Shown piece after piece: positions 1-64,000 of a DNA stretch of 64,000 bases. The notes under the pieces were generated by a model. It ran no database searches. It worked only from the letters and a program-made list of their open reading frames with translations, and was not told where the DNA came from. The stretch comes from Planctomyces sp. GTDB taxonomy: Bacteria; Planctomycetota; Planctomycetia; Planctomycetales; Planctomycetaceae. Both the position numbers and the translations under genes were made by a program. Position 1 is the first letter of the stretch. Each line of letters opens with the position of its first letter. Location: NCBI GenBank assembly GCA_016795105.1, contig JAEUIH010000018.1, forward strand, positions 5,491-69,490, given 5' to 3'.

Positions 1-154
1 ACTGCTGGCGGCGGAGAGCTTCCATGGCCCGGCGGTGAGTTTCGCCGTCGACGATGAAATACAACTGAGACGTCTCCGGGTCGACGACTTCAAGTTCGCC
101 CTCCCCGGTGGCGTGCAATGCGGCAGCCAGTTCTTTTGTCAGTTTCGCAGTCAT
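1..154 (-). CDS. Antitoxin-like small protein, C-terminus cut by window edge
   Basis: A reading frame on the minus strand starts with ATG at 154 and stays open to the window edge. It reads MTAKLTKELAAAL, then a stretch rich in Glu/Asp (EGELEVVDPETSQLYFIVDG), then ETHRRAMEALRRQQ. This pattern (a short helix, a 'leave-in-place' beta segment ending in LYFIVDGE, then a charged helix) resembles small planctomycete antitoxin-type proteins that lie beside type II toxins. The toxin, if present, would be beyond position 1. The same frame is open upstream to an alternative ATG at 256, which would add 34 residues (MRLITACSNG...). I prefer 154 because the added part does not look like the family. Family assignment is by resemblance only. 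Confidence 0.5.
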   Translation of the reverse strand, partial: MTAKLTKELAAALHATGEGELEVVDPETSQLYFIVDGETHRRAMEALRRQQ

Positions 155-740
155 CCAATGATGATACCCCAGATCATGCTGACTCAGGAAGAACGAACGT
201 CCAAAAATATCCACGAACGCGGCAAGACCGTTCGAACAAGCGGTGATCAGTCGCATCAAGGAATTCGGTCGCGTTTTGGAAGCCCAGGAATGCACCGTTC
301 GTGAGGCAGCACCGCCGTTTCATTCAAACGCTGATCGGCGTTCGAACGCCTTGCTTTTGCGGAGACCGTTACCATTCACGAGTGCAGCACTTCAGGCGAG
401 GTTTGACAGGAAGAATCATTTCGTGGAAGGATCAGCCAGTCTTCAAAGAAATGAGCAGTTTTCCACGATTGAATGAGTGTTTTTGATACAGAGTGATACT
501 TGACGAGACAGGCACGGAAGCTGAAGATGTGCGGTGAAACGCTGAGTTTTCATTGAATCAGCAACGTTTCGGGGAGTTCCTGGGGGTCAAGAGGTCGTGG
601 AATTCTGGACAACTTCGCAGGTCGTTCAGCTCCACAACCGTTCGCCCCTCTCCCATCTACTCGGTCTACTCCCTCTTGCGGCGCGAGCGTAGAGTGCAGT
701 GGAGAACTCCACGCTATTCAGTCTTCCGGTCCGCCACACA

Positions 741-833
741 CGCAGTTTAACGGCGACGCAGGCGTCTGCACAAGTTTAACGGCAAGCCGCAGGCGTCTGC
801 GCGAGTTTAGCGGCAAGCCGAAGGCGTCAGAAC
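741..833 (+). repeat. Tandem ~30-bp intergenic repeat, cluster A (3 units)
   Basis: Three imperfect units begin AGTTTAACGG or AGTTTAGCGG at 744, 773 and 804 and run into GGCAAGCCG..AGGCGTCTG. Spacing is 29-31 bases. The same unit appears in the opposite orientation at 1021-1114 and 3361-3432, so it is a dispersed family and not a local expansion. Confidence 0.75.
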
Positions 834-904
834 ACCCACAACAAGCCGCAGGCTTCGCAGCACCGCAGCACCGCAGCACACCGCAAGCGTCTGCTTGTCG
901 TTTG

Positions 905-1115
905 CTTCTTCCTCTACCTCTTGTTGACGGCTGAATTCGTCGCCAACAACTGGTTCGGCCAAGGCAGCCAAATGGTCGCGTTTTGATCGTTCAGCCACGT
1001 GCTTGTATTGTCACTGCAGCGCACAGACGCCTGCGCGTTGTCGCTACCTCGCACCGACGCCTCCGGCTTGCCGCTAAACTTGCGCAGACGCCTGCGGCTC
1101 GCCGTTAAACTTTTC
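905..1115. repeat. Composite repeat element, copy 1
   Basis: The left part (from about 905, CTTCTTCCTCTACCTCTTG) and the right part (three inverted ~30-bp units, 1021-1114, each ending GCCGCTAAACTTG-like) line up along their whole length with 3252-3432. The two copies also share an intermediate stretch (TCGTTCAGCCACGTGC against TCGGTCAGGCACATGC). Divergence is substantial but collinear, as expected for two old copies of one mobile or duplicated intergenic element. Read in reverse, both copies encode a DEFSRQQEVEEEA peptide. I take that to be a side effect of the DNA similarity. Confidence 0.65.
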
Positions 1116-1129
1116 AAGCCCGCCACACC

Positions 1130-1428
1130 AAATTGAGAAACCGTCCGGAGACATAACAACAAACACGTGGGACGTAGAAAACCGCTTGATTCGGGTGGAG
1201 CATCCGTCGGGCGACATCATCACGTATGCGTACAACGGGGATGGGCTGCGAGTTCGTGAGGACGACGGAGTTGAAGAGAGGCGGTTCTTTTATGACGGGA
1301 ACAACCTGTTGCGCGTGGGTGTTCCCGACGATGTTGTTCCAACCGCAATCAAATCACGCACGCTTCAGCAGTTGACAACAAAATTGCAGCAAAGAGGGAT
1401 CGAACTCATAATTATTCCGATCAAATAA
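1130..1428 (+). pseudogene. RHS-repeat protein remnant with foreign C-terminal tail
   Basis: The open frame carries classic RHS/YD-repeat sequence: GDITTNTWDVENRLIRV, then ITYAYNGDGLRVR and RRFFYDGNNLL. RHS proteins are normally over a thousand residues long, so this is only the last one or two repeats and nothing upstream continues the frame. The nearest in-frame ATG/ATT-type start is at 1186, inside the repeat. After NNLL the RHS pattern stops. The last ~38 residues (VPDDVVPTAIKSR...GIELIIIPIK) look instead like part of an AlgX/AlgJ-type O-acetyltransferase, where a 'RGIELVIVP' strand is typical. This points to a recombination joint. I treat it as a gene fragment, probably not functional. 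Confidence 0.7.
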
Positions 1429-1432
1429 GGAG
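1427..1432 (+). promoter_or_regulatory. Shine-Dalgarno AAGGAG overlapping the RHS-remnant stop
   Basis: AAGGAG sits 9 bases before the ATG at 1442 and overlaps the TAA that ends the upstream fragment. It decides the start of the next gene and suggests translational coupling between the two frames. Confidence 0.65.
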
Positions 1433-1441
1433 TTTGTATAT

Positions 1442-2272
1442 ATGCGTCGCCAATTGTCTGGTCCCATGATCTTCTATTCCACAGGCCACTCAATCCCCTG
1501 GGTTCTTGAGACAGTTGTGGATTCATTACGGCTGTTTCTGCCAGACATGTCTATTTCGCACTACTACGCTGTCAATGATCCCGCAGCAAGCCATCGCTAT
1601 CGGAGGTGGAGCCAAAGTTCGCTAGAGTCGATACTTCAGTTACCCGATCTTGATGCGGTTCATGTTGCTGCATTCGAAGATGCTGGAACGGCCAAAGAAG
1701 GTGTGGATTGGTTGTTTCACGTTTCGGTCACCGACACGGAGTCCCGTGGTGTGCGATGCATCATTGTTGATCTTGGATTTTCTGAAGAAGTCGTGACGGA
1801 ACACCTATCGACTCTGTTAAACTTTTCAGATTCATTGGCAAAGGCGTTTTGCATTGAAAGTGGTCACTTACATGACCTGGAAGACTTCTCCGACCAAAAT
1901 CAGCTTGGGCCACATTGGTTCAAAATGAAGGGCAAGCCAGTTGAGCCGAGGAAGATCAAATACAGCGATGTTTTGAAACAAGAAATCGTTGATGTCGAGC
2001 TGAACCCTTGTCACAACCATGTTGTTGGTGCGATTGACTTCACTGCTGCCTGGACAATGTACTTGGGGCAATCTTTTCTGGATTCAATTGACGCTACGAA
2101 GCTCGGACAATTGGATGCGAAAATCTGCCAACTCAGCGATTCACTGGTTCGAGTAACGCTTTTCGATGATCCTTTCAGCTTTGCCTCTGCTTCAAGCATT
2201 GAACGTCTTTGGGACTTTCGGGCAACGCTTGAACTTGATCAGATCGCTCACAAATTTGTTAGGCCATGGTGA
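1442..2272 (+). CDS. Hypothetical protein downstream of RHS remnant (possible immunity-type orphan)
   Basis: A 276-residue soluble protein with no signal peptide or membrane segment. I do not recognise a family. Sequence composition is normal for a real protein: alternating hydrophobic strands (GVRCIIVDLGFS, VELNPCHNHVVGAIDFTAAWTMYLG) and acidic helices, with a strong ribosome binding site 9 bases before the ATG. An alternative start at Met9 (1466) is possible. Its position directly behind an RHS C-terminal fragment is where immunity proteins of RHS toxins usually sit, and its size and acidic character fit that role. This is inference from position only. No toxin domain is left next to it. 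Confidence 0.55.
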   Translation: MRRQLSGPMIFYSTGHSIPWVLETVVDSLRLFLPDMSISHYYAVNDPAASHRYRRWSQSSLESILQLPDLDAVHVAAFEDAGTAKEGVDWLFHVSVTDTESRGVRCIIVDLGFSEEVVTEHLSTLLNFSDSLAKAFCIESGHLHDLEDFSDQNQLGPHWFKMKGKPVEPRKIKYSDVLKQEIVDVELNPCHNHVVGAIDFTAAWTMYLGQSFLDSIDATKLGQLDAKICQLSDSLVRVTLFDDPFSFASASSIERLWDFRATLELDQIAHKFVRPW

Positions 2273-2525
2273 GCCACTTCGTTCAATGTAGCATCCTGAT
2301 CCGCACCATGAAGTATTACGGGCCGAAGGCTGTTCGCATTTTCGCCGAATTAAAACGGTATGGATTTGCGGCCCGATATCGCGAGTGGATCGAGTTAGTG
2401 AGAAAACTGGTGAAGCCGCACTGCGTCACCATCTTCGCTGGCTCACGCGGCGTGGAAGGCAGCCAGCGTACCGCTTTCGCAGTTTGGTACGGCTTGAACA
2501 CCGGTACGCTTGACGGTGGTTGCCT

Positions 2526-2600
2526 GGGCTTTTTTGCTCATGCTCTTGTGCACCGCTGAATCCCGTGGCAACGGGTTCAGCTTCGACGGCCCGATGAAGG
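2526..2600. repeat. Divergent partial copy of composite repeat
   Basis: The stretch CTTGTGCACCGCTGAATCC...GGCAACGGGTTCAGCTTCGA aligns with CTTGTTGGCGACTGAATTC...CGCAACTGGTTCAGCTTCGA at 3267-3310 and with the first copy near 918. Only the left part is present and it lacks the ~30-bp terminal units. Confidence 0.4.
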
Positions 2601-2685
2601 CATTCTGGTCATTGAGCCACAAGCCTTTACATCACCGCTGCTCACGCTCTGCCAGCCATTCGTGAAACGTATTTACGCGGGTATG

Positions 2686-2720
2686 TTCCCGGTCGGATCG
2701 CTGCGCGATCCGACCGGGAA
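2686..2720. repeat. Perfect 15-bp inverted repeat (hairpin)
   Basis: TTCCCGGTCGGATCG at 2686-2700 pairs perfectly with CGATCCGACCGGGAA at 2706-2720 around a 5-base loop CTGCG. There is no U-tract on either strand, so it is not a standard terminator. It could be an end of a lost element or a protein-binding palindrome. Confidence 0.8.
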
Positions 2721-2759
2721 GGAGAAGAAAGTGATTTGTGATTCCCGTTCTAGTTTCCA

Positions 2760-2841
2760 AACCTGTTCACCTCTGGCACAGGGCCAGAGGGGTCTGTTAG
2801 AACCTGTTCACCTCTGGCGCAGGGCCAGAGGGGTCTGTTAG
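2760..2841. repeat. Two tandem 41-bp repeats, each with an internal hairpin
   Basis: Units at 2760-2800 and 2801-2841 are identical except for one base (CTGGCACAGG against CTGGCGCAGG). Inside each unit CCTCTGGC pairs with GCCAGAGG around a short loop. Near identity means a recent duplication or slippage. Confidence 0.85.
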
Positions 2842-3183
2842 GGCGACCTTTGAAAGACAAAGAGCATTGCGGAGTATCGTCCTGCACTGGGGAGGCTCCA
2901 CACTCCAGGAGCGCAGTTCCACGGGCATCACGGCCAACTCACAGTAGTAAAAGGGACGACTGATTGCCTACCGCAAGGACCCGGCGAAAGACGATCTGAA
3001 TCTCCATCACTCTGTGAACAACAATCCCGTCAATCGGCCGGTGAGCAAACGCACAAGACCTGCGTCTACCCAACTCTGCATTCAATTTTCTCGAAGTCGC
3101 GCCAACATGCCTGAAGCCGAACTCAGACCAACAGTTCACAGGTTGTGACGGATGAGTATCCATTCGATTGCTGGGGGAACAGC

Positions 3184-3432
3184 ACATCGACGCCTTCGGC
3201 TTGCCATTTGGTTCTTCCTTTCCTGTGCACTACGACTTACAGCGGCTGTGGCTTCTTCCTCAACCTCTTGTTGGCGACTGAATTCGTCCGCAACTGGTTC
3301 AGCTTCGATAGCCAAGGGATGGTGTTCGGATCGGTCAGGCACATGCCTGCATTGCCATCGCAGCACAACGACGCCTGCGGCTTGCCGCTAAACTTGCGCA
3401 GACGCCTTCGGCTTGCCGTTAAACTTGCGCTG
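3184..3432. repeat. Composite repeat element, copy 2
   Basis: Contains a partial ~30-bp unit (CGACGCCTTCGGCTTGCC) at about 3187-3204, the shared block at 3252-3360 (CTTCTTCCTCAACCTCTTG...) and two further units at 3367-3428 (each with GCCTNCGGCTTGCCGNTAAACTTGCG). It is collinear with 905-1115. The element ends about 20 bases before the stop codon of the helicase gene. Confidence 0.65.
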
Positions 3433-3454
3433 AACGAAGACAGTTTTTGCGAAG

Positions 3455-5581
3455 TCAGGTTCCCCACAGCCGAGAGATCTTTTTGCGGATTTCCGATGTA
3501 TCTCCTACAGGAATCCGGCCACCACTGGAGCCAGGATCGCCGCCGGATATACCAAACGAAACGCGTTCCATCATTGCCTGAATCGGGCCGGTGAGAAACC
3601 GAGTAATCTTGCTGAGCGAATGCTGATCACTGCGACGTCGGTGATGAAAGTAGTAGCGTTCCGGTCGCATGACGTACAACTGGTTCTTCGCTCGTGTCAT
3701 CGCCACATAGAGCAGTCGACGCTCTTCTTCGATTTCTTCTGCAGATCCGGTTGCCATATCAGCCGGAATATTGCCGTCCGCTGCATGGATGACAAAAACG
3801 GAATCCCATTCCAGCCCCTTCGCCGAATGAATCGTGCTCAAAATCAGATAATCTTCGTCCAGCATCGGATCCGCCGGAAGTTCCTGAGTGGACGTGGGTG
3901 GATCAAGAGTCATCTCTGACAGAAATTCGCCGCGAGTTCGATACCGGGCAGCGATCACTTCAAGCTGCTTCAGATCATTGGTTCGAGCCTGTACGTTTTC
4001 GTAACGAGACTCCAGAAGCGGAGTATAGAATAGCCGTACGGCGTGAATGTCACTGGCAACACCTGCATCTTCATCCTGAGCTCGGCTTTCCAGAGTTTTC
4101 AACAACTGAATCAGCTGCGGCCACTGATCCCGAAGCGCATTTGGCGGACTCCATGACAACCACGTGTCAAATCGGCCGCCCCCGGCACGCAGTTGCTCCA
4201 TCAGGTCGCCGGCTTTTACCTGACCGATCCCCGGAAGCAATACAAGCACTCGAAATCCAGCAACGCTGTCCAGCGGATTCTCCGCGAGCTTCAGGAATGA
4301 CAACAGATCCTTGACGTGAGCCGTTTCCAGAAAACGAAGTCCGCCGTACTTCACAAAAGGAATATTCCGCCGACCGAGTTCCGCTTCAAGCGACATACTG
4401 TGATGGGAGGCTCGAAACAGTACTGCCTGATGCTTCAGAGGTGTCCCCTTCTCTCGTCGTTCAAGGACTCGATCAATCAGGAATTCGCTCTGAGTATCTT
4501 CGTCGCTGCATGTAACAAGGACGGGACGCTCGCCAGCGCCGCGGTTCGACCACAATTCCTTTTGATGCCTCTCTGCTGCTTCCGCGATCACTCGATTTGT
4601 GACGTCCAGAATCAACTGAGTGCTTCGGTAGTTCTGTTCAAGCGGCATCACGACGGTCCCGGGAAACTCCTCCGGAAAGTCAAGAATGTTGCGAACTGTC
4701 GCCGCACGGAATGAATAAATCGACTGAGCATCATCCCCAACAGCCGTAAGCCCGATCCCCGTCGGACACATGTTTTTGAGAATCTGCGACTGAAGGACGT
4801 TCGTATCCTGATACTCGTCCACCAGAATCCTCGAAAACTGCTGCCCCAGGGCCGCGGCACCGTCCGGATTTTCTGACAATGCACTCCAGAACAACAACAG
4901 ATCGTCAAAATCGAGAACTCGCTGTTTCTCCTTCACATCGACGTAGAGATTGAAAAGCTCCCCCAGCCGGTCCTGATGCTCGAGACACCACGGAAAGTCC
5001 TTTTTCAGGATCACTTCCAGAGACTTTTGAGTATTTACACATCGACTGTAAATGTCCTGGCAAGTGGCCTTCAAAGGGAAACGGTTGCCAGACTTCGGCA
5101 GATTCAGTTTTGCACGAACAAGGTTCATCAGGTCTTCTGAATCACCTCGATCCAGTATCGTGAAATCCGGGTGCAGTCCAATCAGATGCCCGTATCGTCG
5201 CAACAGGTTCGTTGCAACAGAATGAAATGTACCTCCGCGAATTCGCCGTATGGATGATCGCTGCATCACAGAAGGGTCTGAGAGTGAGTCAGGGTTGAGA
5301 CTCAGCAGAATCGCCTCCACTCGTCGAAGCATCTCCGCTGCAGCTCGACGTGTGAATGTCAGCAGCAGAATTCGCGATGGATCGACACCTGAAACAATCT
5401 GCCAGGCGACTCGATGAGCCAGCGTAGTCGTCTTGCCGGTCCCCGCTCCAGCCACCATCAGCAACGGAGCCTCTCCGTGCATCGCAGCAAGTCGCTGTTG
5501 AGGATTCAGCGTTCGGAGAAACTCCGGGACGTCTTCAGCGAGGGATTCGAGGCCCTGCATACTCCGCACACTTTCCATCAA
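3455..5581 (-). CDS. UvrD/Rep/PcrA-family SF1 ATP-dependent DNA helicase
   Basis: A 708-residue 3'-5' DNA helicase of superfamily 1A, acting in DNA repair or replication restart in the cytoplasm. The motifs appear in order: Q-motif LNPQQRLA (25-32), Walker A AGAGTGKT (44-51), TFTRRAAAEM (motif Ia, ~74-83), GTFHS (~116-120), Walker B DEYQDTN (254-260), GDDAQSIYSFR (motif III region), YRST, the motif V block STIHSAKGLEWDSV, and EEERRLLYVAMTRAK (motif VI). The length matches the UvrD/PcrA range. Met1 or Met8 (5560) could be the start. It stands alone on the minus strand, divergent from pyrE. The last bases lie next to a dispersed repeat. Function is secure, but I cannot tell a uvrD from a pcrA or rep orthologue. 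Confidence 0.95.
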   Translation of the reverse strand: MMESVRSMQGLESLAEDVPEFLRTLNPQQRLAAMHGEAPLLMVAGAGTGKTTTLAHRVAWQIVSGVDPSRILLLTFTRRAAAEMLRRVEAILLSLNPDSLSDPSVMQRSSIRRIRGGTFHSVATNLLRRYGHLIGLHPDFTILDRGDSEDLMNLVRAKLNLPKSGNRFPLKATCQDIYSRCVNTQKSLEVILKKDFPWCLEHQDRLGELFNLYVDVKEKQRVLDFDDLLLFWSALSENPDGAAALGQQFSRILVDEYQDTNVLQSQILKNMCPTGIGLTAVGDDAQSIYSFRAATVRNILDFPEEFPGTVVMPLEQNYRSTQLILDVTNRVIAEAAERHQKELWSNRGAGERPVLVTCSDEDTQSEFLIDRVLERREKGTPLKHQAVLFRASHHSMSLEAELGRRNIPFVKYGGLRFLETAHVKDLLSFLKLAENPLDSVAGFRVLVLLPGIGQVKAGDLMEQLRAGGGRFDTWLSWSPPNALRDQWPQLIQLLKTLESRAQDEDAGVASDIHAVRLFYTPLLESRYENVQARTNDLKQLEVIAARYRTRGEFLSEMTLDPPTSTQELPADPMLDEDYLILSTIHSAKGLEWDSVFVIHAADGNIPADMATGSAEEIEEERRLLYVAMTRAKNQLYVMRPERYYFHHRRRSDQHSLSKITRFLTGPIQAMMERVSFGISGGDPGSSGGRIPVGDTSEIRKKISRLWGT

Positions 5582-5790
5582 AATCGTGACCGAATTCCTA
5601 GCAAAGCATACGCAGAAAGTGACTTCTCAACAATCGAATCGCGGAACCGACAAAAACCCGACACATTCCAGATCCTCGATCGTTCAGACAAACCACGAAA
5701 TTTTCCTGTGTTCACTGGTTCGTTTTGCTGACCACCGCAAGAATGCGAAAATTCTCAGAGTCTCAGGTTTCAATTACTGCGGTCAGATTC

Positions 5791-6462
5791 ATGGAAACAT
5801 ATAAGCAGGAATTCATCGAGTTTATGGTTCGCGCGAACGTACTTACGTTTGGCGACTTTACAACAAAAAGCGGGCGCAAGACGCCATTCTTCATCAACAC
5901 GGGTCGCTACCGAACCGGAATCCAGATGAATCGACTGGCGGGTTTCTATGCGGACGCGATCCAGGCGCGAGGAACAACGTTCGATTTTCTGTTCGGTCCG
6001 GCCTACAAGGGAATTCCTCTCGTCGTTGCAATCTCCATGGAACTTGGACGCCGCGGGATCGATGTTCCGTTCTGCTTCAACCGAAAAGAAGCCAAGGACC
6101 ACGGCGAAGGGGGCGTTCTTGTTGGTCACGCTCCAAAAGCCGGCGAACGTGTACTCATCGTCGAAGATGTGACGACCGCAGGTACCTCCATCCGCGAAAC
6201 GGTTCCAGTCCTGCGTGCTGCTGCGGACATTCAACTGGCTGGACTGGTCGTATCTGTGAATCGAATGGAACGAGGCCAGTCGGACCTGAACGCACTCACA
6301 GAACTTCATCGCGAATTTCAGATGGACACTTTTGCCATTGTGGATATCGGTGAGATTTCAGAATACCTCCACAACCGCAGCATCGATGGTACCGTCGTTG
6401 TGACGAATGAACTCTTTCAGGCAATCGGGAAGTATCGTCAACAATATGGCGGCCGCGAATAA
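5791..6462 (+). CDS. pyrE: Orotate phosphoribosyltransferase
   Basis: Transfers phosphoribose from PRPP to orotate to give OMP, the fifth step of de novo pyrimidine synthesis. The 223-residue protein shows the OPRTase core: DFTTKSGRKTPFFINTGRY near the N-terminus, FGPAYKGIPL, the basic loop FNRKEAKDHGEGG, and the PRPP-binding motif VLIVEDVTTAGTS. The frame is open further upstream, but ATG 5791 (METYKQEF) matches the family N-terminus. The gene is 34 bases before the sugar dehydrogenase gene and may share a transcript with it. pyrF, the next enzyme in the pathway, lies 53 kb away at 59567. Confidence 0.95.
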   Translation: METYKQEFIEFMVRANVLTFGDFTTKSGRKTPFFINTGRYRTGIQMNRLAGFYADAIQARGTTFDFLFGPAYKGIPLVVAISMELGRRGIDVPFCFNRKEAKDHGEGGVLVGHAPKAGERVLIVEDVTTAGTSIRETVPVLRAAADIQLAGLVVSVNRMERGQSDLNALTELHREFQMDTFAIVDIGEISEYLHNRSIDGTVVVTNELFQAIGKYRQQYGGRE

Positions 6463-6496
6463 CAGCGCCTTCTTTATGTCGTCCAGGAGCGATTCT

Positions 6497-8701
6497 ATGT
6501 GCCTGATCCGCCTGTTAAGAACTTCTGCCCTCACCACGGCAGTCATCGCCGCAGTGCTGATTCCCACCGCCTTCCTGGCTGACGCCGCGGAAAAACAAAG
6601 AGTCCCCTGGACAACATCCCGTGTCACGGGTTATCCCGATCCACCGCTTCCCTGGCGAGCTGTGAAGATCTACGACCAGCTGAAGGTTTCTCAGCCGGTC
6701 TACATCCGAGCTGAACCGGGAACAAACCGAATGCTGATCGTGGAGCACAAAGGAGACTGGCCGGAGCCCGGGGGCATTCGAGTCTTTGAAGACAGGCCCG
6801 ATGTTGGACTCAGCAAGCCCCTGCTCCAGTATGACCGGTTGATCTATGGATTCTGCTTCCACCCGAACTATGAAGCCAACGGCCATCTGTTTGTAATCAG
6901 CAACGGCCCGATGGATAAAGACAATAAACAGAATCGGATCAGCCGCTTCACTGTGGCCCGAACAGCAGAAGGCGACATCGTACCTGACAGCGAACTCGTT
7001 GTTCTCGAATGGGACTCAAACGGCCACAACGGCGGCGACCTCGCATTTGGTCCTGATGGCTTTCTCTACTGCCCGACCGGTGATGGAACGAGCGATAGTG
7101 ACACATTGGAAACCGGTCAGGGACTGAACGACCTGCTAGCAGTGATGATTCGGATCGATGTTGATCACCCCGACACAGACCGGCCCTACTCTATCCCTCC
7201 GGACAATCCGTTTGTGAATACACCCGGAGCCCGTCCTGAAATCTGGGCATATGGATTTCGCAATCCATGGCGCATGGACTATGACCATCAGTCGAATCAG
7301 CTGTGGGTCGGACAAAACGGCCAGGATCTCTGGGAACAGGTTTATCTGATTCGAAAAGGAGAAAACTATGGATGGAGCGTACAGGAAGGCAGCCATCCGT
7401 TTTATCTGGAACGTCCCAAAGGAGCCGAACCGATCGTTGCTCCGGCGGCTGAACACCATCATTCCGAATCACGCAGCCTGACGGGCGGGATTGTCTACCG
7501 GAAAGATCTCCACCCGGAACTTCAGGGATTCTTCATCTATGGCGATTACTCAACAGGAAAGATCTGGGGCATTCGTCATGATGGAACAAAAACAACCGAA
7601 CATCTGGAACTGGCTGACACCACGCTTCAGATTGCAGGCTTTGGAACAAACCATGCCGGAGATCTTCTCATCGCTGATCACGGTGGCGGACTTTATCGAC
7701 TCGAAAAAACTCCACAGGTCACTCCACCACCGTTTCCAGTAAAGCTCAGCGAAACAGGTTTGTTCGTATCGGTTCCCGAACACAAAATGGCCCAGGGTGT
7801 CGTACCGTATGAGGTCAACTCACAACTTTGGTCAGATGGAGCCCATAAGAAACGCTGGATCGCTGTACCGGGAGAAGAAAAAATCGACTACACGTCAACT
7901 CGCGGATGGAACTTCCCCAACGGCTCTGTTCTCGTGAAGAGCTTCGCGATTGACATGCATGCCGGAAATCCTGAATCTCGTAAATGGATTGAGACTCGAC
8001 TGCTGGTTCGCCAGGACAACGAATGGACCGGGTATTCCTATCGCTGGAACGAAGACCAGAGCGATGCCGTTCTTCTCGGACGCGAGCCACTGGATGCGGA
8101 ATACCTGATCGGGGATGCGTCCCAGGCAAACGGTACGACTTCACAAAACTGGCATTTCCCCGGCCGCGCTGAATGTATGGTCTGTCACTCACGTGCCGCA
8201 AACTACGTACTTGGCACATGCGAAGTGCAAATGAATCGAGATTATCAGTACGACGAAGGACCACAAAATCAAATTGAATGGCTTGCCGAACGGGGCTACT
8301 TCACCAAATCACCGGAGAAGCCCGCAGATCAACTTGAACGACTGGTGGACCCTTTCGATGAGACGCAGCCTCTTGAGTCGCGTGCACGTTCCTACCTCCA
8401 TGCGAATTGTTCGAATTGCCATATCGAGGCAGGTGGTGGCAATTCGGCATTCTCCATCGAGTTTAACACAAAGCCGGAACAAGCCAGACTGATTGATGCA
8501 ACGCCCGTTCATCAGCGATTTGCAATCGAAGATGCCAAAGTGGTTGCCAGCGGTAGCCCCGCTCGATCCATTCTCTATCATCGAATCAACCGCAGAGGCC
8601 CCGGACAGATGCCCCCTTTGGGTTCTAATCAACCGGATGTGGCGGGTGTGGACCTGATCGGACATTGGATTCGCCAGCTTCCAGCACCAACTTCACCCTA
8701 A
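6497..8701 (+). CDS. PQQ-dependent sugar dehydrogenase (glucose/sorbosone type) with di-haem cytochrome c tail
   Basis: A secreted oxidoreductase of 734 residues. ATG 6497 is chosen because AGGAGC lies just upstream and it gives a clean signal peptide (CLIRLLRTSALTTAVIAAVLIP, cleavage near ADA-AE). An ATG at 6476 is also possible. Residues ~50-430 form the six-bladed GSDH beta-propeller (GFCFHPNYEANGHLFV, GGDLAFGPDGFLYCPTGDG, EIWAYGFRNPWRMDYD, GENYGWSVQEG, LTGGIVYRK, FIYGDYSTGKIWG). The C-terminal part carries two CxxCH haem c sites: C560-C563-H564 and C638-C641-H642. Propeller-cytochrome fusions of this kind are common in planctomycetes and pass electrons from aldose oxidation to the periplasmic chain. 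Substrate is not known. Confidence 0.9.
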   Translation: MCLIRLLRTSALTTAVIAAVLIPTAFLADAAEKQRVPWTTSRVTGYPDPPLPWRAVKIYDQLKVSQPVYIRAEPGTNRMLIVEHKGDWPEPGGIRVFEDRPDVGLSKPLLQYDRLIYGFCFHPNYEANGHLFVISNGPMDKDNKQNRISRFTVARTAEGDIVPDSELVVLEWDSNGHNGGDLAFGPDGFLYCPTGDGTSDSDTLETGQGLNDLLAVMIRIDVDHPDTDRPYSIPPDNPFVNTPGARPEIWAYGFRNPWRMDYDHQSNQLWVGQNGQDLWEQVYLIRKGENYGWSVQEGSHPFYLERPKGAEPIVAPAAEHHHSESRSLTGGIVYRKDLHPELQGFFIYGDYSTGKIWGIRHDGTKTTEHLELADTTLQIAGFGTNHAGDLLIADHGGGLYRLEKTPQVTPPPFPVKLSETGLFVSVPEHKMAQGVVPYEVNSQLWSDGAHKKRWIAVPGEEKIDYTSTRGWNFPNGSVLVKSFAIDMHAGNPESRKWIETRLLVRQDNEWTGYSYRWNEDQSDAVLLGREPLDAEYLIGDASQANGTTSQNWHFPGRAECMVCHSRAANYVLGTCEVQMNRDYQYDEGPQNQIEWLAERGYFTKSPEKPADQLERLVDPFDETQPLESRARSYLHANCSNCHIEAGGGNSAFSIEFNTKPEQARLIDATPVHQRFAIEDAKVVASGSPARSILYHRINRRGPGQMPPLGSNQPDVAGVDLIGHWIRQLPAPTSP

Positions 8702-8729
8702 TGAACTCAACTCACTTCAGGAATAAGAC

Positions 8730-9593
8730 ATGAGACTGTTCTGTACAACGCTGTTCACTCGGATTCTATTCATGACAGTTCTGGCAATGGCGTTTGCTCA
8801 GAACGTTTTGCATGCCCATGAGGAGAAGAGTGAGGGGCAGGATGAAGAGATCAAGTCTCTCATACTTCCCGGCGAATCGTTTCGAGTCGACGGACACGCT
8901 GCATTCATTCTCTGGCCGGAACCGGAACACCGAAAAACGCCTCAGCCATGGGTGTTCTATGCACCGACACTGCCAGCGTATCCCGATAGCCATGAGAAAT
9001 GGATGCACGAACGGTTTCTTCAGGCTGGCGTCGCAGTTGCAGGAGTCGATGTCGGTGAAGCCTATGGAAACCCCGATGCAAATAAGGTCTTCGATGCGTT
9101 CTATCAGTTCGTGACGACTCAAAAGGGACTATCCACCACCCCTTGTCTGCTCGGACGAAGCCGAGGAGGTTTGTGGGTCACGTCATGGGCTTGCGATCAT
9201 CCCGAGAGATTTTCCGGACTTGCAGGAATCTACCCGGTCTTTGATTTCAAAACGTACCCAGGTCTTGCGAATGCCGCCCCTGCTTACATGCTCACTCCGG
9301 ATCAACTGGGCGCAAGGTCAGCCGAATTGAATCCAGTTTCGCGAATGTCTGTTCTTGCAAAGGCAAAGCTTCCCGTGTTCATCATCCATGGTGACCAGGA
9401 CACGGTGGTTCCACTGAAAGAAAACTCATTGGCATTTGTTGAAACCTATAAGGCCGCTGGTGCCTCCGACGTCATTCAACTCGTCGTTGCAGAAGGTCAG
9501 GGACACAACTATTGGGAAGGGTTCTTTCACTGCGAAGAACTTGTGACCTTTGTGATCAAACAGGCTCACTCGAATCCGGCCGGGAAACCCTGA
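8730..9593 (+). CDS. Secreted alpha/beta hydrolase (esterase/lipase-like)
   Basis: A 287-residue exported protein with a signal peptide (TRILFMTVLAMAFAQNVLHA). It has the alpha/beta-hydrolase catalytic triad: a nucleophile elbow GRSRGG (a G-x-S-x-G variant, near residue 145), Asp in IIHGDQDTVVPL (~222) and His in GQGHNYWE (~257). It follows the sugar dehydrogenase by 28 bases with a weak AGGAAT ribosome site, so the two may be co-transcribed. Both products would act outside the cytoplasmic membrane, perhaps in breakdown of sugar esters, but no substrate can be read from the sequence. Confidence 0.85.
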   Translation: MRLFCTTLFTRILFMTVLAMAFAQNVLHAHEEKSEGQDEEIKSLILPGESFRVDGHAAFILWPEPEHRKTPQPWVFYAPTLPAYPDSHEKWMHERFLQAGVAVAGVDVGEAYGNPDANKVFDAFYQFVTTQKGLSTTPCLLGRSRGGLWVTSWACDHPERFSGLAGIYPVFDFKTYPGLANAAPAYMLTPDQLGARSAELNPVSRMSVLAKAKLPVFIIHGDQDTVVPLKENSLAFVETYKAAGASDVIQLVVAEGQGHNYWEGFFHCEELVTFVIKQAHSNPAGKP

Positions 9594-9929
9594 ACTGAAG
9601 CTCGATCCCGTTGTTTGAAGAAAATTACTCAGAAAATCCAATCCGTTATGCAGTCAAGACTTGCAGCGATGCACAACACAATTCTCTGAAAACTTCAGGA
9701 ATCCCGGTACAGGAATGTCGATTTCCTGCTACAGTTGAACAGCGGTAAATCTGCCGCTTGCTAAGTTCGCCATCCAGCAGATGGCATATTCGCTCGGGTG
9801 TTTTTGTTCAAGAAGTGATGTTGTTCTGACCTGCTTCAGACGCTTCAAATCACTCACCCGCTGTCGCCGTTTTGCACGAAGCGTTGATAACGCTCGGCAG
9901 ACCGAATCCGTTTAAGGAGGATTCCTGTC
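9594..9929 (+). promoter_or_regulatory. Structured leader upstream of RRM protein gene
   Basis: No gene is visible. Three exact short hairpins occur in the 190 bases before the RRM gene: AGCGG/CCGCT at 9741-9758, GCCATC/GATGGC at 9769-9785 (loop CAGCA) and AGCGTT/AACGCT at 9880-9894 (loop GAT). A consensus-like AAGGAGG lies at 9914-9920. Small bacterial RRM proteins often have long regulated 5' leaders, as cold-shock genes do. That this leader is regulatory is inference. Confidence 0.45.
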
Positions 9930-10232
9930 TTGATCAGTATTTTTGTTGGAAACCTGTCGTATCAAACGACGGAACATGAATTGTCGTCCCTGTTTGGACG
10001 TTATGGACGCGTTTCTTCTGTCCGCATGATGTCGGACAGATCCACTGGTACCCCCAGAGGCTTCGCGTTTGTCAGTATGCCCAGCTTTGAAGATGCAGAA
10101 GAAGCCATTATTCACCTGAATGGTGCATCACTCGGCGGACGTTCACTGACTGTCAATGAAGCTCGTTCAAAGGACTCCGTGGGCGGCCCCGCGATGCCGG
10201 GTCGTAGATCTGCACTGCTGGATTCACTGTGA
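9930..10232 (+). CDS. RRM-domain RNA-binding protein (glycine-rich/cold-inducible type)
   Basis: A 100-residue protein that is almost all one RNA recognition motif. RNP2 is IFVGNLSY (residues 4-11) and RNP1 is RGFAFVSM (about 43-50), with the spacing of the family. The start is TTG at 9930, fixed by a strong AAGGAGG nine bases upstream and by the family N-terminus. The short C-terminal tail (SVGGPAMPGRRSALLDSL) is not glycine-rich. Such proteins bind single-stranded RNA and are often induced in the cold. It converges on the AmmeMemoRadiSam gene with only 36 bases between stops. Confidence 0.92.
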   Translation: MISIFVGNLSYQTTEHELSSLFGRYGRVSSVRMMSDRSTGTPRGFAFVSMPSFEDAEEAIIHLNGASLGGRSLTVNEARSKDSVGGPAMPGRRSALLDSL

Positions 10233-10268
10233 ACCACGTCTCAGGTCTGCTCTGCTCTGCATCCCTTG

Positions 10269-13200
10269 TCACTGGTTTCCAGTTTCTCCGAGCAGCATTC
10301 CGGCGTATCCAACAACTCGCCGTGTATCCTGAGTAACGCTCGCACTCGTTGCGTAACCCGTCCGCACCACTGCACCAAGCTGGTTCATGGAACGAAGAGC
10401 TTCCATGACAATGACGGCCGGTCTCAGGCCACACATGCTGATGTTGCGTCGCGTGACTGTTGAATACAACTCAGACGGATCCAGCGATTCCATGGCATTC
10501 AATGCAATCTCGTCCAACTGGCGGTTCTCCGCATCAGAGGCAAAATGATTCATGTCACTGGAGATAATCAACAGAGGCCGTGGAACCATTTCGGCAATCA
10601 CGACAGCCAGCTGCCGTCCGATTTGAAGACACTCGGCAAGATTCGCATCTCCAATCGCAATTCCCACGACTTTCGAAGCTGGTGATAATCGACGCAGCAG
10701 TGGTAACTCAACTTCGATTGCATGCTCCTGGGCGTGAGCCTCTGCATCGAAAACCAATCCATCGATTCCCTGAACGAGTGCCTCAGCGAGCCGTCGATCA
10801 GAATTAACGAATCCACCGGGCAATGCCCATCGGTCACACGGAGCGCACGCCCACTTCGCTCCATAGGGTGTATGCTTGGGGCAAATGATGATCACACTCT
10901 CAGGAATCTGAACACGGCTCAGTGTTTGAGCTGCAATCCGCCCTGAATACTTCAGTCCTGCATGCGGAACCATCACAGCAGGCCAGACAGCCGTCGCAAC
11001 TTCACCTTCCTGTCTGAAGCATTCGTCAAGTTCTCGCTCAAGTAACTCACGCGACTCGGGATAGAATCGACCGGCAAGCGCCGCTGCACGATCATTGGAA
11101 TCGTGAGATACGTCTCTCTGAGTTATGCCTGCATCGCCTGCCTGTGCCGCAAAACTAACGACCTGTATGTTTGAAGAACCAGTGCGATCTCGCTGCTGAG
11201 CAACCTTCTGCAGAAGTTCTGTGGGCGAACATTCCGGATCGAAACTCCAGTCCAGACTTCTGCCATCGAGCAGTCCCAAAGCACGCTGTCGCGGGTCGAT
11301 GCCTCTCAAGTCTGCATCCGAAAAGGTTCCGTGCATCGCCGGATCCGCAAACTCCACAACGCGCACTGAAATCTGATGAACCGTCTTTGACGAAACCTGA
11401 TGCCGCTTAAGCAGGTCTGCCACGATACGAGTCAACTCCAGCAGGCACATCTGCAGGGGAACACCACCTCGCAACTCCACTCTGGAGAAAATCAGCGGGC
11501 CCCGGAGCTCAGGTATAAGAACCTGCAGGCCGACACCATCCACAGCCGTATCAGGAAAATCACGAGGAAAAAGCAACGGCACGGCCCCACTACTGCCTGC
11601 GATGATGTTTGCGCGAGCAAACTCGGCCAGCCATTGAAGTTGAGTGTCGTTCAGTCGAAATCGTCGACTCAGACTGCCGGCCCGAATGGCCTCATGGCGA
11701 AATCCACCATCAATCAGAAGTCCCTGAAAACGAAATAACACTGATCCTGGATCCCGCCATGCCGTCAGCGGCAATCCGGCTTTGCGGCAAACAAAGTCAA
11801 GGAATGTTCGCGAATCCCATTTCTGTTCGACTGCAACCACCGGGAGCAAGAGTCCGGATTTGTTTCCGTGAACGATTCGGATTCCGTGCTTCCCAACTTC
11901 AATCGCGCCAACCCTCGCCTCTCCCGTTTCTCGCACCTCTTCGAAATTGAACAGGACGGATACATCCAGGGTGAGATAGGGCAACTCCGATGCACTCACT
12001 GCCGGAAAACGTAAATCTTCCACTGCTGTCTTCACTGCCGACTGCTTCAGGGCCGTGAGCAATGGCATCGATTCCCGCATGGAACCAATGCACCCACGAA
12101 GTTGCCGATTTCGTTTGAGCGTAACGAAAACGCCCATGACATCCAGATCGGCTGCACCAGCAAGTGACGGATCCGAAAGGTGGACTTCACGCTTTTCGAC
12201 AGTTGCAGCAACGATCTCACACGCCGCACTGTGAATCGCAGTTTTCTGTTCAGGAGTTATCCTGAGACTACGCTCCACTGCCTGTTCCTGATTCACTTCT
12301 GACACCCCATGTTTCTGTGTTCGCTGGTCTCGACTGAATTCACTAATTCTGAGCGGCATGCGCTGAGCGCCCCAGTTTCCTGGAGTCCTGTCGAAATGTC
12401 CGGGAATCAGATGATGGCACTTCCGACAGCGATTCCCATCCATCCCCCAAACACCAAGCTGATACCAGTTTCGTTCAATCAGCAGTTCACCACAACCCGG
12501 ACACCAGGTACTCTGGTTCCTGACATCATTCACATTGCCGACATATGCATATCGAATTCCGGCTTCGAGGGCCGTCTGACGTGCCATCAACAACGTTTCT
12601 GGTGGAGTCCGAGGATACTCCATCATCCGGAAGTCAGGGTGAAAGGCAGAGAAATGAACAGGGACGTCCGGACCAACACTCTCCAGAATCCAGTCACACA
12701 TACGCCGCAACTCATCCGCAGTATCATTTTCTCCCGGGATCACCAGATTCGTAATTTCAAACCAGACGTCACTCTCATGCTTCAGCCACTTCAACGTATT
12801 CAGAACTGGTTCCAGATGTGAATACGTCACCTTCTGATAAAAGTCTTCAGTAAACGCCTTCAGATCAACGTTTGCTGCATCCATGTGCTGGAAGAACACA
12901 GGTCGAGCCTCTTTGCTGATGTAGCCCGCTGTGACGGCCACCGTACGCACGCCTGCAGCACGACAGTCTTTCGCAGTTTCGATCGCATACTCCGCCCACA
13001 CGATCGGATCGTTGTAGGTGAATGCAACACTTCGACAGCCCGTTCTTATGGCCGCCTCGACAATTGTCTCGGGCAACGCCAAATCAGAGAGTCGTTCAAC
13101 TTCTCGAGACTTCGAAATGTCCCAGTTCTGACAGAACTTGCACCCCAGGTTGCAACCCGCAGTTCCAAACGAAAGTACTGACGTCCCCGGATAGAAGTGG

Positions 13201-13448
13201 TTCAGCGGCTTCTTCTCAATCGGGTCAATGCAAAACCCGGTACTCTTTCCAAATGTCGTCAGCATCATCTCTCCGCCAATGTTCTGGCGGACAAAACAGA
13301 AGCCCCGATCTCCCGGCTTGAGACTGCATTCGCGAGGACACAGATCACACACAATTCGGCTGGCCTCAACCGTCTCATGCCACCATCCAGCCTTCAGGTT
13401 ACCGTCAGCTTCCGGTACGGCAGTGGGAGGTAAATCAACACGTCGCAC
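10269..13448 (-). CDS. AmmeMemoRadiSam fusion: radical SAM (AmrS) + AMMECR1 (AmrA) + MEMO1 (AmrB)
   Basis: A single 1059-residue polypeptide joins three proteins usually encoded separately. Residues ~30-350 are an AmrS-type radical SAM enzyme with C99-x3-C103-x2-C106, an N-terminal cysteine group (C34, C37, C41, C51) and a zinc-ribbon-like end (C316, C319, C341, C344). Residues ~395-585 are AMMECR1, with LRGCIGS at 450-456 and LLLPVVAVEQ. Residues ~785-1055 are MEMO1/AmrB, with PHAG (H829), HAQEH (H905, H909), SSDMNH (H968) and MCGLRP (1005-1010). Residues ~595-770 lack a clear domain but follow the AMMECR1 layout, without the LRGCIG motif, so they may be a decayed second copy. The biochemical role of the system is unsettled. 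Domain assignments are firm. Confidence 0.93.
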   Translation of the reverse strand: MRRVDLPPTAVPEADGNLKAGWWHETVEASRIVCDLCPRECSLKPGDRGFCFVRQNIGGEMMLTTFGKSTGFCIDPIEKKPLNHFYPGTSVLSFGTAGCNLGCKFCQNWDISKSREVERLSDLALPETIVEAAIRTGCRSVAFTYNDPIVWAEYAIETAKDCRAAGVRTVAVTAGYISKEARPVFFQHMDAANVDLKAFTEDFYQKVTYSHLEPVLNTLKWLKHESDVWFEITNLVIPGENDTADELRRMCDWILESVGPDVPVHFSAFHPDFRMMEYPRTPPETLLMARQTALEAGIRYAYVGNVNDVRNQSTWCPGCGELLIERNWYQLGVWGMDGNRCRKCHHLIPGHFDRTPGNWGAQRMPLRISEFSRDQRTQKHGVSEVNQEQAVERSLRITPEQKTAIHSAACEIVAATVEKREVHLSDPSLAGAADLDVMGVFVTLKRNRQLRGCIGSMRESMPLLTALKQSAVKTAVEDLRFPAVSASELPYLTLDVSVLFNFEEVRETGEARVGAIEVGKHGIRIVHGNKSGLLLPVVAVEQKWDSRTFLDFVCRKAGLPLTAWRDPGSVLFRFQGLLIDGGFRHEAIRAGSLSRRFRLNDTQLQWLAEFARANIIAGSSGAVPLLFPRDFPDTAVDGVGLQVLIPELRGPLIFSRVELRGGVPLQMCLLELTRIVADLLKRHQVSSKTVHQISVRVVEFADPAMHGTFSDADLRGIDPRQRALGLLDGRSLDWSFDPECSPTELLQKVAQQRDRTGSSNIQVVSFAAQAGDAGITQRDVSHDSNDRAAALAGRFYPESRELLERELDECFRQEGEVATAVWPAVMVPHAGLKYSGRIAAQTLSRVQIPESVIIICPKHTPYGAKWACAPCDRWALPGGFVNSDRRLAEALVQGIDGLVFDAEAHAQEHAIEVELPLLRRLSPASKVVGIAIGDANLAECLQIGRQLAVVIAEMVPRPLLIISSDMNHFASDAENRQLDEIALNAMESLDPSELYSTVTRRNISMCGLRPAVIVMEALRSMNQLGAVVRTGYATSASVTQDTRRVVGYAGMLLGETGNQ

Positions 13449-13692
13449 GTTTCGCCTCCTTTCATTACACGATTCAGACTAGTTAATGATATCAACTCGC
13501 CGACCCAAAACCTCCCTCAGCCACACCATCAAAAACTCCCCAAACACCCCACTTTCACACATTAGGTGGGAAGATGGTCATGAGTCTCAAAAAATGTCCT
13601 ATCGAGTCTCGTAAGCAGGTCGATAAAACAACTCTGGAAGTGAGAATATTGCTCTCCGATCCGTAGTCGAAGTTTTTGCCGGTTTTCCGATT

Positions 13693-14250
13693 ATGCCAAT
13701 CCTTAAAAAAGAACCGGACATGTACCCGGACAACCTGCTCGAGGACTGGGCAGAGACTCGCGAGGATGCCAACTGGTATGCCTTCTACACAATGTCACGG
13801 CATGAGAAGGAACTGATGCGGAGGCTGAGGGCGCAAAAGATTTCTCACTACGGTCCAACAATTCAGCAGCGAAAACGATCACCACAGGGACGAATCCGTA
13901 CAAGCCACGTTCCCTTGTTTGCGGGGTACGTGTTTGTGTTTGGCAATACGATCGAACGCTACGATGCAATTGCAACCGGCTGTGTATCCCGCTGTATCGA
14001 GGTGAAAGAACACAGTCAATTACTAACCGACCTGAGAAAGATCAGCAAACTGATCACCTATGGTACCGACGTCCAGCAGGAACCAAAACCAATCGTTGGG
14101 CGTCGAGCAGTCATCAAACGAGGGGCAATGGCAGGACTCAGTGGTGTTGTGACTCTGTCTGACAGTCGACATCGTTTGACTGTCCTGGTGCACTTCATGC
14201 AGCAGGGTGCATCGGTCGTCATTGATGAAACCGATGTGGACCTCATCTGA
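13693..14250 (+). CDS. NusG/RfaH-family specialised transcription antiterminator
   Basis: A 185-residue paralogue of NusG that binds RNA polymerase. The NGN domain shows NWYAFYTMSRHEKELMRRLR (about 27-46) and a central FAGYVFVFG strand. The KOW domain is GRRAVIKRGAMAGLSGVV (about 138-155). It is longer at the N-terminus than needed, and Met10 (13720) is an alternative start. Neither start has a clear ribosome site. Specialised NusG proteins at surface-glycan loci let polymerase read through long operons. This one lies at the downstream end of the glycan locus on the opposite strand, so it would have to act in trans. I did not find a recognisable ops-type site. Confidence 0.88.
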   Translation: MPILKKEPDMYPDNLLEDWAETREDANWYAFYTMSRHEKELMRRLRAQKISHYGPTIQQRKRSPQGRIRTSHVPLFAGYVFVFGNTIERYDAIATGCVSRCIEVKEHSQLLTDLRKISKLITYGTDVQQEPKPIVGRRAVIKRGAMAGLSGVVTLSDSRHRLTVLVHFMQQGASVVIDETDVDLI

Positions 14251-14262
14251 TCAGCCATCGAA

Positions 14263-15321
14263 TCACAGAGTCCCCAGCCTCTCTCGCCGATACTTGCCGG
14301 ACTGAACTCGTTCGACCCATTCCGGATGGTCCAGATACCAGCGAACTGTCAACTCGAGTCCCGACTGGAAATCCTGCGCTGGAAGCCAGCCCAGTTCATC
14401 CCGGATCTTTGAGGCATCGATCGCGTAGCGACGGTCATGTCCTGGACGGTCTTTAACATAACGAATCAGCGATTCACACGGAGCATGAGCAAGACCGGGG
14501 CGGAGTCGATCGACGGTCTCACAAATCATCTTGACAATGCTGATATTGGCCTGCTCGTTGTTTCCGCCAACGTTGTAGCACTCGCCAATCCTGCCACCAC
14601 TCAATACCGTCTCGATCGCTGAACAGTGATCTTCAACGTACAACCAATCACGAACATTCAATCCATCCCCGTAGACAGGCAGCGGCTTGCCTTCTATGGC
14701 GTTCAGGATCATTAGCGGGATCAGCTTCTCAGGAAACTGATAAGGGCCATAGTTGTTTGAGCAGTTGGTAATCACCACAGGCAGTCCATACGTGTGGTGA
14801 TATGCTCGCACAAAATGATCTGATGCAGCCTTGCTGGCGGAATAAGGACTGTTGGGTGAATACGCCGTTTTCTCGGTAAACAGTCCGGTGTCTCCCAATG
14901 AACCGTAAACTTCATCGGTTGAAACATGCAGAAAGCGAAACAGTTCTCGCTCTTCTCCCTGCAGCGCCGCATAGTAACGCCGAACCTCTTCCAGCATCCG
15001 GCAGGTTCCCAGTACGTTTGTTTCCACAAACGTCAGTGGTCCGTCAATGGATCGGTCGACGTGAGACTCCGCCGCAAAATTCACGATTGCGGCTGGCCGG
15101 TATTCCTCGAGCAGCTTTCGAACCAGATCGCTGTCACCGATATCCCCAGTGCATAAGACATGTTGCTCAGCGGTGGCATTTGGCAATGAATCCGGGTTTC
15201 CGGCATACGTCAGCTTATCGAGATTGATGATGCGAACATCACCCCGCGCGACAGCTCGCCGAACAAAGCAACTACCAATAAACCCAGCACCACCCGTTAC
15301 CAGAACCGTCTTCAAGACCAA
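14263..15321 (-). CDS. rfbB: dTDP-glucose 4,6-dehydratase
   Basis: Converts dTDP-glucose to dTDP-4-keto-6-deoxyglucose, the second step in dTDP-L-rhamnose and related deoxysugar synthesis. The 352-residue SDR-type enzyme has the NAD-binding GGAGFIGS near the N-terminus, LDKLTYAGN, NFAAESHVDRSI, the STDEVYG catalytic segment and Y-SASKAASDH (catalytic Tyr and Lys), then YGPYQFPEKLIP and DRPGHDRRYAIDASKI. All are diagnostic for RmlB/RfbB. No rmlA, rmlC or rmlD is in the window, so the rest of the pathway must be elsewhere. It follows the PEP-CTERM gene but is separated from it by a strong terminator. Its stop is 12 bases from that of the convergent antiterminator gene. Confidence 0.95.
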   Translation of the reverse strand: MVLKTVLVTGGAGFIGSCFVRRAVARGDVRIINLDKLTYAGNPDSLPNATAEQHVLCTGDIGDSDLVRKLLEEYRPAAIVNFAAESHVDRSIDGPLTFVETNVLGTCRMLEEVRRYYAALQGEERELFRFLHVSTDEVYGSLGDTGLFTEKTAYSPNSPYSASKAASDHFVRAYHHTYGLPVVITNCSNNYGPYQFPEKLIPLMILNAIEGKPLPVYGDGLNVRDWLYVEDHCSAIETVLSGGRIGECYNVGGNNEQANISIVKMICETVDRLRPGLAHAPCESLIRYVKDRPGHDRRYAIDASKIRDELGWLPAQDFQSGLELTVRWYLDHPEWVERVQSGKYRRERLGTL

Positions 15322-15400
15322 CCCCTTGTTTTAGTCGGGACTACATGGCTTCCATTGGGACTCAATCGTGAAAATTCTGGCCAATTTCGATGCTGAAAGC

Positions 15401-15438
15401 AAAAGAAAAACCCCGGGGTGATACTTCACCCCGGGGTT
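15401..15438 (-). terminator. Strong intrinsic terminator of the PEP-CTERM gene
   Basis: AACCCCGGGGTGA at 15409-15421 pairs with TCACCCCGGGGTT at 15426-15438 around a 4-base loop. Read on the minus strand the stem is followed by GTTTTTCTTTT, so it ends leftward transcription 33 bases after the PEP-CTERM stop codon. It separates that gene from rfbB. Confidence 0.9.
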
Positions 15439-15470
15439 CATTGGACGATCGATTCGATTGTCTGGATTAA

Positions 15471-16157
15471 TCAGCAGGATGCTGCGGATGCAGCCTTCTG
15501 ATTACGGCGACGTCGCATTGCGACGAAGGCCGGTACACCAGCCAGTGAAGCAAGCAGCAGAGTACCTGGTTCTGGATTTGCAGTGAACTGGAGACGAGTC
15601 GTTCCGTTGCCAGCAAGTGGGTCATTTGACGTCTTCTGCTGATAGACGAAGGAGACGAAGGCAGACTCGCCATTGTAGATCGGGTTGCCACCACCATTGA
15701 TGCCACCAAATCGCCAGCCAGTTGGAATGTTGTACTGATTTGGACCATTGACCATCTGCAATGCAAAGTCTGGAGATGTCGGGGTTACAGTCGTTAGCAA
15801 CCCTGACCAACCTGGAGTTACGAATGCCGGGCCAATCAGATTCTTCAGATCGAATCCGTTGATGTAACCATTTCCGCCACCAACAATCTGATTGACGACC
15901 GTCATGTTGACGGTGTAGCTATTGTTCGCAGGCGCACCACCTGGAGCAGTAAACACAAGATCAAATGGCACGTTTCTCTGGAACAGAGTCACTGTCATAT
16001 CGAGAACTTTTCCGTTCCCGATTGTTGGTGCCTGATTGACAGTCACAGACGCAATCGCTCCGTTACTGGAAGTCACGTTGGTAATCAACCCAGCAGAAGC
16101 GACAGAAGTGTGCAGCACACAAGCCGCGACGCACAGAAGTAAACTTTTGAACCGCAT
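15471..16157 (-). CDS. PEP-CTERM sorting domain protein
   Basis: A 228-residue exported protein. It has a signal peptide (residues 1-22, KSLLLCVAACVLHTSVASA), a Ser/Thr/Gly/Asn-rich beta-type body, and a C-terminal sorting signal: PEP at 195-197, a hydrophobic stretch GTLLLASLAGVPAFVAM, then RRRR at 215-218. This is the substrate signature for exosortases, and exosortase U is encoded two genes upstream. After sorting it would be released or attached at the envelope, probably in the surface matrix. The function of the body is unknown. It has its own terminator and a candidate promoter, so it seems to be a separate, possibly highly expressed unit. Confidence 0.92.
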   Translation of the reverse strand: MRFKSLLLCVAACVLHTSVASAGLITNVTSSNGAIASVTVNQAPTIGNGKVLDMTVTLFQRNVPFDLVFTAPGGAPANNSYTVNMTVVNQIVGGGNGYINGFDLKNLIGPAFVTPGWSGLLTTVTPTSPDFALQMVNGPNQYNIPTGWRFGGINGGGNPIYNGESAFVSFVYQQKTSNDPLAGNGTTRLQFTANPEPGTLLLASLAGVPAFVAMRRRRNQKAASAASC

Positions 16158-16245
16158 AAACGCACCCCGTTGAGTAAAAAACTCGTCCGATCAGCTGAGC
16201 TGAATGTATTGAAAACTGAATCGAATCATCCGTCACAACCTCCCT

Positions 16246-16275
16246 ATCTTCCCAAGACAGGAGAGGCTGTGTCAA
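16246..16275 (-). promoter_or_regulatory. Candidate promoter of the PEP-CTERM gene
   Basis: On the minus strand a perfect -35 box TTGACA (16275-16270) is followed after 18 bases by GAAGAT (16251-16246), a poor -10 box. It lies about 90 bases before the start codon, in the 220-base gap after the TPR gene. The -35 match is good and the -10 match is weak. Confidence 0.35.
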
Positions 16276-16377
16276 CAATTGAACAAAAGATTTGAAGAAA
16301 TTCTGAGAATAAGATTTGCAAATCAAATTCGCGTAAAAAACCACGAATATTCTGCATTGTACTGTTCTATACGGGTG

Positions 16378-17931
16378 TCACTGAACACCCTGGTTTCGCA
16401 ATTGCTCGGCCAGTCGTCGGTGCTGGCCGGCAATTTCCATTGAACCCAGCTTTTCGTAGGCCTGTGACAATGCATCATGTGTCTCAGCACGGTTTCCCAG
16501 CACGGGAAGGGCGGCTTCAAGATCGGCCGCAGCCTCCTGCCATCGCTCCAAAGCCATCAACACATGTCCACGTGTGTCTCGGAATTCAGGGCTCTGAGGA
16601 TATTCGGCAACCAGCGCATCGATGATTTCCAGAGCTCGCAATGGGTCCGGGGGGTCGCCTTTTGCCAAATACCAGGCAAAATTATTGGCGACGACAGGTC
16701 CATGAGGCAGAAGCTTAAAGGCCTGTTGCAGATGAAAACCGGCTTCCTTGACCTGCTGATTTTCGAGTTTATGTGTTCCGAGGATTAGATGGCTGAGCCC
16801 CACCGCACGACCTGTCACGATGTTCTGCTGCAGGAACAGGGTCACGTCTTCTTCACCCTCGATTCCCTCTTTTGTGTTGAGCAGCTTAAGAATCCGGTCG
16901 AACAGCAATATCTCATTGGGTGTGTTTTCGAGGGAAGCAGACAGCACTTGAAATGCTCTCCCTTTATTTCCCTTCACTTTAAGCAGTTCGTCGGCTTCCT
17001 GAATCCAGACCATTGTCAACGCCTGCCTCAGGGCCGGATCGTCGGCCAGTTTTAATCCCTCAACGATCACTTCCGCTGCTTTAGTTCGGTCTCCCGAGAG
17101 CAACAACGCCTCACTCCAGTTCAACCGGGCCTGCAAATCACGAGGATCTCTTTGACTGGCTTCTTCTGCGAATTGCACGATCTGCCCTGCGACGGAAGTC
17201 GATTGCAGTTCTTCACCTTTAATCTTCAGTGCACGCGAGAGTTTGATTCGGTAGGGCACAGCGGTTCGATGAGACTGGGCCAGGTGTTCTATGGCGGGTT
17301 CAATAATTCCGGTCTGAAAGTAGAGGTCTCCCAAAAGAGCATGTGCCATTTGCAGCTGGGGATTCTGCTGAATTGCCAGCTGAAGATGCAGTTCTGCCAG
17401 TTCAACGTCTGCTTTCTCCAGCTTCCCTTTTTCCAGGATGCGAGTGGCCTTCCACAAGTGAGCTGGGGCATAGACGGCCCGATCGTCAGGAGCAAGGTAG
17501 TTCATGAGTGCCGACATACGACTTCGGTCACCGGCTTGCTGTGCAGCACTTGCCAGTTCGAAAATTGATTCAGAGTCACGAAGCCCCAGTTCAACTGCTC
17601 GGTCGAAGAACAGCTGTGCTCGATGCCAGTCTTCCTTCTGAGCGGCCAGTCGAGCGGAGGTCACGTAGACCTGAGCCGTTTCATATGGAATCGTTGACTT
17701 CGCAACAATAACCGAAACGATACTCAAGATCGCGACCAGAAGTGAAGGAATCCCCCACCAAAGGCTCCGCAGATGACGGGAATTCCACCATTGAACCAGT
17801 AGCTGCAACAGGAATGATCCCGCGTTGCCCACCCAGCGAAAAGGCGCCCCGACGAACTCAAACGCCATCCGGTAACTGCGGGTCAGCAGCACCAAAGTCG
17901 TTCTGTAAATTGAATACAACCATGAAAACAT
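16378..17931 (-). CDS. Membrane-anchored TPR protein of the exosortase/EPS locus
   Basis: About 517 residues from ATG 17931. The frame is open upstream to a TTG at 17967, 8 bases after the exosortase stop, so the start is uncertain. An N-terminal amphipathic region precedes one transmembrane helix (WGIPSLLVAILSIVSVIVAK). The rest is helical repeats of TPR type, for example QMAHALLGDLYFQTGIIEPAIEHL, NNFAWYLAKGD..ALEIIDALV and RDTRGHVLMALERWQEAAADLEAAL. TPR membrane proteins of the PrsT/PEP-CTERM-system kind are regular companions of exosortases and EPS synthesis. It is tightly linked to xrtU and likely translated with it. Specific partner unknown. Confidence 0.85.
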   Translation of the reverse strand: MFSWLYSIYRTTLVLLTRSYRMAFEFVGAPFRWVGNAGSFLLQLLVQWWNSRHLRSLWWGIPSLLVAILSIVSVIVAKSTIPYETAQVYVTSARLAAQKEDWHRAQLFFDRAVELGLRDSESIFELASAAQQAGDRSRMSALMNYLAPDDRAVYAPAHLWKATRILEKGKLEKADVELAELHLQLAIQQNPQLQMAHALLGDLYFQTGIIEPAIEHLAQSHRTAVPYRIKLSRALKIKGEELQSTSVAGQIVQFAEEASQRDPRDLQARLNWSEALLLSGDRTKAAEVIVEGLKLADDPALRQALTMVWIQEADELLKVKGNKGRAFQVLSASLENTPNEILLFDRILKLLNTKEGIEGEEDVTLFLQQNIVTGRAVGLSHLILGTHKLENQQVKEAGFHLQQAFKLLPHGPVVANNFAWYLAKGDPPDPLRALEIIDALVAEYPQSPEFRDTRGHVLMALERWQEAAADLEAALPVLGNRAETHDALSQAYEKLGSMEIAGQHRRLAEQLRNQGVQ

Positions 17932-17974
17932 ATTTGTGAGATTCCGTAATTCAGAGGCCAGTGCCAACGACTGA

Positions 17975-19711
17975 TCATTTGCTGTAGATCTGACGTTTCA
18001 GCTCACCCCGAACCTGCATGTAACTTTTCAACAATCCATTGACCTGCTCATCAGAAAACGGCAGGAACGATTTTGCAAAACACTGGTACTGGATAAACGG
18101 AGGAACAAAACGCGGCTTTGTTTCAGCTCCCGCGCCCCGCTGTTTCGCAAACCGCTCATCAACCAGATTTCCCCTGGGTTTATCTGCTTTCCGCGATTGA
18201 GCTGTATACTGACCAGTACTGTCCGAAACGCTGAAGAATACCAATGCCTCCCCGTAAAGCTCTCGGCGCAGACGTGCCATGACAACCGATCCGTCAGTGA
18301 CTGGGACTCCCAAACGTGCGGAGAGGTCATCGGCCGAAAGCAATTGCTGGTCGATCACCTTCCAGCCAATCAACTCATAGCAGAGGCAAAGATCGTGTGC
18401 ACCGGGATAGGGATAGTCGACTGAGTAGACAGCATCCACAACTGTGTTGCCGTATTCCCATTGCTGGCTCGTCTTACCGAACGGATCCCCTTCAACTCGC
18501 CCAACTGTCTGGAATTTCCGCTGCTCCAGACCTTCAATCTCCTTCGGCAACGCGTCGGCTCCAAGTACTCGAACGACCAGCTCATCAGGGAAGATCGCCC
18601 CCAGAGTTGGTGCGTCATCAGGCATTAAAAGCACCTGAGCGATCCCGATGGCAGGATAAAGCAGTGATGCTGCGACAAACAGCGGCAATGCCTTCCGTCT
18701 TCCTCCGTCTGAATCAGGGCGCCCTGCGGTTTCCCCGATATCCGACTTCGATTTGTTTGCCGCCTGCTTCCTCCGATTTCCGCGAACCAACCAACGGAGC
18801 GAAAAGCTGAACGGAAGTTCCGCAAGGATGAAATTCAGAAACTGATCCACCGACAATATCAGTCCGACGGAAACACTAAATAAAACAGCTCCCAGGACGG
18901 TATGTTGCCATCCTTCGCTCAGGTCTATGGAATACTCCAGCCCCAGCGCCACAACAACGATTCGAAGCACGTTCTCTACTAATACCAGGCCCAGCGTGCT
19001 GGCGACCAGCAGAATGATGTGCAGAACACCACGCTTCAGGAATAGTCCCGCCAATAAGGCCACTGACAACAGAACGTACAGCGAATGCACACCACTGCAG
19101 GCATCCGCGATAAACAGCGGCTTGCTCGGAACTTCGATCACATTTGCATAAGTCAGATGCAGGACGCCAATTTGATCCAGGACGGCACTACTCATGCGAG
19201 TCGTAACATCTCTCAGTCGAACAATGAGCTCTTCGTCCAGTCCAAACGGCAGCGGTACGGTCAGCCACATCAATACCCAGACTGCTGCCCATCGAGCCGT
19301 CACTTCGCGTCCGGAAGCAAGGATGACGGACAGAATCCCAAATAAAGCACCAACTGCTCCAAGCCAGGGAGACCACACCCAGGTCGCGGCTGCCAGAACC
19401 GTCAGCGAACAGACGAGCGCCATGAACGCGGTCAGGAACGATGAACGTCCACTACTCGCCGCACTTCCCGTGTCGTCCCTCGACTTCAGCAACATCCAAC
19501 AAGCAACTGGCAGCAGTATCAGAAACTGGTAATGCTCGCGTTTCAGCAAGTGACCAAGATGCCAATAGACAATAGGCATGACCCCCGCGACACACAGGCA
19601 CAGCGCCAGCCAGCGGTGCCTGCTTTCGGACAAAACGCCCCGATCTGAAATTTCCACCGTGTTTACCCTCTGACTGACACATGACGATCGAAGACACTCC
19701 GAAACCATCAT
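17975..19711 (-). CDS. xrtU: Exosortase (XrtU-type) with C-terminal EpsI-like domain
   Basis: A 578-residue integral membrane transpeptidase-like enzyme that cleaves PEP-CTERM proteins. The exosortase core spans about residues 35-300 with roughly eight hydrophobic segments. The proposed catalytic residues are present: Cys205 in ADACSGVHS, Arg250 in ENVLRIV and His270 in WQHTVLG. Residues ~350-575 are soluble and resemble EpsI (DUF3485-type), a protein usually encoded beside exosortases of EPS loci. Exosortase U is the planctomycete group with such an extra domain. The gene is followed after 7-44 bases by the TPR gene and then the PEP-CTERM gene, a complete sorting set. The subtype assignment rests on domain layout and organism type. 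Confidence 0.88.
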   Translation of the reverse strand: MMVSECLRSSCVSQRVNTVEISDRGVLSESRHRWLALCLCVAGVMPIVYWHLGHLLKREHYQFLILLPVACWMLLKSRDDTGSAASSGRSSFLTAFMALVCSLTVLAAATWVWSPWLGAVGALFGILSVILASGREVTARWAAVWVLMWLTVPLPFGLDEELIVRLRDVTTRMSSAVLDQIGVLHLTYANVIEVPSKPLFIADACSGVHSLYVLLSVALLAGLFLKRGVLHIILLVASTLGLVLVENVLRIVVVALGLEYSIDLSEGWQHTVLGAVLFSVSVGLILSVDQFLNFILAELPFSFSLRWLVRGNRRKQAANKSKSDIGETAGRPDSDGGRRKALPLFVAASLLYPAIGIAQVLLMPDDAPTLGAIFPDELVVRVLGADALPKEIEGLEQRKFQTVGRVEGDPFGKTSQQWEYGNTVVDAVYSVDYPYPGAHDLCLCYELIGWKVIDQQLLSADDLSARLGVPVTDGSVVMARLRRELYGEALVFFSVSDSTGQYTAQSRKADKPRGNLVDERFAKQRGAGAETKPRFVPPFIQYQCFAKSFLPFSDEQVNGLLKSYMQVRGELKRQIYSK

Positions 19712-19811
19712 GCGCCGGCCTAAAAAATTCGCCCTGCCCGCTGCTTTCTGACGTTACACACCCTACTCACTGAAAGCAAGGGCGTTCCTGATACACTCCA
19801 GCCCGGGTGAT

Positions 19812-20675
19812 CTACCTTCCAGATGACTTGCAGCTCTGCCGTTCCAGTTCTTTCCTTTTCGCAACGATCCAGCTTTCGTAAGTTGCCATTAGCCAGCTAA
19901 ATTGCCAGCCCGCTGAACCATCAAGGAATCCGCCTTTCCAGACATACTGGTAAAGCAAACGCAGCAGAAATCGACACGGCACACGCCGACTGATATGTCG
20001 TTGTGCTCGACGTCGAACCGCTCGATCTCCGGAAAACAACGCCTGCCATTTCCAGTTTCGATCGCCTTCAAATTCCAGTTTCGCTTCGCGCGTGGAATAA
20101 CGATTGTGTCGATCAATCCAGTCAGACAGCCCCTTACTGAAGGGGTAGTGCAGAAATGGCTCATTCAGGGTTCCCATTGTACCCTGCACTTCCGGTACCG
20201 CGACCTCTCCATGTCCGGAGTCGGCGAACTCCGCACATCCGTTTCTCACTACTCGCATGATCCAGACTGGAAATCCATCGGAGAACCTGAGCCATCGGTC
20301 GTTCAACATGGTCTTTCGACACGTTCGAAATCCGACAGTCTCCGGAGAAACAATTCTCAGTGCCTCAGAGATTTCTCTCCGAAGTTCCGGCGTCATGACC
20401 TCATCTGCATCCAGGTGGAGCGACCAGGGATGCCGGAGTCCGGCGTTGAGGATCGCCCAGTTGCGCTGCTTTGCAAACGATTCGAATCGATGCTGAACAA
20501 CTCTGGCTCCCGCCTGAATCGCCATCTCTGCCGTTCCGTCTACCGACCCATCATCGATCACTACGACATCATCGCACCACGAGACTGCTCTTACGCACCG
20601 ATCAATGTTGATGGATTCGTTCTTTGCCAGAATGACAACACTCAGCGGAAACCGAGCCTCTTCCCTGTCCGACAT
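19812..20675 (-). CDS. Glycosyltransferase family 2 (WaaE/KdtX-like)
   Basis: A 287-residue cytoplasmic GT-A fold enzyme. It starts LSVVILAKNESINIDRCVRAV and carries VVIDDGSVDGT, the FAKQRNWAI segment typical of lipopolysaccharide core WaaE-type transferases, and LHLDADEVMTPEL (the DxD metal site). It lacks transmembrane helices, but the C-terminal part is basic (RRRAQRHISRRVPCRFLLRLLYQYVWKGGFLDG) and likely membrane associated, as in the family. The start is ATG 20675, overlapping the upstream stop as TAATG, so translation is coupled to the acyltransferase gene. Donor and acceptor sugars are unknown. Confidence 0.9.
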   Translation of the reverse strand: MSDREEARFPLSVVILAKNESINIDRCVRAVSWCDDVVVIDDGSVDGTAEMAIQAGARVVQHRFESFAKQRNWAILNAGLRHPWSLHLDADEVMTPELRREISEALRIVSPETVGFRTCRKTMLNDRWLRFSDGFPVWIMRVVRNGCAEFADSGHGEVAVPEVQGTMGTLNEPFLHYPFSKGLSDWIDRHNRYSTREAKLEFEGDRNWKWQALFSGDRAVRRRAQRHISRRVPCRFLLRLLYQYVWKGGFLDGSAGWQFSWLMATYESWIVAKRKELERQSCKSSGR

Positions 20676-21235
20676 TACTCGCCTTTCAACTCGCGCATCC
20701 GCAGGAACCGAGCTGGGTTCCCGGCAACAATCGACCATGGTGCTACAGATCGGGTCACCACACTCATTGCTCCAACCACCGCGCCCTCACCAATCGTGAT
20801 TCCCATTCCAACAAATGCGCCTGCACATACCCACGCCTGATCAGCGACAACAATCGGAGCGTGAATCAATCGCATGTGCGGGTCCTGAATGTCATGCGAC
20901 GCACTACACAAAAACGCATACTGCGAAACTGATGCGTGGTTGCCAATTTCAATCCGATCAACGTTGTAACAGTCCACATCGTGGGCAATGGACGCTTCCT
21001 CACCAACCACCAGATTCCACGGTGCCCAAATTCGCACACTCGGTGAAATCCTGGCGTTCCGGCCAACCCGCGATCCAAACATCCTGAGCAGCATTCGTCT
21101 CCACCCAAACAGAATTCGTGGAGACGTCCTGAACATTGTGACCCACACAATTCCCCAAATCACACGGCTGATCTTATTCGCCAGAGAATGAGGGCTGGGA
21201 CATTTGTCCTTCGAAACGTCAATGCTCGAGCCCAT
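20675..21235 (-). CDS. WcaF-like hexapeptide acyltransferase
   Basis: A 186-residue left-handed beta-helix acetyltransferase of the colanic acid WcaF type, which O-acetylates a sugar of the repeat unit. N-terminal helices (SRVIWGIVWVTMFRTSPRILFGWRRMLLRMFG) are followed by hexapeptide repeats (VGRNARISPSVRI, VDRIEIGNHASVSQ, CSASHDIQDP, ADQAWVCAGAFVGMGITIGEGAVVGAMSVVTRSV) and the family end IVAGNPARFLR. His in SHD is the probable catalytic base. ATG 21235 has a GGGAGAGAG ribosome site. An ATG at 21250 is also in frame. It overlaps the polymerase-like gene and the next glycosyltransferase. Confidence 0.88.
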   Translation of the reverse strand: MGSSIDVSKDKCPSPHSLANKISRVIWGIVWVTMFRTSPRILFGWRRMLLRMFGSRVGRNARISPSVRIWAPWNLVVGEEASIAHDVDCYNVDRIEIGNHASVSQYAFLCSASHDIQDPHMRLIHAPIVVADQAWVCAGAFVGMGITIGEGAVVGAMSVVTRSVAPWSIVAGNPARFLRMRELKGE

Positions 21236-22640
21236 GCTCTCTCCCTGCATCTAAGTCGTCTTCTACCTGCGTTGCCAGCGAAAGACTCAGACAACATCCG
21301 GCAAGACATCCGGCAAACCCACTGCTGATCGGATCACCGCTGATATGCTGATGTGAAATCAAAGCTGCAGCAAGGTTTGCGATTACAACCGCAAACAACC
21401 CGCACGACATCGTCCAGGCCGGTGACAATCCTCGTAGACCGACTGAACCGCCAATGCGAGCCCTGCATGACTCTGAGCCCTGAACCAATTCGTGATGCAG
21501 CAAAAAGATGAATGCTCCGAGTCCGATGAGGAACGCGGCGGCTCCGGCTGGCCCTGCTTCCATAAAGAGCCGACTAAAACCATCTTCCTGCCAGTTGCCT
21601 TCCGGCTGATCGCCCAGGTGATAACTGCCCTGGGTGGCAGACCCAAGACCACGTCCGAGAAGACCGCTTTGCATGATTGTCGTCCGCGGAGAAAAATAGA
21701 CGGCCTTTGCAAACCTCATCGGAAGATCGGGGATCAATGTTGCTGCGTGATAGAACTGTGGGATCTTCAGAAGCAGCGGCGATGCCAGTAAGAGCAAAAT
21801 CAGCCCGGCAGCAATCCGAGTTCGCCACCTCCGACAGAATTCCATCAGGTGGCTTCTCAACCCATAAATCAACAGATAAGCACCCAGAGCCGTTACAAAG
21901 ACTCCACAGAACCCCTGCATCTTTCTGCGGGCACTCAAAATCAGAACTGCAACCATCGCCGTCGTCAGAACAAACAGAAACCTGCGTCGACGTACATCTC
22001 TGTCGGTCAGGAACATCAGCAGACAGAAGCAAAACACGTACGCCGCGTGATATCCAAGTACATCAGGGCTTCGATAGACTCCGGAAGGCAACGGAATATG
22101 AACACCGTTCTGAAGCCTGTACCAGTCCATGGCGATGCCACCCAGTATTTTCCATCTCACCCCAAATGCTTCGATAAACGCTGTGCAGATCAGCGGAATA
22201 TTGACAACGATGTAGAAGGCAAAGAATCGCCGAATTTCCTCCAGTGACATCGACAAACGCACGCCAACAACAAAGCCCAGAACTGGAAAACTGTAAGAAC
22301 AAACTCCCAGAGCAATAATCAGTGGCGCTAACCCGGAAATCAAGCCGGCCACGATCCCCAGAACCACAAATACCGTAAGCCCACTCAACGCCGTGATGCC
22401 GGCCTTTGAGGTCATTCGACTCAATGCCGGTAACGGTTGTGCCACCAGAGCCAGCCGAGCAAACACAACGACCCAAAGGCAGGCACCTGCAGTCTCCAGA
22501 GGGATCGGTGCAAGGTTGAAGTACTTCCGCGCCGGATCGCGTAACGCTTCCCAGAGAATAATCCAGGAAAGTGGATTCCTTCTGCTGAAGTAGAGTACCA
22601 CACAAAAGAGCGCAAAGGCCGAAAGGTGCACAATACTCAC
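21219..22640 (-). CDS. O-antigen polymerase/ligase-like membrane protein (paralogue 1)
   Basis: A 473-residue protein with about ten to twelve membrane segments and a large periplasmic loop in the second half, the layout of Wzy/WaaL proteins. It shares a set of motifs with the next gene upstream: GVYRSPDVLGYHAAYV, LSARRKMQG, GLGSATQGSY, WQEDGFSR and SHQHISGD. Arginines in the loops are in line with polymerase/ligase active sites. It is translationally coupled to its sister (ATGA overlap at 22637-22640). The likely role is polymerising or ligating glycan on the outer face of the inner membrane. This is inferred from topology and locus, as the standard Wzy_C signature is not obvious. Confidence 0.72.
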   Translation of the reverse strand: MSIVHLSAFALFCVVLYFSRRNPLSWIILWEALRDPARKYFNLAPIPLETAGACLWVVVFARLALVAQPLPALSRMTSKAGITALSGLTVFVVLGIVAGLISGLAPLIIALGVCSYSFPVLGFVVGVRLSMSLEEIRRFFAFYIVVNIPLICTAFIEAFGVRWKILGGIAMDWYRLQNGVHIPLPSGVYRSPDVLGYHAAYVFCFCLLMFLTDRDVRRRRFLFVLTTAMVAVLILSARRKMQGFCGVFVTALGAYLLIYGLRSHLMEFCRRWRTRIAAGLILLLLASPLLLKIPQFYHAATLIPDLPMRFAKAVYFSPRTTIMQSGLLGRGLGSATQGSYHLGDQPEGNWQEDGFSRLFMEAGPAGAAAFLIGLGAFIFLLHHELVQGSESCRARIGGSVGLRGLSPAWTMSCGLFAVVIANLAAALISHQHISGDPISSGFAGCLAGCCLSLSLATQVEDDLDAGREHGLEH

Positions 22641-24001
22641 AGGGGACTCTTCTTCACAGACAAATCCATTGTGCTGCCACCTGCTGGCGCTGGCCCCTGC
22701 CGTTCACTAAATACGACCTGCCCAAATGCTGCACCCAACATCAAAATCGGCAACATGGCGTTGGGGACGCTGCCACTGATATGCTGATGCGAGATGATAT
22801 AAGAAGCTGCATTTGCGATAAACACTGCCAGTGTGGCAGTGCGCAGAGTATCACGCTCCATATTCGTCAGTGAAAATCTCAGCGATCGCTTCACTTCATT
22901 CAAAACAAAAAGGCCGGCCATCAACATCAGCACCATACCCGGAAGACCCAGTTCCTTCACAATTCGTGATGTTCCGTCTTCCTGCCATGCGTTCGTATTC
23001 TGAACTCCGGCGTACTTATTCCCCTGCGTTGCGACTCCAAGTCCGGAGCCCAGCACTCCGGACTGACGCAGAGTTCCAAGGACACGGTCAACCGACCCCC
23101 ACAACTTTGGTGCGGTGTCCGCGATCGTTGTGGACAGGTAGATCCCATGGTCTTCAAACGACACATCTCCTGAGACGAAGAAGATAAATCCCATCGTCAC
23201 CGCAAGCCCGAGAGCAATCCAGAGAATCAGATAGGCGGCAGCAGCACCTCGCTGTCTGCCTCTGCGAAGTCGATTCAGAACAACCCAGCTGATCAGAAAG
23301 ACAACCGGCAGTCCGAACATCTTTCGCCGACCACTCAGAAACAGACAAAACACGCCAAGTAACAACAAGGGGATCCAGTGCAGCCTTGGAGCATCCCCGG
23401 GACGACGAGGTGCAGCAAGAAGAAGCGAAAAGATCGCCACATGAGCGGCATGGAACCCGGCCATATCCGGACTTCGGTAGAACCCCGAGATCAACCGCAC
23501 AAGGACGCCCGGCATGTGTCGAACCCAGACCATATCTTTCAGTCCACCAAGACCTGGCCAGTTCCAGTGGAATTGTTCGGCCAAAGATCCAAGCAGCATG
23601 ATGCCATTCGCAACAGCGAACACGGCCATAAATCGTCGAACATCCCTCGGATCTCTCGCAAACTGCGCTCCAAGCATGATGCCCAGCAGTGGCGCACCAT
23701 AAGAAACACCACCGATCAGCACCAGAAACCAACCGGCTTTGTACATCGCCAGCGAAATCCCGGCGGCAGGCAACAGCGCAAGAATGATGAGCCCGCGAGC
23801 ACTTCTCAAACCAGGAAACAACTGCATCAGTCGGATACGAACATTGCGATCTCTCGATAACGCAGACACGATAATGCAGGCCCAGGTAGCAACAACCGCG
23901 TGAGATACCCAAAGCGGCTCACCCGGTGTCACTTTGCGAATCAGATCGCTGACGGCATCGATCATCACGGCGACAATGATTCCATTTCGCCAGTCGATCA
24001 T
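22637..24001 (-). CDS. O-antigen polymerase/ligase-like membrane protein (paralogue 2)
   Basis: A 454-residue multispanning protein, sister of the adjacent downstream gene. Matching motifs are GFYRSPDMAGFHAAHV, LSGRRKMFG, GSGLGVATQGNKY, WQEDGTSRIV and SHQHISGSVP, in the same order and spacing. The annotated ATG at 24001 may not be the true start. The frame stays open upstream for about 35 codons and reads as a clean membrane helix (VGLIFPAYCLAGITVISCLIA) but holds no ATG, GTG or TTG before an upstream stop. A rare start such as ATT, or a sequence error, would explain this. Role as for the sister: polymerisation or ligation of surface glycan. Confidence 0.7.
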   Translation of the reverse strand: MIDWRNGIIVAVMIDAVSDLIRKVTPGEPLWVSHAVVATWACIIVSALSRDRNVRIRLMQLFPGLRSARGLIILALLPAAGISLAMYKAGWFLVLIGGVSYGAPLLGIMLGAQFARDPRDVRRFMAVFAVANGIMLLGSLAEQFHWNWPGLGGLKDMVWVRHMPGVLVRLISGFYRSPDMAGFHAAHVAIFSLLLAAPRRPGDAPRLHWIPLLLLGVFCLFLSGRRKMFGLPVVFLISWVVLNRLRRGRQRGAAAAYLILWIALGLAVTMGFIFFVSGDVSFEDHGIYLSTTIADTAPKLWGSVDRVLGTLRQSGVLGSGLGVATQGNKYAGVQNTNAWQEDGTSRIVKELGLPGMVLMLMAGLFVLNEVKRSLRFSLTNMERDTLRTATLAVFIANAASYIISHQHISGSVPNAMLPILMLGAAFGQVVFSERQGPAPAGGSTMDLSVKKSPL

Positions 24002-24107
24002 CGCAATCAGACAGCTGATAACAGTTATGCCGGCAAGGCAATACGCTGGAAAAATGAGTCCGACCTTCCCAAAAAAGTATTCAGCAAATTTCGCCCGACA
24101 ATGAGAG

Positions 24108-25262
24108 TTAACTGATCACAAAATCAGGCCTTGAACCACCATTCAGCAGCCATTGATAAAACATGGACATCTGAATGCCGATTGCTGACCATCCAAATGT
24201 CTCATTTACCCACACCTGCCCTCGATTTCCCATCTGCACCAGTTGCTCCTGAGGACACTCCGTAATCGTCCGAAGTACTGACGTCAGAGATTCAACTGTG
24301 GGCTCCACACACCAGCCACATCTCCGAACTTCGAGCTCCTTCCACGGTGTACCTGTTGTGGTCAGAACCGGCAAACCGGCCGCCAGTGCTTCTGCGACCA
24401 CAATGCCAAAATTCTCGCTGAACGACGGAAGCACAAACAATTCTGCATTCGCGTATAATTGCCACTTTTCAGTGTCATCTGCCACACCCGCGTATTTGAC
24501 CATCGAGTCTATTCCAAGGTCTGCAGCACGCTTCAGTACGTCCCGCAAATGTCCACCCTCATCCGGGCCGGCAATCACCAGTTTCCAGCTGGAATAGACT
24601 CCGGATGTCTTCCACGCCTCCAACAGGTTGAGCAGCCCCTTCTTGGGATGCACTCTCGACAGGAATAACATTGTCCTGCGTTCAGAAGAACTTCGCCGGG
24701 CGGCAGAAATCCCGTCGGGCCGATCTACCCCGTTTGCAATGACTGCAATTGGCTGACGAAAACCCAGCGCACGAATCTCGGCAGCCTCAAGTTCACTCGT
24801 CGCATGAAATGCGGTTGCCTGTTTCAGATCACGATACTGATACATCCACCAGGGCAACGCCTTCTTGATCTTTGAATGCTTCAGCGACCATGGAGACAAC
24901 ATTCCTCGTGGTGCGACAACCCGCTTTAGTTTGTGTTGAGCGGCTGCAACCGCAGATGCATGATTCGACGCCAGCCATATCCCATGATCGTGCAGTATCA
25001 CAGGCTCACTGGCGCCTTGAACAAGCAAGTCAATCTGAGCACGAAATCCTGCACCGACTCGAATTCGTCCAAGAAATGGCGGTTCAGGAACGCCGTGAAA
25101 ATTCACTCTCCCCGCAGGAAGCCGCTGAGTGCTCCCGGTGACAGTACCGGCGATCAAGTGAACATCGAGCTGGGATGGCAGGACTTCACACAGAGCCGGA
25201 ACGCTGCGCGATGTACCTCCATGCTCCGAACGTATGCTCGCTATCGTATGTATAATTCTCAC
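24108..25262 (-). CDS. Glycosyltransferase family 4 (GT-B fold)
   Basis: A 384-residue retaining transferase. The N-terminal half has the acceptor-binding region (SEHGGTSRSVPALCEVL, HDHGIWLASNHAS). The C-terminal half shows the donor-binding signatures LFLSRVHPKKGLLNLLEAW, LVIAGPDEGGH and the E-x7-E type motif PSFSENFGIVVAEALAAGLPVLTT. The start is GTG at 25262, directly after the TGA of the preceding acyltransferase gene, which implies coupled translation. It probably adds one hexose or deoxyhexose to the lipid-linked repeat unit. The sugar cannot be read. Confidence 0.9.
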   Translation of the reverse strand: MRIIHTIASIRSEHGGTSRSVPALCEVLPSQLDVHLIAGTVTGSTQRLPAGRVNFHGVPEPPFLGRIRVGAGFRAQIDLLVQGASEPVILHDHGIWLASNHASAVAAAQHKLKRVVAPRGMLSPWSLKHSKIKKALPWWMYQYRDLKQATAFHATSELEAAEIRALGFRQPIAVIANGVDRPDGISAARRSSSERRTMLFLSRVHPKKGLLNLLEAWKTSGVYSSWKLVIAGPDEGGHLRDVLKRAADLGIDSMVKYAGVADDTEKWQLYANAELFVLPSFSENFGIVVAEALAAGLPVLTTTGTPWKELEVRRCGWCVEPTVESLTSVLRTITECPQEQLVQMGNRGQVWVNETFGWSAIGIQMSMFYQWLLNGGSRPDFVIS

Positions 25263-25940
25263 TCAGTTGATCCAGCCGTCCGTTCTGGCCCAATACTTCG
25301 TTTCCTGCGGCATCTTCTTTCGAAACGTTGCCGGGACCCCTGCATACAGCGACTCCACTTCCGTGAACGCTGTTCTCACCACTGATCCTGCCGCCACAAC
25401 AGAATAGTCAGGAATCTCACTGCCGCCAAGGAACAGACATCGAGTCCCCACGAAACAATATCGGCCGATTCGAACAGGATGAGCATCCTGACGACAAGCC
25501 ACAACATCAATGCTGTGTGTCAGATACTGCGATGAATAACCAGCAATCGTCGTAAATTCACCAACAATAATACTGGCATTGCAGTCGAAAAGATGTCTCA
25601 TCGTCACTCGCCCATGACGACCAAGAACAAACTCTGTCCGTCGATTGTCCAGATGTTGAAAATGTCGTCTGTTCGATGTCGGCACTGCCGTGAATAGATT
25701 CAATCGCCCCACGGCACTAAATGGCCCGAGGACGACCCGATCGACTCCCTTGAACACGTTCAAGTGGCCTATGCGACTCCCCTCCCCCATTTCGAGGTAG
25801 CCCATACCAAGCCACGAGAATCCGATCCGGGCATCCTTTGCCAGACGAAATCCAAGAACTCGACACAACAACAGTCGCTTCATTCGCCATGGAAGCAACA
25901 TCGTCATCATCAGGAATACAGATCGCATCATAGACTTCAC
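25263..25940 (-). CDS. Hexapeptide-repeat acyltransferase
   Basis: A 225-residue left-handed beta-helix transferase of the LbH family (maltose/galactoside acetyltransferase type). Short imperfect hexapeptides run through the protein (DARIGFSWLGMGYLEMGEGS, RVVLGPFSAVGRLNLF, CNASIIVGEFTTIAGYSSQYLTHSID, GRYCFVGTRCLFLGG, IPDYSVVAAGSVV) and it ends with YAGVPATFRKK, the family end. His in LTHSID is the probable base. It sits between two glycosyltransferase genes with 1-base and 0-base gaps, so it belongs to the same operon and likely acetylates their product. Confidence 0.82.
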   Translation of the reverse strand: MKSMMRSVFLMMTMLLPWRMKRLLLCRVLGFRLAKDARIGFSWLGMGYLEMGEGSRIGHLNVFKGVDRVVLGPFSAVGRLNLFTAVPTSNRRHFQHLDNRRTEFVLGRHGRVTMRHLFDCNASIIVGEFTTIAGYSSQYLTHSIDVVACRQDAHPVRIGRYCFVGTRCLFLGGSEIPDYSVVAAGSVVRTAFTEVESLYAGVPATFRKKMPQETKYWARTDGWIN

Positions 25941-25941
25941 T

Positions 25942-26979
25942 TCAGGACTCTCTTCCCATCGCTCCTAAACCGCTCAGCGGTGGCAGCGAAGAATCAATCT
26001 TTCGGTAGAGTTCAGTATACTGTTCTGCAACCCTGCCTACTGTATATCGATCGCGATTCACTCTGCCGGATTCTATCAGTGTCCTCCGATAAGCAGCATC
26101 TCCAAAGACTTTCTCAAATCCAGAGCGAATCGATGCGACGTCAAAGGGATCAACCAGACACGCGCCACCACCGGCAACTTCCGGCATCGATGAGCAGTTT
26201 CCGGTGACCACAGGCCTTTCCACACACTGTGCTTCTACGATCGGCATCCCAAACCCTTCTGCGGTTGACACAAAACTCACCACATCACAGTCATGGTATG
26301 CGTCCCTCAGTTGCTGGTCTGTAAGATCGTAACTGGAAATATAGTCGATTCGATTTTTCTCCAGCAGCACTTTCTGCTGCTCTGTCAGTCGGCCGATGAT
26401 CTTCAACTGGCAGTCAAGCCCACTCAAAGCCTCCGTCAGGCGTTCAACGTTCTTCTGCTTCTTGGTGCCAACCTGCAGGACAAGCGGCTTTGAAGGAAAA
26501 TCTCTGGCCATCGAAGGCTTTAAGTCTGAACTCACAGAGATTGGTACTACGCTCACTTTCTCAGGCGCAATCCCAGGACACTCCTGAAGCAACGCATGCT
26601 TTGTCGCTTCTGAAATCACGGTCACCATTCCAACGTGGCGAAGGGGGAGATCGTACCAAAACGTCTTCAACAGCCTTCGGCGCAAACCGGAATAGTACTC
26701 AAGGATTGTCAAATCACAGACCGTGAGAATCGTTGTCTCTGACGGAAGAGCGTTTGCCAGAAAATGAACGTCACCCGCAATATGATTGACAGAGGACTTG
26801 TTTTGCCTTGCCCACCACATGTTCCGCAGCCGAGGTATCAAACCTTTGCTGAAATGCGGCAATTCCCGATGCTCTATCGAGAGTCCCCTGCTGCGAAGTT
26901 CCTCTCGGACTTTCGCGAAGTGAGATTCAAGACTGAACGCTCCGGGAAAAGGCTTCCTTTGAAAATGTACAACACCCAT
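25942..26979 (-). CDS. Glycosyltransferase family 4 (mannosyltransferase-like)
   Basis: A 345-residue GT-B enzyme. The second Rossmann domain has VLQVGTKKQKNVERLTEAL (the phosphate/nucleotide loop), LKIIGRLTEQQ, LRDAYHDCDVVSFVSTAEGFGMPIVEAQCVERPVVT (the E-x7-E motif) and SSMPEVAGGGACLVDP, typical of the RfaB/WbdA-type GT4 group that often uses GDP-mannose. The start overlaps the stop of the GT2 gene upstream (TGATG). Linkage and acceptor are unknown. Confidence 0.9.
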   Translation of the reverse strand: MGVVHFQRKPFPGAFSLESHFAKVREELRSRGLSIEHRELPHFSKGLIPRLRNMWWARQNKSSVNHIAGDVHFLANALPSETTILTVCDLTILEYYSGLRRRLLKTFWYDLPLRHVGMVTVISEATKHALLQECPGIAPEKVSVVPISVSSDLKPSMARDFPSKPLVLQVGTKKQKNVERLTEALSGLDCQLKIIGRLTEQQKVLLEKNRIDYISSYDLTDQQLRDAYHDCDVVSFVSTAEGFGMPIVEAQCVERPVVTGNCSSMPEVAGGGACLVDPFDVASIRSGFEKVFGDAAYRRTLIESGRVNRDRYTVGRVAEQYTELYRKIDSSLPPLSGLGAMGRES

Positions 26980-27935
26980 CAGATCGTCTCCTCGGCTGAA
27001 ACTCCTTCAGGCCGATTTTCAGCAATCAATCGTGGCCCCTGACGATACAACTTCCGGGCCAGCATCAGCGCACGAAGTTCACCAGTGAGCTTAACTGGAA
27101 TCCACCACGGATGAGTCAGATGAAACTTTGTTCGGATCTGCCGGAACATCCGTTTGATACTGTACCACCACGCTTCCGATGCACCCGCATTTCTGAAGGC
27201 GTAATAGTAACCCCCAACACTGTGCATTGCATTTCCACAGGTCAGGTGACTTCCATGCTGTCGGGTCCCGCCTTTGCCGGCCGCCAGATGATTCAGGCCA
27301 GCAGACCCAAGGAACTGAATCCGGCCACCGGCTCGCACCACACGGCGAGCAAAATCGGTTTCAAACTGGATCGCGGATCCAATAAAGTTGTTATCGAATC
27401 CCCCAATGGCAAGAACACGCTCCCGATGCACACAAAGGTTGCCGGCCATCGTGTTCTCGACTTCCGAATTCCTCGTGGAATTGAATCGGAAGTCCATGTC
27501 CTTCCTCAGTCCCCTCAGCAAACCAACTCGGGGAGGCACGTCTTCCGACTTTTGCCAGGGTTGAATGATCTTGCCCACAGTGGCCCAGAGTCCTTCATCG
27601 TTCAGGAAAGCTGCCCGATGACAGGAAACCAGATCGGTCAATGGCTCTATATCATCGTCAACAAACAACACCAGCTCCGATGTTGCTCTCAACAGCCCAT
27701 CGTTCATAGCAGCCGTGATGGATGGAACCGTCCTGATAATCCACTGGATGGTCCCTGCCTCGTTCAATTCGCGAAGCTGCTTCTCAATCGCAGGCTCATG
27801 CTTCGGAGTCTGATCGATGACAAGAATAACCGTTTTCTCAACGCATGCCTCTTTCAGCATTCGGATGGTGTTGAGCAAGACCTGCCCACGACCCAGAGTA
27901 GGAATCACAATGGTTACGGAAGGATTCCAGCTCAT
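26979..27935 (-). CDS. Glycosyltransferase family 2
   Basis: A 318-residue inverting GT-A transferase. It begins VTIVIPTLGRGQVLLNTIRML and has the GT2 pattern of VILVIDQTP, a long insertion, then TSELVLFVDDDIEPLTDLV (DDD metal site) and GGFDNNFIGSAIQFETDFARRVVRAG. The terminal region (YYYAFRNAGASEAWWYSIKRMFRQIR) is basic and aromatic and probably lies at the membrane. Fits rhamnosyltransferase-like GT2 proteins of surface glycan loci. Coupled to the downstream GT4 by a TGATG overlap. Confidence 0.9.
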   Translation of the reverse strand: MSWNPSVTIVIPTLGRGQVLLNTIRMLKEACVEKTVILVIDQTPKHEPAIEKQLRELNEAGTIQWIIRTVPSITAAMNDGLLRATSELVLFVDDDIEPLTDLVSCHRAAFLNDEGLWATVGKIIQPWQKSEDVPPRVGLLRGLRKDMDFRFNSTRNSEVENTMAGNLCVHRERVLAIGGFDNNFIGSAIQFETDFARRVVRAGGRIQFLGSAGLNHLAAGKGGTRQHGSHLTCGNAMHSVGGYYYAFRNAGASEAWWYSIKRMFRQIRTKFHLTHPWWIPVKLTGELRALMLARKLYRQGPRLIAENRPEGVSAEETI

Positions 27936-27977
27936 CGTCTGTCAGCCACACTCTGAAAGTAATCAAGCAGTTTCATT

Positions 27978-29063
27978 TTACGTTGTGCTTCCGCGACTCT
28001 TGAGACAGGGCTTTTCAATCACGTAGTACGACACTGTGGCTGTCAGAAAGGCGCTCAGCAGGACGAACCACGCACCCGTAATGCTTCCAAATCGAAAGTG
28101 CTTGGCAAGAATCAGAAACACCGGATGAAACAGATAGAGTCCGAAACTGATCATGCCGGAGAATCGCAGGAATCTCAGGCTGCAAAGTCGCCCGATCAAA
28201 CCACCGCCGTTAACTGCGGCAAAGAGTACAACACTCCAGAGCAGTGCGTACTGGATCAGGAACTTATGAAAATGACTGTGTTCGACAGGCCTCACAGCCG
28301 CCGAAAAGACGGCTGGCATCATAAAGGTAATCACCCCTAGCGCCACCCAGGCTGTCAGCTCCAGAGCGCGCAGAAACCTGGCGTTCAAAACCCATCGTGT
28401 GTCTGTCCGGAACTGAATCGATGCAAGAAAAATTCCCAGCAGAAATACCGGCAGATATGGCCCAACCCGCGTATCGTTCCCTAGCGTCTCTGCCTGCGGA
28501 TAAAAGTATTGACTGAGAACCGTCAGAACACCGGTCACTATCAGCGTGATCAACACATGCCGACGGTCAAACAGAATGTACAATGCAGCAAGAAATGGCA
28601 GCAGGAAATAGAACTTAAACTCGACAGCGATGCTCCACGTGATTTCTCGGCCTTCCAGCAGACACAAGTGCCTTATCATACCAGTCATATCGAGTGGAAA
28701 CGGCAATCCATTCCCCGGCTTATGCAATAGCTTTGCAAATGCGAAGGTCGAAAGAACGGCCATCAGCAGATACAGAAAATAGAGCGGATAGATCCTCAGA
28801 ATTCGACGCATCCAATAGTGTTTCAGGGCCGAAGGTCGAAACGCACTCCACCCTTTGCGAATCAGCTGCAGAGCCAGCAGAAATGCACTCAACAGAAAGA
28901 ACAGAAACACACCCGGCTTGCCACCGCCGCGGAAGTCGAGTCCAGGCACCAGATATAAACCGACATTGCTGGTGTGACTCAGGATCACAAGGATCGCAGC
29001 AAGACCACGCAACCCATCAAGGGCTCCGTAATGCGTTGGACTGCGATCTGCAGAACTATTCAT
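27978..29063 (-). CDS. Acyltransferase 3 family membrane protein (OafA/YrhL-like)
   Basis: A 361-residue integral membrane O-acyltransferase with about ten helices. The N-terminus carries LDGLRGLAAILVILSHTSN (the catalytic His of the AT3 family lies in this segment) and PGVFLFFLLSAFLLALQLI. The middle has RRILRIYPLYFLYL and WSIAVEFKFYFLLPFLA, both family hallmarks. The C-terminus ends in helices without an SGNH extension, so it lacks the separate esterase domain seen in OafA. It transfers an acyl group across the membrane to the growing or finished glycan. Confidence 0.9.
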   Translation of the reverse strand: MNSSADRSPTHYGALDGLRGLAAILVILSHTSNVGLYLVPGLDFRGGGKPGVFLFFLLSAFLLALQLIRKGWSAFRPSALKHYWMRRILRIYPLYFLYLLMAVLSTFAFAKLLHKPGNGLPFPLDMTGMIRHLCLLEGREITWSIAVEFKFYFLLPFLAALYILFDRRHVLITLIVTGVLTVLSQYFYPQAETLGNDTRVGPYLPVFLLGIFLASIQFRTDTRWVLNARFLRALELTAWVALGVITFMMPAVFSAAVRPVEHSHFHKFLIQYALLWSVVLFAAVNGGGLIGRLCSLRFLRFSGMISFGLYLFHPVFLILAKHFRFGSITGAWFVLLSAFLTATVSYYVIEKPCLKSRGSTT

Positions 29064-29126
29064 AAACCGGTCTCTGTTTCAATCGTTTTCTCGAAACGAA
29101 GCGAAGCGAGCATGAAAACAGTAGAT

Positions 29127-29927
29127 TCAGCTGATAAACAGATTCACGACTCCATCTGTCGGGAGATCATTGAATTGCTTGATGACCCGTACTGAATTCC
29201 AGTCTGGCCGACATACCATCGTGATCTGTCGATCCTTCAGCAGCCCCTGCTCTTCAAGTGTTCTCCAGACTGCTTTCGCAGAACTTCCGGCTCCAGGAAG
29301 CAAGTCCACATGCAATTCCAGTGCAAGCTTCGGCATCTGGCGGAGCACACTGGTCGCTCCGGCAAGGACATCTGCCTCAAATCCTTCAACATCGATCTTC
29401 AGCAAATCGATCTTCTTCACGGACTTCTGTTCGCAATAGCTGTCGAGTGTGATCATTGGAACTCGACGAATCACGCCCATGCTCGCAGCAAGTGATTCTC
29501 CGCCAAACTGCACTTCACCGCACGCCTTTCCTGCAGCTGAAAACGTCGTGACGACATTCTTCACATCGTTACAGAAACAGTTCGCGTTCAGTACGACCGC
29601 ATTCTCCGCACTGGCTTCCACAGCATGAACAACACCCGATTCACCGGTCCAGCCGGATAACAGCAACGTCATCAGGCCGTGGTGAGCCCCAATCTCCAGT
29701 ACCGTGTCCCCGGCAGAAGTAAGCCGCTTCAGCTCTTTCAGTTCTCCGTTCATGGCGATCTCCGGCCGGAGCCACCAGGACTTGGTAGCACCGTTGCTGA
29801 TCCACAATTTCTTCTGCGTTCCATCGATCTGAACTGTATGCAGACATGGCAATTCCGGATCCGGACGTCGATGCAATTCCAGATTCATCGGGGCCAGGAT
29901 TCCATTGAGTATAGACTTTAGTGACAT
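29127..29927 (-). CDS. FkbM family methyltransferase
   Basis: A 266-residue SAM-dependent O-methyltransferase. The Rossmann SAM site is DTVLEIGAHHGLMTLLLSG, followed by VHAVEASAENAVVLNANC, the FkbM signature IDLLKIDVEGFEADVLAGA, and LALELHVDL. Proteins of this family methylate hydroxyl groups of sugars or polyketides. Here it lies between two acyltransferase-3 genes inside the glycan locus and so probably methylates a sugar residue. A second, unlike FkbM gene is at 37378. Confidence 0.88.
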   Translation of the reverse strand: MSLKSILNGILAPMNLELHRRPDPELPCLHTVQIDGTQKKLWISNGATKSWWLRPEIAMNGELKELKRLTSAGDTVLEIGAHHGLMTLLLSGWTGESGVVHAVEASAENAVVLNANCFCNDVKNVVTTFSAAGKACGEVQFGGESLAASMGVIRRVPMITLDSYCEQKSVKKIDLLKIDVEGFEADVLAGATSVLRQMPKLALELHVDLLPGAGSSAKAVWRTLEEQGLLKDRQITMVCRPDWNSVRVIKQFNDLPTDGVVNLFIS

Positions 29928-29940
29928 ACAAATTCCCTGA

Positions 29941-31152
29941 TCATGAAACTTTTGGTGACTTCGACGATGTAAGAAACGGTCGTTCGCACAGAAGGTAGAA
30001 CGGGTAACACAGCAGACAGACCACGATCGTAATGGCGAACTGAAGTATCGGAGATGCAGCCACTCTCTGCGGTCCCAGAATCAGTTCAGGTATCTTGTAG
30101 AGATTGAAGTGAATCAGGTAGACAGAGTATGAAATCAACCCGAGAAAGCTCAGCGGCCAAAACAGTCGCCCCCAAAACGACTGTCGTCCCGGATTTCGAC
30201 GGATGACATCATCTTCCCACAGAATCAACAGCCAGACCGTGATCGCCGTGAGCATCGCAAACACATCGGGGGTAAACCGCCTTCCGGAGATAATCCAGCC
30301 GACCGCAAATGACACGACAACGAACAAAAGGAACTTTGACAGAATCAATGCCTGACGTCCCGAGATCAATCGCTGAAGCGTGATGTCCCGCCTTCGCAGT
30401 TCATAGACCAGAATCCCTGCCGCAAACATTGGCCAGTACCGAAGAAAGAATCCGGTATTCAGCCGAAGCCCTTCAAATCCCGGACACCAGGCTGCCAGTA
30501 CCGACAGCGATGTAATCATCACAAGGCCCGGGTAGTACCATCTTCTGAACTGCAGAAGCAAAGCCATCACAAGATAGAACTGAACCTCAATGGCCAAAGA
30601 CCAGTAGACCACATTGATTTTGTCGAACTTATCATCAACAGGCATTTCCGGAAACCGAAACACCTGCAGAAGACTGGCTGTTCCAAACCAGTCCACAAAT
30701 CCGAAATCTGCAAACAGAGGCTCGGGCCACTGCGGTGCACGTCCAAGAATTTTAAAGGCACCGTACTTCAGCCACGGCAGACAGATCACAAAGATGATTG
30801 AACACCAGAGAGGCGGATAGATTCTTCGCAGTCTTCGAAACAAAAAGCTGCCAGTGGACTCGCCCTTTCTCTGACTTGCCGCTGCCGATGCTCCAAGACA
30901 AAATCCGGAGATCACAAAGAACATTGCAACACCCAGATGACCGCTCCTTGCCAGCCAGTAAACAGGCGCCACAAGATCTTTCACCGATTCGGTGTACCTC
31001 ATGTGAAATGCAACGACCGCAAAAGCAGCAATTCCGCGCAATGCATCAAGCGGCGTAAAGTGGCTGTTGCGACTGACAATTGTTGGCGGTGCTTCCACGG
31101 ATGGTTCCAGTGACCCGGAAAACTCAGGTGACCCGGATGGTCGAGGTGTCAT
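29941..31152 (-). CDS. Acyltransferase 3 family membrane protein
   Basis: A multispanning O-acyltransferase of about 403 residues. Family marks are LDALRGIAAFAVVAFHMRY (catalytic His), GVAMFFVISGFCLGASA, RRLRRIYPPLWCSIIFVICL and YWSLAIEVQFYLVMALLLQF. The frame is open to 31164, but ATG 31152 gives an ATGA overlap with the preceding gene, which I prefer. It resembles the other AT3 protein here but is not a close copy, so the two may use different acyl groups or target sugars. Confidence 0.9.
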   Translation of the reverse strand: MTPRPSGSPEFSGSLEPSVEAPPTIVSRNSHFTPLDALRGIAAFAVVAFHMRYTESVKDLVAPVYWLARSGHLGVAMFFVISGFCLGASAAASQRKGESTGSFLFRRLRRIYPPLWCSIIFVICLPWLKYGAFKILGRAPQWPEPLFADFGFVDWFGTASLLQVFRFPEMPVDDKFDKINVVYWSLAIEVQFYLVMALLLQFRRWYYPGLVMITSLSVLAAWCPGFEGLRLNTGFFLRYWPMFAAGILVYELRRRDITLQRLISGRQALILSKFLLFVVVSFAVGWIISGRRFTPDVFAMLTAITVWLLILWEDDVIRRNPGRQSFWGRLFWPLSFLGLISYSVYLIHFNLYKIPELILGPQRVAASPILQFAITIVVCLLCYPFYLLCERPFLTSSKSPKVS

Positions 31153-32147
31153 CGAGTGCTCCAAAGAAACCTAAAGGATCCGAGGTATTTGAACGCCGAC
31201 CGAAGCACCCTGACGCGAGCTTTCAACGCAATCATGAAGTACTTTCGGCACCTTGAATCGCCCAGGGCATACAGGCGGCTTCCCACGAAATAGGCTGAAC
31301 TACCCATGGAATGCCGCTTTGTTCCGCTACTCGTTGCCGCTCGCCGGAGACTCAATTCTGCGGCTTCGTCCAGTGCCGGCGTTTCAGGCAATCCACGTGT
31401 TCGCAGTTCCCAGCACCTTCGTGCAAGTTCCCCAAGTTGCTTTTGAATCACTCGGTTCTCAGGACTGACTCCCCCAAGCTCCTGACGATATTCAAACAGG
31501 ACTTCAGGGCAACTTCCGAGAAGTCCGATTTCGGCAAGTCGATACCAGAGATCATGATCCTGTGCGTATCGGAACTGCGGACGATATCCACCGGCCTCAA
31601 TATAGGACGCGCGACGAAACATTGCCGACGGATGTACGAATCCAGTTCCCCGCTCCAGCAGATCGCCCGTCGTTTCGTTCGGCGACTGTCGCCGGACCCA
31701 TTCACCAAGAAACTCCCCTTCAGGACCGATATACCGAACACTGCTTCCCACTGCGACCGCGTCAGCATGAGCCTCGAGATATGCATATTGAGTCGCCAGC
31801 CTCTCCGGCAGCGAAAAGTCTCCCGAATCCTGTCGAGCAATGTACCTGGCTCTCGCTTCGTTACAACCTGCAATCAGCGCCTGCGTCAGTCCACGGTTTG
31901 GCTGCGTAATCACTCGAATTCTCGAATCTTCAGCCGCTATTCGAAGCAGTATTCCCGGCGTGTCATCTGTTGAACCATCGTCAACAACAATCAATTCCCA
32001 ATCGCGCATTGTCTGATTCTGGATACTCCGAACTGTTCCCTCGACAGAGGATGCTACGTTGAAACAGCCCATCACAACTGATACCAGAACGGTTTGATCT
32101 GACACGGACATCAGCTGATTTGAAGTATGCTTCGTCGTCACTGTCAT
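31149..32147 (-). CDS. Glycosyltransferase family 2
   Basis: A 332-residue inverting transferase. VSVVMGCFNVASSVEGTVRSIQNQTMRDWELIVVDDGSTDDTPGIL is a full GT2 start, with ARYIARQDSGDFSLPERLATQ (the metal-binding DSGD in place of DxD), and FVHPSAMFRRASYIEAGGYR..YAQDHDLWYRLAE (the catalytic-base region). The frame is open further upstream to 32261, but this would overlap the sulfotransferase, so I use ATG 32147. It may belong to the alpha-1,3/1,4 hexosyl group. Coupled to the AT3 gene by ATGA. Confidence 0.9.
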   Translation of the reverse strand: MTVTTKHTSNQLMSVSDQTVLVSVVMGCFNVASSVEGTVRSIQNQTMRDWELIVVDDGSTDDTPGILLRIAAEDSRIRVITQPNRGLTQALIAGCNEARARYIARQDSGDFSLPERLATQYAYLEAHADAVAVGSSVRYIGPEGEFLGEWVRRQSPNETTGDLLERGTGFVHPSAMFRRASYIEAGGYRPQFRYAQDHDLWYRLAEIGLLGSCPEVLFEYRQELGGVSPENRVIQKQLGELARRCWELRTRGLPETPALDEAAELSLRRAATSSGTKRHSMGSSAYFVGSRLYALGDSRCRKYFMIALKARVRVLRSAFKYLGSFRFLWSTR

Positions 32148-32158
32148 CTTACTTCTGA

Positions 32159-33004
32159 TTACTTCTGACCGGCGTCTGCGATCTGATACAAACGACGATT
32201 GAAGGCTCGCACGCGAACATGCAGCATGTACGCAGCATTGATGGTATCGTTTGTAAACCATCGGCCGTCATAGGCAATTCGCTCGCGATTTCTCATCGTG
32301 AAGTTTTTGTTCCCCAGGGCAATGTGCGACCGTGTATGCTTTAGATCCGCCCCGGCGACAGACTCAGAGCTGAGTCCGGCTGTCTCAATCATCCTGCGAA
32401 TCTGAGCTTCCGGCGAACGGCACATGTTCTCATAGAGACTCAGCGTATAGCGTACTCCGGATGTCTCCAGATACTGATAAACTTTTCGATTGAAGCCCAG
32501 CCACCAGTTGAACGTACGTAACGTTGACACAAATCCCGACGCCCTGGTTTTGGCACAGATTGAGGCCGCAAAGGACCTGACATCCTTGCAGCAGAAGACC
32601 ACACTGATGTCACTGGCGTTCAATTTCAGCTGGCTCAGATTTGAGCCGATGAACTGCAGATGGTCCAGACGTTTTGAGGAGTCAACAATCGTGATCTCGT
32701 CCCCGTAATCGCGGCGAATCCTGTCGCAGAAAGTGATGTACTTTTCCCCAATCGTCCTCGGATTTCTGTCACCGCAAAGATCGACCGATTTACTCCAGAA
32801 ATCACATTGCTCCCAGGAACTGCCACACGAACACAGCTTTGCATCCGCATAAGTTCCCCACTTGCGTTCGTATTCCTTCATGTGTGCCGCATCAAAGAAC
32901 TCAGCGACTTCGCCAAGACCCATAACGCCCGGATGCTGTGACAGCAGATGATCCGTCAATGTCGTCCCGCTGTGTTCCAGACCTATAATATAAATGAGTT
33001 TCAT
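32159..33004 (-). CDS. Sulfotransferase (PAPS-dependent)
   Basis: A 281-residue sulfotransferase. The 5'-phosphosulfate-binding loop is IIGLEHSGTTLTDHLLSQHP near the N-terminus. VFCCKDVRSFAASICAKTR corresponds to the 3'-phosphate-binding region (Arg and Ser), and residues later include RYTLSLYENMCRSPEAQIRRM. A cysteine group (LCSCGSSWEQCDFW) is unusual and could bind metal. ATG 33004 is preferred over 33037 because GGAAG lies 7 bases upstream and the protein then begins at the first strand. Co-location with glycosyltransferases implies sulfation of the exported glycan. Confidence 0.85.
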   Translation of the reverse strand: MKLIYIIGLEHSGTTLTDHLLSQHPGVMGLGEVAEFFDAAHMKEYERKWGTYADAKLCSCGSSWEQCDFWSKSVDLCGDRNPRTIGEKYITFCDRIRRDYGDEITIVDSSKRLDHLQFIGSNLSQLKLNASDISVVFCCKDVRSFAASICAKTRASGFVSTLRTFNWWLGFNRKVYQYLETSGVRYTLSLYENMCRSPEAQIRRMIETAGLSSESVAGADLKHTRSHIALGNKNFTMRNRERIAYDGRWFTNDTINAAYMLHVRVRAFNRRLYQIADAGQK

Positions 33005-33027
33005 CAGGTGTCTTCCGAGATTCTCAA

Positions 33028-34083
33028 CTACAACCACGACGGAGGAAGGGTCTGCTGGCCGTGAGTACGCCCTCTCAATCTCATCACGAAGTCCATTGTG
33101 CTTTGCATTCGTTTCCAGCCGATCAGCGAAGCCAGCTGCCCGACCAGAAAAATCTCGGCCGAATTCCTGAAGCCGTCACCCGCCTGTCGAGCCAGCTTGA
33201 GACAAATTTCTGCCCGCTGAGTCTCACCCTGTACACCCAACTGTCGAGCAAGGCTGAATGCCCACCGTGAGAAATGTCGCATCTGGGGCGACCCGGCTGC
33301 GACTCCTGCCTCTACGGCACTCGAATACAACACCGGCATCAGGTCACTGATATCGCAGAGTTTCTGTCGCGAAAGGGATCCTCGAGTCAGTCGGTCACCG
33401 GAATGCTGAAGATGTTCGGAAACATAAAGATCACAGTAGACCAGCCGAGTTCGCAGTGCTCCAAACCGAGCATCATACTGCCAGTCTTCGCTCATTCGGT
33501 TCGACGGCCACGCTCCTACAAGATCACAGACGGCTCTGCGATACAGAGGGGTGTGAGTATTCCACCAGCGATCAACAAGTAACTCAGGAAACAGATACTC
33601 GATCTTCTCCCCTGACTTCTTGTAAGGTGCTCGAATGATTGCGTCCGTTTCGTCCACCAACCTTGTTTTTCCGTAGGCGATTCCACAATCCACATTCGCT
33701 TGTAACGCTGCCACCTGCGCCGTGAATTTCCCCGGAAGCAATCGGTCATCACTGTCCAGATACTGAATGAACTCCCCTCTCGCAGCCTGCCTTCCGGTTT
33801 CTCGAGCCGCACCCGGCCCCGCGTTCGCCTGATGCAGAACGATCACTTCCTCACCATACTGAGCTCTGAGTTGCTCGAGCACCGACCCAGTATCATCTGT
33901 CGAACCGTCGTTCACCAGAATGATCTCAATCGGGCGATAATCCTGCAGGATCACGCTCTCTACGGACCTCTTAATCAGGTGTCCCCGATTGAATACCGGA
34001 ATGACAGTGCTGACAAGTCCTTTGACTGTTTCAACCTTGTCGACCGTTCCAACTCCAGACCTTGATGATGGACTGGTTGTCAT
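33028..34083 (-). CDS. Glycosyltransferase family 2
   Basis: A 351-residue inverting transferase with VSTVIPVFNRGHLIKRSVESVILQDYRPIEIILVNDGSTDDT, AGPGAARETGRQAARGEFIQYLDSDDRLLP (the DSDD metal site) and YRRAVCDLVGAWPSNRMSEDWQYDARFGAL. The C-terminal half is helical and unlike the core family, probably acceptor specific. Its start overlaps the stop of the next upstream GT2 by ATGA, so the two are translated together. Confidence 0.9.
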   Translation of the reverse strand: MTTSPSSRSGVGTVDKVETVKGLVSTVIPVFNRGHLIKRSVESVILQDYRPIEIILVNDGSTDDTGSVLEQLRAQYGEEVIVLHQANAGPGAARETGRQAARGEFIQYLDSDDRLLPGKFTAQVAALQANVDCGIAYGKTRLVDETDAIIRAPYKKSGEKIEYLFPELLVDRWWNTHTPLYRRAVCDLVGAWPSNRMSEDWQYDARFGALRTRLVYCDLYVSEHLQHSGDRLTRGSLSRQKLCDISDLMPVLYSSAVEAGVAAGSPQMRHFSRWAFSLARQLGVQGETQRAEICLKLARQAGDGFRNSAEIFLVGQLASLIGWKRMQSTMDFVMRLRGRTHGQQTLPPSWL

Positions 34084-35057
34084 TTGCGACCTGTGCGCGA
34101 TCGGATTTGAGAGAGAATAGAAGCAGGCGATATTCTCGATCGAATGCTCAGCGGAGGTTGCTCAATCACAACTCCGGCTGCTTCCAATCCTTCAAATTCG
34201 CGATCGCCTTTCGCAGCAGCTGCAATCTCTGACTGCCAGATCGACCAGTACCTTCGCCAATGACTGCAAAGTGATCTGCAGACATCTGGCTTCACGCGCC
34301 ACATTCGTTGCAGGGAAAGCAGGTGCACAGCCGCGGACTCCAGTCGATGCCACGACTTTTGTCGAAACGTATCAAAGACAGAACCTTTGCGACGTCTGTA
34401 CAGAACTCCCGGGTACGACGAAAAGCAAACCTCACTGCCGTCTTCGAGTATTCGCAGGATGAAGTCAGTGTCTGCTGAACACCCCCACCGCTGATCCCAG
34501 CCACCAAGTTTTCGAAATTTCTCGAGCGAAATCATGAATGCGTTTGAATGCCACAACTGATACCCGTCAAAGCTGATTCGGTACCAGTCATGACCATTAC
34601 GCACAGCATCCTGAAGAGGCTCTATCTGATGACGGAGCATCGCTCGTTCTCCGTAGTACGAAGAAACCGGAAGCAGGTTCGCATCACAGTCGATCGTTCG
34701 GCAAAATCCAATCTCCGCCTTGTGAGCCTCCACAAGGTTCAACAATCGCTCCAGCATTTCCGGCTGATATGCGTCATCTCCGTCAAGCTTACAAAGAAAG
34801 CGCCCCTTCGCCTCTTTCCAGAGTCGATTCCAGTGACGAGTCATCCCTACGTTTTGCGGGTACGCGAACAGCCGAAATCGGGAATCGGATCGACAAAAGT
34901 CTTCGGCGATGGCAGCCGTATTGTTCGTACTGCAGTCATCCCCAACCAGGACTTCATAGTTTGTGAACGTCTGAGACTGCAGCGACTGAAGAGCATACGT
35001 CAGCCTCTCCGCATCGTTAAACGTCGGAACCATTACCGATATCAGTGGAACTGTCAT
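34080..35057 (-). CDS. Glycosyltransferase family 2
   Basis: A 325-residue transferase: ISVMVPTFNDAERLTYALQSLQSQTFTNYEVLVGDDCSTNNT, WKEAKGRFLCKLDGDDAYQPEMLERLL (DGDD metal site) and LGGWDQRWGCSADTDFILRILEDG. Like its neighbour it has a basic helical tail. It overlaps both neighbours by four bases (ATGA at 35054-35057 and 34080-34083), so this is the centre of a tightly coupled run of sugar transferases. Confidence 0.9.
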   Translation of the reverse strand: MTVPLISVMVPTFNDAERLTYALQSLQSQTFTNYEVLVGDDCSTNNTAAIAEDFCRSDSRFRLFAYPQNVGMTRHWNRLWKEAKGRFLCKLDGDDAYQPEMLERLLNLVEAHKAEIGFCRTIDCDANLLPVSSYYGERAMLRHQIEPLQDAVRNGHDWYRISFDGYQLWHSNAFMISLEKFRKLGGWDQRWGCSADTDFILRILEDGSEVCFSSYPGVLYRRRKGSVFDTFRQKSWHRLESAAVHLLSLQRMWRVKPDVCRSLCSHWRRYWSIWQSEIAAAAKGDREFEGLEAAGVVIEQPPLSIRSRISPASILSQIRSRTGRK

Positions 35058-36463
35058 CGCGATTTTGATTCCTCAATTTCGCTCTGCTGATCAAGTTCGC
35101 GTGCTGTGTTCCAGAAACCGGATTCGGCCTGCGAGCGAGAACTCAGCGTATGGGGCCATTCCCCCCCTGAACCACAGTCCATGGGTTTCCGGCCAAGCAT
35201 TCTCCGAATCTGATTCCTGAACTGCACCTGCAGTCCGGAAACCATCAGGGAACCTCCGTATCTTTCTGAATCGCCATTCACCGAAGACGGTTTCAGGGGT
35301 GCCACATTCTGAATGTTCAGCAGGATCCGATGCCAGTTTTCCACCGACACAGACTGTGAAAGCCGATCGAGTGCAAACGCATACGCCCGTTCACGAATCT
35401 GGTTCCACAAAAGAACGTCCTGAGCAAACCTCTGCAGTTGCAGGGCAGCCTGCTCTGCATCTCCAATCTCGAACAACAGGCAGTTCTCATCATCCTGCAG
35501 CAGTCGTTCAAGCCCGCTCCCTATGTACTTTGAACTGACAACCGGAAGCCCGTTTGCCATCGCTTCCCAGACAACAATCGGGCCTGTTTCCCAGTACGAA
35601 GTCACCAGCAGTACGTCACACTTTTGATAGAACTGAGTGTCCATAGAATTGGGAGCTACAAAGCCCAGAAATTCGAAGCAGTTCTCCAGCTTGTGTTCTG
35701 CAATCAAACGTTTCAGTTGTTCTTCCGCAGGTCCTGTTCCCGCAATTCGCACAATGAATTGAATTCCTGCCGACCGGAGCTGAACAGCAATTCGCACCAA
35801 ATCCGAGATTCGCTTTTGGGGTTCGTCGATGCGTCCGGAGTATCCGATGATCAACTTTCCCTCGCGCTGTCGTCTCGGAATTTCTGTCGGCACAACGGTT
35901 CCATAAGGCGCGTGAAATACACGGTTCTCGGGTACCCCACCCAGCACTCGAGCCAATGCACATGCAAGTCGATTTGTGCAAATCACCGCATCAAGTGATG
36001 ATCCAAGTATCTTCATGTCCTGAAAAAGCTCAGGTTCTGTCCCATGGCAGGTCATGACAGCCCGAACAGGCCTGCGTCTGCGTTCAATAACAGCCGCCAG
36101 CATCGCGTCCGGAATATTCACTGACAACACCGCAGATGCGTTCGTGGCTCGAATCGCGGAGCGAACTGCATGGATTCGCTCTTCTCGAGTCCCCCATTCA
36201 CAGTAGATTTCACGAACCTGATTTGCCGGATGCTTAGCCAGGTATCGAGAAGCCAAATGGTACTTAGGACCTGAGACGAGACCAAGAACAGGTTCCCATC
36301 CGTGCGATTCGAGTCCCGGCAGCAGATAATCCAGCCAGGTTGCCACTCCGCCCAGACAAAAGTACGAAGGCGCAACGATTAATACTCTCGATTCCAACGG
36401 CACCCTGCCCATATCCTGGTCCCGGGCGTCGGTCTTCATCCTTCGTTCTGTCAGGTTATTCAT
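35054..36463 (-). CDS. Glycosyltransferase family 4
   Basis: A 469-residue GT-B transferase. N-terminal domain: VLIVAPSYFCLGGVATWLDYLLPGL, MTCHGTEPELFQDMK. C-terminal donor domain: KLIIGYSGRIDEPQKRISDLVRI, VRIAGTGPAEEQLKRLI and TSYWETGPIVVWEAMANGLPVVSS, an E-x7-E-like motif. The last ~80 residues (after VENWHRILLNIQ) are polar and disordered-looking and unlike the family. ATG 36463 is preferred because it overlaps the upstream stop as ATGA. The frame is open to 36481. Confidence 0.88.
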   Translation of the reverse strand: MNNLTERRMKTDARDQDMGRVPLESRVLIVAPSYFCLGGVATWLDYLLPGLESHGWEPVLGLVSGPKYHLASRYLAKHPANQVREIYCEWGTREERIHAVRSAIRATNASAVLSVNIPDAMLAAVIERRRRPVRAVMTCHGTEPELFQDMKILGSSLDAVICTNRLACALARVLGGVPENRVFHAPYGTVVPTEIPRRQREGKLIIGYSGRIDEPQKRISDLVRIAVQLRSAGIQFIVRIAGTGPAEEQLKRLIAEHKLENCFEFLGFVAPNSMDTQFYQKCDVLLVTSYWETGPIVVWEAMANGLPVVSSKYIGSGLERLLQDDENCLLFEIGDAEQAALQLQRFAQDVLLWNQIRERAYAFALDRLSQSVSVENWHRILLNIQNVAPLKPSSVNGDSERYGGSLMVSGLQVQFRNQIRRMLGRKPMDCGSGGEWPHTLSSRSQAESGFWNTARELDQQSEIEESKSR

Positions 36464-37338
36464 GCCAGTTTTAATCGCCACTCCGACAGCGATCTGCCAG
36501 TCAGCGCCTCAACCTTCTCGGTTTCCTCCAGCGCCCAGGATCGCAGATTCTCCCTGATATCAGCCGGAACAACTGTTGGCGAAGGTGCCTTGTTGTGAGC
36601 GTGACCAGAAAATTCAAAATCCCTGAAGTCCACTTCCAGAAAATTCATCAGGTCTTCTACCAGAGCGGCTGAGTCTCGCAGCATGTCTTCGTAGAAGCAA
36701 ATCCGAATCTGAGACTTTTCGAAGTGCGAATAGTACTTCATCAACTGAGAGGAATAACTACTCTTCTGCAGATATGAACCGACCAGATATCGAAGTGGAG
36801 CATCCCGATCCTCGTCCACGCTTTCCAGAAATTCACGTTTTTCCAGACCACGACGCGAAAGCATCCGGAAGTTTGAATACGCACACTCGAGTGGCTCTCT
36901 GAGAATTGCGATCAGCTTTACGCCTGGTAAGTCCTTCGCAATACATCCCGCAGCGGCCGGGTGATACAGATACATCGGAGATGCTTCACCGACACGTTTC
37001 TCAAGCGTTACATTCCGGAATCGATCTCTGTAGTCTGTCCAGTTGGGACGCAGGGAAGAAATCCAGTCGCGATCGATCGGGTCGAGTTTTGATGTGTCTT
37101 CGTCACGAAACGCAAAAAAATTTGATTCCTTGGACTGCGGCATGAACACGTCCGGGTGGCTCGAGAGCCAATAGTGCAACGACGTCGTGCCTGCTTTTCC
37201 GGCCCCTATGATCAGGAAGTTCGGAAGCCTGAACGGGCCGCCAAACCATCGTATGCTCTGCCATCTGAGACGACGGATGGAGCCGCGCACAAAACGATTT
37301 CTCTGCAGTCTTGAGATCATCTTAAATCCTGCATTCAC
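36460..37338 (-). CDS. Sulfotransferase (heparan sulfate N-/O-sulfotransferase-like)
   Basis: A 292-residue PAPS-dependent enzyme. The 5'-PSB loop is FLIIGAGKAGTTSLHYWLSSHPDVFMPQSKESNFF, the classic N-terminal pattern of sulfotransferases (Lys as catalytic residue). The 3'-PB motif is KLIAILREPLECAYSNFRML. Towards the end KSQIRICFYEDMLRDSAALVEDLMNFL is also typical. It is the better match to the family of the two sulfotransferases here. Placed between an FkbM methyltransferase and a GT4, it should sulfate a sugar of the surface glycan. No PAPS-synthesis genes lie in the window, but cysH is at 52847. Confidence 0.92.
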   Translation of the reverse strand: MNAGFKMISRLQRNRFVRGSIRRLRWQSIRWFGGPFRLPNFLIIGAGKAGTTSLHYWLSSHPDVFMPQSKESNFFAFRDEDTSKLDPIDRDWISSLRPNWTDYRDRFRNVTLEKRVGEASPMYLYHPAAAGCIAKDLPGVKLIAILREPLECAYSNFRMLSRRGLEKREFLESVDEDRDAPLRYLVGSYLQKSSYSSQLMKYYSHFEKSQIRICFYEDMLRDSAALVEDLMNFLEVDFRDFEFSGHAHNKAPSPTVVPADIRENLRSWALEETEKVEALTGRSLSEWRLKLA

Positions 37339-37377
37339 ATGAGAATCGACGAACCAGAAATGTCGTTGATCACGTAC

Positions 37378-38133
37378 TCAGGTCTCCCTGGCATTTCGTG
37401 TTGCCATGAAGTCATTTCCAAAGTCTTCAATCGAATATCCTTCGGATCGCAACAATTCAACGAGCACTTTTCGATCTTCATCCGAAAGATGCTTGTGTTC
37501 AACAAACACCACCTGCGGTCGATACTTTGAAAAATCCAGCGACTGCATTACCACGAGATCGTGCCCCTCTGTGTCCACATGAAGAAACTCCACACTCTTC
37601 ACGGCCAGCTTCTCGAGCACGGCAGACAAGGGCTTCACTTCGACCTGGATTTCACGCACGAAAGGAGTGATAAAGTCCCCAAAATGCGAATAAATATGCT
37701 CTTTTCGGAATGAACCAATCTGGTTATACCAGTAAGGCAGATCATTGATTGCCGTTTCTGCACTGCTGTCAATGTAATAGAACGAAGCTGTTGAATCGCT
37801 CCGCCCAATAGCAGCGTTCACAATCGAAAAGCGAGTCACATCACTGAAGACAGCCTTTAGACTCTCCAGACATGAAGGAACCGGTTCGATCAGGATCCCT
37901 TTCCAGCGACGATCTCGCAGCAACAACTCTCCACAAGGGTCGTTTGTTACCCCGTCGTTCGCACCAACTTTTACGAACGTCAAAGAATCCTGGCCCCTGA
38001 AACACGACTCAAGCGTCTCAATCAGACTGTTGTTGGGACGCAGATGAACTGCCGTTGTCTTTCTGCCAAGTATCCTGCCCACGTATCGTTTCAATGTTGA
38101 AATGAGATCCTGCTGTGATTCTGCCATTTTCAT
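37378..38133 (-). CDS. FkbM family methyltransferase
   Basis: A 251-residue SAM-dependent methyltransferase. SLTFVKVGANDGVTNDPCG is the SAM-binding strand and loop, GILIEPVPSCLESLKAVF binds the ribose, and VEFLHVDTEGHDLVVMQSLD is the FkbM signature with the conserved Asp. It differs from the FkbM protein at 29127 in length and loops. Expected to O-methylate a sugar of the locus product. The Met3 start is also possible. A 100-base gap separates it from the ABC transporter ATPase gene. Confidence 0.88.
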   Translation of the reverse strand: MKMAESQQDLISTLKRYVGRILGRKTTAVHLRPNNSLIETLESCFRGQDSLTFVKVGANDGVTNDPCGELLLRDRRWKGILIEPVPSCLESLKAVFSDVTRFSIVNAAIGRSDSTASFYYIDSSAETAINDLPYWYNQIGSFRKEHIYSHFGDFITPFVREIQVEVKPLSAVLEKLAVKSVEFLHVDTEGHDLVVMQSLDFSKYRPQVVFVEHKHLSDEDRKVLVELLRSEGYSIEDFGNDFMATRNARET

Positions 38134-38235
38134 TTTTCGTGTGCGAATTGAACTGAGTATTGAGATTCGTTGCTGGATTCACTTTGAAGTGCATCAAAAG
38201 AGGGACAGCGGTACATCCCTCGGCCGGATTCGTCA

Positions 38236-39546
38236 TCAGGAACTGCTGACCGGCAAATGAACGAGTCCTTTTGCCAGAGGATGTGAAGCCGGTGGGTTGT
38301 TCAGGATATTGACTTCAAACAGATTCTCGTTCCATGCCCAGGAAGATCGGTTAAACGGATCTGACACTCCGACTCCCAGCTGAAAGACTCCTGCACTCAG
38401 CATCGCCTCTGGCATTCTGAAAATAACTCTGGTTTCCCCGGACGTAATCCGCGTTTCAGATGCAATGAGTGTGGTAAGTCTCACGCCTCTCACAGAGACG
38501 GCGAGACCAACATCAAAGACGCCGGACGTCTCAGCCGTCAGCACAGCTTCGAACTCAAGTTTCGTCGAATCCACAACTTCCACCTGCTGCTGGCAAACCG
38601 GATTCGAATTGATGGAAATTGATTCAATCTTCACCTGCGAAGATAACGGGCCCGACAACGAGTTCAAATTCACCTGTTCACCACTTGAAGGCAGCGAACG
38701 CAGGTGAATTTCGATCAACTCGTCGGGCAGCCCTCGATGACGAATCGTTCCTTTATCAACAATGACAGCAGACGAGCACAGGTGTCGGAGCGAAGCCAGA
38801 TTGTGAGTCACGAACAACACGGTTCGCCGTCTGTCGGTGGTAATCGCCTTCATCTTCGCAAGGCACTTATTCTGAAACTCCCAGTCACCCACGGCCAAAA
38901 CTTCGTCGACAATCAGCACTTCACAATCCAGATGGGCTGCAACTGCAAAACCAAGTCGTACCGTCATCCCACTGCTGTATCGCTTCACCGGGGTATCGAG
39001 ATACTTCGCACAACCGCTGAATTCAACAATCTCGTCCAACTGCTTCGATATCTCGTGACGTCGCATTCCAAGGATCGCGCCGTTCATATAAATATTCTCA
39101 CGACCAGTGAGCTCCGGGTGAAATCCGGTCCCGACCTCCAGAAGACTGGCGATGCGTCCTTTGGTTTTGATCGTTCCCTCTGTCGGAGCAGTCACTCGTG
39201 ACAGAAGTTTTAACAGAGTACTCTTCCCCGCACCGTTCTTCCCGATGATGCCAAGAATCTCTCCCTGCTGCACTTCCAGATTAATGTCCCGCAGTGCCCA
39301 AACGTACTCCGGCTTCAGAGCCGAGGACTTCCGCATAGATGAACCGGCAGGCGGTAATGCACCATCTCCCTGCTTCACACTCCCGGATTTCGAACGGTCA
39401 TTCACCTGCCCCACCTTCGCATAAGGATCCTGCTTACCGCGGACCATGTGCCACCAGCGATTCAGGTCGTGCGCAAGTGTTCCTGTACCCACCGTACCGA
39501 GACGGTAAAGTTTGGAAACGTTTTCAATCTTGATTGCGACGGTCAT
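38236..39546 (-). CDS. wzt: ABC transporter ATPase for polysaccharide export (Wzt-type)
   Basis: A 436-residue cytoplasmic ATPase subunit. Walker A is GKNGAGKST (102-110), signature YSSGM (190-194), Walker B LIVDE (211-215) and the switch His248 in VTHN. Residues ~35-80 form an insertion (RGKQDPYAKVGQV...) before the core, seen in the teichoic/O-antigen exporter group. The C-terminal ~145 residues make an immunoglobulin-like domain (SLSGPLSSQVKIESISI..VDSTKLEFEAVL..VIFRMPEAMLSAGVFQLGVGVSDP), the carbohydrate-binding domain of Wzt that recognises the glycan end. Partner permease is the next gene upstream. Confidence 0.94.
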   Translation of the reverse strand: MTVAIKIENVSKLYRLGTVGTGTLAHDLNRWWHMVRGKQDPYAKVGQVNDRSKSGSVKQGDGALPPAGSSMRKSSALKPEYVWALRDINLEVQQGEILGIIGKNGAGKSTLLKLLSRVTAPTEGTIKTKGRIASLLEVGTGFHPELTGRENIYMNGAILGMRRHEISKQLDEIVEFSGCAKYLDTPVKRYSSGMTVRLGFAVAAHLDCEVLIVDEVLAVGDWEFQNKCLAKMKAITTDRRRTVLFVTHNLASLRHLCSSAVIVDKGTIRHRGLPDELIEIHLRSLPSSGEQVNLNSLSGPLSSQVKIESISINSNPVCQQQVEVVDSTKLEFEAVLTAETSGVFDVGLAVSVRGVRLTTLIASETRITSGETRVIFRMPEAMLSAGVFQLGVGVSDPFNRSSWAWNENLFEVNILNNPPASHPLAKGLVHLPVSSS

Positions 39547-39651
39547 AGTATTGATTGGAGGCGTCAGCGAATTTGTTTAAGCGTTCGAGCTGGAGAAACG
39601 AGGCGATTGAGCGACTCACCTGCTACTCAAGGGGATACCGGCCAGCAACTC

Positions 39652-40635
39652 TCAAACCGTATCCATAAACGTCTGCTCGGTCTTGTTGAAAATGATGATC
39701 CCAAAGGCAACCGTGATCACTGTAAATGTTGTGGAATACAACAACCCTGCGATCGATGCCTGGCCTGATCCAAGAAAGCCATACTTGAATGTTTCAATCA
39801 CATGCGTAATCGGATTCCACCATAAAATCTGCTGATATTTTTCGCTCAGTGCACTCATTGGATAAATGATCGGGGTGGCATACATCGCCAGCTGCACACC
39901 AAACTGAATCAGGAATGTCAGGTCGCGGTATTTCGTCGTCAGCGATGTGAAAATAATCCCAAATCCAAAACCAAGTCCAGCCATTAGCAGCAAACACCAG
40001 ACGGTCGACAATAACCATAGATTTGGATGAACCGTGTCACTGGTCGTCAGATACCAAACCCAGAGAATTACAAACAAGGACAGCTGGATCAGAAACCTGA
40101 TGACGTTGCTGATCACAATCGACAACGGAACAATCAGCCTCGGGAAATAAACCTTCCCAAAGATATGCGCATTCGCGGTAAACGTCGATGATGTCTTGTT
40201 AAAACTCTCAGCAAAGTAGTTCCACAATGTGATTCCGGACAGATAGAAAAGTGGGGCCGGTATTCCGCCAGTGCTTAGCTTTGCAATGTTGCCAAACACA
40301 ATCACGTATGTCAGCATCGTCAACACAGGCTGCACAAAGAACCAAATCGGTCCCAGAATTGTCTGCTTGTACACCGTGACGATGTCACGTTTGATAAACA
40401 TCAACAACAGGTCTCGATACGTCCAAATCTCCCTGAGATTCACGTCAAGAAAGTGCCGCTTCGGACGGAGAATCAGGTCCCAGTCGTCTTCGCGATCTGC
40501 AGTGACCAGTCCATCAGGTCCTGGCTTTGAAAGAACTTCTGCCATAGTTTGAGCACTGTTATTCAGCAAATGTGGCTTCGTGCGCGAGTTGTTCTGTTCA
40601 TCTCCAACCACGACAAACCTATGTTCCGAAAACAC
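39652..40635 (-). CDS. wzm: ABC-2 type polysaccharide export permease (Wzm-type)
   Basis: A 327-residue membrane subunit with six helices. The N-terminal elbow reads LREIWTYRDLLLMFIKRDIVTVYKQTILGPIWFFVQPVLTMLTYVIVFG, diagnostic of ABC-2 O-antigen/teichoic acid permeases, and the C-terminal part has TPIIYPMSALSEKYQQILWWNPITHVIETFKYGFLG. I use GTG 40635, which has a GAGG site. ATG 40545 is also possible and would give a protein starting closer to the conserved part. Works with Wzt to flip a finished glycan, which contrasts with the polymerase/Wzc genes nearby. Confidence 0.93.
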   Translation of the reverse strand: MFSEHRFVVVGDEQNNSRTKPHLLNNSAQTMAEVLSKPGPDGLVTADREDDWDLILRPKRHFLDVNLREIWTYRDLLLMFIKRDIVTVYKQTILGPIWFFVQPVLTMLTYVIVFGNIAKLSTGGIPAPLFYLSGITLWNYFAESFNKTSSTFTANAHIFGKVYFPRLIVPLSIVISNVIRFLIQLSLFVILWVWYLTTSDTVHPNLWLLSTVWCLLLMAGLGFGFGIIFTSLTTKYRDLTFLIQFGVQLAMYATPIIYPMSALSEKYQQILWWNPITHVIETFKYGFLGSGQASIAGLLYSTTFTVITVAFGIIIFNKTEQTFMDTV

Positions 40636-41161
40636 CGCGTATCCTCGGATTCATCCTTCCCAAAGTAAACTCTGCGCAAACTCCGATCCCGTGGGTGACA
40701 CCATGATTTTGGTGACCCTGGGAGGATTGGGGGGATCGCACTGATTTTTATGGGGTCAAACCCCTGTATTCTCAGTGGGTGTTTCTAACCTACGTCTACT
40801 GTTCCAGAGAGTCAACGTGTTCCCAAGATCTTGCAGTGTCCGACGCCCCTGCCTTGATAACCTCACGGAAGAATCTGTTCGTCACAGCTGTTTCCGCGAA
40901 TTTCCAGTGAATCTTCTCTCTGAAAAAAAATGCGTGTTGACCAGCGGTTTCTCCTGTCTTTTCCCTGCGAGAACTTCACTTAAAGTCCGTTCTCAGCAGA
41001 TCTGTTGCAATCGTTTTCAACGGCGCATTCATGGGCACCGTACGATTCAGAGTTGGAATTTCCTCGTGTGGTTTCCACACCCAAAGTGTAGACTTCCAGC
41101 CAATCAAACATTCACACTGCCTGTGCAAGTACGGTTCGGTTCTCAATGAACCAAACCCTGC
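40636..41161. promoter_or_regulatory. Divergent intergenic region between wzm and gmd
   Basis: No gene is visible in 526 bases. It must hold promoters for the two divergent transcripts. A perfect hairpin GTGTGG/CCACAC lies at 41066-41080 and a GGGG/CCCC hairpin near 40751-40764, but neither can be linked to regulation. No clear consensus promoter could be chosen. Confidence 0.5.
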
Positions 41162-42190
41162 ATGAGAAAAGACATGACCAAACGAGCGTTTATTACTGGA
41201 ATCACCGGTCAGGATGGCTCTTACCTGGCAGAACTGCTGCTGGAAAAAGGATACGAAGTCCACGGGCTTGTTCGTAGAGCCAGCACGTTTACAACGGGTC
41301 GCATTAACCACATCTATCAGGACCCTCATGCCGCGGGTACTCGACTGTTCCTGCACTATGGCGATCTCACCGACGGTCAGAGTCTCACCAATCTGGTTCT
41401 CGATATTGAACCGGACGAAATTTATAACCTCGGTGCTCAAAGCCACGTTCGAGTTTCGTTTGATCAGCCAGTTTACACATTCCAGGCAACCGGTGGTGGC
41501 GCACTCAACGTTCTGGAAGCAGCCCGACAACTGAATAAGAAGAAAGTCGTCCGGGTGTACCAGGCTTCCTCCAGCGAAATGTACGGAGAAGTCCTCGAAA
41601 CACCTCAGACCGAGAAAACACCGTTTCAACCACAGAGCCCCTACGCCTGCGCCAAGGTGTTCGCGTTTCATCAGACGGTGAACTATCGCAAGTCCTATGA
41701 TATGTTTGCTGTCAACGGGATTTTGTTTAATCACGAAAGCCCCCGCCGAGGTGAGACGTTCGTGACTCGCAAGATTACTCGCGCTGCCACTCGCATCAAG
41801 CTGGGTCTCCAGAAGAAACTCTATCTTGGGAACCTGGCCGCGAAGCGTGACTGGGGTTATGCAAAGGACTATGTCGAAGGCATGTGGCGAATGCTGCAGC
41901 ACAATGAACCGGACGACTTTGTTCTGGCGACCGGTCGTACTCAGACAGTTCAGGAATTTGCCGATCTGGTCTTCGCTCAGCTGGGGCTCAACCCTCAGGA
42001 TCATATCGAAGTCGATCCGCGGTATTTCCGCCCTGCAGAAGTTGACCTGCTCCTTGGAGACTGTGCCAAAGCAAAGGAAAAACTCGGCTGGACCGCCACA
42101 ACTCCCCTGGAAGGGCTGGCAAAGCTGATGGTGGATCACGACCTCAAACTCGCTCACGAAGAAGCGATACTCGCTTCTGCCAGAAAGTAA
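41162..42190 (+). CDS. gmd: GDP-mannose 4,6-dehydratase
   Basis: Converts GDP-D-mannose to GDP-4-keto-6-deoxy-D-mannose, the first step to GDP-L-fucose. The 342-residue SDR enzyme has [83 protein letters not shown] (Tyr/Lys), [38 protein letters not shown] and the [23 protein letters not shown] end, all as in E. coli Gmd. Met5 (41174) is an alternative start. It is the only rightward gene in the middle of the glycan locus and converges on the second gmd-like gene. Confidence 0.96.
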
Positions 42191-42232
42191 CAGTCAGCGG
42201 GCTCAGCGTCCTGTGTCTTCAGTCCTGAGTCC

Positions 42233-43210
42233 TCAGCCTTCAGACTCAAGGTCTTCATCGACCATCAGTTCGATGAGTTCTCTGAATGTCAGCGTGGGTT
42301 GCCAGTTCAGTTCGGCCCGCGCCTTTGAAGGATTACCAAGAAGCTGACATGGGTCAGCAGGCCGTCGGAATCGATCTTCAACGATGACATGGTCTTCCCA
42401 CCTCAGTCCCACATGAGCAAATGCTGTCTCAAGCAGCTCGCGAATCGTGTGAGACTCCCCCGTTGCAATCACATAATCGTCCGGACGACTTTGCTGAAGC
42501 ATCAGCCACATGGCCTGAACAAAGTCTTTCGCATAACCCCAGTCGCGGGCTGCGTCGAGGTCGCCAAGACTGATTGTCTTCTGTTTTCCTCGACTGATTC
42601 TGGCAGCTCCGAGAGTGACCTTGCGAGTCACAAAGTTCTCTCCGCGCCGAGGACTCTCGTGGTTGTAACAGATTGCATTGCAGAAAAAATGTCCGTGGGC
42701 TTCTCGGTAGATTCGGGTCATCTGAGTGGCGAATGTCTTCGCAACTCCATACGGAGAATTCGGATTCACGGGCGTCTGCTCGTCCTGTGGACTGATGCTC
42801 GGCGTTCCAAATATCTCGCGACTGCTGGCGTGCAGAAACTTTGGAACTCTTGGCAGGTCTCGAAGGATCTCCATGATTCGCAGAGTGGCCATGGCAGTCA
42901 CTTCACATGTGCTTTCCGGTATCTCAAAACTCAGCCCCACATGTGACTGCCCGGCCAGATGATAGAACTCGTCCGGCTCCACTTTTGTGATGATTCGTCG
43001 GATGGTGGTCACGTCGGTCAGGTCCGCATAATGCAGAAACAATCGCTTACCGTAGACGTCCTGATTCTGATAGAGCCCCTTCAGTCGAGGGCGATCGAGC
43101 GTACTGCTTCTTCGGACAATACCATGAACTTCATACCCTTTCTCGAGCAGCAATTCGGTGAGGTATGAGCCATCCTGTCCTGTGATTCCGGTGATCAGTG
43201 CTTTGCGCAT
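42233..43210 (-). CDS. GDP-mannose 4,6-dehydratase paralogue
   Basis: A 325-residue SDR protein of the same family, convergent with gmd. Shared marks are [102 protein letters not shown] and FRRPADPCQLLGNPSKA. It differs at key places: HASSREIFG in place of [10 protein letters not shown], and the Met-rich substrate loop is altered. It could be a second Gmd, or a related 4,6-dehydratase/reductase (Rmd-type) with another product. The 14-base link to the fucose synthase gene favours a GDP-fucose role. Confidence 0.85.
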   Translation of the reverse strand: MRKALITGITGQDGSYLTELLLEKGYEVHGIVRRSSTLDRPRLKGLYQNQDVYGKRLFLHYADLTDVTTIRRIITKVEPDEFYHLAGQSHVGLSFEIPESTCEVTAMATLRIMEILRDLPRVPKFLHASSREIFGTPSISPQDEQTPVNPNSPYGVAKTFATQMTRIYREAHGHFFCNAICYNHESPRRGENFVTRKVTLGAARISRGKQKTISLGDLDAARDWGYAKDFVQAMWLMLQQSRPDDYVIATGESHTIRELLETAFAHVGLRWEDHVIVEDRFRRPADPCQLLGNPSKARAELNWQPTLTFRELIELMVDEDLESEG

Positions 43211-43224
43211 AAATACAGTTCGCT

Positions 43225-44163
43225 TTACTCTCGCATTCGTCCGTATTCGAGGGAACTCAGGAAGTCATTGTACGCATCCCTGACTCCGTCTTTCAGAGAG
43301 ATACGGGGACTCCAGCCGGTCCTTCGAATCACGCTGATGTCCGATAACTTCCTCGGTGTACCATCGGGCCTGGTTGGGTCAGTCAGGATGCGACCTGAAT
43401 AACCAACCGATTCGGCAACAAGTCCTGCAAGTTCTCGAATGCTGATTTCGGTGCCGCTGCCGATGTTCACGAGATCGGGAGGATTCTCCAGCTTAAGCAA
43501 ATGAAGAATGCCGTCCGCCAGATCATCCACGTGCAGAAATTCTCGCAACGGTGTTCCGGTACCCCAGATTGTCACCGAATCCACCCCCTGCACTTTCGCT
43601 TCATGAAAACGCCGAATCAGCGCTGGAAGCACATGGCTGTTTTCAGGATGGTAGTTATCCCCAGGCCCATAAAGGTTCGTGGGCATCGCCGAATGAAATG
43701 TCACACCATACTGTTTCCGATAGAACTGACATAACTTCAGTCCGGCGATCTTTGCGATCGCATATGCTTCATTAGTCGGTTCAAGCTCTGACGTCAGAAG
43801 CGAGCTTTCTGCAATCGGCTGAGGCGCGAGACGCGGGTAGATGCAGGTGCTCCCCAGATAGAGAAATCGCTGTGTACCGTTCTTCCACGCAGCGTGAATA
43901 GCGTTCGTTGCCATCACAAGATTCTGGTGTATGAATTCCGCGGGATAAGTGCTGTTAGCGTGAATTCCACCCACTTTTGCAGCGGCAAACACAACGGAGT
44001 CCGGCTTGTGCTCCCGGAAGAAATCCTCAACGGCCGCCTGACATGTTAAGTCCAACTGAGAACGGTCCGCCAGCAGTAAGGCCACATCTCCAGAGCTCTG
44101 AAGTCTTCGAACAACAGCACTGCCCACCATTCCACGGTGACCAGAGATAAAGATTCTTTTCAT
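43225..44163 (-). CDS. fcl: GDP-L-fucose synthase
   Basis: A 312-residue SDR epimerase-reductase that converts GDP-4-keto-6-deoxymannose to GDP-L-fucose (WcaG/Fcl). It begins [20 protein letters not shown] and shows [69 protein letters not shown] (catalytic Tyr and Lys) and [28 protein letters not shown], the family signatures. ATG 44163 is chosen because the longer frame (to 44382) adds a non-homologous 73 residues that overlap the next gene. With the two gmd genes it completes GDP-fucose synthesis. Confidence 0.96.
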
Positions 44164-44210
44164 ATGGTACTCTCTGAAGACTGCTGCCGTTCCATGCAGA
44201 TCGTGCAGAA

Positions 44211-45413
44211 CTAACGAGTCACTTCTGTCAGCAATTGCCTGAACGCACTCACTGCGTGAGCCTGAGTATACTGAGTGATTGCCAGACGGCGAGCATTCTC
44301 TCGGTAAAGCGCCAGTTGGGAAGGATTCGCAATCGCAGCGCGGATTGAGTCGGCAATCAGTCGAGGGTCCCCGGCACGACATGTCAATCCGACCTGCTCC
44401 TGAACGGTAATCTCGTGGAGCTCTGTGCCCTCAGGAGCATTGGTCAGATACGGACGCCCCGCTGCAAGGATTCCGTAGAGCTTACTGGGCATCAGACATT
44501 GGGCGAGTGTCTGCGTCAACGGAACCAGATGCAAATCTGCGGCACTCAGGCTGTGTGCCAGCTCTGAAAGTGGCTGGTAGTCCAGAAACCGCACATTACT
44601 GAGCTTCTCGCTGGCTACCTGGGCCTGAAGATCTGCCTTCCGTGCTCCCTGACCAATCAGGACAAACTGAATTCTGGGATCATCCCGCAGAATCACGGCC
44701 GCTTCAATGAACTCCTCCAGACGCTGCGTCAGCCCCAGATTCCCGGAGTACATCACGACAAACTTCCCGGCAAGTCCATGCCGGTCGATGAACACGTTGT
44801 TTGTTTCAACAGGATAGACAACATTCGGGTCTGCCCAGTTTGGAATCCGGCGAATTCGGTCCGATGGAACCCCACCCTCTTCCATCAGCTGCTGCATATC
44901 CCGACTCAGCACGACCATCCGGTCACAGTTCTGGTAAATCCGAAACAATGACTGACGCAGACGACGGATCGGCCATGAATTCGGGACCTTACCAAGCGCC
45001 ACAGCAACATCCGGATAGATGTCCTGCAGATACCCAATCACCCGACAGCCCGTCGTTTTGCTCAGTCGTCGGGCAACATATGGCAACAGAAACGGGTCTG
45101 TTTCAAAAACTACGACATCCGGCTTCGGCAGTTGTGCCGCCTGTCGTCCAGCCGCTCGCACGAATGACAAAAAGTTAACGGCCTTGAGAAGCATACGACG
45201 TTTTGAAAACGTCGTATGCGATACTCGATGAATGGTCACACCATTGCGAACCTGAACATCCTGCCATTCTGAATCCGCAGCAGCATTCGGCTGGCCGGCA
45301 AGAACATGGACATCGAAGTCTTTTGCCAGCCCTTCACACAACGCAGTCAGTAACTGACCCGTTGCCTCTGAGTCCGGCCAGTAGGAACGGTTGAGAAACA
45401 GAATTCGAGGCAT
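44211..45413 (-). CDS. Glycosyltransferase family 4 (WbuB/WcaI-like)
   Basis: A 400-residue GT-B transferase that resembles WbuB-type fucosyl/N-acetylfucosaminyl transferases ([36 protein letters not shown]). It has [16 protein letters not shown] and [49 protein letters not shown] and [16 protein letters not shown]. Start ATG 45413 is preferred (MPRILF) over the upstream ATG at 45455. Its position beside fcl makes a fucosyl acceptor step plausible but not proven. Confidence 0.92.
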
Positions 45414-45515
45414 GGGAACGATCAGAGACTTCAAGAGTAAAGAACCGCCAGCCAATTCGTTTCGCGGATGCAGCCAGGAATCCGAAGCACGTCATCCGCG
45501 TTTCGCTCAGCGATT

Positions 45516-47813
45516 TTATGTCACAACTTCCTCTTCATCGTGTCGTTCGTCTGAAAAGTACGCATCGTTACCGCTCTTGCCACCATATTCGTTCTCAGAA
45601 TAGTTCTTGTAGTAGTAGCGATAATCTGAGTAACGGTAGTTTGCGTATCCATAGGTGTCACGTTCTTCAACACCGTTGATAACGACACCAGCAACATTGC
45701 CACCGACATCCTTCAGTTGTTCAATCGTTCGGCGTCCAAGCTCGCGAGTATGCCGACTGAGTCTCATACAGATCACAACGCCATCCACTCGTGGAGCCAC
45801 ACTACATGGATCGGTCACCGCCATCACGGGAGGCGTATCGATAATCACGACGTCAAACTTCTCACGAAGCACCTGAAGCAACTGTTCGTACTCAGGGCGA
45901 CTTAACAGTTCCGATGGATCCTTTGGACGAGATCCACACGGAAGCACAAAGAAGTCCGGGACGATGGTCGACTGAATGGCATCTGAGAGCTCTGCGGTTC
46001 CACGCAGAACGTCCACAACGCCAACCTTACTGCTGACTCCAGTCAGCTTATGAACCTTTGGACGACGGAAGTCGCTCTCCATCAAAACCGTCTTCTTACC
46101 AGCCTGGGCCATCGAAAGAGCCAGGTTTAGTGCCAGCGTGGACTTTCCATCCCCCGCTGCCGGACTGGTCACCTGAATGAGCCGGTGATCACTTCCGATG
46201 GGACTAAACCGCACTGCTGTTCGCACAGCTCGGTAGGCCTCGGCAGGCCGCGACCGAGGCAGATGAACCGTGATCGCAGTTCGATCAAGGATTGCATCTT
46301 TAGGAACGGACTTGAGGCGAGCATCATCCATAAACGGAACATGCCCCATAATCGGAATGCCAAATTCCCGAATGATCTCTTCCGGTTTGCGGAAGCTACG
46401 ATCTGCAATTTCAACGAGATAACCAATCACAAGTCCGGCAAAGGCCCCCAGGACCCCTCCCATTGCCAAAAATGTCTCGAGGATCGGATAGACCAGCCCA
46501 CCGTGTCGAGCAGGTGCAAGCATCTGTGCGGTTACACCACCCATATCCGCATTCACTTTGATCTGGTTAATCTGCAGCGTAACCCCTTCAAACAGCTTCG
46601 CAAGACGATTGATTTCATTCATCTTGTTGCGGTCGTCAATCACTTCCTGTGACAGTGATCTCGCTAAATCTTCTTCTTTCGCCGCAAGACTTTTCATGTC
46701 TGCCTGCTGCTTCTCCAGCACAGCAATTTCCTGCGCCTTTGACTGGAGGTAGATTGACAGGAAGTCTGGCGGAGCAACCTGCTCGGAGTTTTCCGGAACC
46801 ATCCCTGCCAGCGCCTGCAGGTGCCGTCGCGTCAGGTCGATCTGCAGTCGAATTGCTTTCAGACGCGGATGATCGGCACCCAGTTCGGCAGCAAGTACAG
46901 CCTCTTCCTTCATCAACGGAAACAACTCTTCTGCCATTGTTTTCGCCGATGAAACTGTTGCATCAACCGCATTGGCAGACGACTGGGTACTTGCTGAGCC
47001 CGCAGAGGTCTGGCGACCGACCAGCAGAGTAATGGCTTCCCGACTGCCACCAGCATTCAGAGCTTCTGTGATCGCCAGGAGTTCAGACTGAAGTTTTGCT
47101 TTGTCCAGCTCAATCGCGGAAATCTGTTCCTGAATCTTTTGTTCGCGAGCCGCGTGAGGATTGTCACCTGTCACCGACAGTCGCGACGTCCTGCGAAACT
47201 CTGCATGTGCCGCTTCTGCTTTTAACAGGGATTCATGAATCTCGTCACGAGCCTTTGTCAGCAGCGACTGCAGCTGACCCGAAGCGTCCGCGTAGTTCTC
47301 CTTCTGCACCTCAAGATATTCTTCAGCTACAGCATTCGCGATCTTATGAATGTCCCCGGCATCATGGCCGGATACGGCAATCTCGATTACTGCTGACGAC
47401 AGCGTTGTTGGCACCACCATCGACGTCAGCTTCGCAACAGATTCGTCGGTTGACAGACCACGCAGTGTCATCAGCTGCGACAGATTGTGCTTCTCAATCG
47501 CCGCGACAAGAACCCTTGGGCTCTTAATCACATACGCGGAATCCGAAAGGTCTTTGTCCGCCAGTACAGTTTTCATCATCGGATCTGCACTCCGATGAAC
47601 TACCTGAACACGCGCCACTGAGCGATAGAGGGGCTTCTGCTTCTCAAAGAGAAGATATGCAATCCCTACACCTACCAGTCCAAGGAGAATGATGAACGAC
47701 TTCCTGCGTCGCAGGAACCCGAAGATATCGATCCCCTGCGATGACTCCTGATTGAGTCCGGAATTATTACTAATCGAGTCAAACTGTGCGGACGCCACAA
47801 AACTTCCCCTCAT
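45516..47813 (-). CDS. wzc: Polysaccharide chain-length regulator with tyrosine autokinase (Wzc-type)
   Basis: A 765-residue inner membrane protein. TM1 (about 40-57) and TM2 (about 441-468) bracket a periplasmic coiled-coil domain of the Wzz type (~60-440). The cytoplasmic kinase has a Walker A PAAGDGKST (551-559), Walker A' MESDFRRPK (578-586) and Walker B VVIIDTPP (655-662). The C-terminus ends in a tyrosine cluster (721-752, ten or more Tyr) for autophosphorylation. The start may instead be GTG 47798, which has GAGGGGAAG just upstream. Controls chain length and export of capsule/EPS made by the Wzy route. It lies beside a WecA/WbuB pair and no flippase is seen. Confidence 0.94.
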   Translation of the reverse strand: MRGSFVASAQFDSISNNSGLNQESSQGIDIFGFLRRRKSFIILLGLVGVGIAYLLFEKQKPLYRSVARVQVVHRSADPMMKTVLADKDLSDSAYVIKSPRVLVAAIEKHNLSQLMTLRGLSTDESVAKLTSMVVPTTLSSAVIEIAVSGHDAGDIHKIANAVAEEYLEVQKENYADASGQLQSLLTKARDEIHESLLKAEAAHAEFRRTSRLSVTGDNPHAAREQKIQEQISAIELDKAKLQSELLAITEALNAGGSREAITLLVGRQTSAGSASTQSSANAVDATVSSAKTMAEELFPLMKEEAVLAAELGADHPRLKAIRLQIDLTRRHLQALAGMVPENSEQVAPPDFLSIYLQSKAQEIAVLEKQQADMKSLAAKEEDLARSLSQEVIDDRNKMNEINRLAKLFEGVTLQINQIKVNADMGGVTAQMLAPARHGGLVYPILETFLAMGGVLGAFAGLVIGYLVEIADRSFRKPEEIIREFGIPIMGHVPFMDDARLKSVPKDAILDRTAITVHLPRSRPAEAYRAVRTAVRFSPIGSDHRLIQVTSPAAGDGKSTLALNLALSMAQAGKKTVLMESDFRRPKVHKLTGVSSKVGVVDVLRGTAELSDAIQSTIVPDFFVLPCGSRPKDPSELLSRPEYEQLLQVLREKFDVVIIDTPPVMAVTDPCSVAPRVDGVVICMRLSRHTRELGRRTIEQLKDVGGNVAGVVINGVEERDTYGYANYRYSDYRYYYKNYSENEYGGKSGNDAYFSDERHDEEEVVT

Positions 47814-48068
47814 CCCTTGTATTTACCAGCAATCTGCAGGCTGTGTCCCTACAAACAATTCATCCAGTGCTCACTGCCATTGTGCGGTCAATTCCTCACT
47901 CTTTCCACTACTGCTCACTCATTTCGATGATTGTCACGGACTTTCAGCTCTCAAAACAAAAGTCGTGTGAACTGGGGAAGGATGGTGAAGAAAGGAGACG
48001 TTTGTTGCCCTCTTTGATCCGGATTCAAAATCTCCCGGAAAGTTGACGTTGCTTTTTTGCAACTCGCC
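47814..48068 (-). promoter_or_regulatory. 255-base gap before wzc
   Basis: No gene. The gap likely carries the promoter of the wzc unit. A short hairpin GTTGC/GCAAC (48048-48063) follows the upstream stop by a few bases but lacks a U-tract, so termination there is doubtful. Confidence 0.4.
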
Positions 48069-50834
48069 TTATTTCTTCGGTCGTACCTTTGAACTGTTCT
48101 CCAATGGCAACGGGTCAGTCATCGTTTCTGAAAGCTCAGCAATTGCCTTCTCAACCAACGGGTCGTCAGGAAAGAAGTACTGAAGCCGCATCAACTCATT
48201 CATCGCTTCATTCTCCTGACGATTCAGCTCAAACAATGTGGCCAGGCGAAGTCCAAAATCGCGATCCTCCGGAGCATCAGCAACACATTGCTGAAGCCAC
48301 CTGATGGAACTCTCAAGGCTGTCCCGGAGCTCCAGATGCTGAGAACGCTCCAGATTGTCTCGCCGGGTTCTATTGTCTCCCAGCTGGCTCCACTGCACGT
48401 CTGCACGCTTCCAGAGCTCCTCCGAAATTCGCTGGTCTCGGGCCGTTCGGGCAGCAACAACACTGTCGGCATAAGATTCAGGGCCGTACTTGCTCACCAG
48501 CGACCCTGAGCTCTCTGTCACCGGAATGTTCTCCAGGATCGGAATGCGAAATCGTTCTGAAACCGCCAGCGACCGTCGCAGACAGACCTCCGCAGTCTCC
48601 AGTTCGCCGAACGTGTGATAGAGAAACCCGGCCTGATAAAGCCTTCGTGCATCAGAAGGCATTACGAACATCAACTTGTGACTCAGCTCAGTTGCCAGTT
48701 TCTCATGTTTCAAAATTGCATCAATGTGAATTCTGTCGATGTAGAGATGAGGCTGCAGAGGCGTGACCGAGTCGGCCTGATCCAGTGAAACTCCCCACGG
48801 ATGCCGATCGTAGACGGACTTGAGTACGCGTGAGAACTGAACAGACTCCGGTGTCGGAGGATGCAGCTGCTGCACTGCAACTCTCTGAGCTATCGCCGGT
48901 GGTGTTGATGCGTCCCAGAACTTCTCGAGTTCTCGGCCGTCCGGGGGATTCGCTCCGCTGAGTTCTCGAATCAAGGCCCAGCGAAAAATCGCTTCATCTG
49001 CCTGAACAAGTGAACTCAACCCCCGAAGGTCGTCTGGTCGATTGCGAATTGCAGCATCGAGTCGTGATCGCATCTCCGGCAGTGCATTCAGAAGCTCCGG
49101 AGTTGGCGATTTCAAAAGCAGTTTCTCAATGGGTATCGATGCAAAATTGACGGCAGTTGCGTGCCAGACGTCAGACATCAGCAACAGCAGACCCGCAAAC
49201 ACTGACAGCCGCAGAAGCCAGTTCAGGTAGCCCGGAAGTACAATGACGACCCAGGAGGTTTCAGCAAGGGTTTCAGCGGCAGAAGCATTGTGGCTCGAGC
49301 TGCTTCGAACCGTCTTTGTGGATAAAGTCTTCGCCAATTCAGTCTTCGTAAGTGTTGAGATCATAACTCCTGTCAACAAAGCCAATGCAGCGGAGTTCGA
49401 CGGATTCATAATCCCATAGTCGAAGACCGCAGAAATTGTCTGAGATGTCAGCAGCACGATCCCAATCAGGCCGCAGACAAACAGTCGATCCCCGTCTAAT
49501 CCTCTCTGGCTCTTTGCAAGAACACTCAGTCGAGCAGTCAGCTTCAGCAAAAGTCCGCCCATCAACAAACAAATCGCCAGTCCAAAAACTCCGGATTCCA
49601 CAAGCCACTCAAGGTACTGGTTATCCGCATTCATAAACCAGTTCTGCCAGTAGTGCCGCTGATAGGGAAGCGTCGACAAACGATATGCACCCTGCCCGGT
49701 TCCTAACAGCGGAAAATCAAGCACGACTCCAAAGGTATCGGCCCAGTGCATCAATCGACCTGTCACGGCCGATGATGGATCGCGCAGAGTCCTGAGCTCA
49801 GAGACGGCAAGCGTATCGAGTTCCAGAAGTGTCATCAGGCCGGCCGTGAGCACTAACACCAGCGACACAGGAATCAACAGAATCAAAGACTGCTTCAGAT
49901 TCATCCTGCTGAACACACAGACCAGCGTGGATAGAATCGCGGCGATCATCCCGCCACGAGACATCGTTCCTATCGCTCCGGTGAGAATCACGATCACCGC
50001 CAACAGGACCAAAATCTGCAGACTCGTCAGCTGAGCAAACCTTTGGAGTGCCTGATCAACGCCGGACCTGAGCTGGTCAAAGAGCGATGGAGTCCCAAAG
50101 GAATTTGAATACCCCAGTCGCTTAACCCGCCCAAATACCAGAATCATCAACGCTATTGCCGCACCAAGATGAATGCACAACCAGCCGGATGCATTGTTTG
50201 GATTTACGAATGGACCGAATCCGATGTTGTCACTGATTCGCAGCGATGCACCAATCACCGACCCTGGTTCACCATACATCTGCAGGATTCCGGCAACCGC
50301 GATCGCCGCTCCGTTGGCAGTCAGAACGACCAGAATCCCGATCAGACGTTTCCGATTAATCTCTGAATCCGCGATGATCGTCAGCAAAACCGCCAGTGAT
50401 AACCACTGAACAACCTGCAGCCTTGTGTCTGCCGGACTGACAGATCGACTCACCAACCCGGCCTTTTCTGCTGATGCATTTTGCAACAGAGCGCCGCGAT
50501 TCGATACATTCGCTGAGTGTTCCATGCCGATCTCGGGTGGCTGATAGATCGGAAGTAACTGAATCAGTCCAATTCCAGCCATCCCAACCAACACTACGCT
50601 CATCATCGGGAGGCCGCGGTTTCGTTCGCTCGCCAGAACTCGCCCCAACATCGCCAGTATGGCCGCCAGCACTGTGCCTGCCAGCAGGACCAGCCGAGCA
50701 ACAGGCAATACTCCGCCAAGAATCCATGGCAACGCACAAACTGTAAGCACAACTGCGCTTAGCGAAGCAGTTTCCAGCAGCTCCGAAATCCGCAAACGTC
50801 CACTGACTGATTCTTCGGACTTGCCGTGAACCAC
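48069..50834 (-). CDS. O-antigen polymerase/ligase-like protein with TPR-rich C-terminus
   Basis: A 921-residue protein from GTG 50834, chosen because AGGAAGGGA lies six bases upstream (the frame continues to a TTG at 50867). Residues ~15-500 span about twelve membrane segments with the Wzy_C/O-antigen ligase features NPNNASGWLCIHLGAA, MSRGGMIAA, and GRLMHWADTFGVVLDFPLLGTGQGAYRLST followed by NADNQYLEWLVESGVFG. Residues ~560-920 are soluble helical repeats with TPR-like pairs (LYQAGFLYHTFGELETAEVCLRRSLAVSE). The combination is common in planctomycete EPS loci. It lies between wecA and wzc, as expected for a glycan polymerase. Confidence 0.88.
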   Translation of the reverse strand: MVHGKSEESVSGRLRISELLETASLSAVVLTVCALPWILGGVLPVARLVLLAGTVLAAILAMLGRVLASERNRGLPMMSVVLVGMAGIGLIQLLPIYQPPEIGMEHSANVSNRGALLQNASAEKAGLVSRSVSPADTRLQVVQWLSLAVLLTIIADSEINRKRLIGILVVLTANGAAIAVAGILQMYGEPGSVIGASLRISDNIGFGPFVNPNNASGWLCIHLGAAIALMILVFGRVKRLGYSNSFGTPSLFDQLRSGVDQALQRFAQLTSLQILVLLAVIVILTGAIGTMSRGGMIAAILSTLVCVFSRMNLKQSLILLIPVSLVLVLTAGLMTLLELDTLAVSELRTLRDPSSAVTGRLMHWADTFGVVLDFPLLGTGQGAYRLSTLPYQRHYWQNWFMNADNQYLEWLVESGVFGLAICLLMGGLLLKLTARLSVLAKSQRGLDGDRLFVCGLIGIVLLTSQTISAVFDYGIMNPSNSAALALLTGVMISTLTKTELAKTLSTKTVRSSSSHNASAAETLAETSWVVIVLPGYLNWLLRLSVFAGLLLLMSDVWHATAVNFASIPIEKLLLKSPTPELLNALPEMRSRLDAAIRNRPDDLRGLSSLVQADEAIFRWALIRELSGANPPDGRELEKFWDASTPPAIAQRVAVQQLHPPTPESVQFSRVLKSVYDRHPWGVSLDQADSVTPLQPHLYIDRIHIDAILKHEKLATELSHKLMFVMPSDARRLYQAGFLYHTFGELETAEVCLRRSLAVSERFRIPILENIPVTESSGSLVSKYGPESYADSVVAARTARDQRISEELWKRADVQWSQLGDNRTRRDNLERSQHLELRDSLESSIRWLQQCVADAPEDRDFGLRLATLFELNRQENEAMNELMRLQYFFPDDPLVEKAIAELSETMTDPLPLENSSKVRPKK

Positions 50835-50902
50835 GCTGATTCCCTTCCTGCCATCGCAACACGGCAACGCAACACTCGTGCTGAATCGCCTCTGTCAGTC
50901 AC

Positions 50903-52435
50903 TCAGGCATGAACCTGCTGCGGTAACGTAAATACGGCTGACTTGCTCTTTGGCTTTCGCTCAGCCGCTTTCCGGAGTTTCAATTCTTCGATCAGACTCA
51001 CCAACTGGTCTTCAAAGGGCCGGAGCCCCAGAATCAGCTCGCTCATCCACTCACAGATCGAACCTTCACCAATGGCTCCCACAACTCGAATCTGGCCAAC
51101 CTTCATTCCTTCCACAACCAGCGGAATTTCAGATCGCCATGCATCGTGGTGTTCCAGTTTTGACTTGCGACGCCATGTGGCATGGTATTCCTCGCCAACC
51201 GATGGAACGTTGACCATCAGCTCCACACGGTCCATTTCAAACTGCTCCGCAAATGCAGTCAGTGTAATCCACAATTCTTCCCATTGATGATCTCCATGCA
51301 TCCGCACCTGCTCGTCATGCAGTACTGGCCCGGCTGTCGTTGGACGCAGAACCATTGATCCGGCAAATCGTCGTACACGAGTTGTCAGCAATCGCAATTC
51401 AGCATGACCGAATGATCGCGTCGCCACAAGCAATGCAATTGCTGTGAGCACCCCGACCACGGCCAGAAATTCATTGTTCATCGCAGCGGCAAGCACCGCA
51501 CCAATTCCAGTGATCGCACACAACGTCCCAACGATCAACAAAAGCACACGACCGTTGGCTCCCTTCCGCTGCAGACAATGATGAATATGGCCCCGGTCCG
51601 TCGCGTAAATGCTCTGCCCCGTCAGCTTGCGACGAACAATGGCCATCGCAACGTCGAAAATCGGGATTGCCCAAATCGCCGTGGGCATAATCAGGGCAGC
51701 AGCCGTGTACTGCTTGATCGAGCACTTCAACGCCACACATCCCAACACCAGACCAATCAACATGCTTCCGGAATCACCAAGAAACATCCGAGCCGGTGGA
51801 AAATTGTAAATCAGGAATCCACAGATCGTGCCAGCCAAAACCAGAGACATCATCAACCCGTCCGAGTGCCCCCCTGTGACATAGGTGACCGCCGCGACGG
51901 ACAGACTCAAAACGATCCCCGTCGTACTCGCCAGCCCATCCACTCCGTCGATCAAATTGAGTGCATTCACAGCACCGAGGATCCAGAACAGCGTGACAAT
52001 GGCAGATAAGTCCCCCAGCTCAATCGTCACCCCAAACGCCTCGATTTGTTCAATCATGATGCCCGATGGCAACATCGCCAGAGCCACCACAAATTGACCA
52101 ACAAGCTTCTGCCGACCCCGAAGACCAAATCGGTCGTCGATGACACCCAAAATGACAATCCCGGTCGATGCGGCCAACAGGCACAGCAGGAACCGAACTT
52201 CATCTGTATTGCGTGTCAAAATGTCCGGAGAAAACACGATCGTAGCAAGAACTGCAATTATGCCAGCTATCAGGATTGTAGGACCACCTGTCAGCGGAAC
52301 TGCCTTAGCATGCAGCTTTCGATGCCCATCCGGATGGTCGATCACCCCAAGTCGCTGAGCAACCCGAGCAATCAACGGAGCCAGAACGACGCTCGATGCA
52401 AGTGCAACAACAAATGAAAGCAGACTGGGATTCAT
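50903..52435 (-). CDS. wecA: Undecaprenyl-phosphate sugar-1-phosphate transferase (WecA/MraY family)
   Basis: Initiating transferase of the glycan: moves a HexNAc-1-phosphate onto undecaprenyl phosphate in the inner membrane. The first ~340 residues have about eleven membrane helices with the catalytic marks DDRFG (100-104), NLIDGVDGLAS (160-170), MFLGDSGS (217-224) and the DRGHIHH loop (280-286). A further ~170 residues after the last helix (TRSFGHAELRLLTTRVRRF...) form a soluble domain not found in E. coli WecA. It is the first leftward gene of the glycan locus, divergent from cysH across 411 bases, and probably sets the start of the main transcript. Confidence 0.94.
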   Translation of the reverse strand: MNPSLLSFVVALASSVVLAPLIARVAQRLGVIDHPDGHRKLHAKAVPLTGGPTILIAGIIAVLATIVFSPDILTRNTDEVRFLLCLLAASTGIVILGVIDDRFGLRGRQKLVGQFVVALAMLPSGIMIEQIEAFGVTIELGDLSAIVTLFWILGAVNALNLIDGVDGLASTTGIVLSLSVAAVTYVTGGHSDGLMMSLVLAGTICGFLIYNFPPARMFLGDSGSMLIGLVLGCVALKCSIKQYTAAALIMPTAIWAIPIFDVAMAIVRRKLTGQSIYATDRGHIHHCLQRKGANGRVLLLIVGTLCAITGIGAVLAAAMNNEFLAVVGVLTAIALLVATRSFGHAELRLLTTRVRRFAGSMVLRPTTAGPVLHDEQVRMHGDHQWEELWITLTAFAEQFEMDRVELMVNVPSVGEEYHATWRRKSKLEHHDAWRSEIPLVVEGMKVGQIRVVGAIGEGSICEWMSELILGLRPFEDQLVSLIEELKLRKAAERKPKSKSAVFTLPQQVHA

Positions 52436-52846
52436 TAGGGAATCAGTACAGCTAGTTGAAAAACAAGGTGTATCAGACAGGCTGAAACAGGAGTTCCGAG
52501 AGGAACATGTGATACTGGGAAAGGAGAGTCAGCAATTCCGATGCCATCCTCACCAACGGAATCCCAAAATGATGGTGACGCAGCGCAACCTGTTGCAAGC
52601 ATTCATTCATTGAATCTGTGAAAACACACCCAATGTTCACACATCCCGCAATTGGTGTATCCTTTTCGATTCATGAGAACGCAACACGTTGCCAAAAGTG
52701 CACAGATTCGCAGCAGAAATGCTTGACGAAGTTGGTTTTCCCAACCTCTGTGGCACCCTCGACTCAGAGATAGTGTCGATTTTTCCCCGTGAACTCTCTA
52801 AAAGACGCACCTTCACGATTTTCAATGCTTCCACAGGATTCAGGAA
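52436..52846. promoter_or_regulatory. Divergent promoter region between wecA and cysH
   Basis: A 411-base gap with no convincing gene. It must drive both wecA leftward and cysH rightward. A small GTTCC/GGAAC hairpin lies at about 52491-52504. No good sigma-70 or sigma-54 consensus could be picked by eye on either strand. Confidence 0.5.
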
Positions 52847-53638
52847 ATGCCACGGCTCAGTCAGGCAGACCTTATTCAACTCAACCGCACTTTTGACGAT
52901 CGAACCCCTCAGGAACTCCTCCTGTGGGCAAATTCAATCTTCGGCGATCGAGTCGCTGCCCTCACGTCCATGCAGGAATCCGGGAATGTGATCTGCCACA
53001 TGCTCCACGCCACCCCAGTTCACATGCCACTCGTGTTTGTGGATACTGGAGTCCTGTTTCAGGAGACGCTCGATACCCGAGATCGACTAATGGCTGCGTA
53101 TGGTTTGAATATCACCACCTTGCAGCCAAAGCTCTCTATGGAAGAACAAACCAGTCAATATGGCGTGCTCTACCTCAGCCCCGAAGGTCAGAAACAGTGC
53201 TGCGAAATGCGAAAGTCAGAGCCGCTGGATGCGATTAAGGGCCAGTACGACGCTCTCATCGGCAGCCTGAGGCGGGCAGATGGTGGCCGACGAGAAAGTT
53301 GCCCAATCCTGGCTGTGGATACTCGTCTCAATGTCCTTCGCATTAATCCGCTTGCAAATTTTACAAACGAGCAAATGGAGGAATACATCGAAAAAAACAA
53401 TGTCATCCTCAATCCGCTCCATAAACAAGGCTTCTCAACGATCGGCTGCAATCGCTGCACCACTCCGGTTCTGCCTGGAGAGCCCAAACGCGCAGGACGA
53501 TGGCGTCACCTTGGGCCATGGTCCGTTTACTGCGGGATAAACCCAACGGACCTGGATCCGGAGCGGAGCCCAGCCGTTGACTTCTCCCAGGACCTCATCG
53601 ATCGAATCCTAGGGCGGTCAACGGACTTCATGATCTGA
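52847..53638 (+). CDS. cysH: Phosphoadenylyl-/adenylyl-sulfate reductase
   Basis: Reduces PAPS or APS to sulfite in assimilatory sulfur metabolism. The 263-residue protein has the PAPS-reductase fold with [19 protein letters not shown], the basic GPWRH-type segment GRWRHLGPW and the dicysteine C118-C119 plus C201-x2-C204 that ligate a [4Fe-4S] cluster, the pattern of APS-type reductases. The C-terminal catalytic Cys229 sits in VYCGIN, where the family normally has ECG-x-H, so this end is unusual. Start at ATG 52847. It faces the sugar-sulfation genes across the wecA promoter. Specificity for APS or PAPS is likely but not proven. Confidence 0.88.
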
Positions 53639-53673
53639 CGGCATCCGGTCATTCATACAAACAGAAAACAAAG

Positions 53674-53706
53674 AGGCCCCATCGTCTGCGACAGTCGATG
53701 GGGCCT
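53674..53706. terminator. Bidirectional intrinsic terminator between cysH and DUF1598 gene
   Basis: AGGCCCCATCG at 53674-53684 pairs with CGATGGGGCCT at 53696-53706. On the plus strand it is followed by TTTTTAA, ending cysH. On the minus strand it is followed by CTCTTTGTTTT, so it can also end leftward transcription of the following gene. Confidence 0.85.
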
Positions 53707-53754
53707 TTTTAATTCGGTTCAACAGCAGTTCCGCTCAAAGTGCAGAACTCTGAA

Positions 53755-55446
53755 TTATCGCTGAGCAGCGTCCCACCACCAGCGTGACGCGTCATGTCCA
53801 ATCGGATTGGCCTTCAAGGCGTCTGCTTCAACGTCTTCCGATGTAACGAAGACTTTGCCGTCTCGAACGACACTCTTCAGATCGCCGCGAACGCCGCCCG
53901 CAACCTGTATGACTACGTCTCCGCCCGAATAGACTCGGCTCGCAGCAGCAGTCATCAGTTCTTTTGGAACATCGACCTGAGCTGTGGCAAAATCGCCCGT
54001 TGAAGAAAATGTCTCAGGCTTCCAGTTTGCTCCGCGATGGATTCGATTCGAATCAAGGAGTGCAGAAACCAATGCAAGGTCGAAGATATTCTGCAGGTCA
54101 GCAAACACCATGTCTTCCGCAGCAAGTGCAGGAAGGTGTTCTGTGAAGAGTCGAGCAAATTCCGCGTTCGGACGATCGGCTCGTCCGGTGGCTTCTCGCT
54201 CTCCGTCTGCCTTCAGAATCTGATTCTCTGACTGACACTGAACCGCTCGCCCGTTGAACTCAAACGCTGTTTTGTCGGCTGATACTTCGATCGAATCGTA
54301 ACCAACCGTCATCCACCAGCGAAGAGCTTCTGTGGATCCGCCCTGTCGACGTTCTGATCGAGTCAGAATGTCAAAATAGCTCTTCATCCCGCTCACGCCT
54401 TCGCGTTCACCAATCCCAATCTGCTTCATCCGATAGTCAGCATCGACGATGACCGACGCGATTCGCGAATCAAACGGAAGACCTTTCACGATCACATTCT
54501 GCATCCCCAGCGTTTCTTCAAGCTTGTTGGCCCAGGCCTGAGCAGTTCGAGCAGAAAGATCACTGCGGTTCTTCGATACATAGTCGTTCAGAGCCTTCAC
54601 CTGGCCCTGCTTTGGATCAATTGAACACATAAAGAAACCGGACCCGTCACGCGAGAACGTGCGAGTCAGAGTCACCAGGTCGTCCAGCTGCAACGTCGGT
54701 CGGTGTATCGTCTCAGAGATATTTCGACCGCTGTCATCTGCTGTCCACTTGCCGGCGGGACCACCGATCACAACATCTCCGGTCTCCGGGAATACAAACA
54801 AATATCGGACCTCAGAAACACCAGCCATGTTCAGGACATCTGCCGGAATTTCTTTCCCCTGTTCCAGCAAAGTCTGGACATGCTTTTCAAGACGATTCAG
54901 GGAAATCAAACGCATCTCTGATGCGACATTGACGTCAACATTTGGATTCGCAGTTCGAGCAATCGCCGCTGCTGAGAGCAGTCGCGAGTCGTCCAGAGAC
55001 ATTGAAATCGTAGCCATCAGGGCTGGACTGCCGACAAATACTCCCTGTGAGAACTCCGTGATTCGTCCACCTTCCTGGTCCACCTCAAACCAACGGGCAG
55101 GAGGAGCGGTGTTGTCCTGAATCAGGTTGATCAAGTCATCGGAAAACATCAGGCTTCCACCACCGGTCTCGATCTTTGATCGTTCCGATCGAGCCTGTTC
55201 CGCCACTCGGTCATTTCCAGTCGCGGTTGCAGCGTCTTCCAGAAGCTTTGCAGCTGTCAGAAAGTCACCTTTTTCCGCAGCAGTTCGAGCATCTACACGG
55301 AGCTGTTGAGCTCGAACCATGGTCTCAAGGCTCACCGGTGAGACACTCGTCCCACCGTCCTCAGAGCCACCCAAAGCGACTCCTGTCAGCAATGCGAAGC
55401 TGCAAAGCAATCGCAGGCCGAGCTTCAGATTTCCTGACGACGCCAT
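53755..55446 (-). CDS. Secreted DUF1598-type planctomycete protein
   Basis: A 563-residue exported protein from ATG 55446, which has AGAGGAG eight bases upstream and directly begins a signal peptide (LKLGLRLLCSFALLTGVALG). A short TPR-like N-terminal helix pair (RVDARTAAEKGDFLTAAKLLEDAA) is followed by a mixed alpha/beta body with VRYLFVFPETGDVVIGGPAGKW, MCSIDPKQGQVKAL and AFEFNGRAVQCQSENQI. These match the DUF1598 domain found in many planctomycetes, whose function is unknown. The assignment is from memory of the family pattern. It is divergent from mutM across 312 bases. Confidence 0.75.
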   Translation of the reverse strand: MASSGNLKLGLRLLCSFALLTGVALGGSEDGGTSVSPVSLETMVRAQQLRVDARTAAEKGDFLTAAKLLEDAATATGNDRVAEQARSERSKIETGGGSLMFSDDLINLIQDNTAPPARWFEVDQEGGRITEFSQGVFVGSPALMATISMSLDDSRLLSAAAIARTANPNVDVNVASEMRLISLNRLEKHVQTLLEQGKEIPADVLNMAGVSEVRYLFVFPETGDVVIGGPAGKWTADDSGRNISETIHRPTLQLDDLVTLTRTFSRDGSGFFMCSIDPKQGQVKALNDYVSKNRSDLSARTAQAWANKLEETLGMQNVIVKGLPFDSRIASVIVDADYRMKQIGIGEREGVSGMKSYFDILTRSERRQGGSTEALRWWMTVGYDSIEVSADKTAFEFNGRAVQCQSENQILKADGEREATGRADRPNAEFARLFTEHLPALAAEDMVFADLQNIFDLALVSALLDSNRIHRGANWKPETFSSTGDFATAQVDVPKELMTAAASRVYSGGDVVIQVAGGVRGDLKSVVRDGKVFVTSEDVEADALKANPIGHDASRWWWDAAQR

Positions 55447-55758
55447 CTGAAAACTCCTCTGGCAGACTTCCCGGACGAGCGAACGCATCTGCATAACCTC
55501 ACAACTGAACCACAGAAATCGAGCCCATGACCGACGGGCGCGCAGCTTAAACGCCTTGCTTACCCTCTAGAATCGTCGCTGAAGCGTGCAGCGTCAAGAA
55601 GATTCCTCTAATTCCCCGACACACGCATTTTTTGCATTTATCGCAATTTTCCGGTCGAATGGAATTTTCCTGTCAGTCCGCCAGGATTTAACGACTCGAA
55701 CGATTCTACCGACGTTCTCCCCACCCCGGCGGTTCCTCTTTGACTAAAGCCACTCCCT

Positions 55759-56637
55759 ATGCCAGAACTGCCCGAAGTTGAGACCATGGTTCGAGGAATC
55801 CGTCCGGTTGCGACCGGGGCCGTCGTTTCACGAGTCGAATTCTGTCGCTGTACTCGAAGGCCAATTCCCGTCATTCCGGATCGGAGGTTGTTTCGAAAAG
55901 GGATCGAAGGCCTGACCATTTCCGAAGTGACCAGAGTTGCAAAGCGAATATGCATAATACTTTACAACAACAAACACCACTCCGCGAATGCACGTCCTTC
56001 TGCCATTCCAATCGCCGGTATAGTCGTCATTGAACCCAGAATGACGGGCCTGCTGCTGACAGCCGACCCACCCACAACCGCTCACAGGCGTGTCTGCTTC
56101 CACCTGAATCAGAATTCAACTCCTTCCGCCTTCGAATTCTGGGATCGTCGAGGACTTGGAACTCTGACTCTAATGACACCCGAACAGTTCGATGACCTCA
56201 AACAGCGAATCGGCCGCGATGCATTGGAAATTTCCGTTCAGGAAATCGCCGTTTTTTGCCATCGTACTGCCCGACCCATTAAGGTCGTGCTCCTTGATCA
56301 GTCACTCATCGGAGGGATCGGAAACCTCTACGCCAGTGAAATCCTGTTCAGAGCCGCCGTGTCGCCTGAACGGCCTGCCAATTCCCTGTCCGATCAGGAA
56401 ATTCACAGGATCCAACAGGAGATACAGACCGTATTGCTGGATGCCATTGACAACGAAGGCTCAACACTCGGTGATGGCACCTACAGAACCGCTTTGAATC
56501 AGGAGGGCGGCTTTCAGAATCACCACCTCGTCTATGACAAAGAAGGATGTCTCTGCTCTCGTTGTCAACGTCAGGTGATTCAAAGGATCGTCCAGGCTCA
56601 GCGATCCACGTTCTTCTGTTCCCATTGTCAGAGATAA
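55759..56637 (+). CDS. mutM: Formamidopyrimidine-DNA glycosylase
   Basis: A base-excision repair enzyme that removes 8-oxoguanine and nicks the abasic site. The 292-residue protein begins MPELPEVETMVRGIRP, with catalytic Pro2-Glu3. The H2TH region has LLDQSLIGGIGNLYASEILFRAAVSPERPA, and the C-terminal zinc finger is C-x2-C...FFCSHCQ. A loop of about a dozen residues (NNKHHSANARPSAIPI) is longer than in E. coli. Start fixed by the conserved Pro-Glu. Stands alone and is divergent from the DUF1598 gene. Confidence 0.95.
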   Translation: MPELPEVETMVRGIRPVATGAVVSRVEFCRCTRRPIPVIPDRRLFRKGIEGLTISEVTRVAKRICIILYNNKHHSANARPSAIPIAGIVVIEPRMTGLLLTADPPTTAHRRVCFHLNQNSTPSAFEFWDRRGLGTLTLMTPEQFDDLKQRIGRDALEISVQEIAVFCHRTARPIKVVLLDQSLIGGIGNLYASEILFRAAVSPERPANSLSDQEIHRIQQEIQTVLLDAIDNEGSTLGDGTYRTALNQEGGFQNHHLVYDKEGCLCSRCQRQVIQRIVQAQRSTFFCSHCQR

Positions 56638-56657
56638 ACGCAGCAATAGATGGCTGC

Positions 56658-57101
56658 TTACCACAAGTCTTCAATCACACCGTGCGTCGTGTGCATTACG
56701 CGGCCCGGACCTGCCCAAACCGGAGGCTTCGCCAGAATTCGCAGCCAAACCTGATGTCCGCGTGCAATTCCTTCAAATGACAGGTGGTTGCCTAGATCAT
56801 CGTCTTCTGCAATGGCTTCTGCCTGCCAGTAACTCGTCGGTTCGCTGTCGAACGCAGCTTTCACAAGGTTGATATCCACTTGTGTCCCCGTCGGAATCCG
56901 GCGCCCGTCCGCAGGTCCGCCAACAAGCTCTGTGTTTGATACGAACAACGACACTTCCCAGACATCCAGTGCGTCGTCAAAGTAGAAATGACAGCCAATT
57001 GGCGCAAGCGATTCATGATCAACAAATCCTCGTGAGGCATCGTTGATGAACCAGCGCAGCCAGGACGGCGGTCCACCCGGAGTCAGGTTGTTCTGTGTCA
57101 T
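56658..57101 (-). CDS. Conserved hypothetical protein
   Basis: A 147-residue soluble acidic protein with no signal peptide. I do not recognise the family. It reads WLRWFINDASRGFVDHESLAPIGCHFYFDDALDVWEVSLFVSNTELVGGPADGRRIPTG and ends in RILAKPPVWAGPGRVMHTTHGVIEDLW, a regular pattern of strands with conserved-looking aromatic residues that suggests a folded domain and probably a planctomycete-specific one. It lies convergent to mutM (21-base gap) and divergent from the next gene, so it is its own transcript. Confidence 0.7.
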   Translation of the reverse strand: MTQNNLTPGGPPSWLRWFINDASRGFVDHESLAPIGCHFYFDDALDVWEVSLFVSNTELVGGPADGRRIPTGTQVDINLVKAAFDSEPTSYWQAEAIAEDDDLGNHLSFEGIARGHQVWLRILAKPPVWAGPGRVMHTTHGVIEDLW

Positions 57102-57398
57102 GAGTAAACTCGGCTCGCGATTGAAGGAATGCTCTGTGGACGATTGCTGGTTACAAAAAACTCGCGAGACAATGGTGGGAATTCAGGGCAGGAAAACTTC
57201 TCTCAGAGCCATAACCAACGGGGAATTCAGTGCTCACAACCCTCACGGAGCAAAACCCGCGCCGTGACGCGTCTCCCTTACGCCACAGCCTGATTCTGCA
57301 ATTCTTTACAGAAATCCAGCCCGGTTTGTTTAATTCCCTTTACACTTTGGCGTTTCAACCTGAGAACTTTTTGCAACATCCAGTTGAGGTCTGCTGTC

Positions 57399-58748
57399 AT
57401 GCATCATCAGCAATCGACGGTTCAACAAACGTCAATCGGATTCGTTCGTGTCGTTCTCGCTCTCGCTCTAAGCACTGCACTCATCCAACCGGATCTGGCT
57501 GCTCAACCAGTTCCAAAATCGCAGGAGCCGGGGTTTCGTAGTCGAGTCGTTGACCTTGTAATTTTGACAGACAATACTCGCCTTTTCGGAATCCTTGCCC
57601 CTGAACAGAAAACGCGTTTGCTGGTCCGAACAGACTGGCTGCGGCAGTCGGTCCCCCACCTCTTTCACCCGAACCTCGATGCATGCCTGAAGGATGCACA
57701 ACGGGCAGAGAACGAACAACCTGTTCTGCAGCAGAAAATCGAGGCCGAAATTCAGTCTGCTGAAAACTCCGCCACACCTGACAGACTCGTCATTCAAAAC
57801 CTGCACGAAGTTCTTGAACAACTAAAACTGAAGACCGACTCTCCGCCGAAACTGGTCATCCTCGAACTCGACCCGGCAATCGTCCGCCGAAAACAGTCGC
57901 AGGTTCAGCAAATTCAACAGCTGGGGTTTCTGGCCGTCATCAATCATGTTCATGACGCAGAGCGTCTCAATAAGCAGGACGCAGCGTCCGCGCTTCAGTC
58001 CATTCCACCCGGACAACTGATCCGCAGCATTCCCGGTGAGCCAAACGAAGCTGAGAACTCAGACACCGTGAATCAGCAAGTCAACGCAATCCTGACAGCC
58101 ATTGATCTGCGGACGGGCAAGAAGAGTGAACTGATTCGCAGCGGGAATCTCTTCGTTCCTAACGATGGAGAGGCGTCTCTCCAGTCACTGATTCCTCAGA
58201 TGATGCAGCAAAACATGCAGAAGCAACTTGAGGACCTCCTGGGAGAAGGAAACACCAGTCAAGCCGGTTCCGAGGGTGAACCTCAACTGAAGTCTCTTCC
58301 TCCCTCAGTTATCGGCACGGCAAAGGCACGGAACTGGAGCACCGTGGAGATCACCTCGTTTGAGATTCAGATCGAAAACGGAACAGCTGCTGTCCATAAA
58401 CAACTCTTTCACCAAACGACCAGCGGAGACTGGTCGTTGATTCATTCGGTAACGGCTGTAGCGTCCGATTCAGAACTTACCGAAGATCAGACAGATGCTG
58501 TTCGAAATGATCCTCAGGTGCAGTCTGTTATGCAGATCTTTCAAACACTGGGAACCGCAGATTCCAACCTGACTCGAGCAATCCTCATGGGGGCCGTTGT
58601 CAAATCTGCGGCTGCTTCTGCCGCCGGGCAGATTCAGGATTTTGTGTCATCCAGTCTGCGGGGTGAGTTCCAATCCTCCGTTTTGTCACCGGTCCCGGTC
58701 ATTCAGATCCATTCTACCCCAGCACCGCCAGCACAAAATCCAAAATGA
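57399..58748 (+). CDS. Secreted conserved hypothetical protein
   Basis: A 449-residue exported protein. ATG 57399 is used (GAGG lies a few bases upstream). A TTG at 57384 is in frame. A signal peptide (FVRVVLALALSTALIQPDLAA) precedes a body of low complexity and coiled-coil character rich in Gln/Glu. No catalytic motif is visible. The last 12 codons overlap the end of folK on the other strand (58714-58748). Repeated patterns such as FVPNDGEASLQSLIPQMMQQNMQKQLEDLLGEGN suggest an extended helical shape. I do not recognise the family. Confidence 0.65.
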   Translation: MHHQQSTVQQTSIGFVRVVLALALSTALIQPDLAAQPVPKSQEPGFRSRVVDLVILTDNTRLFGILAPEQKTRLLVRTDWLRQSVPHLFHPNLDACLKDAQRAENEQPVLQQKIEAEIQSAENSATPDRLVIQNLHEVLEQLKLKTDSPPKLVILELDPAIVRRKQSQVQQIQQLGFLAVINHVHDAERLNKQDAASALQSIPPGQLIRSIPGEPNEAENSDTVNQQVNAILTAIDLRTGKKSELIRSGNLFVPNDGEASLQSLIPQMMQQNMQKQLEDLLGEGNTSQAGSEGEPQLKSLPPSVIGTAKARNWSTVEITSFEIQIENGTAAVHKQLFHQTTSGDWSLIHSVTAVASDSELTEDQTDAVRNDPQVQSVMQIFQTLGTADSNLTRAILMGAVVKSAAASAAGQIQDFVSSSLRGEFQSSVLSPVPVIQIHSTPAPPAQNPK

Positions 58749-59475
58749 CTCGGCGTTTTGCATCGTCCGTTTCGGTGCTGGAAATCACAAACTCAAATCG
58801 CTGCTCACCACGCAAACAAAGGCGATCCCGGCTTCTGTCACCGCAAACGAAAGTTGCAAAAACTTCATCCGAATTTCCGCAGTCCGACTCCGCTCCGCCG
58901 GAACTCAAACGGAATTTGATGCCCGCTGCCGACGGATGAATGGATGGCAATTCACGCACAATGGCCTCCATCAAATCCGGCTCGATCGCGGCTGCTTCAT
59001 ATTCCATCACCAATGGGCGCCGATCCATCCGTTCCAGCAGTTCACAAACTGTCCTCGCAAATCCAGGATGGAACATGTCACCGGCCACCTGCTGAGCTGG
59101 CTGTAATACAAAGCGTCGATACCACATTGCCGGATGCGGAACCCGGATCTGAGGCTCCTCAAGTTGCGTTTGATCAAACAGAATCAGATCGAGATCAAGT
59201 GAACGAGGCCCCCAGTGGATTTCGCGAGTTCTGCCGAACAAAGCTTCCACTTCGTGAAGAATCCTGAGCGTTTGATGAGGATTAAAGTCTGTTACCGCCC
59301 TTGCTGCCGCATTCACAAAGACTCCGCCGGCATTTTCACCAACCGGAGTCGTGCGAAGGCAGTCACTCGACTCGAGGATCTGAATTCCGCGTCTGGTCAG
59401 TTCTTCCTGTGACCGCTTAAGAATATCATCCGTATCACCGAGATTTCCGCCGAACGCAATCAGACAAGGTTTCAT
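58714..59475 (-). CDS. folK: HPPK (FolK) with C-terminal extension
   Basis: 2-amino-4-hydroxy-6-hydroxymethyldihydropteridine pyrophosphokinase, the step before dihydropteroate synthase in folate synthesis. The first ~150 residues hold the whole enzyme: FGGNLGD at the start, VEALFGRTREIHWGPRSLDLDLILFD (the R-x-x-x-W-G-x-R-x-x-D-x-D-x-x motif) and RVPHPAMWYRRFVLQPA. A further ~100 residues follow (MEYEAAAIEPDLMEAIVREL..., ending FVLAVLG) with no obvious relation to FolB or FolP. This extension is not in E. coli FolK. It converges on the secreted-protein gene with a 35-base overlap and is divergent from pyrF. Confidence 0.9.
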   Translation of the reverse strand: MKPCLIAFGGNLGDTDDILKRSQEELTRRGIQILESSDCLRTTPVGENAGGVFVNAAARAVTDFNPHQTLRILHEVEALFGRTREIHWGPRSLDLDLILFDQTQLEEPQIRVPHPAMWYRRFVLQPAQQVAGDMFHPGFARTVCELLERMDRRPLVMEYEAAAIEPDLMEAIVRELPSIHPSAAGIKFRLSSGGAESDCGNSDEVFATFVCGDRSRDRLCLRGEQRFEFVISSTETDDAKRRVILDFVLAVLG

Positions 59476-59566
59476 TGCCCGGACTGTCCTTTATACAACT
59501 GTTATACAACTGTCTTGTTGGTATTCCACAGCCTTTTGGCTCTGCCACGCAGAAGAGTGATCAACC

Positions 59567-60532
59567 ATGGAATCATTTGGCCAGCGACTCAATCACAAAA
59601 TTCGTGCCTGCGGTACTCCGGCACTTGTCGGAATCGACCCTCGCTGGGAACTGTTACCAGACGCAGTTCGCACCACGGCTGCCGGGGGAAAAGGCACGAT
59701 CTTTGAACGAACTGCTGCCGCATTTGAATCATTCTCACGACAACTCATCGATATCGTTGCACCACTTGTTCCCGCCGTAAAGCCTCAGGTCGCATTCTTC
59801 GAACAACTTGGTGTGCCCGGCTGTCGAGCTCTGCATTCCGTAATGACTCATGCACGGAAGGCAGGATTGATCGTGATCGCCGATGCGAAACGAGGCGACA
59901 TCGGATCCACGGCCGAAGCATACGCCGATGCATGGCTGGCCGGCGAAGACCCCGAAGCTGCTGCCTGGCCTGCTGATGCTCTGACCATTAATCCCTACCT
60001 GGGCTCTGACTCCATCCAACCCTTCGTCGATTGCGCCGTGACCCGCGGTGCAGGAATCTATGTACTCGTCCGTACAAGCAATCCAGGCGCCAGTGACTTC
60101 CAGGATCGCATTTCACAGGATCAGAGTCTCTACGAAGCTGTCGGTGATGTCGTACAGAAGTTGTCCGAAGAACACCGAGGCTCCTCTCAGTATGGACCAG
60201 TCGGGGCTGTGGTCGGTGCGACATGGCCCCAGCAACTGTCTGCTCTGCGAGAACGAATGCCAGCGGTGCCATTTCTCATACCAGGCTATGGGACTCAGGG
60301 AGGCACTTCTTCGGACAGCGCCGGCGCCTTTCATGATTCCGGTCTCGGAGCTCTTGTGAACAGCTCCCGAGGAATCAACTTTGCGTGGTTGAGGAAACCT
60401 TATTCAGAGCAGTTCGGGCAACAGCGATGGCAGGAAGCCGTCGAGGCTGCAACTCGAGACATGATCAATGATCTCGCAACTCACACCCCGGCAGCGGCCC
60501 TTAAATCTCCAACTCAAACACCTCCATCTTAG
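59567..60532 (+). CDS. pyrF: Orotidine-5'-phosphate decarboxylase (type 2)
   Basis: Makes UMP from OMP, the last step of de novo UMP synthesis. The 321-residue protein is of the longer type 2 form: [34 protein letters not shown] (catalytic Lys-Asp in DAKRGD), [36 protein letters not shown] and [10 protein letters not shown]. Start ATG 59567 has the right N-terminus, although the ribosome site is weak. The preceding pathway enzyme pyrE is 53 kb upstream, so the two genes are not in an operon. Confidence 0.94.
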
Positions 60533-60592
60533 CTCGCCCTCAAAATGGTGACGCCCGGAATCAGCGGATAGACACCGTCTACTCAGAATTGA

Positions 60593-62374
60593 CTAGTAGC
60601 GTCCTGAGCCATTGTCACCGGAAAACTCTGGCTTAAGCACCCTCACTTCTGTTGCGTCTCCAAGGTCATTTGCGTCGCCGCTGTCCAGAAACGTCAAACG
60701 CACCCCATCCACTTCGATATTCCGAATTCGATAGGAGCGCCCCGCCGAAGGCCCACTGCTTTGCCCCGGAAAACCCGAACCAAACAACGAAAGCCGCCGC
60801 GATTGCTGCTTCCCTCCGACTGGATTCTGTTCCACTCCTGTATCAGGCATCAACACAATCTGAATCGGAGGAGTTGCCGGATATGTAAGTGTCATCAACA
60901 AAGAAGCCTGGTCATCCACTTCAGCTGCCTGCTCAAACGAATTCACAAAATTGACTTCCAGTCCTCGCTGTGAAGCCTTCTCGCCGGCCGAATGAAACAC
61001 CTGATCGCCCGATGTCATCCGTACCGCAGCATCCGCTAACTTCCAGTTCGATGACGCAGAAACAGCTATTGAACTCACTCGTCCGGATTGCCGTCGCGTC
61101 GCACTGAGTGTCGATCCCAGATATGAACGAGCACCTTCCGGCAGTTTGTCAGTACCCAGCATCTTCGCACACAACAATAAGCCCGGAACCGGAACTCGCT
61201 TCATTAACTCTTCGTCCTCCAGAAGCCTTGTCAGCCGAGTCGCATCGTTTGAATGGTAGTAGAGTGACACGAGGGCTACAGAACTCTGGTCTGACTCCAA
61301 ATCTTCATCCAGATTGCAAAGCAACAGATCTTCGGCTCGCACATACTCACGGTGCCTCCCAAGCACCCACGCGCAGACTAAATTTGCTTCCCAGTTTCGG
61401 CTGGAGTAATCAAACGCTCGTTGAGCAGTTTCCTGGGCGTCGACCTTTCCCTGAGTCTCCTGAATCAGTGCCAGATTCGCCAGACTTCCGGCCAGCATGT
61501 CATCCTGTCGAAAGTGTCCCTTACCAATCTCCGTCAATCGCTCATAGGTCTGTGCCGCCGCGTCAAGACGGCCAAGCTGCTGTTGTGTTCTGGCGACGTA
61601 GTACCAATATGGAGGATAACATTCCATGAACTTTTCCAGTCTCCCAAGCATTCGCAGCCGCCGCTCCGGCTCCTGCTCGTCAAGGACGTCCTCCAGCTGG
61701 TCAAGGTCCTGATCACGCAACAACCACTTGTCCGGAATCTCGTTCTTTCGACTCAACTTCCAGAAACTGTCAAGGAAGGTGGAAGACCGAGTCATAAAGT
61801 TTGAAAACTGAGTCTTCTCAACCTGCCACATATCAGCATCACGTTTCAGTTGAGTTGTGCGATAATCCCACCAACTGTTCGCTCCGGATTGTATGACTGA
61901 ACCCAGTTGCCCCGTTGCAACCTGTGCTCCAATCACAAAGAAATCCGTCCCCAGCTTTCTGTGAAGTCCCCTGCGAAACTGTTCCTCAATTACAATTCTC
62001 TCACGATCCGTAATCTCAACCTGCCCGATCTCGTCCAAAATCGATCGATACAGGGTAATCACCTCCGCATCATCAATTTGATTCAGATCCAGGTTGTTCA
62101 GAATTCGCTGCTGCTCTTCCAGCAACACTCGCTTGCTTGGCGCTTTCCGTATTCGATGAAGCGCGGCACGACAATAGTTCAAAGTGACAGCCGTCTTCCG
62201 ACGGTTCACTTCGACTGACTCGTCACCATGAACCTCAGACAGGCCGAACGGAAACACAACTGTCCACAGGACCAGCGTGATGATCGACAGCAGTGTAAAT
62301 CGAGTTCGAGTTCGCATTGTCGTTTCGTCGTTGATATGGACAGACAACAGCTCGCTGAACCACTCTTCGATCAT
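60593..62374 (-). CDS. Hypothetical TPR-containing exported protein
   Basis: A 593-residue protein. The N-terminal part has one hydrophobic segment (FTLLSIITLVLWTVVFPFGLS) that acts as signal anchor or signal peptide. An alternative start at Met20 (62317) gives a more normal signal peptide. Residues ~250-400 are TPR-like (YWYYVARTQQQLGRLDAAAQTYERLTEIGKG, AGSLANLALIQETQGKVDAQETAQRAFD). The C-terminal third is beta-rich with low-complexity (GSGFPGQSSGPSAGRS). I cannot give a function. It is preceded by a small ORF with an ATGA overlap and converges on pyrF. Confidence 0.75.
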   Translation of the reverse strand: MIEEWFSELLSVHINDETTMRTRTRFTLLSIITLVLWTVVFPFGLSEVHGDESVEVNRRKTAVTLNYCRAALHRIRKAPSKRVLLEEQQRILNNLDLNQIDDAEVITLYRSILDEIGQVEITDRERIVIEEQFRRGLHRKLGTDFFVIGAQVATGQLGSVIQSGANSWWDYRTTQLKRDADMWQVEKTQFSNFMTRSSTFLDSFWKLSRKNEIPDKWLLRDQDLDQLEDVLDEQEPERRLRMLGRLEKFMECYPPYWYYVARTQQQLGRLDAAAQTYERLTEIGKGHFRQDDMLAGSLANLALIQETQGKVDAQETAQRAFDYSSRNWEANLVCAWVLGRHREYVRAEDLLLCNLDEDLESDQSSVALVSLYYHSNDATRLTRLLEDEELMKRVPVPGLLLCAKMLGTDKLPEGARSYLGSTLSATRRQSGRVSSIAVSASSNWKLADAAVRMTSGDQVFHSAGEKASQRGLEVNFVNSFEQAAEVDDQASLLMTLTYPATPPIQIVLMPDTGVEQNPVGGKQQSRRLSLFGSGFPGQSSGPSAGRSYRIRNIEVDGVRLTFLDSGDANDLGDATEVRVLKPEFSGDNGSGRY

Positions 62375-62682
62375 CGCTGATCGATCAATTCCCCCATGGG
62401 ATTGAAGTCTCTATTCAGCTCTCCGTCTGCCTCAAACCAGCCGACATCAGCTCGTCCGTGAACCGTGCGGGCAGAAGCTCCGTATATCGTTTCATCAAGA
62501 TTCCGCCAGACAACCCTAAATCCCGACTGCCGGGAACTTAGCGACGAGGTTCTAACGCCTGTAATTGCTGAGAAGGCCCGGAGATCGGCATAAAATGCCG
62601 AAAACAGGGGGAACAGGAAGAATTTGCCGCACGTCAGTTGCTCTGGTGACAGTCTGGGTAATTCAGTACATTTCCTTCTCAT
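62371..62682 (-). CDS. Small hypothetical protein upstream of TPR gene (doubtful)
   Basis: A 103-codon frame whose stop overlaps the next start as ATGA, consistent with coupled translation. The second half (FRVVWRNLDETIYGASARTVHGRADVGWFEADGELNRDFNPMGELIDQR) looks like real protein while the first half is Ser/Arg-rich and less so. No ribosome site is visible and the family is unknown. It could equally be part of a longer N-terminal region or chance. Confidence 0.35.
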   Translation of the reverse strand: MRRKCTELPRLSPEQLTCGKFFLFPLFSAFYADLRAFSAITGVRTSSLSSRQSGFRVVWRNLDETIYGASARTVHGRADVGWFEADGELNRDFNPMGELIDQR

Positions 62683-62738
62683 GCTGATTGGATTTCAGCA
62701 GTCAATCTACCGGTGTCTGATGGAAAGGGAGATCCGTC

Positions 62739-63908
62739 GTGCGGGAAAAGTTCCTGTCGTTTTCATTGCCATTCGTAGGTCAGGAAGAAATCGACGAAGT
62801 CGTAGAAGCGCTTCGATCCGGCTGGCTGACCTCCGGTCCTCGGACTCGTCAGTTTGAACAGGAATTCCGTCAGTACACAGGCTCTCCCGGAGCACTTGCA
62901 CTCAATTCCTGCACAGCTGGTCTGCACGTCGCTCTGAAGGTGCTCAACATCGGCCCAGGCGACGAAGTCATCACGACACCAATCACCTTCGCTGCTTCAG
63001 TGAATGTCATCGAACATGTGGGCGCGACACCCGTCCTTGCAGACGTTGAGCCTGACACACTGAACATTGACCCCGTGCAAGTCGAAAAAGCAATTACACC
63101 TGCAACACGAGCGATCATTGCCGTTCACTATGCAGGCCATCCTGTTGAACTGAACGCCATCCGCAATATCGCATCTCAACACCGGCTCCATCTGATTGAA
63201 GATGCTGCGCACGCCGTTGGAGCAGAATTCCATGGCGAGCCCATCGGATGCGGTGACAACTTCACGGCGTTTAGCTTCTATGCAACCAAGAACCTCACCA
63301 CTGGTGAAGGAGGTATGCTCACCGGAAATCAGGAACTTCTTGATCGAGCTCGAATCGTCAGCCTGCATGGAATGAACCGCGAAGCATGGAGTCGTTATGC
63401 AGCCGGTGGAAAGTGGGCCTATGACATTGTGGAACCTGGTTTCAAATACAACATGACCGACATCCAGGCGGCTCTGGGCCTGCAGCAGCTTCGCCGATTC
63501 TCCTGGATGCAGGAACGACGTGCACAGATCGTTCAACAGTACAATCAGGCGTTTCAGTCTGCCGCGTTCATTACCCCAGTGACTCGCGATTCAGTTCGAA
63601 ATGCTCACCATCTGTATGTTCTGCGAATTCGTGAAGGCGAATTGTCCATCGACCGAAATCAGTTCATCGACGAGATGACGGCTCGAAACATCGGAACCTC
63701 AGTGCATTTTATTCCAATTCACATGCACTCCTTCTATAAGAATAAATACGGGTACACTCCAAACTCCTTCCCCGTAGCTCATGGTGCCTTTCAGCAAATG
63801 CTGAGCCTGCCTCTGTCGCCCTCCATGTCTGATCAGGATGTGTGCGATGTGATCGAAGCCGTTCTTGATATCCGGTCAAAGTTTGCTCGCCGTCGAATGG
63901 CCGCGTAA
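62739..63908 (+). CDS. DegT/DnrJ/EryC1/StrS-family sugar aminotransferase
   Basis: A 389-residue PLP enzyme that converts a keto-sugar nucleotide to an amino sugar (ArnB/PseC/WecE type). Start is GTG 62739 with GGGAG upstream, giving the family N-terminus FSLPFVGQEEIDEVVEALRSGWLTSGPRTRQFEQEF. Other marks: EVITTPITFAASVNVIEHVGATPVLADV, HLIEDAAHAVGAEF, SFYATKNLTTGEGGML (Lys in the ATKN segment is the PLP Schiff-base residue) and GFKYNMTDIQAALGLQQL. It is 11 kb from the glycan locus, so it may feed another nucleotide-sugar pathway. The gene ends with a strong hairpin 8 bases after the stop. Confidence 0.94.
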   Translation: MREKFLSFSLPFVGQEEIDEVVEALRSGWLTSGPRTRQFEQEFRQYTGSPGALALNSCTAGLHVALKVLNIGPGDEVITTPITFAASVNVIEHVGATPVLADVEPDTLNIDPVQVEKAITPATRAIIAVHYAGHPVELNAIRNIASQHRLHLIEDAAHAVGAEFHGEPIGCGDNFTAFSFYATKNLTTGEGGMLTGNQELLDRARIVSLHGMNREAWSRYAAGGKWAYDIVEPGFKYNMTDIQAALGLQQLRRFSWMQERRAQIVQQYNQAFQSAAFITPVTRDSVRNAHHLYVLRIREGELSIDRNQFIDEMTARNIGTSVHFIPIHMHSFYKNKYGYTPNSFPVAHGAFQQMLSLPLSPSMSDQDVCDVIEAVLDIRSKFARRRMAA

Positions 63909-64000
63909 ATGCAGACAGGCTTCGCATCGATCCTGATGCGAAGCCTGCTGTTCTGTCTGCTCCCGTTTTGTTTTGTCTTCACAACAGTTACGGGATGGCC
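63909..64000 (+). CDS. Possible start of a small exported ORF (doubtful), cut by window edge
   Basis: An ATG directly after the aminotransferase stop opens a frame that reads as a signal-peptide-like helix (SLLFCLLPFCFVFTTVTG). But the same bases form a 12-bp hairpin, and the hydrophobic reading follows from the T-rich tail that comes after a terminator. I think this is the terminator more than a gene. The frame cannot be judged because it runs off the window. Confidence 0.25.
   Translation, partial: MQTGFASILMRSLLFCLLPFCFVFTTVTGW
63917..63946 (+). terminator. Intrinsic terminator of the aminotransferase gene
   Basis: AGGCTTCGCATC at 63917-63928 pairs perfectly with GATGCGAAGCCT at 63935-63946 (loop GATCCT), followed by a moderately T-rich tail (CTGTTCTGTCTGCTCCCGTTTTG). 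It lies 8 bases after the stop. Confidence 0.7.

Follow-up and report, generated by a model that had tools for sequence, protein, structure and literature searches.

A single reading frame joins the AmmeMemoRadiSam parts

The window, a 64,000-nucleotide stretch of a Planctomyces sp. contig (JAEUIH010000018.1), carries on its minus strand an uninterrupted frame for a protein in which a radical SAM part, an AMMECR1 part, a second domain of predicted AMMECR1 fold and a MEMO part follow one another in that order:

10269..13448, minus strand: four-domain AmmeMemoRadiSam fusion protein, 1059 residues (uninterrupted open frame)
13455..13460, minus strand: Shine-Dalgarno-like AGGAGG, six bases upstream of the GTG start (sequence)
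12345..13385, minus strand: AmrS-type radical SAM domain, residues 22-368 (TIGR04337, 577 bits, E 1.1e-173)
13131..13154, minus strand: CX3CX2C radical SAM cluster motif, C99/C103/C106 (sequence and conservation)
12417..12503, minus strand: four-cysteine C-terminal element of the radical SAM part, C316/C319/C341/C344 (conservation)
11721..12221, minus strand: AMMECR1 domain, residues 410-576 (PF01871, 146.9 bits)
12084..12101, minus strand: LRGCIG motif of AMMECR1, residues 450-455 (sequence and conservation)
11115..11666, minus strand: motif-less second AMMECR1-fold domain (pseudo-AMMECR1, 'MID'), residues 595-778 (predicted fold and hhalign)
10293..11090, minus strand: MEMO domain, residues 787-1052 (PF01875, 179.2 bits; TIGR04336, 246.7 bits)

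The frame opens with a GTG codon at 13448 and runs down to 10269 with zero internal stops; the first-pass annotation had given this interval correctly, and the strand that it left unnamed is minus. Its claim of a triple fusion in one chain stands, since all three parts exceed curated cut-offs: 220 bits for TIGR04337, 25 for PF01871, 99 for TIGR04335 (134.6 bits at residues 408-576), 27 for PF01875 and 26 for TIGR04336. The host genome is a draft of 8.9 Mb in 391 contigs, 99.96% complete. The whole-protein query, PF01871 and PF01875 each matched it once, always inside the fusion gene.

Residue conservation was assessed in 106 ORFs where AMMECR1 precedes MEMO, a set with some genes present in duplicate and with two broken frames. 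The motif residues that had been cited for AmrS, AMMECR1 and MEMO are all present and conserved in relatives. The three cluster cysteines C99, C103 and C106, in CX3CX2C spacing, were kept in 88 of the 88 ORFs covering them, and C316, C319, C341 and C344 in 89 of 89; we infer that the latter element binds zinc or a cluster. In the AMMECR1 part L450, R451, C453, G455, D478 and R480 were invariant (106 of 106), L533 differed in a single ORF, and H521 and P482 were kept in 104 and 93 of the 106, respectively. MEMO residues H829 and H859 were likewise invariant (106 of 106), as were H905, E908, H909 and E912 (105 of 105) and D965, H968 and C1006 (104 of 104).

A phmmer alignment placed H829, H859 and C1006 on H49, H81 and C244 of human MEMO1 (7kq8), which the consulted part of PMC11081632 names as the iron or copper ligands. 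Based on this alignment and the ligands so named, H829, H859 and C1006 are the likely iron or copper ligands of the MEMO part, rather than H905, H909 and H968. The same paper describes MEMO1 as an iron-binding protein similar to extradiol dioxygenases, for which its authors detected no activity as a dioxygenase.

Distribution and architecture of the fusion

A near full-length single match was present in 12 of 392 genomes of the phylum, including the window's own and leaving fragmented matches uncounted; the 11 full-length relatives in this sample shared 49-59% identity with the protein. Within the class, 141 of 397 genomes matched the fusion protein at all. Using home-made profiles we assigned architectures to one locus each from 95 of these 141 genomes, scoring an AMMECR1-MEMO gap of more than 100 residues as the middle domain. 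The order radical SAM - AMMECR1 - middle - MEMO in a single frame was found at 67 of the 95 loci, hence in at least 67 of the 397 class genomes, which supplies the survey of its spread that the first-pass annotation had asked for. Two further loci held the four-part frame with a broken MEMO end. At eight loci the frame comprised AMMECR1 - middle - MEMO and lacked a radical SAM part, and the middle domain was lacking from six AMMECR1 - MEMO loci and from one with radical SAM - AMMECR1 - MEMO. The remainder comprised two cut loci, two with the reverse order MEMO - AMMECR1, two with all parts separate and five with radical SAM only. Among the best 80 of 593 loci, the full four-part frame was also found in two uncultured Gimesia, a Singulisphaera and a Phycisphaerae MAG (L039, L041, L034 and L053), and in a MAG labelled Verrucomicrobiia (L044). 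The single-chain enzyme is commonly encoded in the class to which the window's genome belongs (Planctomycetota), and a few relatives lie outside that class. A full-alignment scan of a viral collection matched 12 stretches, among which no relative was confirmed.

These counts bear directly on whether the fusion could be an artefact of assembly or frameshift. The draft state of the genome, in 391 contigs, was the only point found in favour of an artefact. Against it, the same four-part frame recurs in independent genomes of the class, single-contig genomes such as G307, G385 and G238 among them. We therefore rejected the artefact, whose probability we consider negligible, and regard the joining of radical SAM, AMMECR1 and MEMO parts in one chain as virtually certain.

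Some relatives carry radical SAM, or radical SAM plus AMMECR1, in an adjoining frame, which argues that fusion is not essential. Of 17 AMMECR1 - MEMO loci without radical SAM, 12 (one gene counted twice) had a radical SAM part upstream on the same strand, and the other five had none in the stretch read. In genome G352 the chain is split between AMMECR1 and the middle domain; the middle domain can therefore accompany MEMO. Loci L144, L149, L150 and L179 encode a divergent AmrS, scoring 256-278 bits with our home-made profile against ~570-640 in most fused proteins. Two members of this family nonetheless scored above the TIGR04337 cut-off (284 and 275 bits), and the radical SAM part here looks like a replaced component.

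Residues 595-778 form a second domain of predicted AMMECR1 fold

No Pfam or NCBIfam model matched residues 580-786 with E up to 0.1. The family-model search for a second AMMECR1 hit likewise came back empty: PF01871 and TIGR04335 matched 0 of 22 middle domains at that threshold. Structure prediction, which the first-pass annotation had named as the decisive check, gave an AMMECR1 fold, and profile comparison agreed. An AlphaFold model of the middle domain built from 22 sequences reached a mean pLDDT of 83 and a pTM of 0.78, with 133 of 212 residues at pLDDT >=90. Foldseek against the PDB returned four matches below E 0.001, all of them AMMECR1 chains (E 8e-7 to 9e-6); their modest TM-scores of 0.41-0.55 were counted against an AMMECR1 assignment. 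VIA-align ranked 1vaj first (Z 13.3, 3.5 A, 173 residues aligned), followed by 1zq7 (Z 10.4) and 1wsc (Z 8.8), and the best unrelated row scored 4.9. The same three structures are the solved relatives of the fused AMMECR1 domain itself. Among predicted viral structures, the three matches below E 0.001 were giant-virus AMMECR1 or Memo-like proteins. In a model of the full-length protein the order of helices and strands over residues 601-777 parallels that over 399-582, minus two short helices and plus one short strand.

A profile of 99 middle domains, aligned with one of 98 fused AMMECR1 domains, gave an hhalign score of 63.7 (probability 96.3%), with columns 26-203 aligned on 5-194, almost the whole middle domain. 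The controls scored far lower, at most 19.9 in 60 column shuffles, 14.2 for the reversed profile, and 14.2 and 22.5 against the MEMO and radical SAM profiles, and chance resemblance was rejected on this basis. Middle domains fall into a main group of 93 rows, which scored 58.2 (95.5%; 40 shuffles <=21.2) against fused AMMECR1, and a second group of six, which scored 39.5 (77.6%; 40 shuffles <=17.3); the two groups scored 34.5 (54.6%) with each other. Smaller row sets gave weak results: 12% for the main group against non-fused AMMECR1, 21% and 13% for the second group, and 2.5% between the groups. Searching PDB sequences with the middle-domain profile found no AMMECR1 chain; its seven matches, all designed proteins aligned over partial length, were taken as chance.

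The hhalign register confirms that residues 595-770 follow the AMMECR1 arrangement without LRGCIG, as had been proposed. LRxCxG occurs in none of the 99 middle domains (90 distinct). Residues R451, C453 and G455 of AMMECR1 fall on positions 653, 655 and 657; Ser occupies 655 in 49 of 93 sequences, the other two positions vary, and H521 corresponds to R722. Fold and profile comparison together show a divergent AMMECR1 domain without LRxCxG, and we hold with high confidence that residues 595-778 have the AMMECR1 fold.

The middle domain is retained and probably arose by duplication

Of 95 distinct proteins with AMMECR1 before MEMO, 87 have the middle domain; its absence from the other eight indicates that it is not essential. 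Where present, it spaces AMMECR1 and MEMO by 194-229 residues. In the main group (67 clusters) G621, Q666, G707, D633, P624, R722 and G638 are 90-100% conserved and H706 is conserved at 85%. Mean pairwise identity is 28% for the middle domain, compared with 51% for AMMECR1, 53% for MEMO and 64% for the radical SAM part. A radical SAM part is fused in 78 of the 87 proteins with the middle domain and in one of the eight without it, an association that comes down to three independent pairs and is not significant.

We built a tree of AMMECR1 plus MEMO from 105 rows, rooted on ten reverse-order fusions, from which a branch with SH-aLRT 98 separates the remaining 95 rows. It calls for at least three changes in middle-domain presence and for ten in radical SAM fusion. 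The second group (L044, L051, L053 and L112, with L151 and L176 by weaker match) sits in the first-splitting branch, except for L112, which the tree does not include. If both groups are one domain, the pattern is most simply explained by one early gain and three losses.

With profiles of equal depth, the middle domain scored 53-64 against AMMECR1 of the fused lineage and 30-40 against 43 AMMECR1 domains from outside it, in eight draws each; a set of 12 AMMECR1 domains taken from relatives whose chain is split, cut or lacks the middle domain scored 46.9. Since the fused-lineage scores exceed those from outside, the middle domain probably arose by duplication within this lineage, in which a tandem copy of the neighbouring AMMECR1 would subsequently have lost the AMMECR1 motif. 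Derivation from another AMMECR1 lineage, or more than one origin, would be compatible with a similarity to AMMECR1 too low for a reliable tree, and the lower score of the two groups with each other (34.5) than with fused AMMECR1 (58.2 and 39.5) leaves room for two copies. The equal-depth scores did not overlap, however, and both groups occupy the same place in the chain, and we consider such an origin improbable.

The first-pass annotation suggested that the second copy had decayed. The absence of LRxCxG from 99 of 99 middle domains, their rapid evolution and the three or more changes of presence demanded by the tree are what a decaying leftover without a role would show. Retention in 87 of 95 distinct proteins, the maintained AMMECR1-to-MEMO distance and the domain's own set of conserved positions, seven of them at 90-100% in the main group, argue against decay, which we judge quite improbable. 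A rival of a different kind holds that the domain has acquired a separate function through a ligand site newly built on the AMMECR1 fold. Polar D633, Q666 and R722 stand among the 90-100% conserved main-group positions, with H706 close behind, and R722 occupies the place of AMMECR1 H521, as an own ligand site might require. Yet Q666, H706, G707 and R722, the positions checked in the second group of six, are mostly not conserved there, and a mean identity of 28% against 51-64% in the other domains is more like that of a structural part; an acquired ligand site thus appears unlikely. We read the middle domain as a repurposed pseudo-AMMECR1 in a Planctomycetota-type single-chain enzyme. Most simply, it would be a non-catalytic pseudo-enzyme that pairs with AMMECR1 or keeps it against MEMO, holding the two active parts together or aiding the binding of a shared substrate. 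We put forward this scaffold or pseudo-enzyme role tentatively, as plausible though short of probable.

Gene neighbourhood, oxygen and earlier descriptions

Clustering of the 193 frames that flank 24 target frames gave two largest groups of four loci each, whose representatives were DUF1501 and DUF4159. Nine cluster representatives were scanned against Pfam; no substrate or partner was apparent among them, and none of the recurrent neighbours hinted at a substrate. In the consulted part of PMC13386939, PF01871 is tabled as an anaerobe marker with values of 3.38 and 50.66, which we interpret as percentages for aerobic and anaerobic genomes. COX1 was found in 38 of 40 fused genomes and in 27 of 38 others with an AmrS match (6 of the 27 weak); as both lists were hand-picked, these counts give only a hint that the fused genomes respire oxygen.

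The literature searched yielded no description of the triple fusion, nor of any second AMMECR1 domain, although Burroughs 2019 may mention fusions. The parts consulted of PMC7159879, PMC7694686, PMC13386939, PMC6393860, PMC11081632 and PMC12710340 contain neither. The known system exists here as a genuine, common single-chain variant, and we came across no description of its extra AMMECR1-fold domain. This domain of ~190 residues, present in the majority of fused proteins from one bacterial class, lies outside Pfam and NCBIfam coverage.

A proposed multistep mechanism

Conservation of AMMECR1 and MEMO1 extends from archaea to humans, in whom both have links to disease; to our knowledge, the molecular function of neither is known. 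Radical SAM enzymes generate a 5'-deoxyadenosyl radical. In the fusion protein this radical might activate a substrate bound at the C453/R451/D478/R480 site of AMMECR1, the MEMO iron site of two His and one Cys might carry out a second redox step, and the intermediate would be handed over within the single chain. Modification of nucleotide bases or isoprenoids was reportedly proposed for MEMO systems by Burroughs and colleagues in 2019. The one-to-one chain and the gene order of split relatives support joint action of the parts. That fusion locks their stoichiometry and directs all three to one substrate or chain, as the first-pass annotation put it, is inferred from the arrangement. The detailed reaction scheme, from radical activation to the MEMO redox step, is doubtful at present. 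In a further, unlikely reading, the active and pseudo-AMMECR1 domains form an asymmetric pseudo-dimer, whose new surface for substrate binding or transfer would lie between the site of radical SAM and that of MEMO; a three-enzyme pathway would then have become one multistep enzyme, with the pseudo-enzyme as carrier or gate. The full-length model, at a pTM of 0.46, settles neither domain arrangement nor pairing nor site-to-site hand-over. Taken as a whole, a single-chain AmmeMemoRadiSam enzyme with a tandem-duplicated, non-catalytic pseudo-AMMECR1 and a multistep mechanism is the explanation that we favour, with moderate confidence.

A natural one-chain version, in which the three parts would act together at a fixed ratio, provides a single object for structural work and substrate hunting. 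Its middle domain is a natural AMMECR1-fold variant without the motif and could serve as a contrast for probing the LRxCxG site.

Comparison with known systems

Of solved structures, those nearest to the radical SAM part are of pyruvate formate-lyase activating enzyme (3c8f and 3cb8). In contrast to that enzyme, the radical SAM part scored 57.9 bits with the PFL-activase model (cut-off 231.75) and has no known glycyl radical enzyme partner. The archaeal AMMECR1 proteins PH0010 (1vaj), MM0484 (1zq7) and ST0229 (1wsc) share their fold with both the AMMECR1 part and the middle domain, but are single-domain chains of 207-230 residues, and the middle domain differs from them in lacking LRxCxG. Human MEMO1 (7kq8, 7l5c and 3bcz) has the fold of the MEMO part and the three corresponding ligand positions described above, whereas identity is ~21% and its chain of 293-294 residues has no other parts.

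Two-part MEMO-AMMECR1 fusions occur in Pseudomonadota and in some genomes of the window's phylum (ten rows, for example L070 and L120). They too hold AMMECR1 and MEMO in one chain, but in reverse order and with radical SAM outside it, and they lie across the SH-aLRT 98 branch on which the tree was rooted.

The components of AmmeMemoRadiSam are usually encoded by separate genes, and we know of no biochemical activity established for the system as a whole. All three of its components (TIGR04335, TIGR04336 and TIGR04337) are present in the fusion above cut-off, with their motif residues kept. In contrast to the known system, they are here joined in one chain in the order radical SAM - AMMECR1 - MEMO, together with an extra AMMECR1-fold domain.

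Genes adjoining the fusion gene

On one side the fusion gene adjoins a group of genes (window 13693-19711) that appears to form the margin of an exosortase/exopolysaccharide cluster; on the other lies a small RNA-binding protein gene.

9930-10232, convergent with the fusion gene: small RNA-binding RRM protein
13693-14250, +: UpxY/RfaH-like antiterminator, beside the fusion gene
14263-15321, -: dTDP-glucose 4,6-dehydratase
15471-16157, -: protein with a PEP-CTERM-like tail, as judged by eye
16378-17967, -: TPR protein with a weak match to PrsT
17975-19711, -: exosortase U

An NCBIfam scan of the protein with the PEP-CTERM-like tail returned no match.

Variants of the fusion

In genome G352 the chain is split over two consecutive frames (locus L112, 4622-7764), the first holding the radical SAM and AMMECR1 parts and the second the middle domain and MEMO. 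A frame break interrupts the MEMO part of the fusions at L137 and L183, both from draft genomes and one of them from the window's genus; these breaks may reflect sequencing error or a pseudogene. One family of the class (L144, L149, L150 and L179) has the fusion too, but its AmrS-type radical SAM domain is divergent, which gives the impression of an exchanged component.

Proteins with the AMMECR1 fold are also encoded by giant viruses (BFVD entries A0A5B8IQW3, A0A5K0U9F1 and A0A3G5A0Z1). The AlphaFold model of the middle domain also matches a protein of Mimiviridae sp. ChoanoV1 that is 929 residues long and named 'Memo-like protein'; on this structural match it may itself be a fusion.
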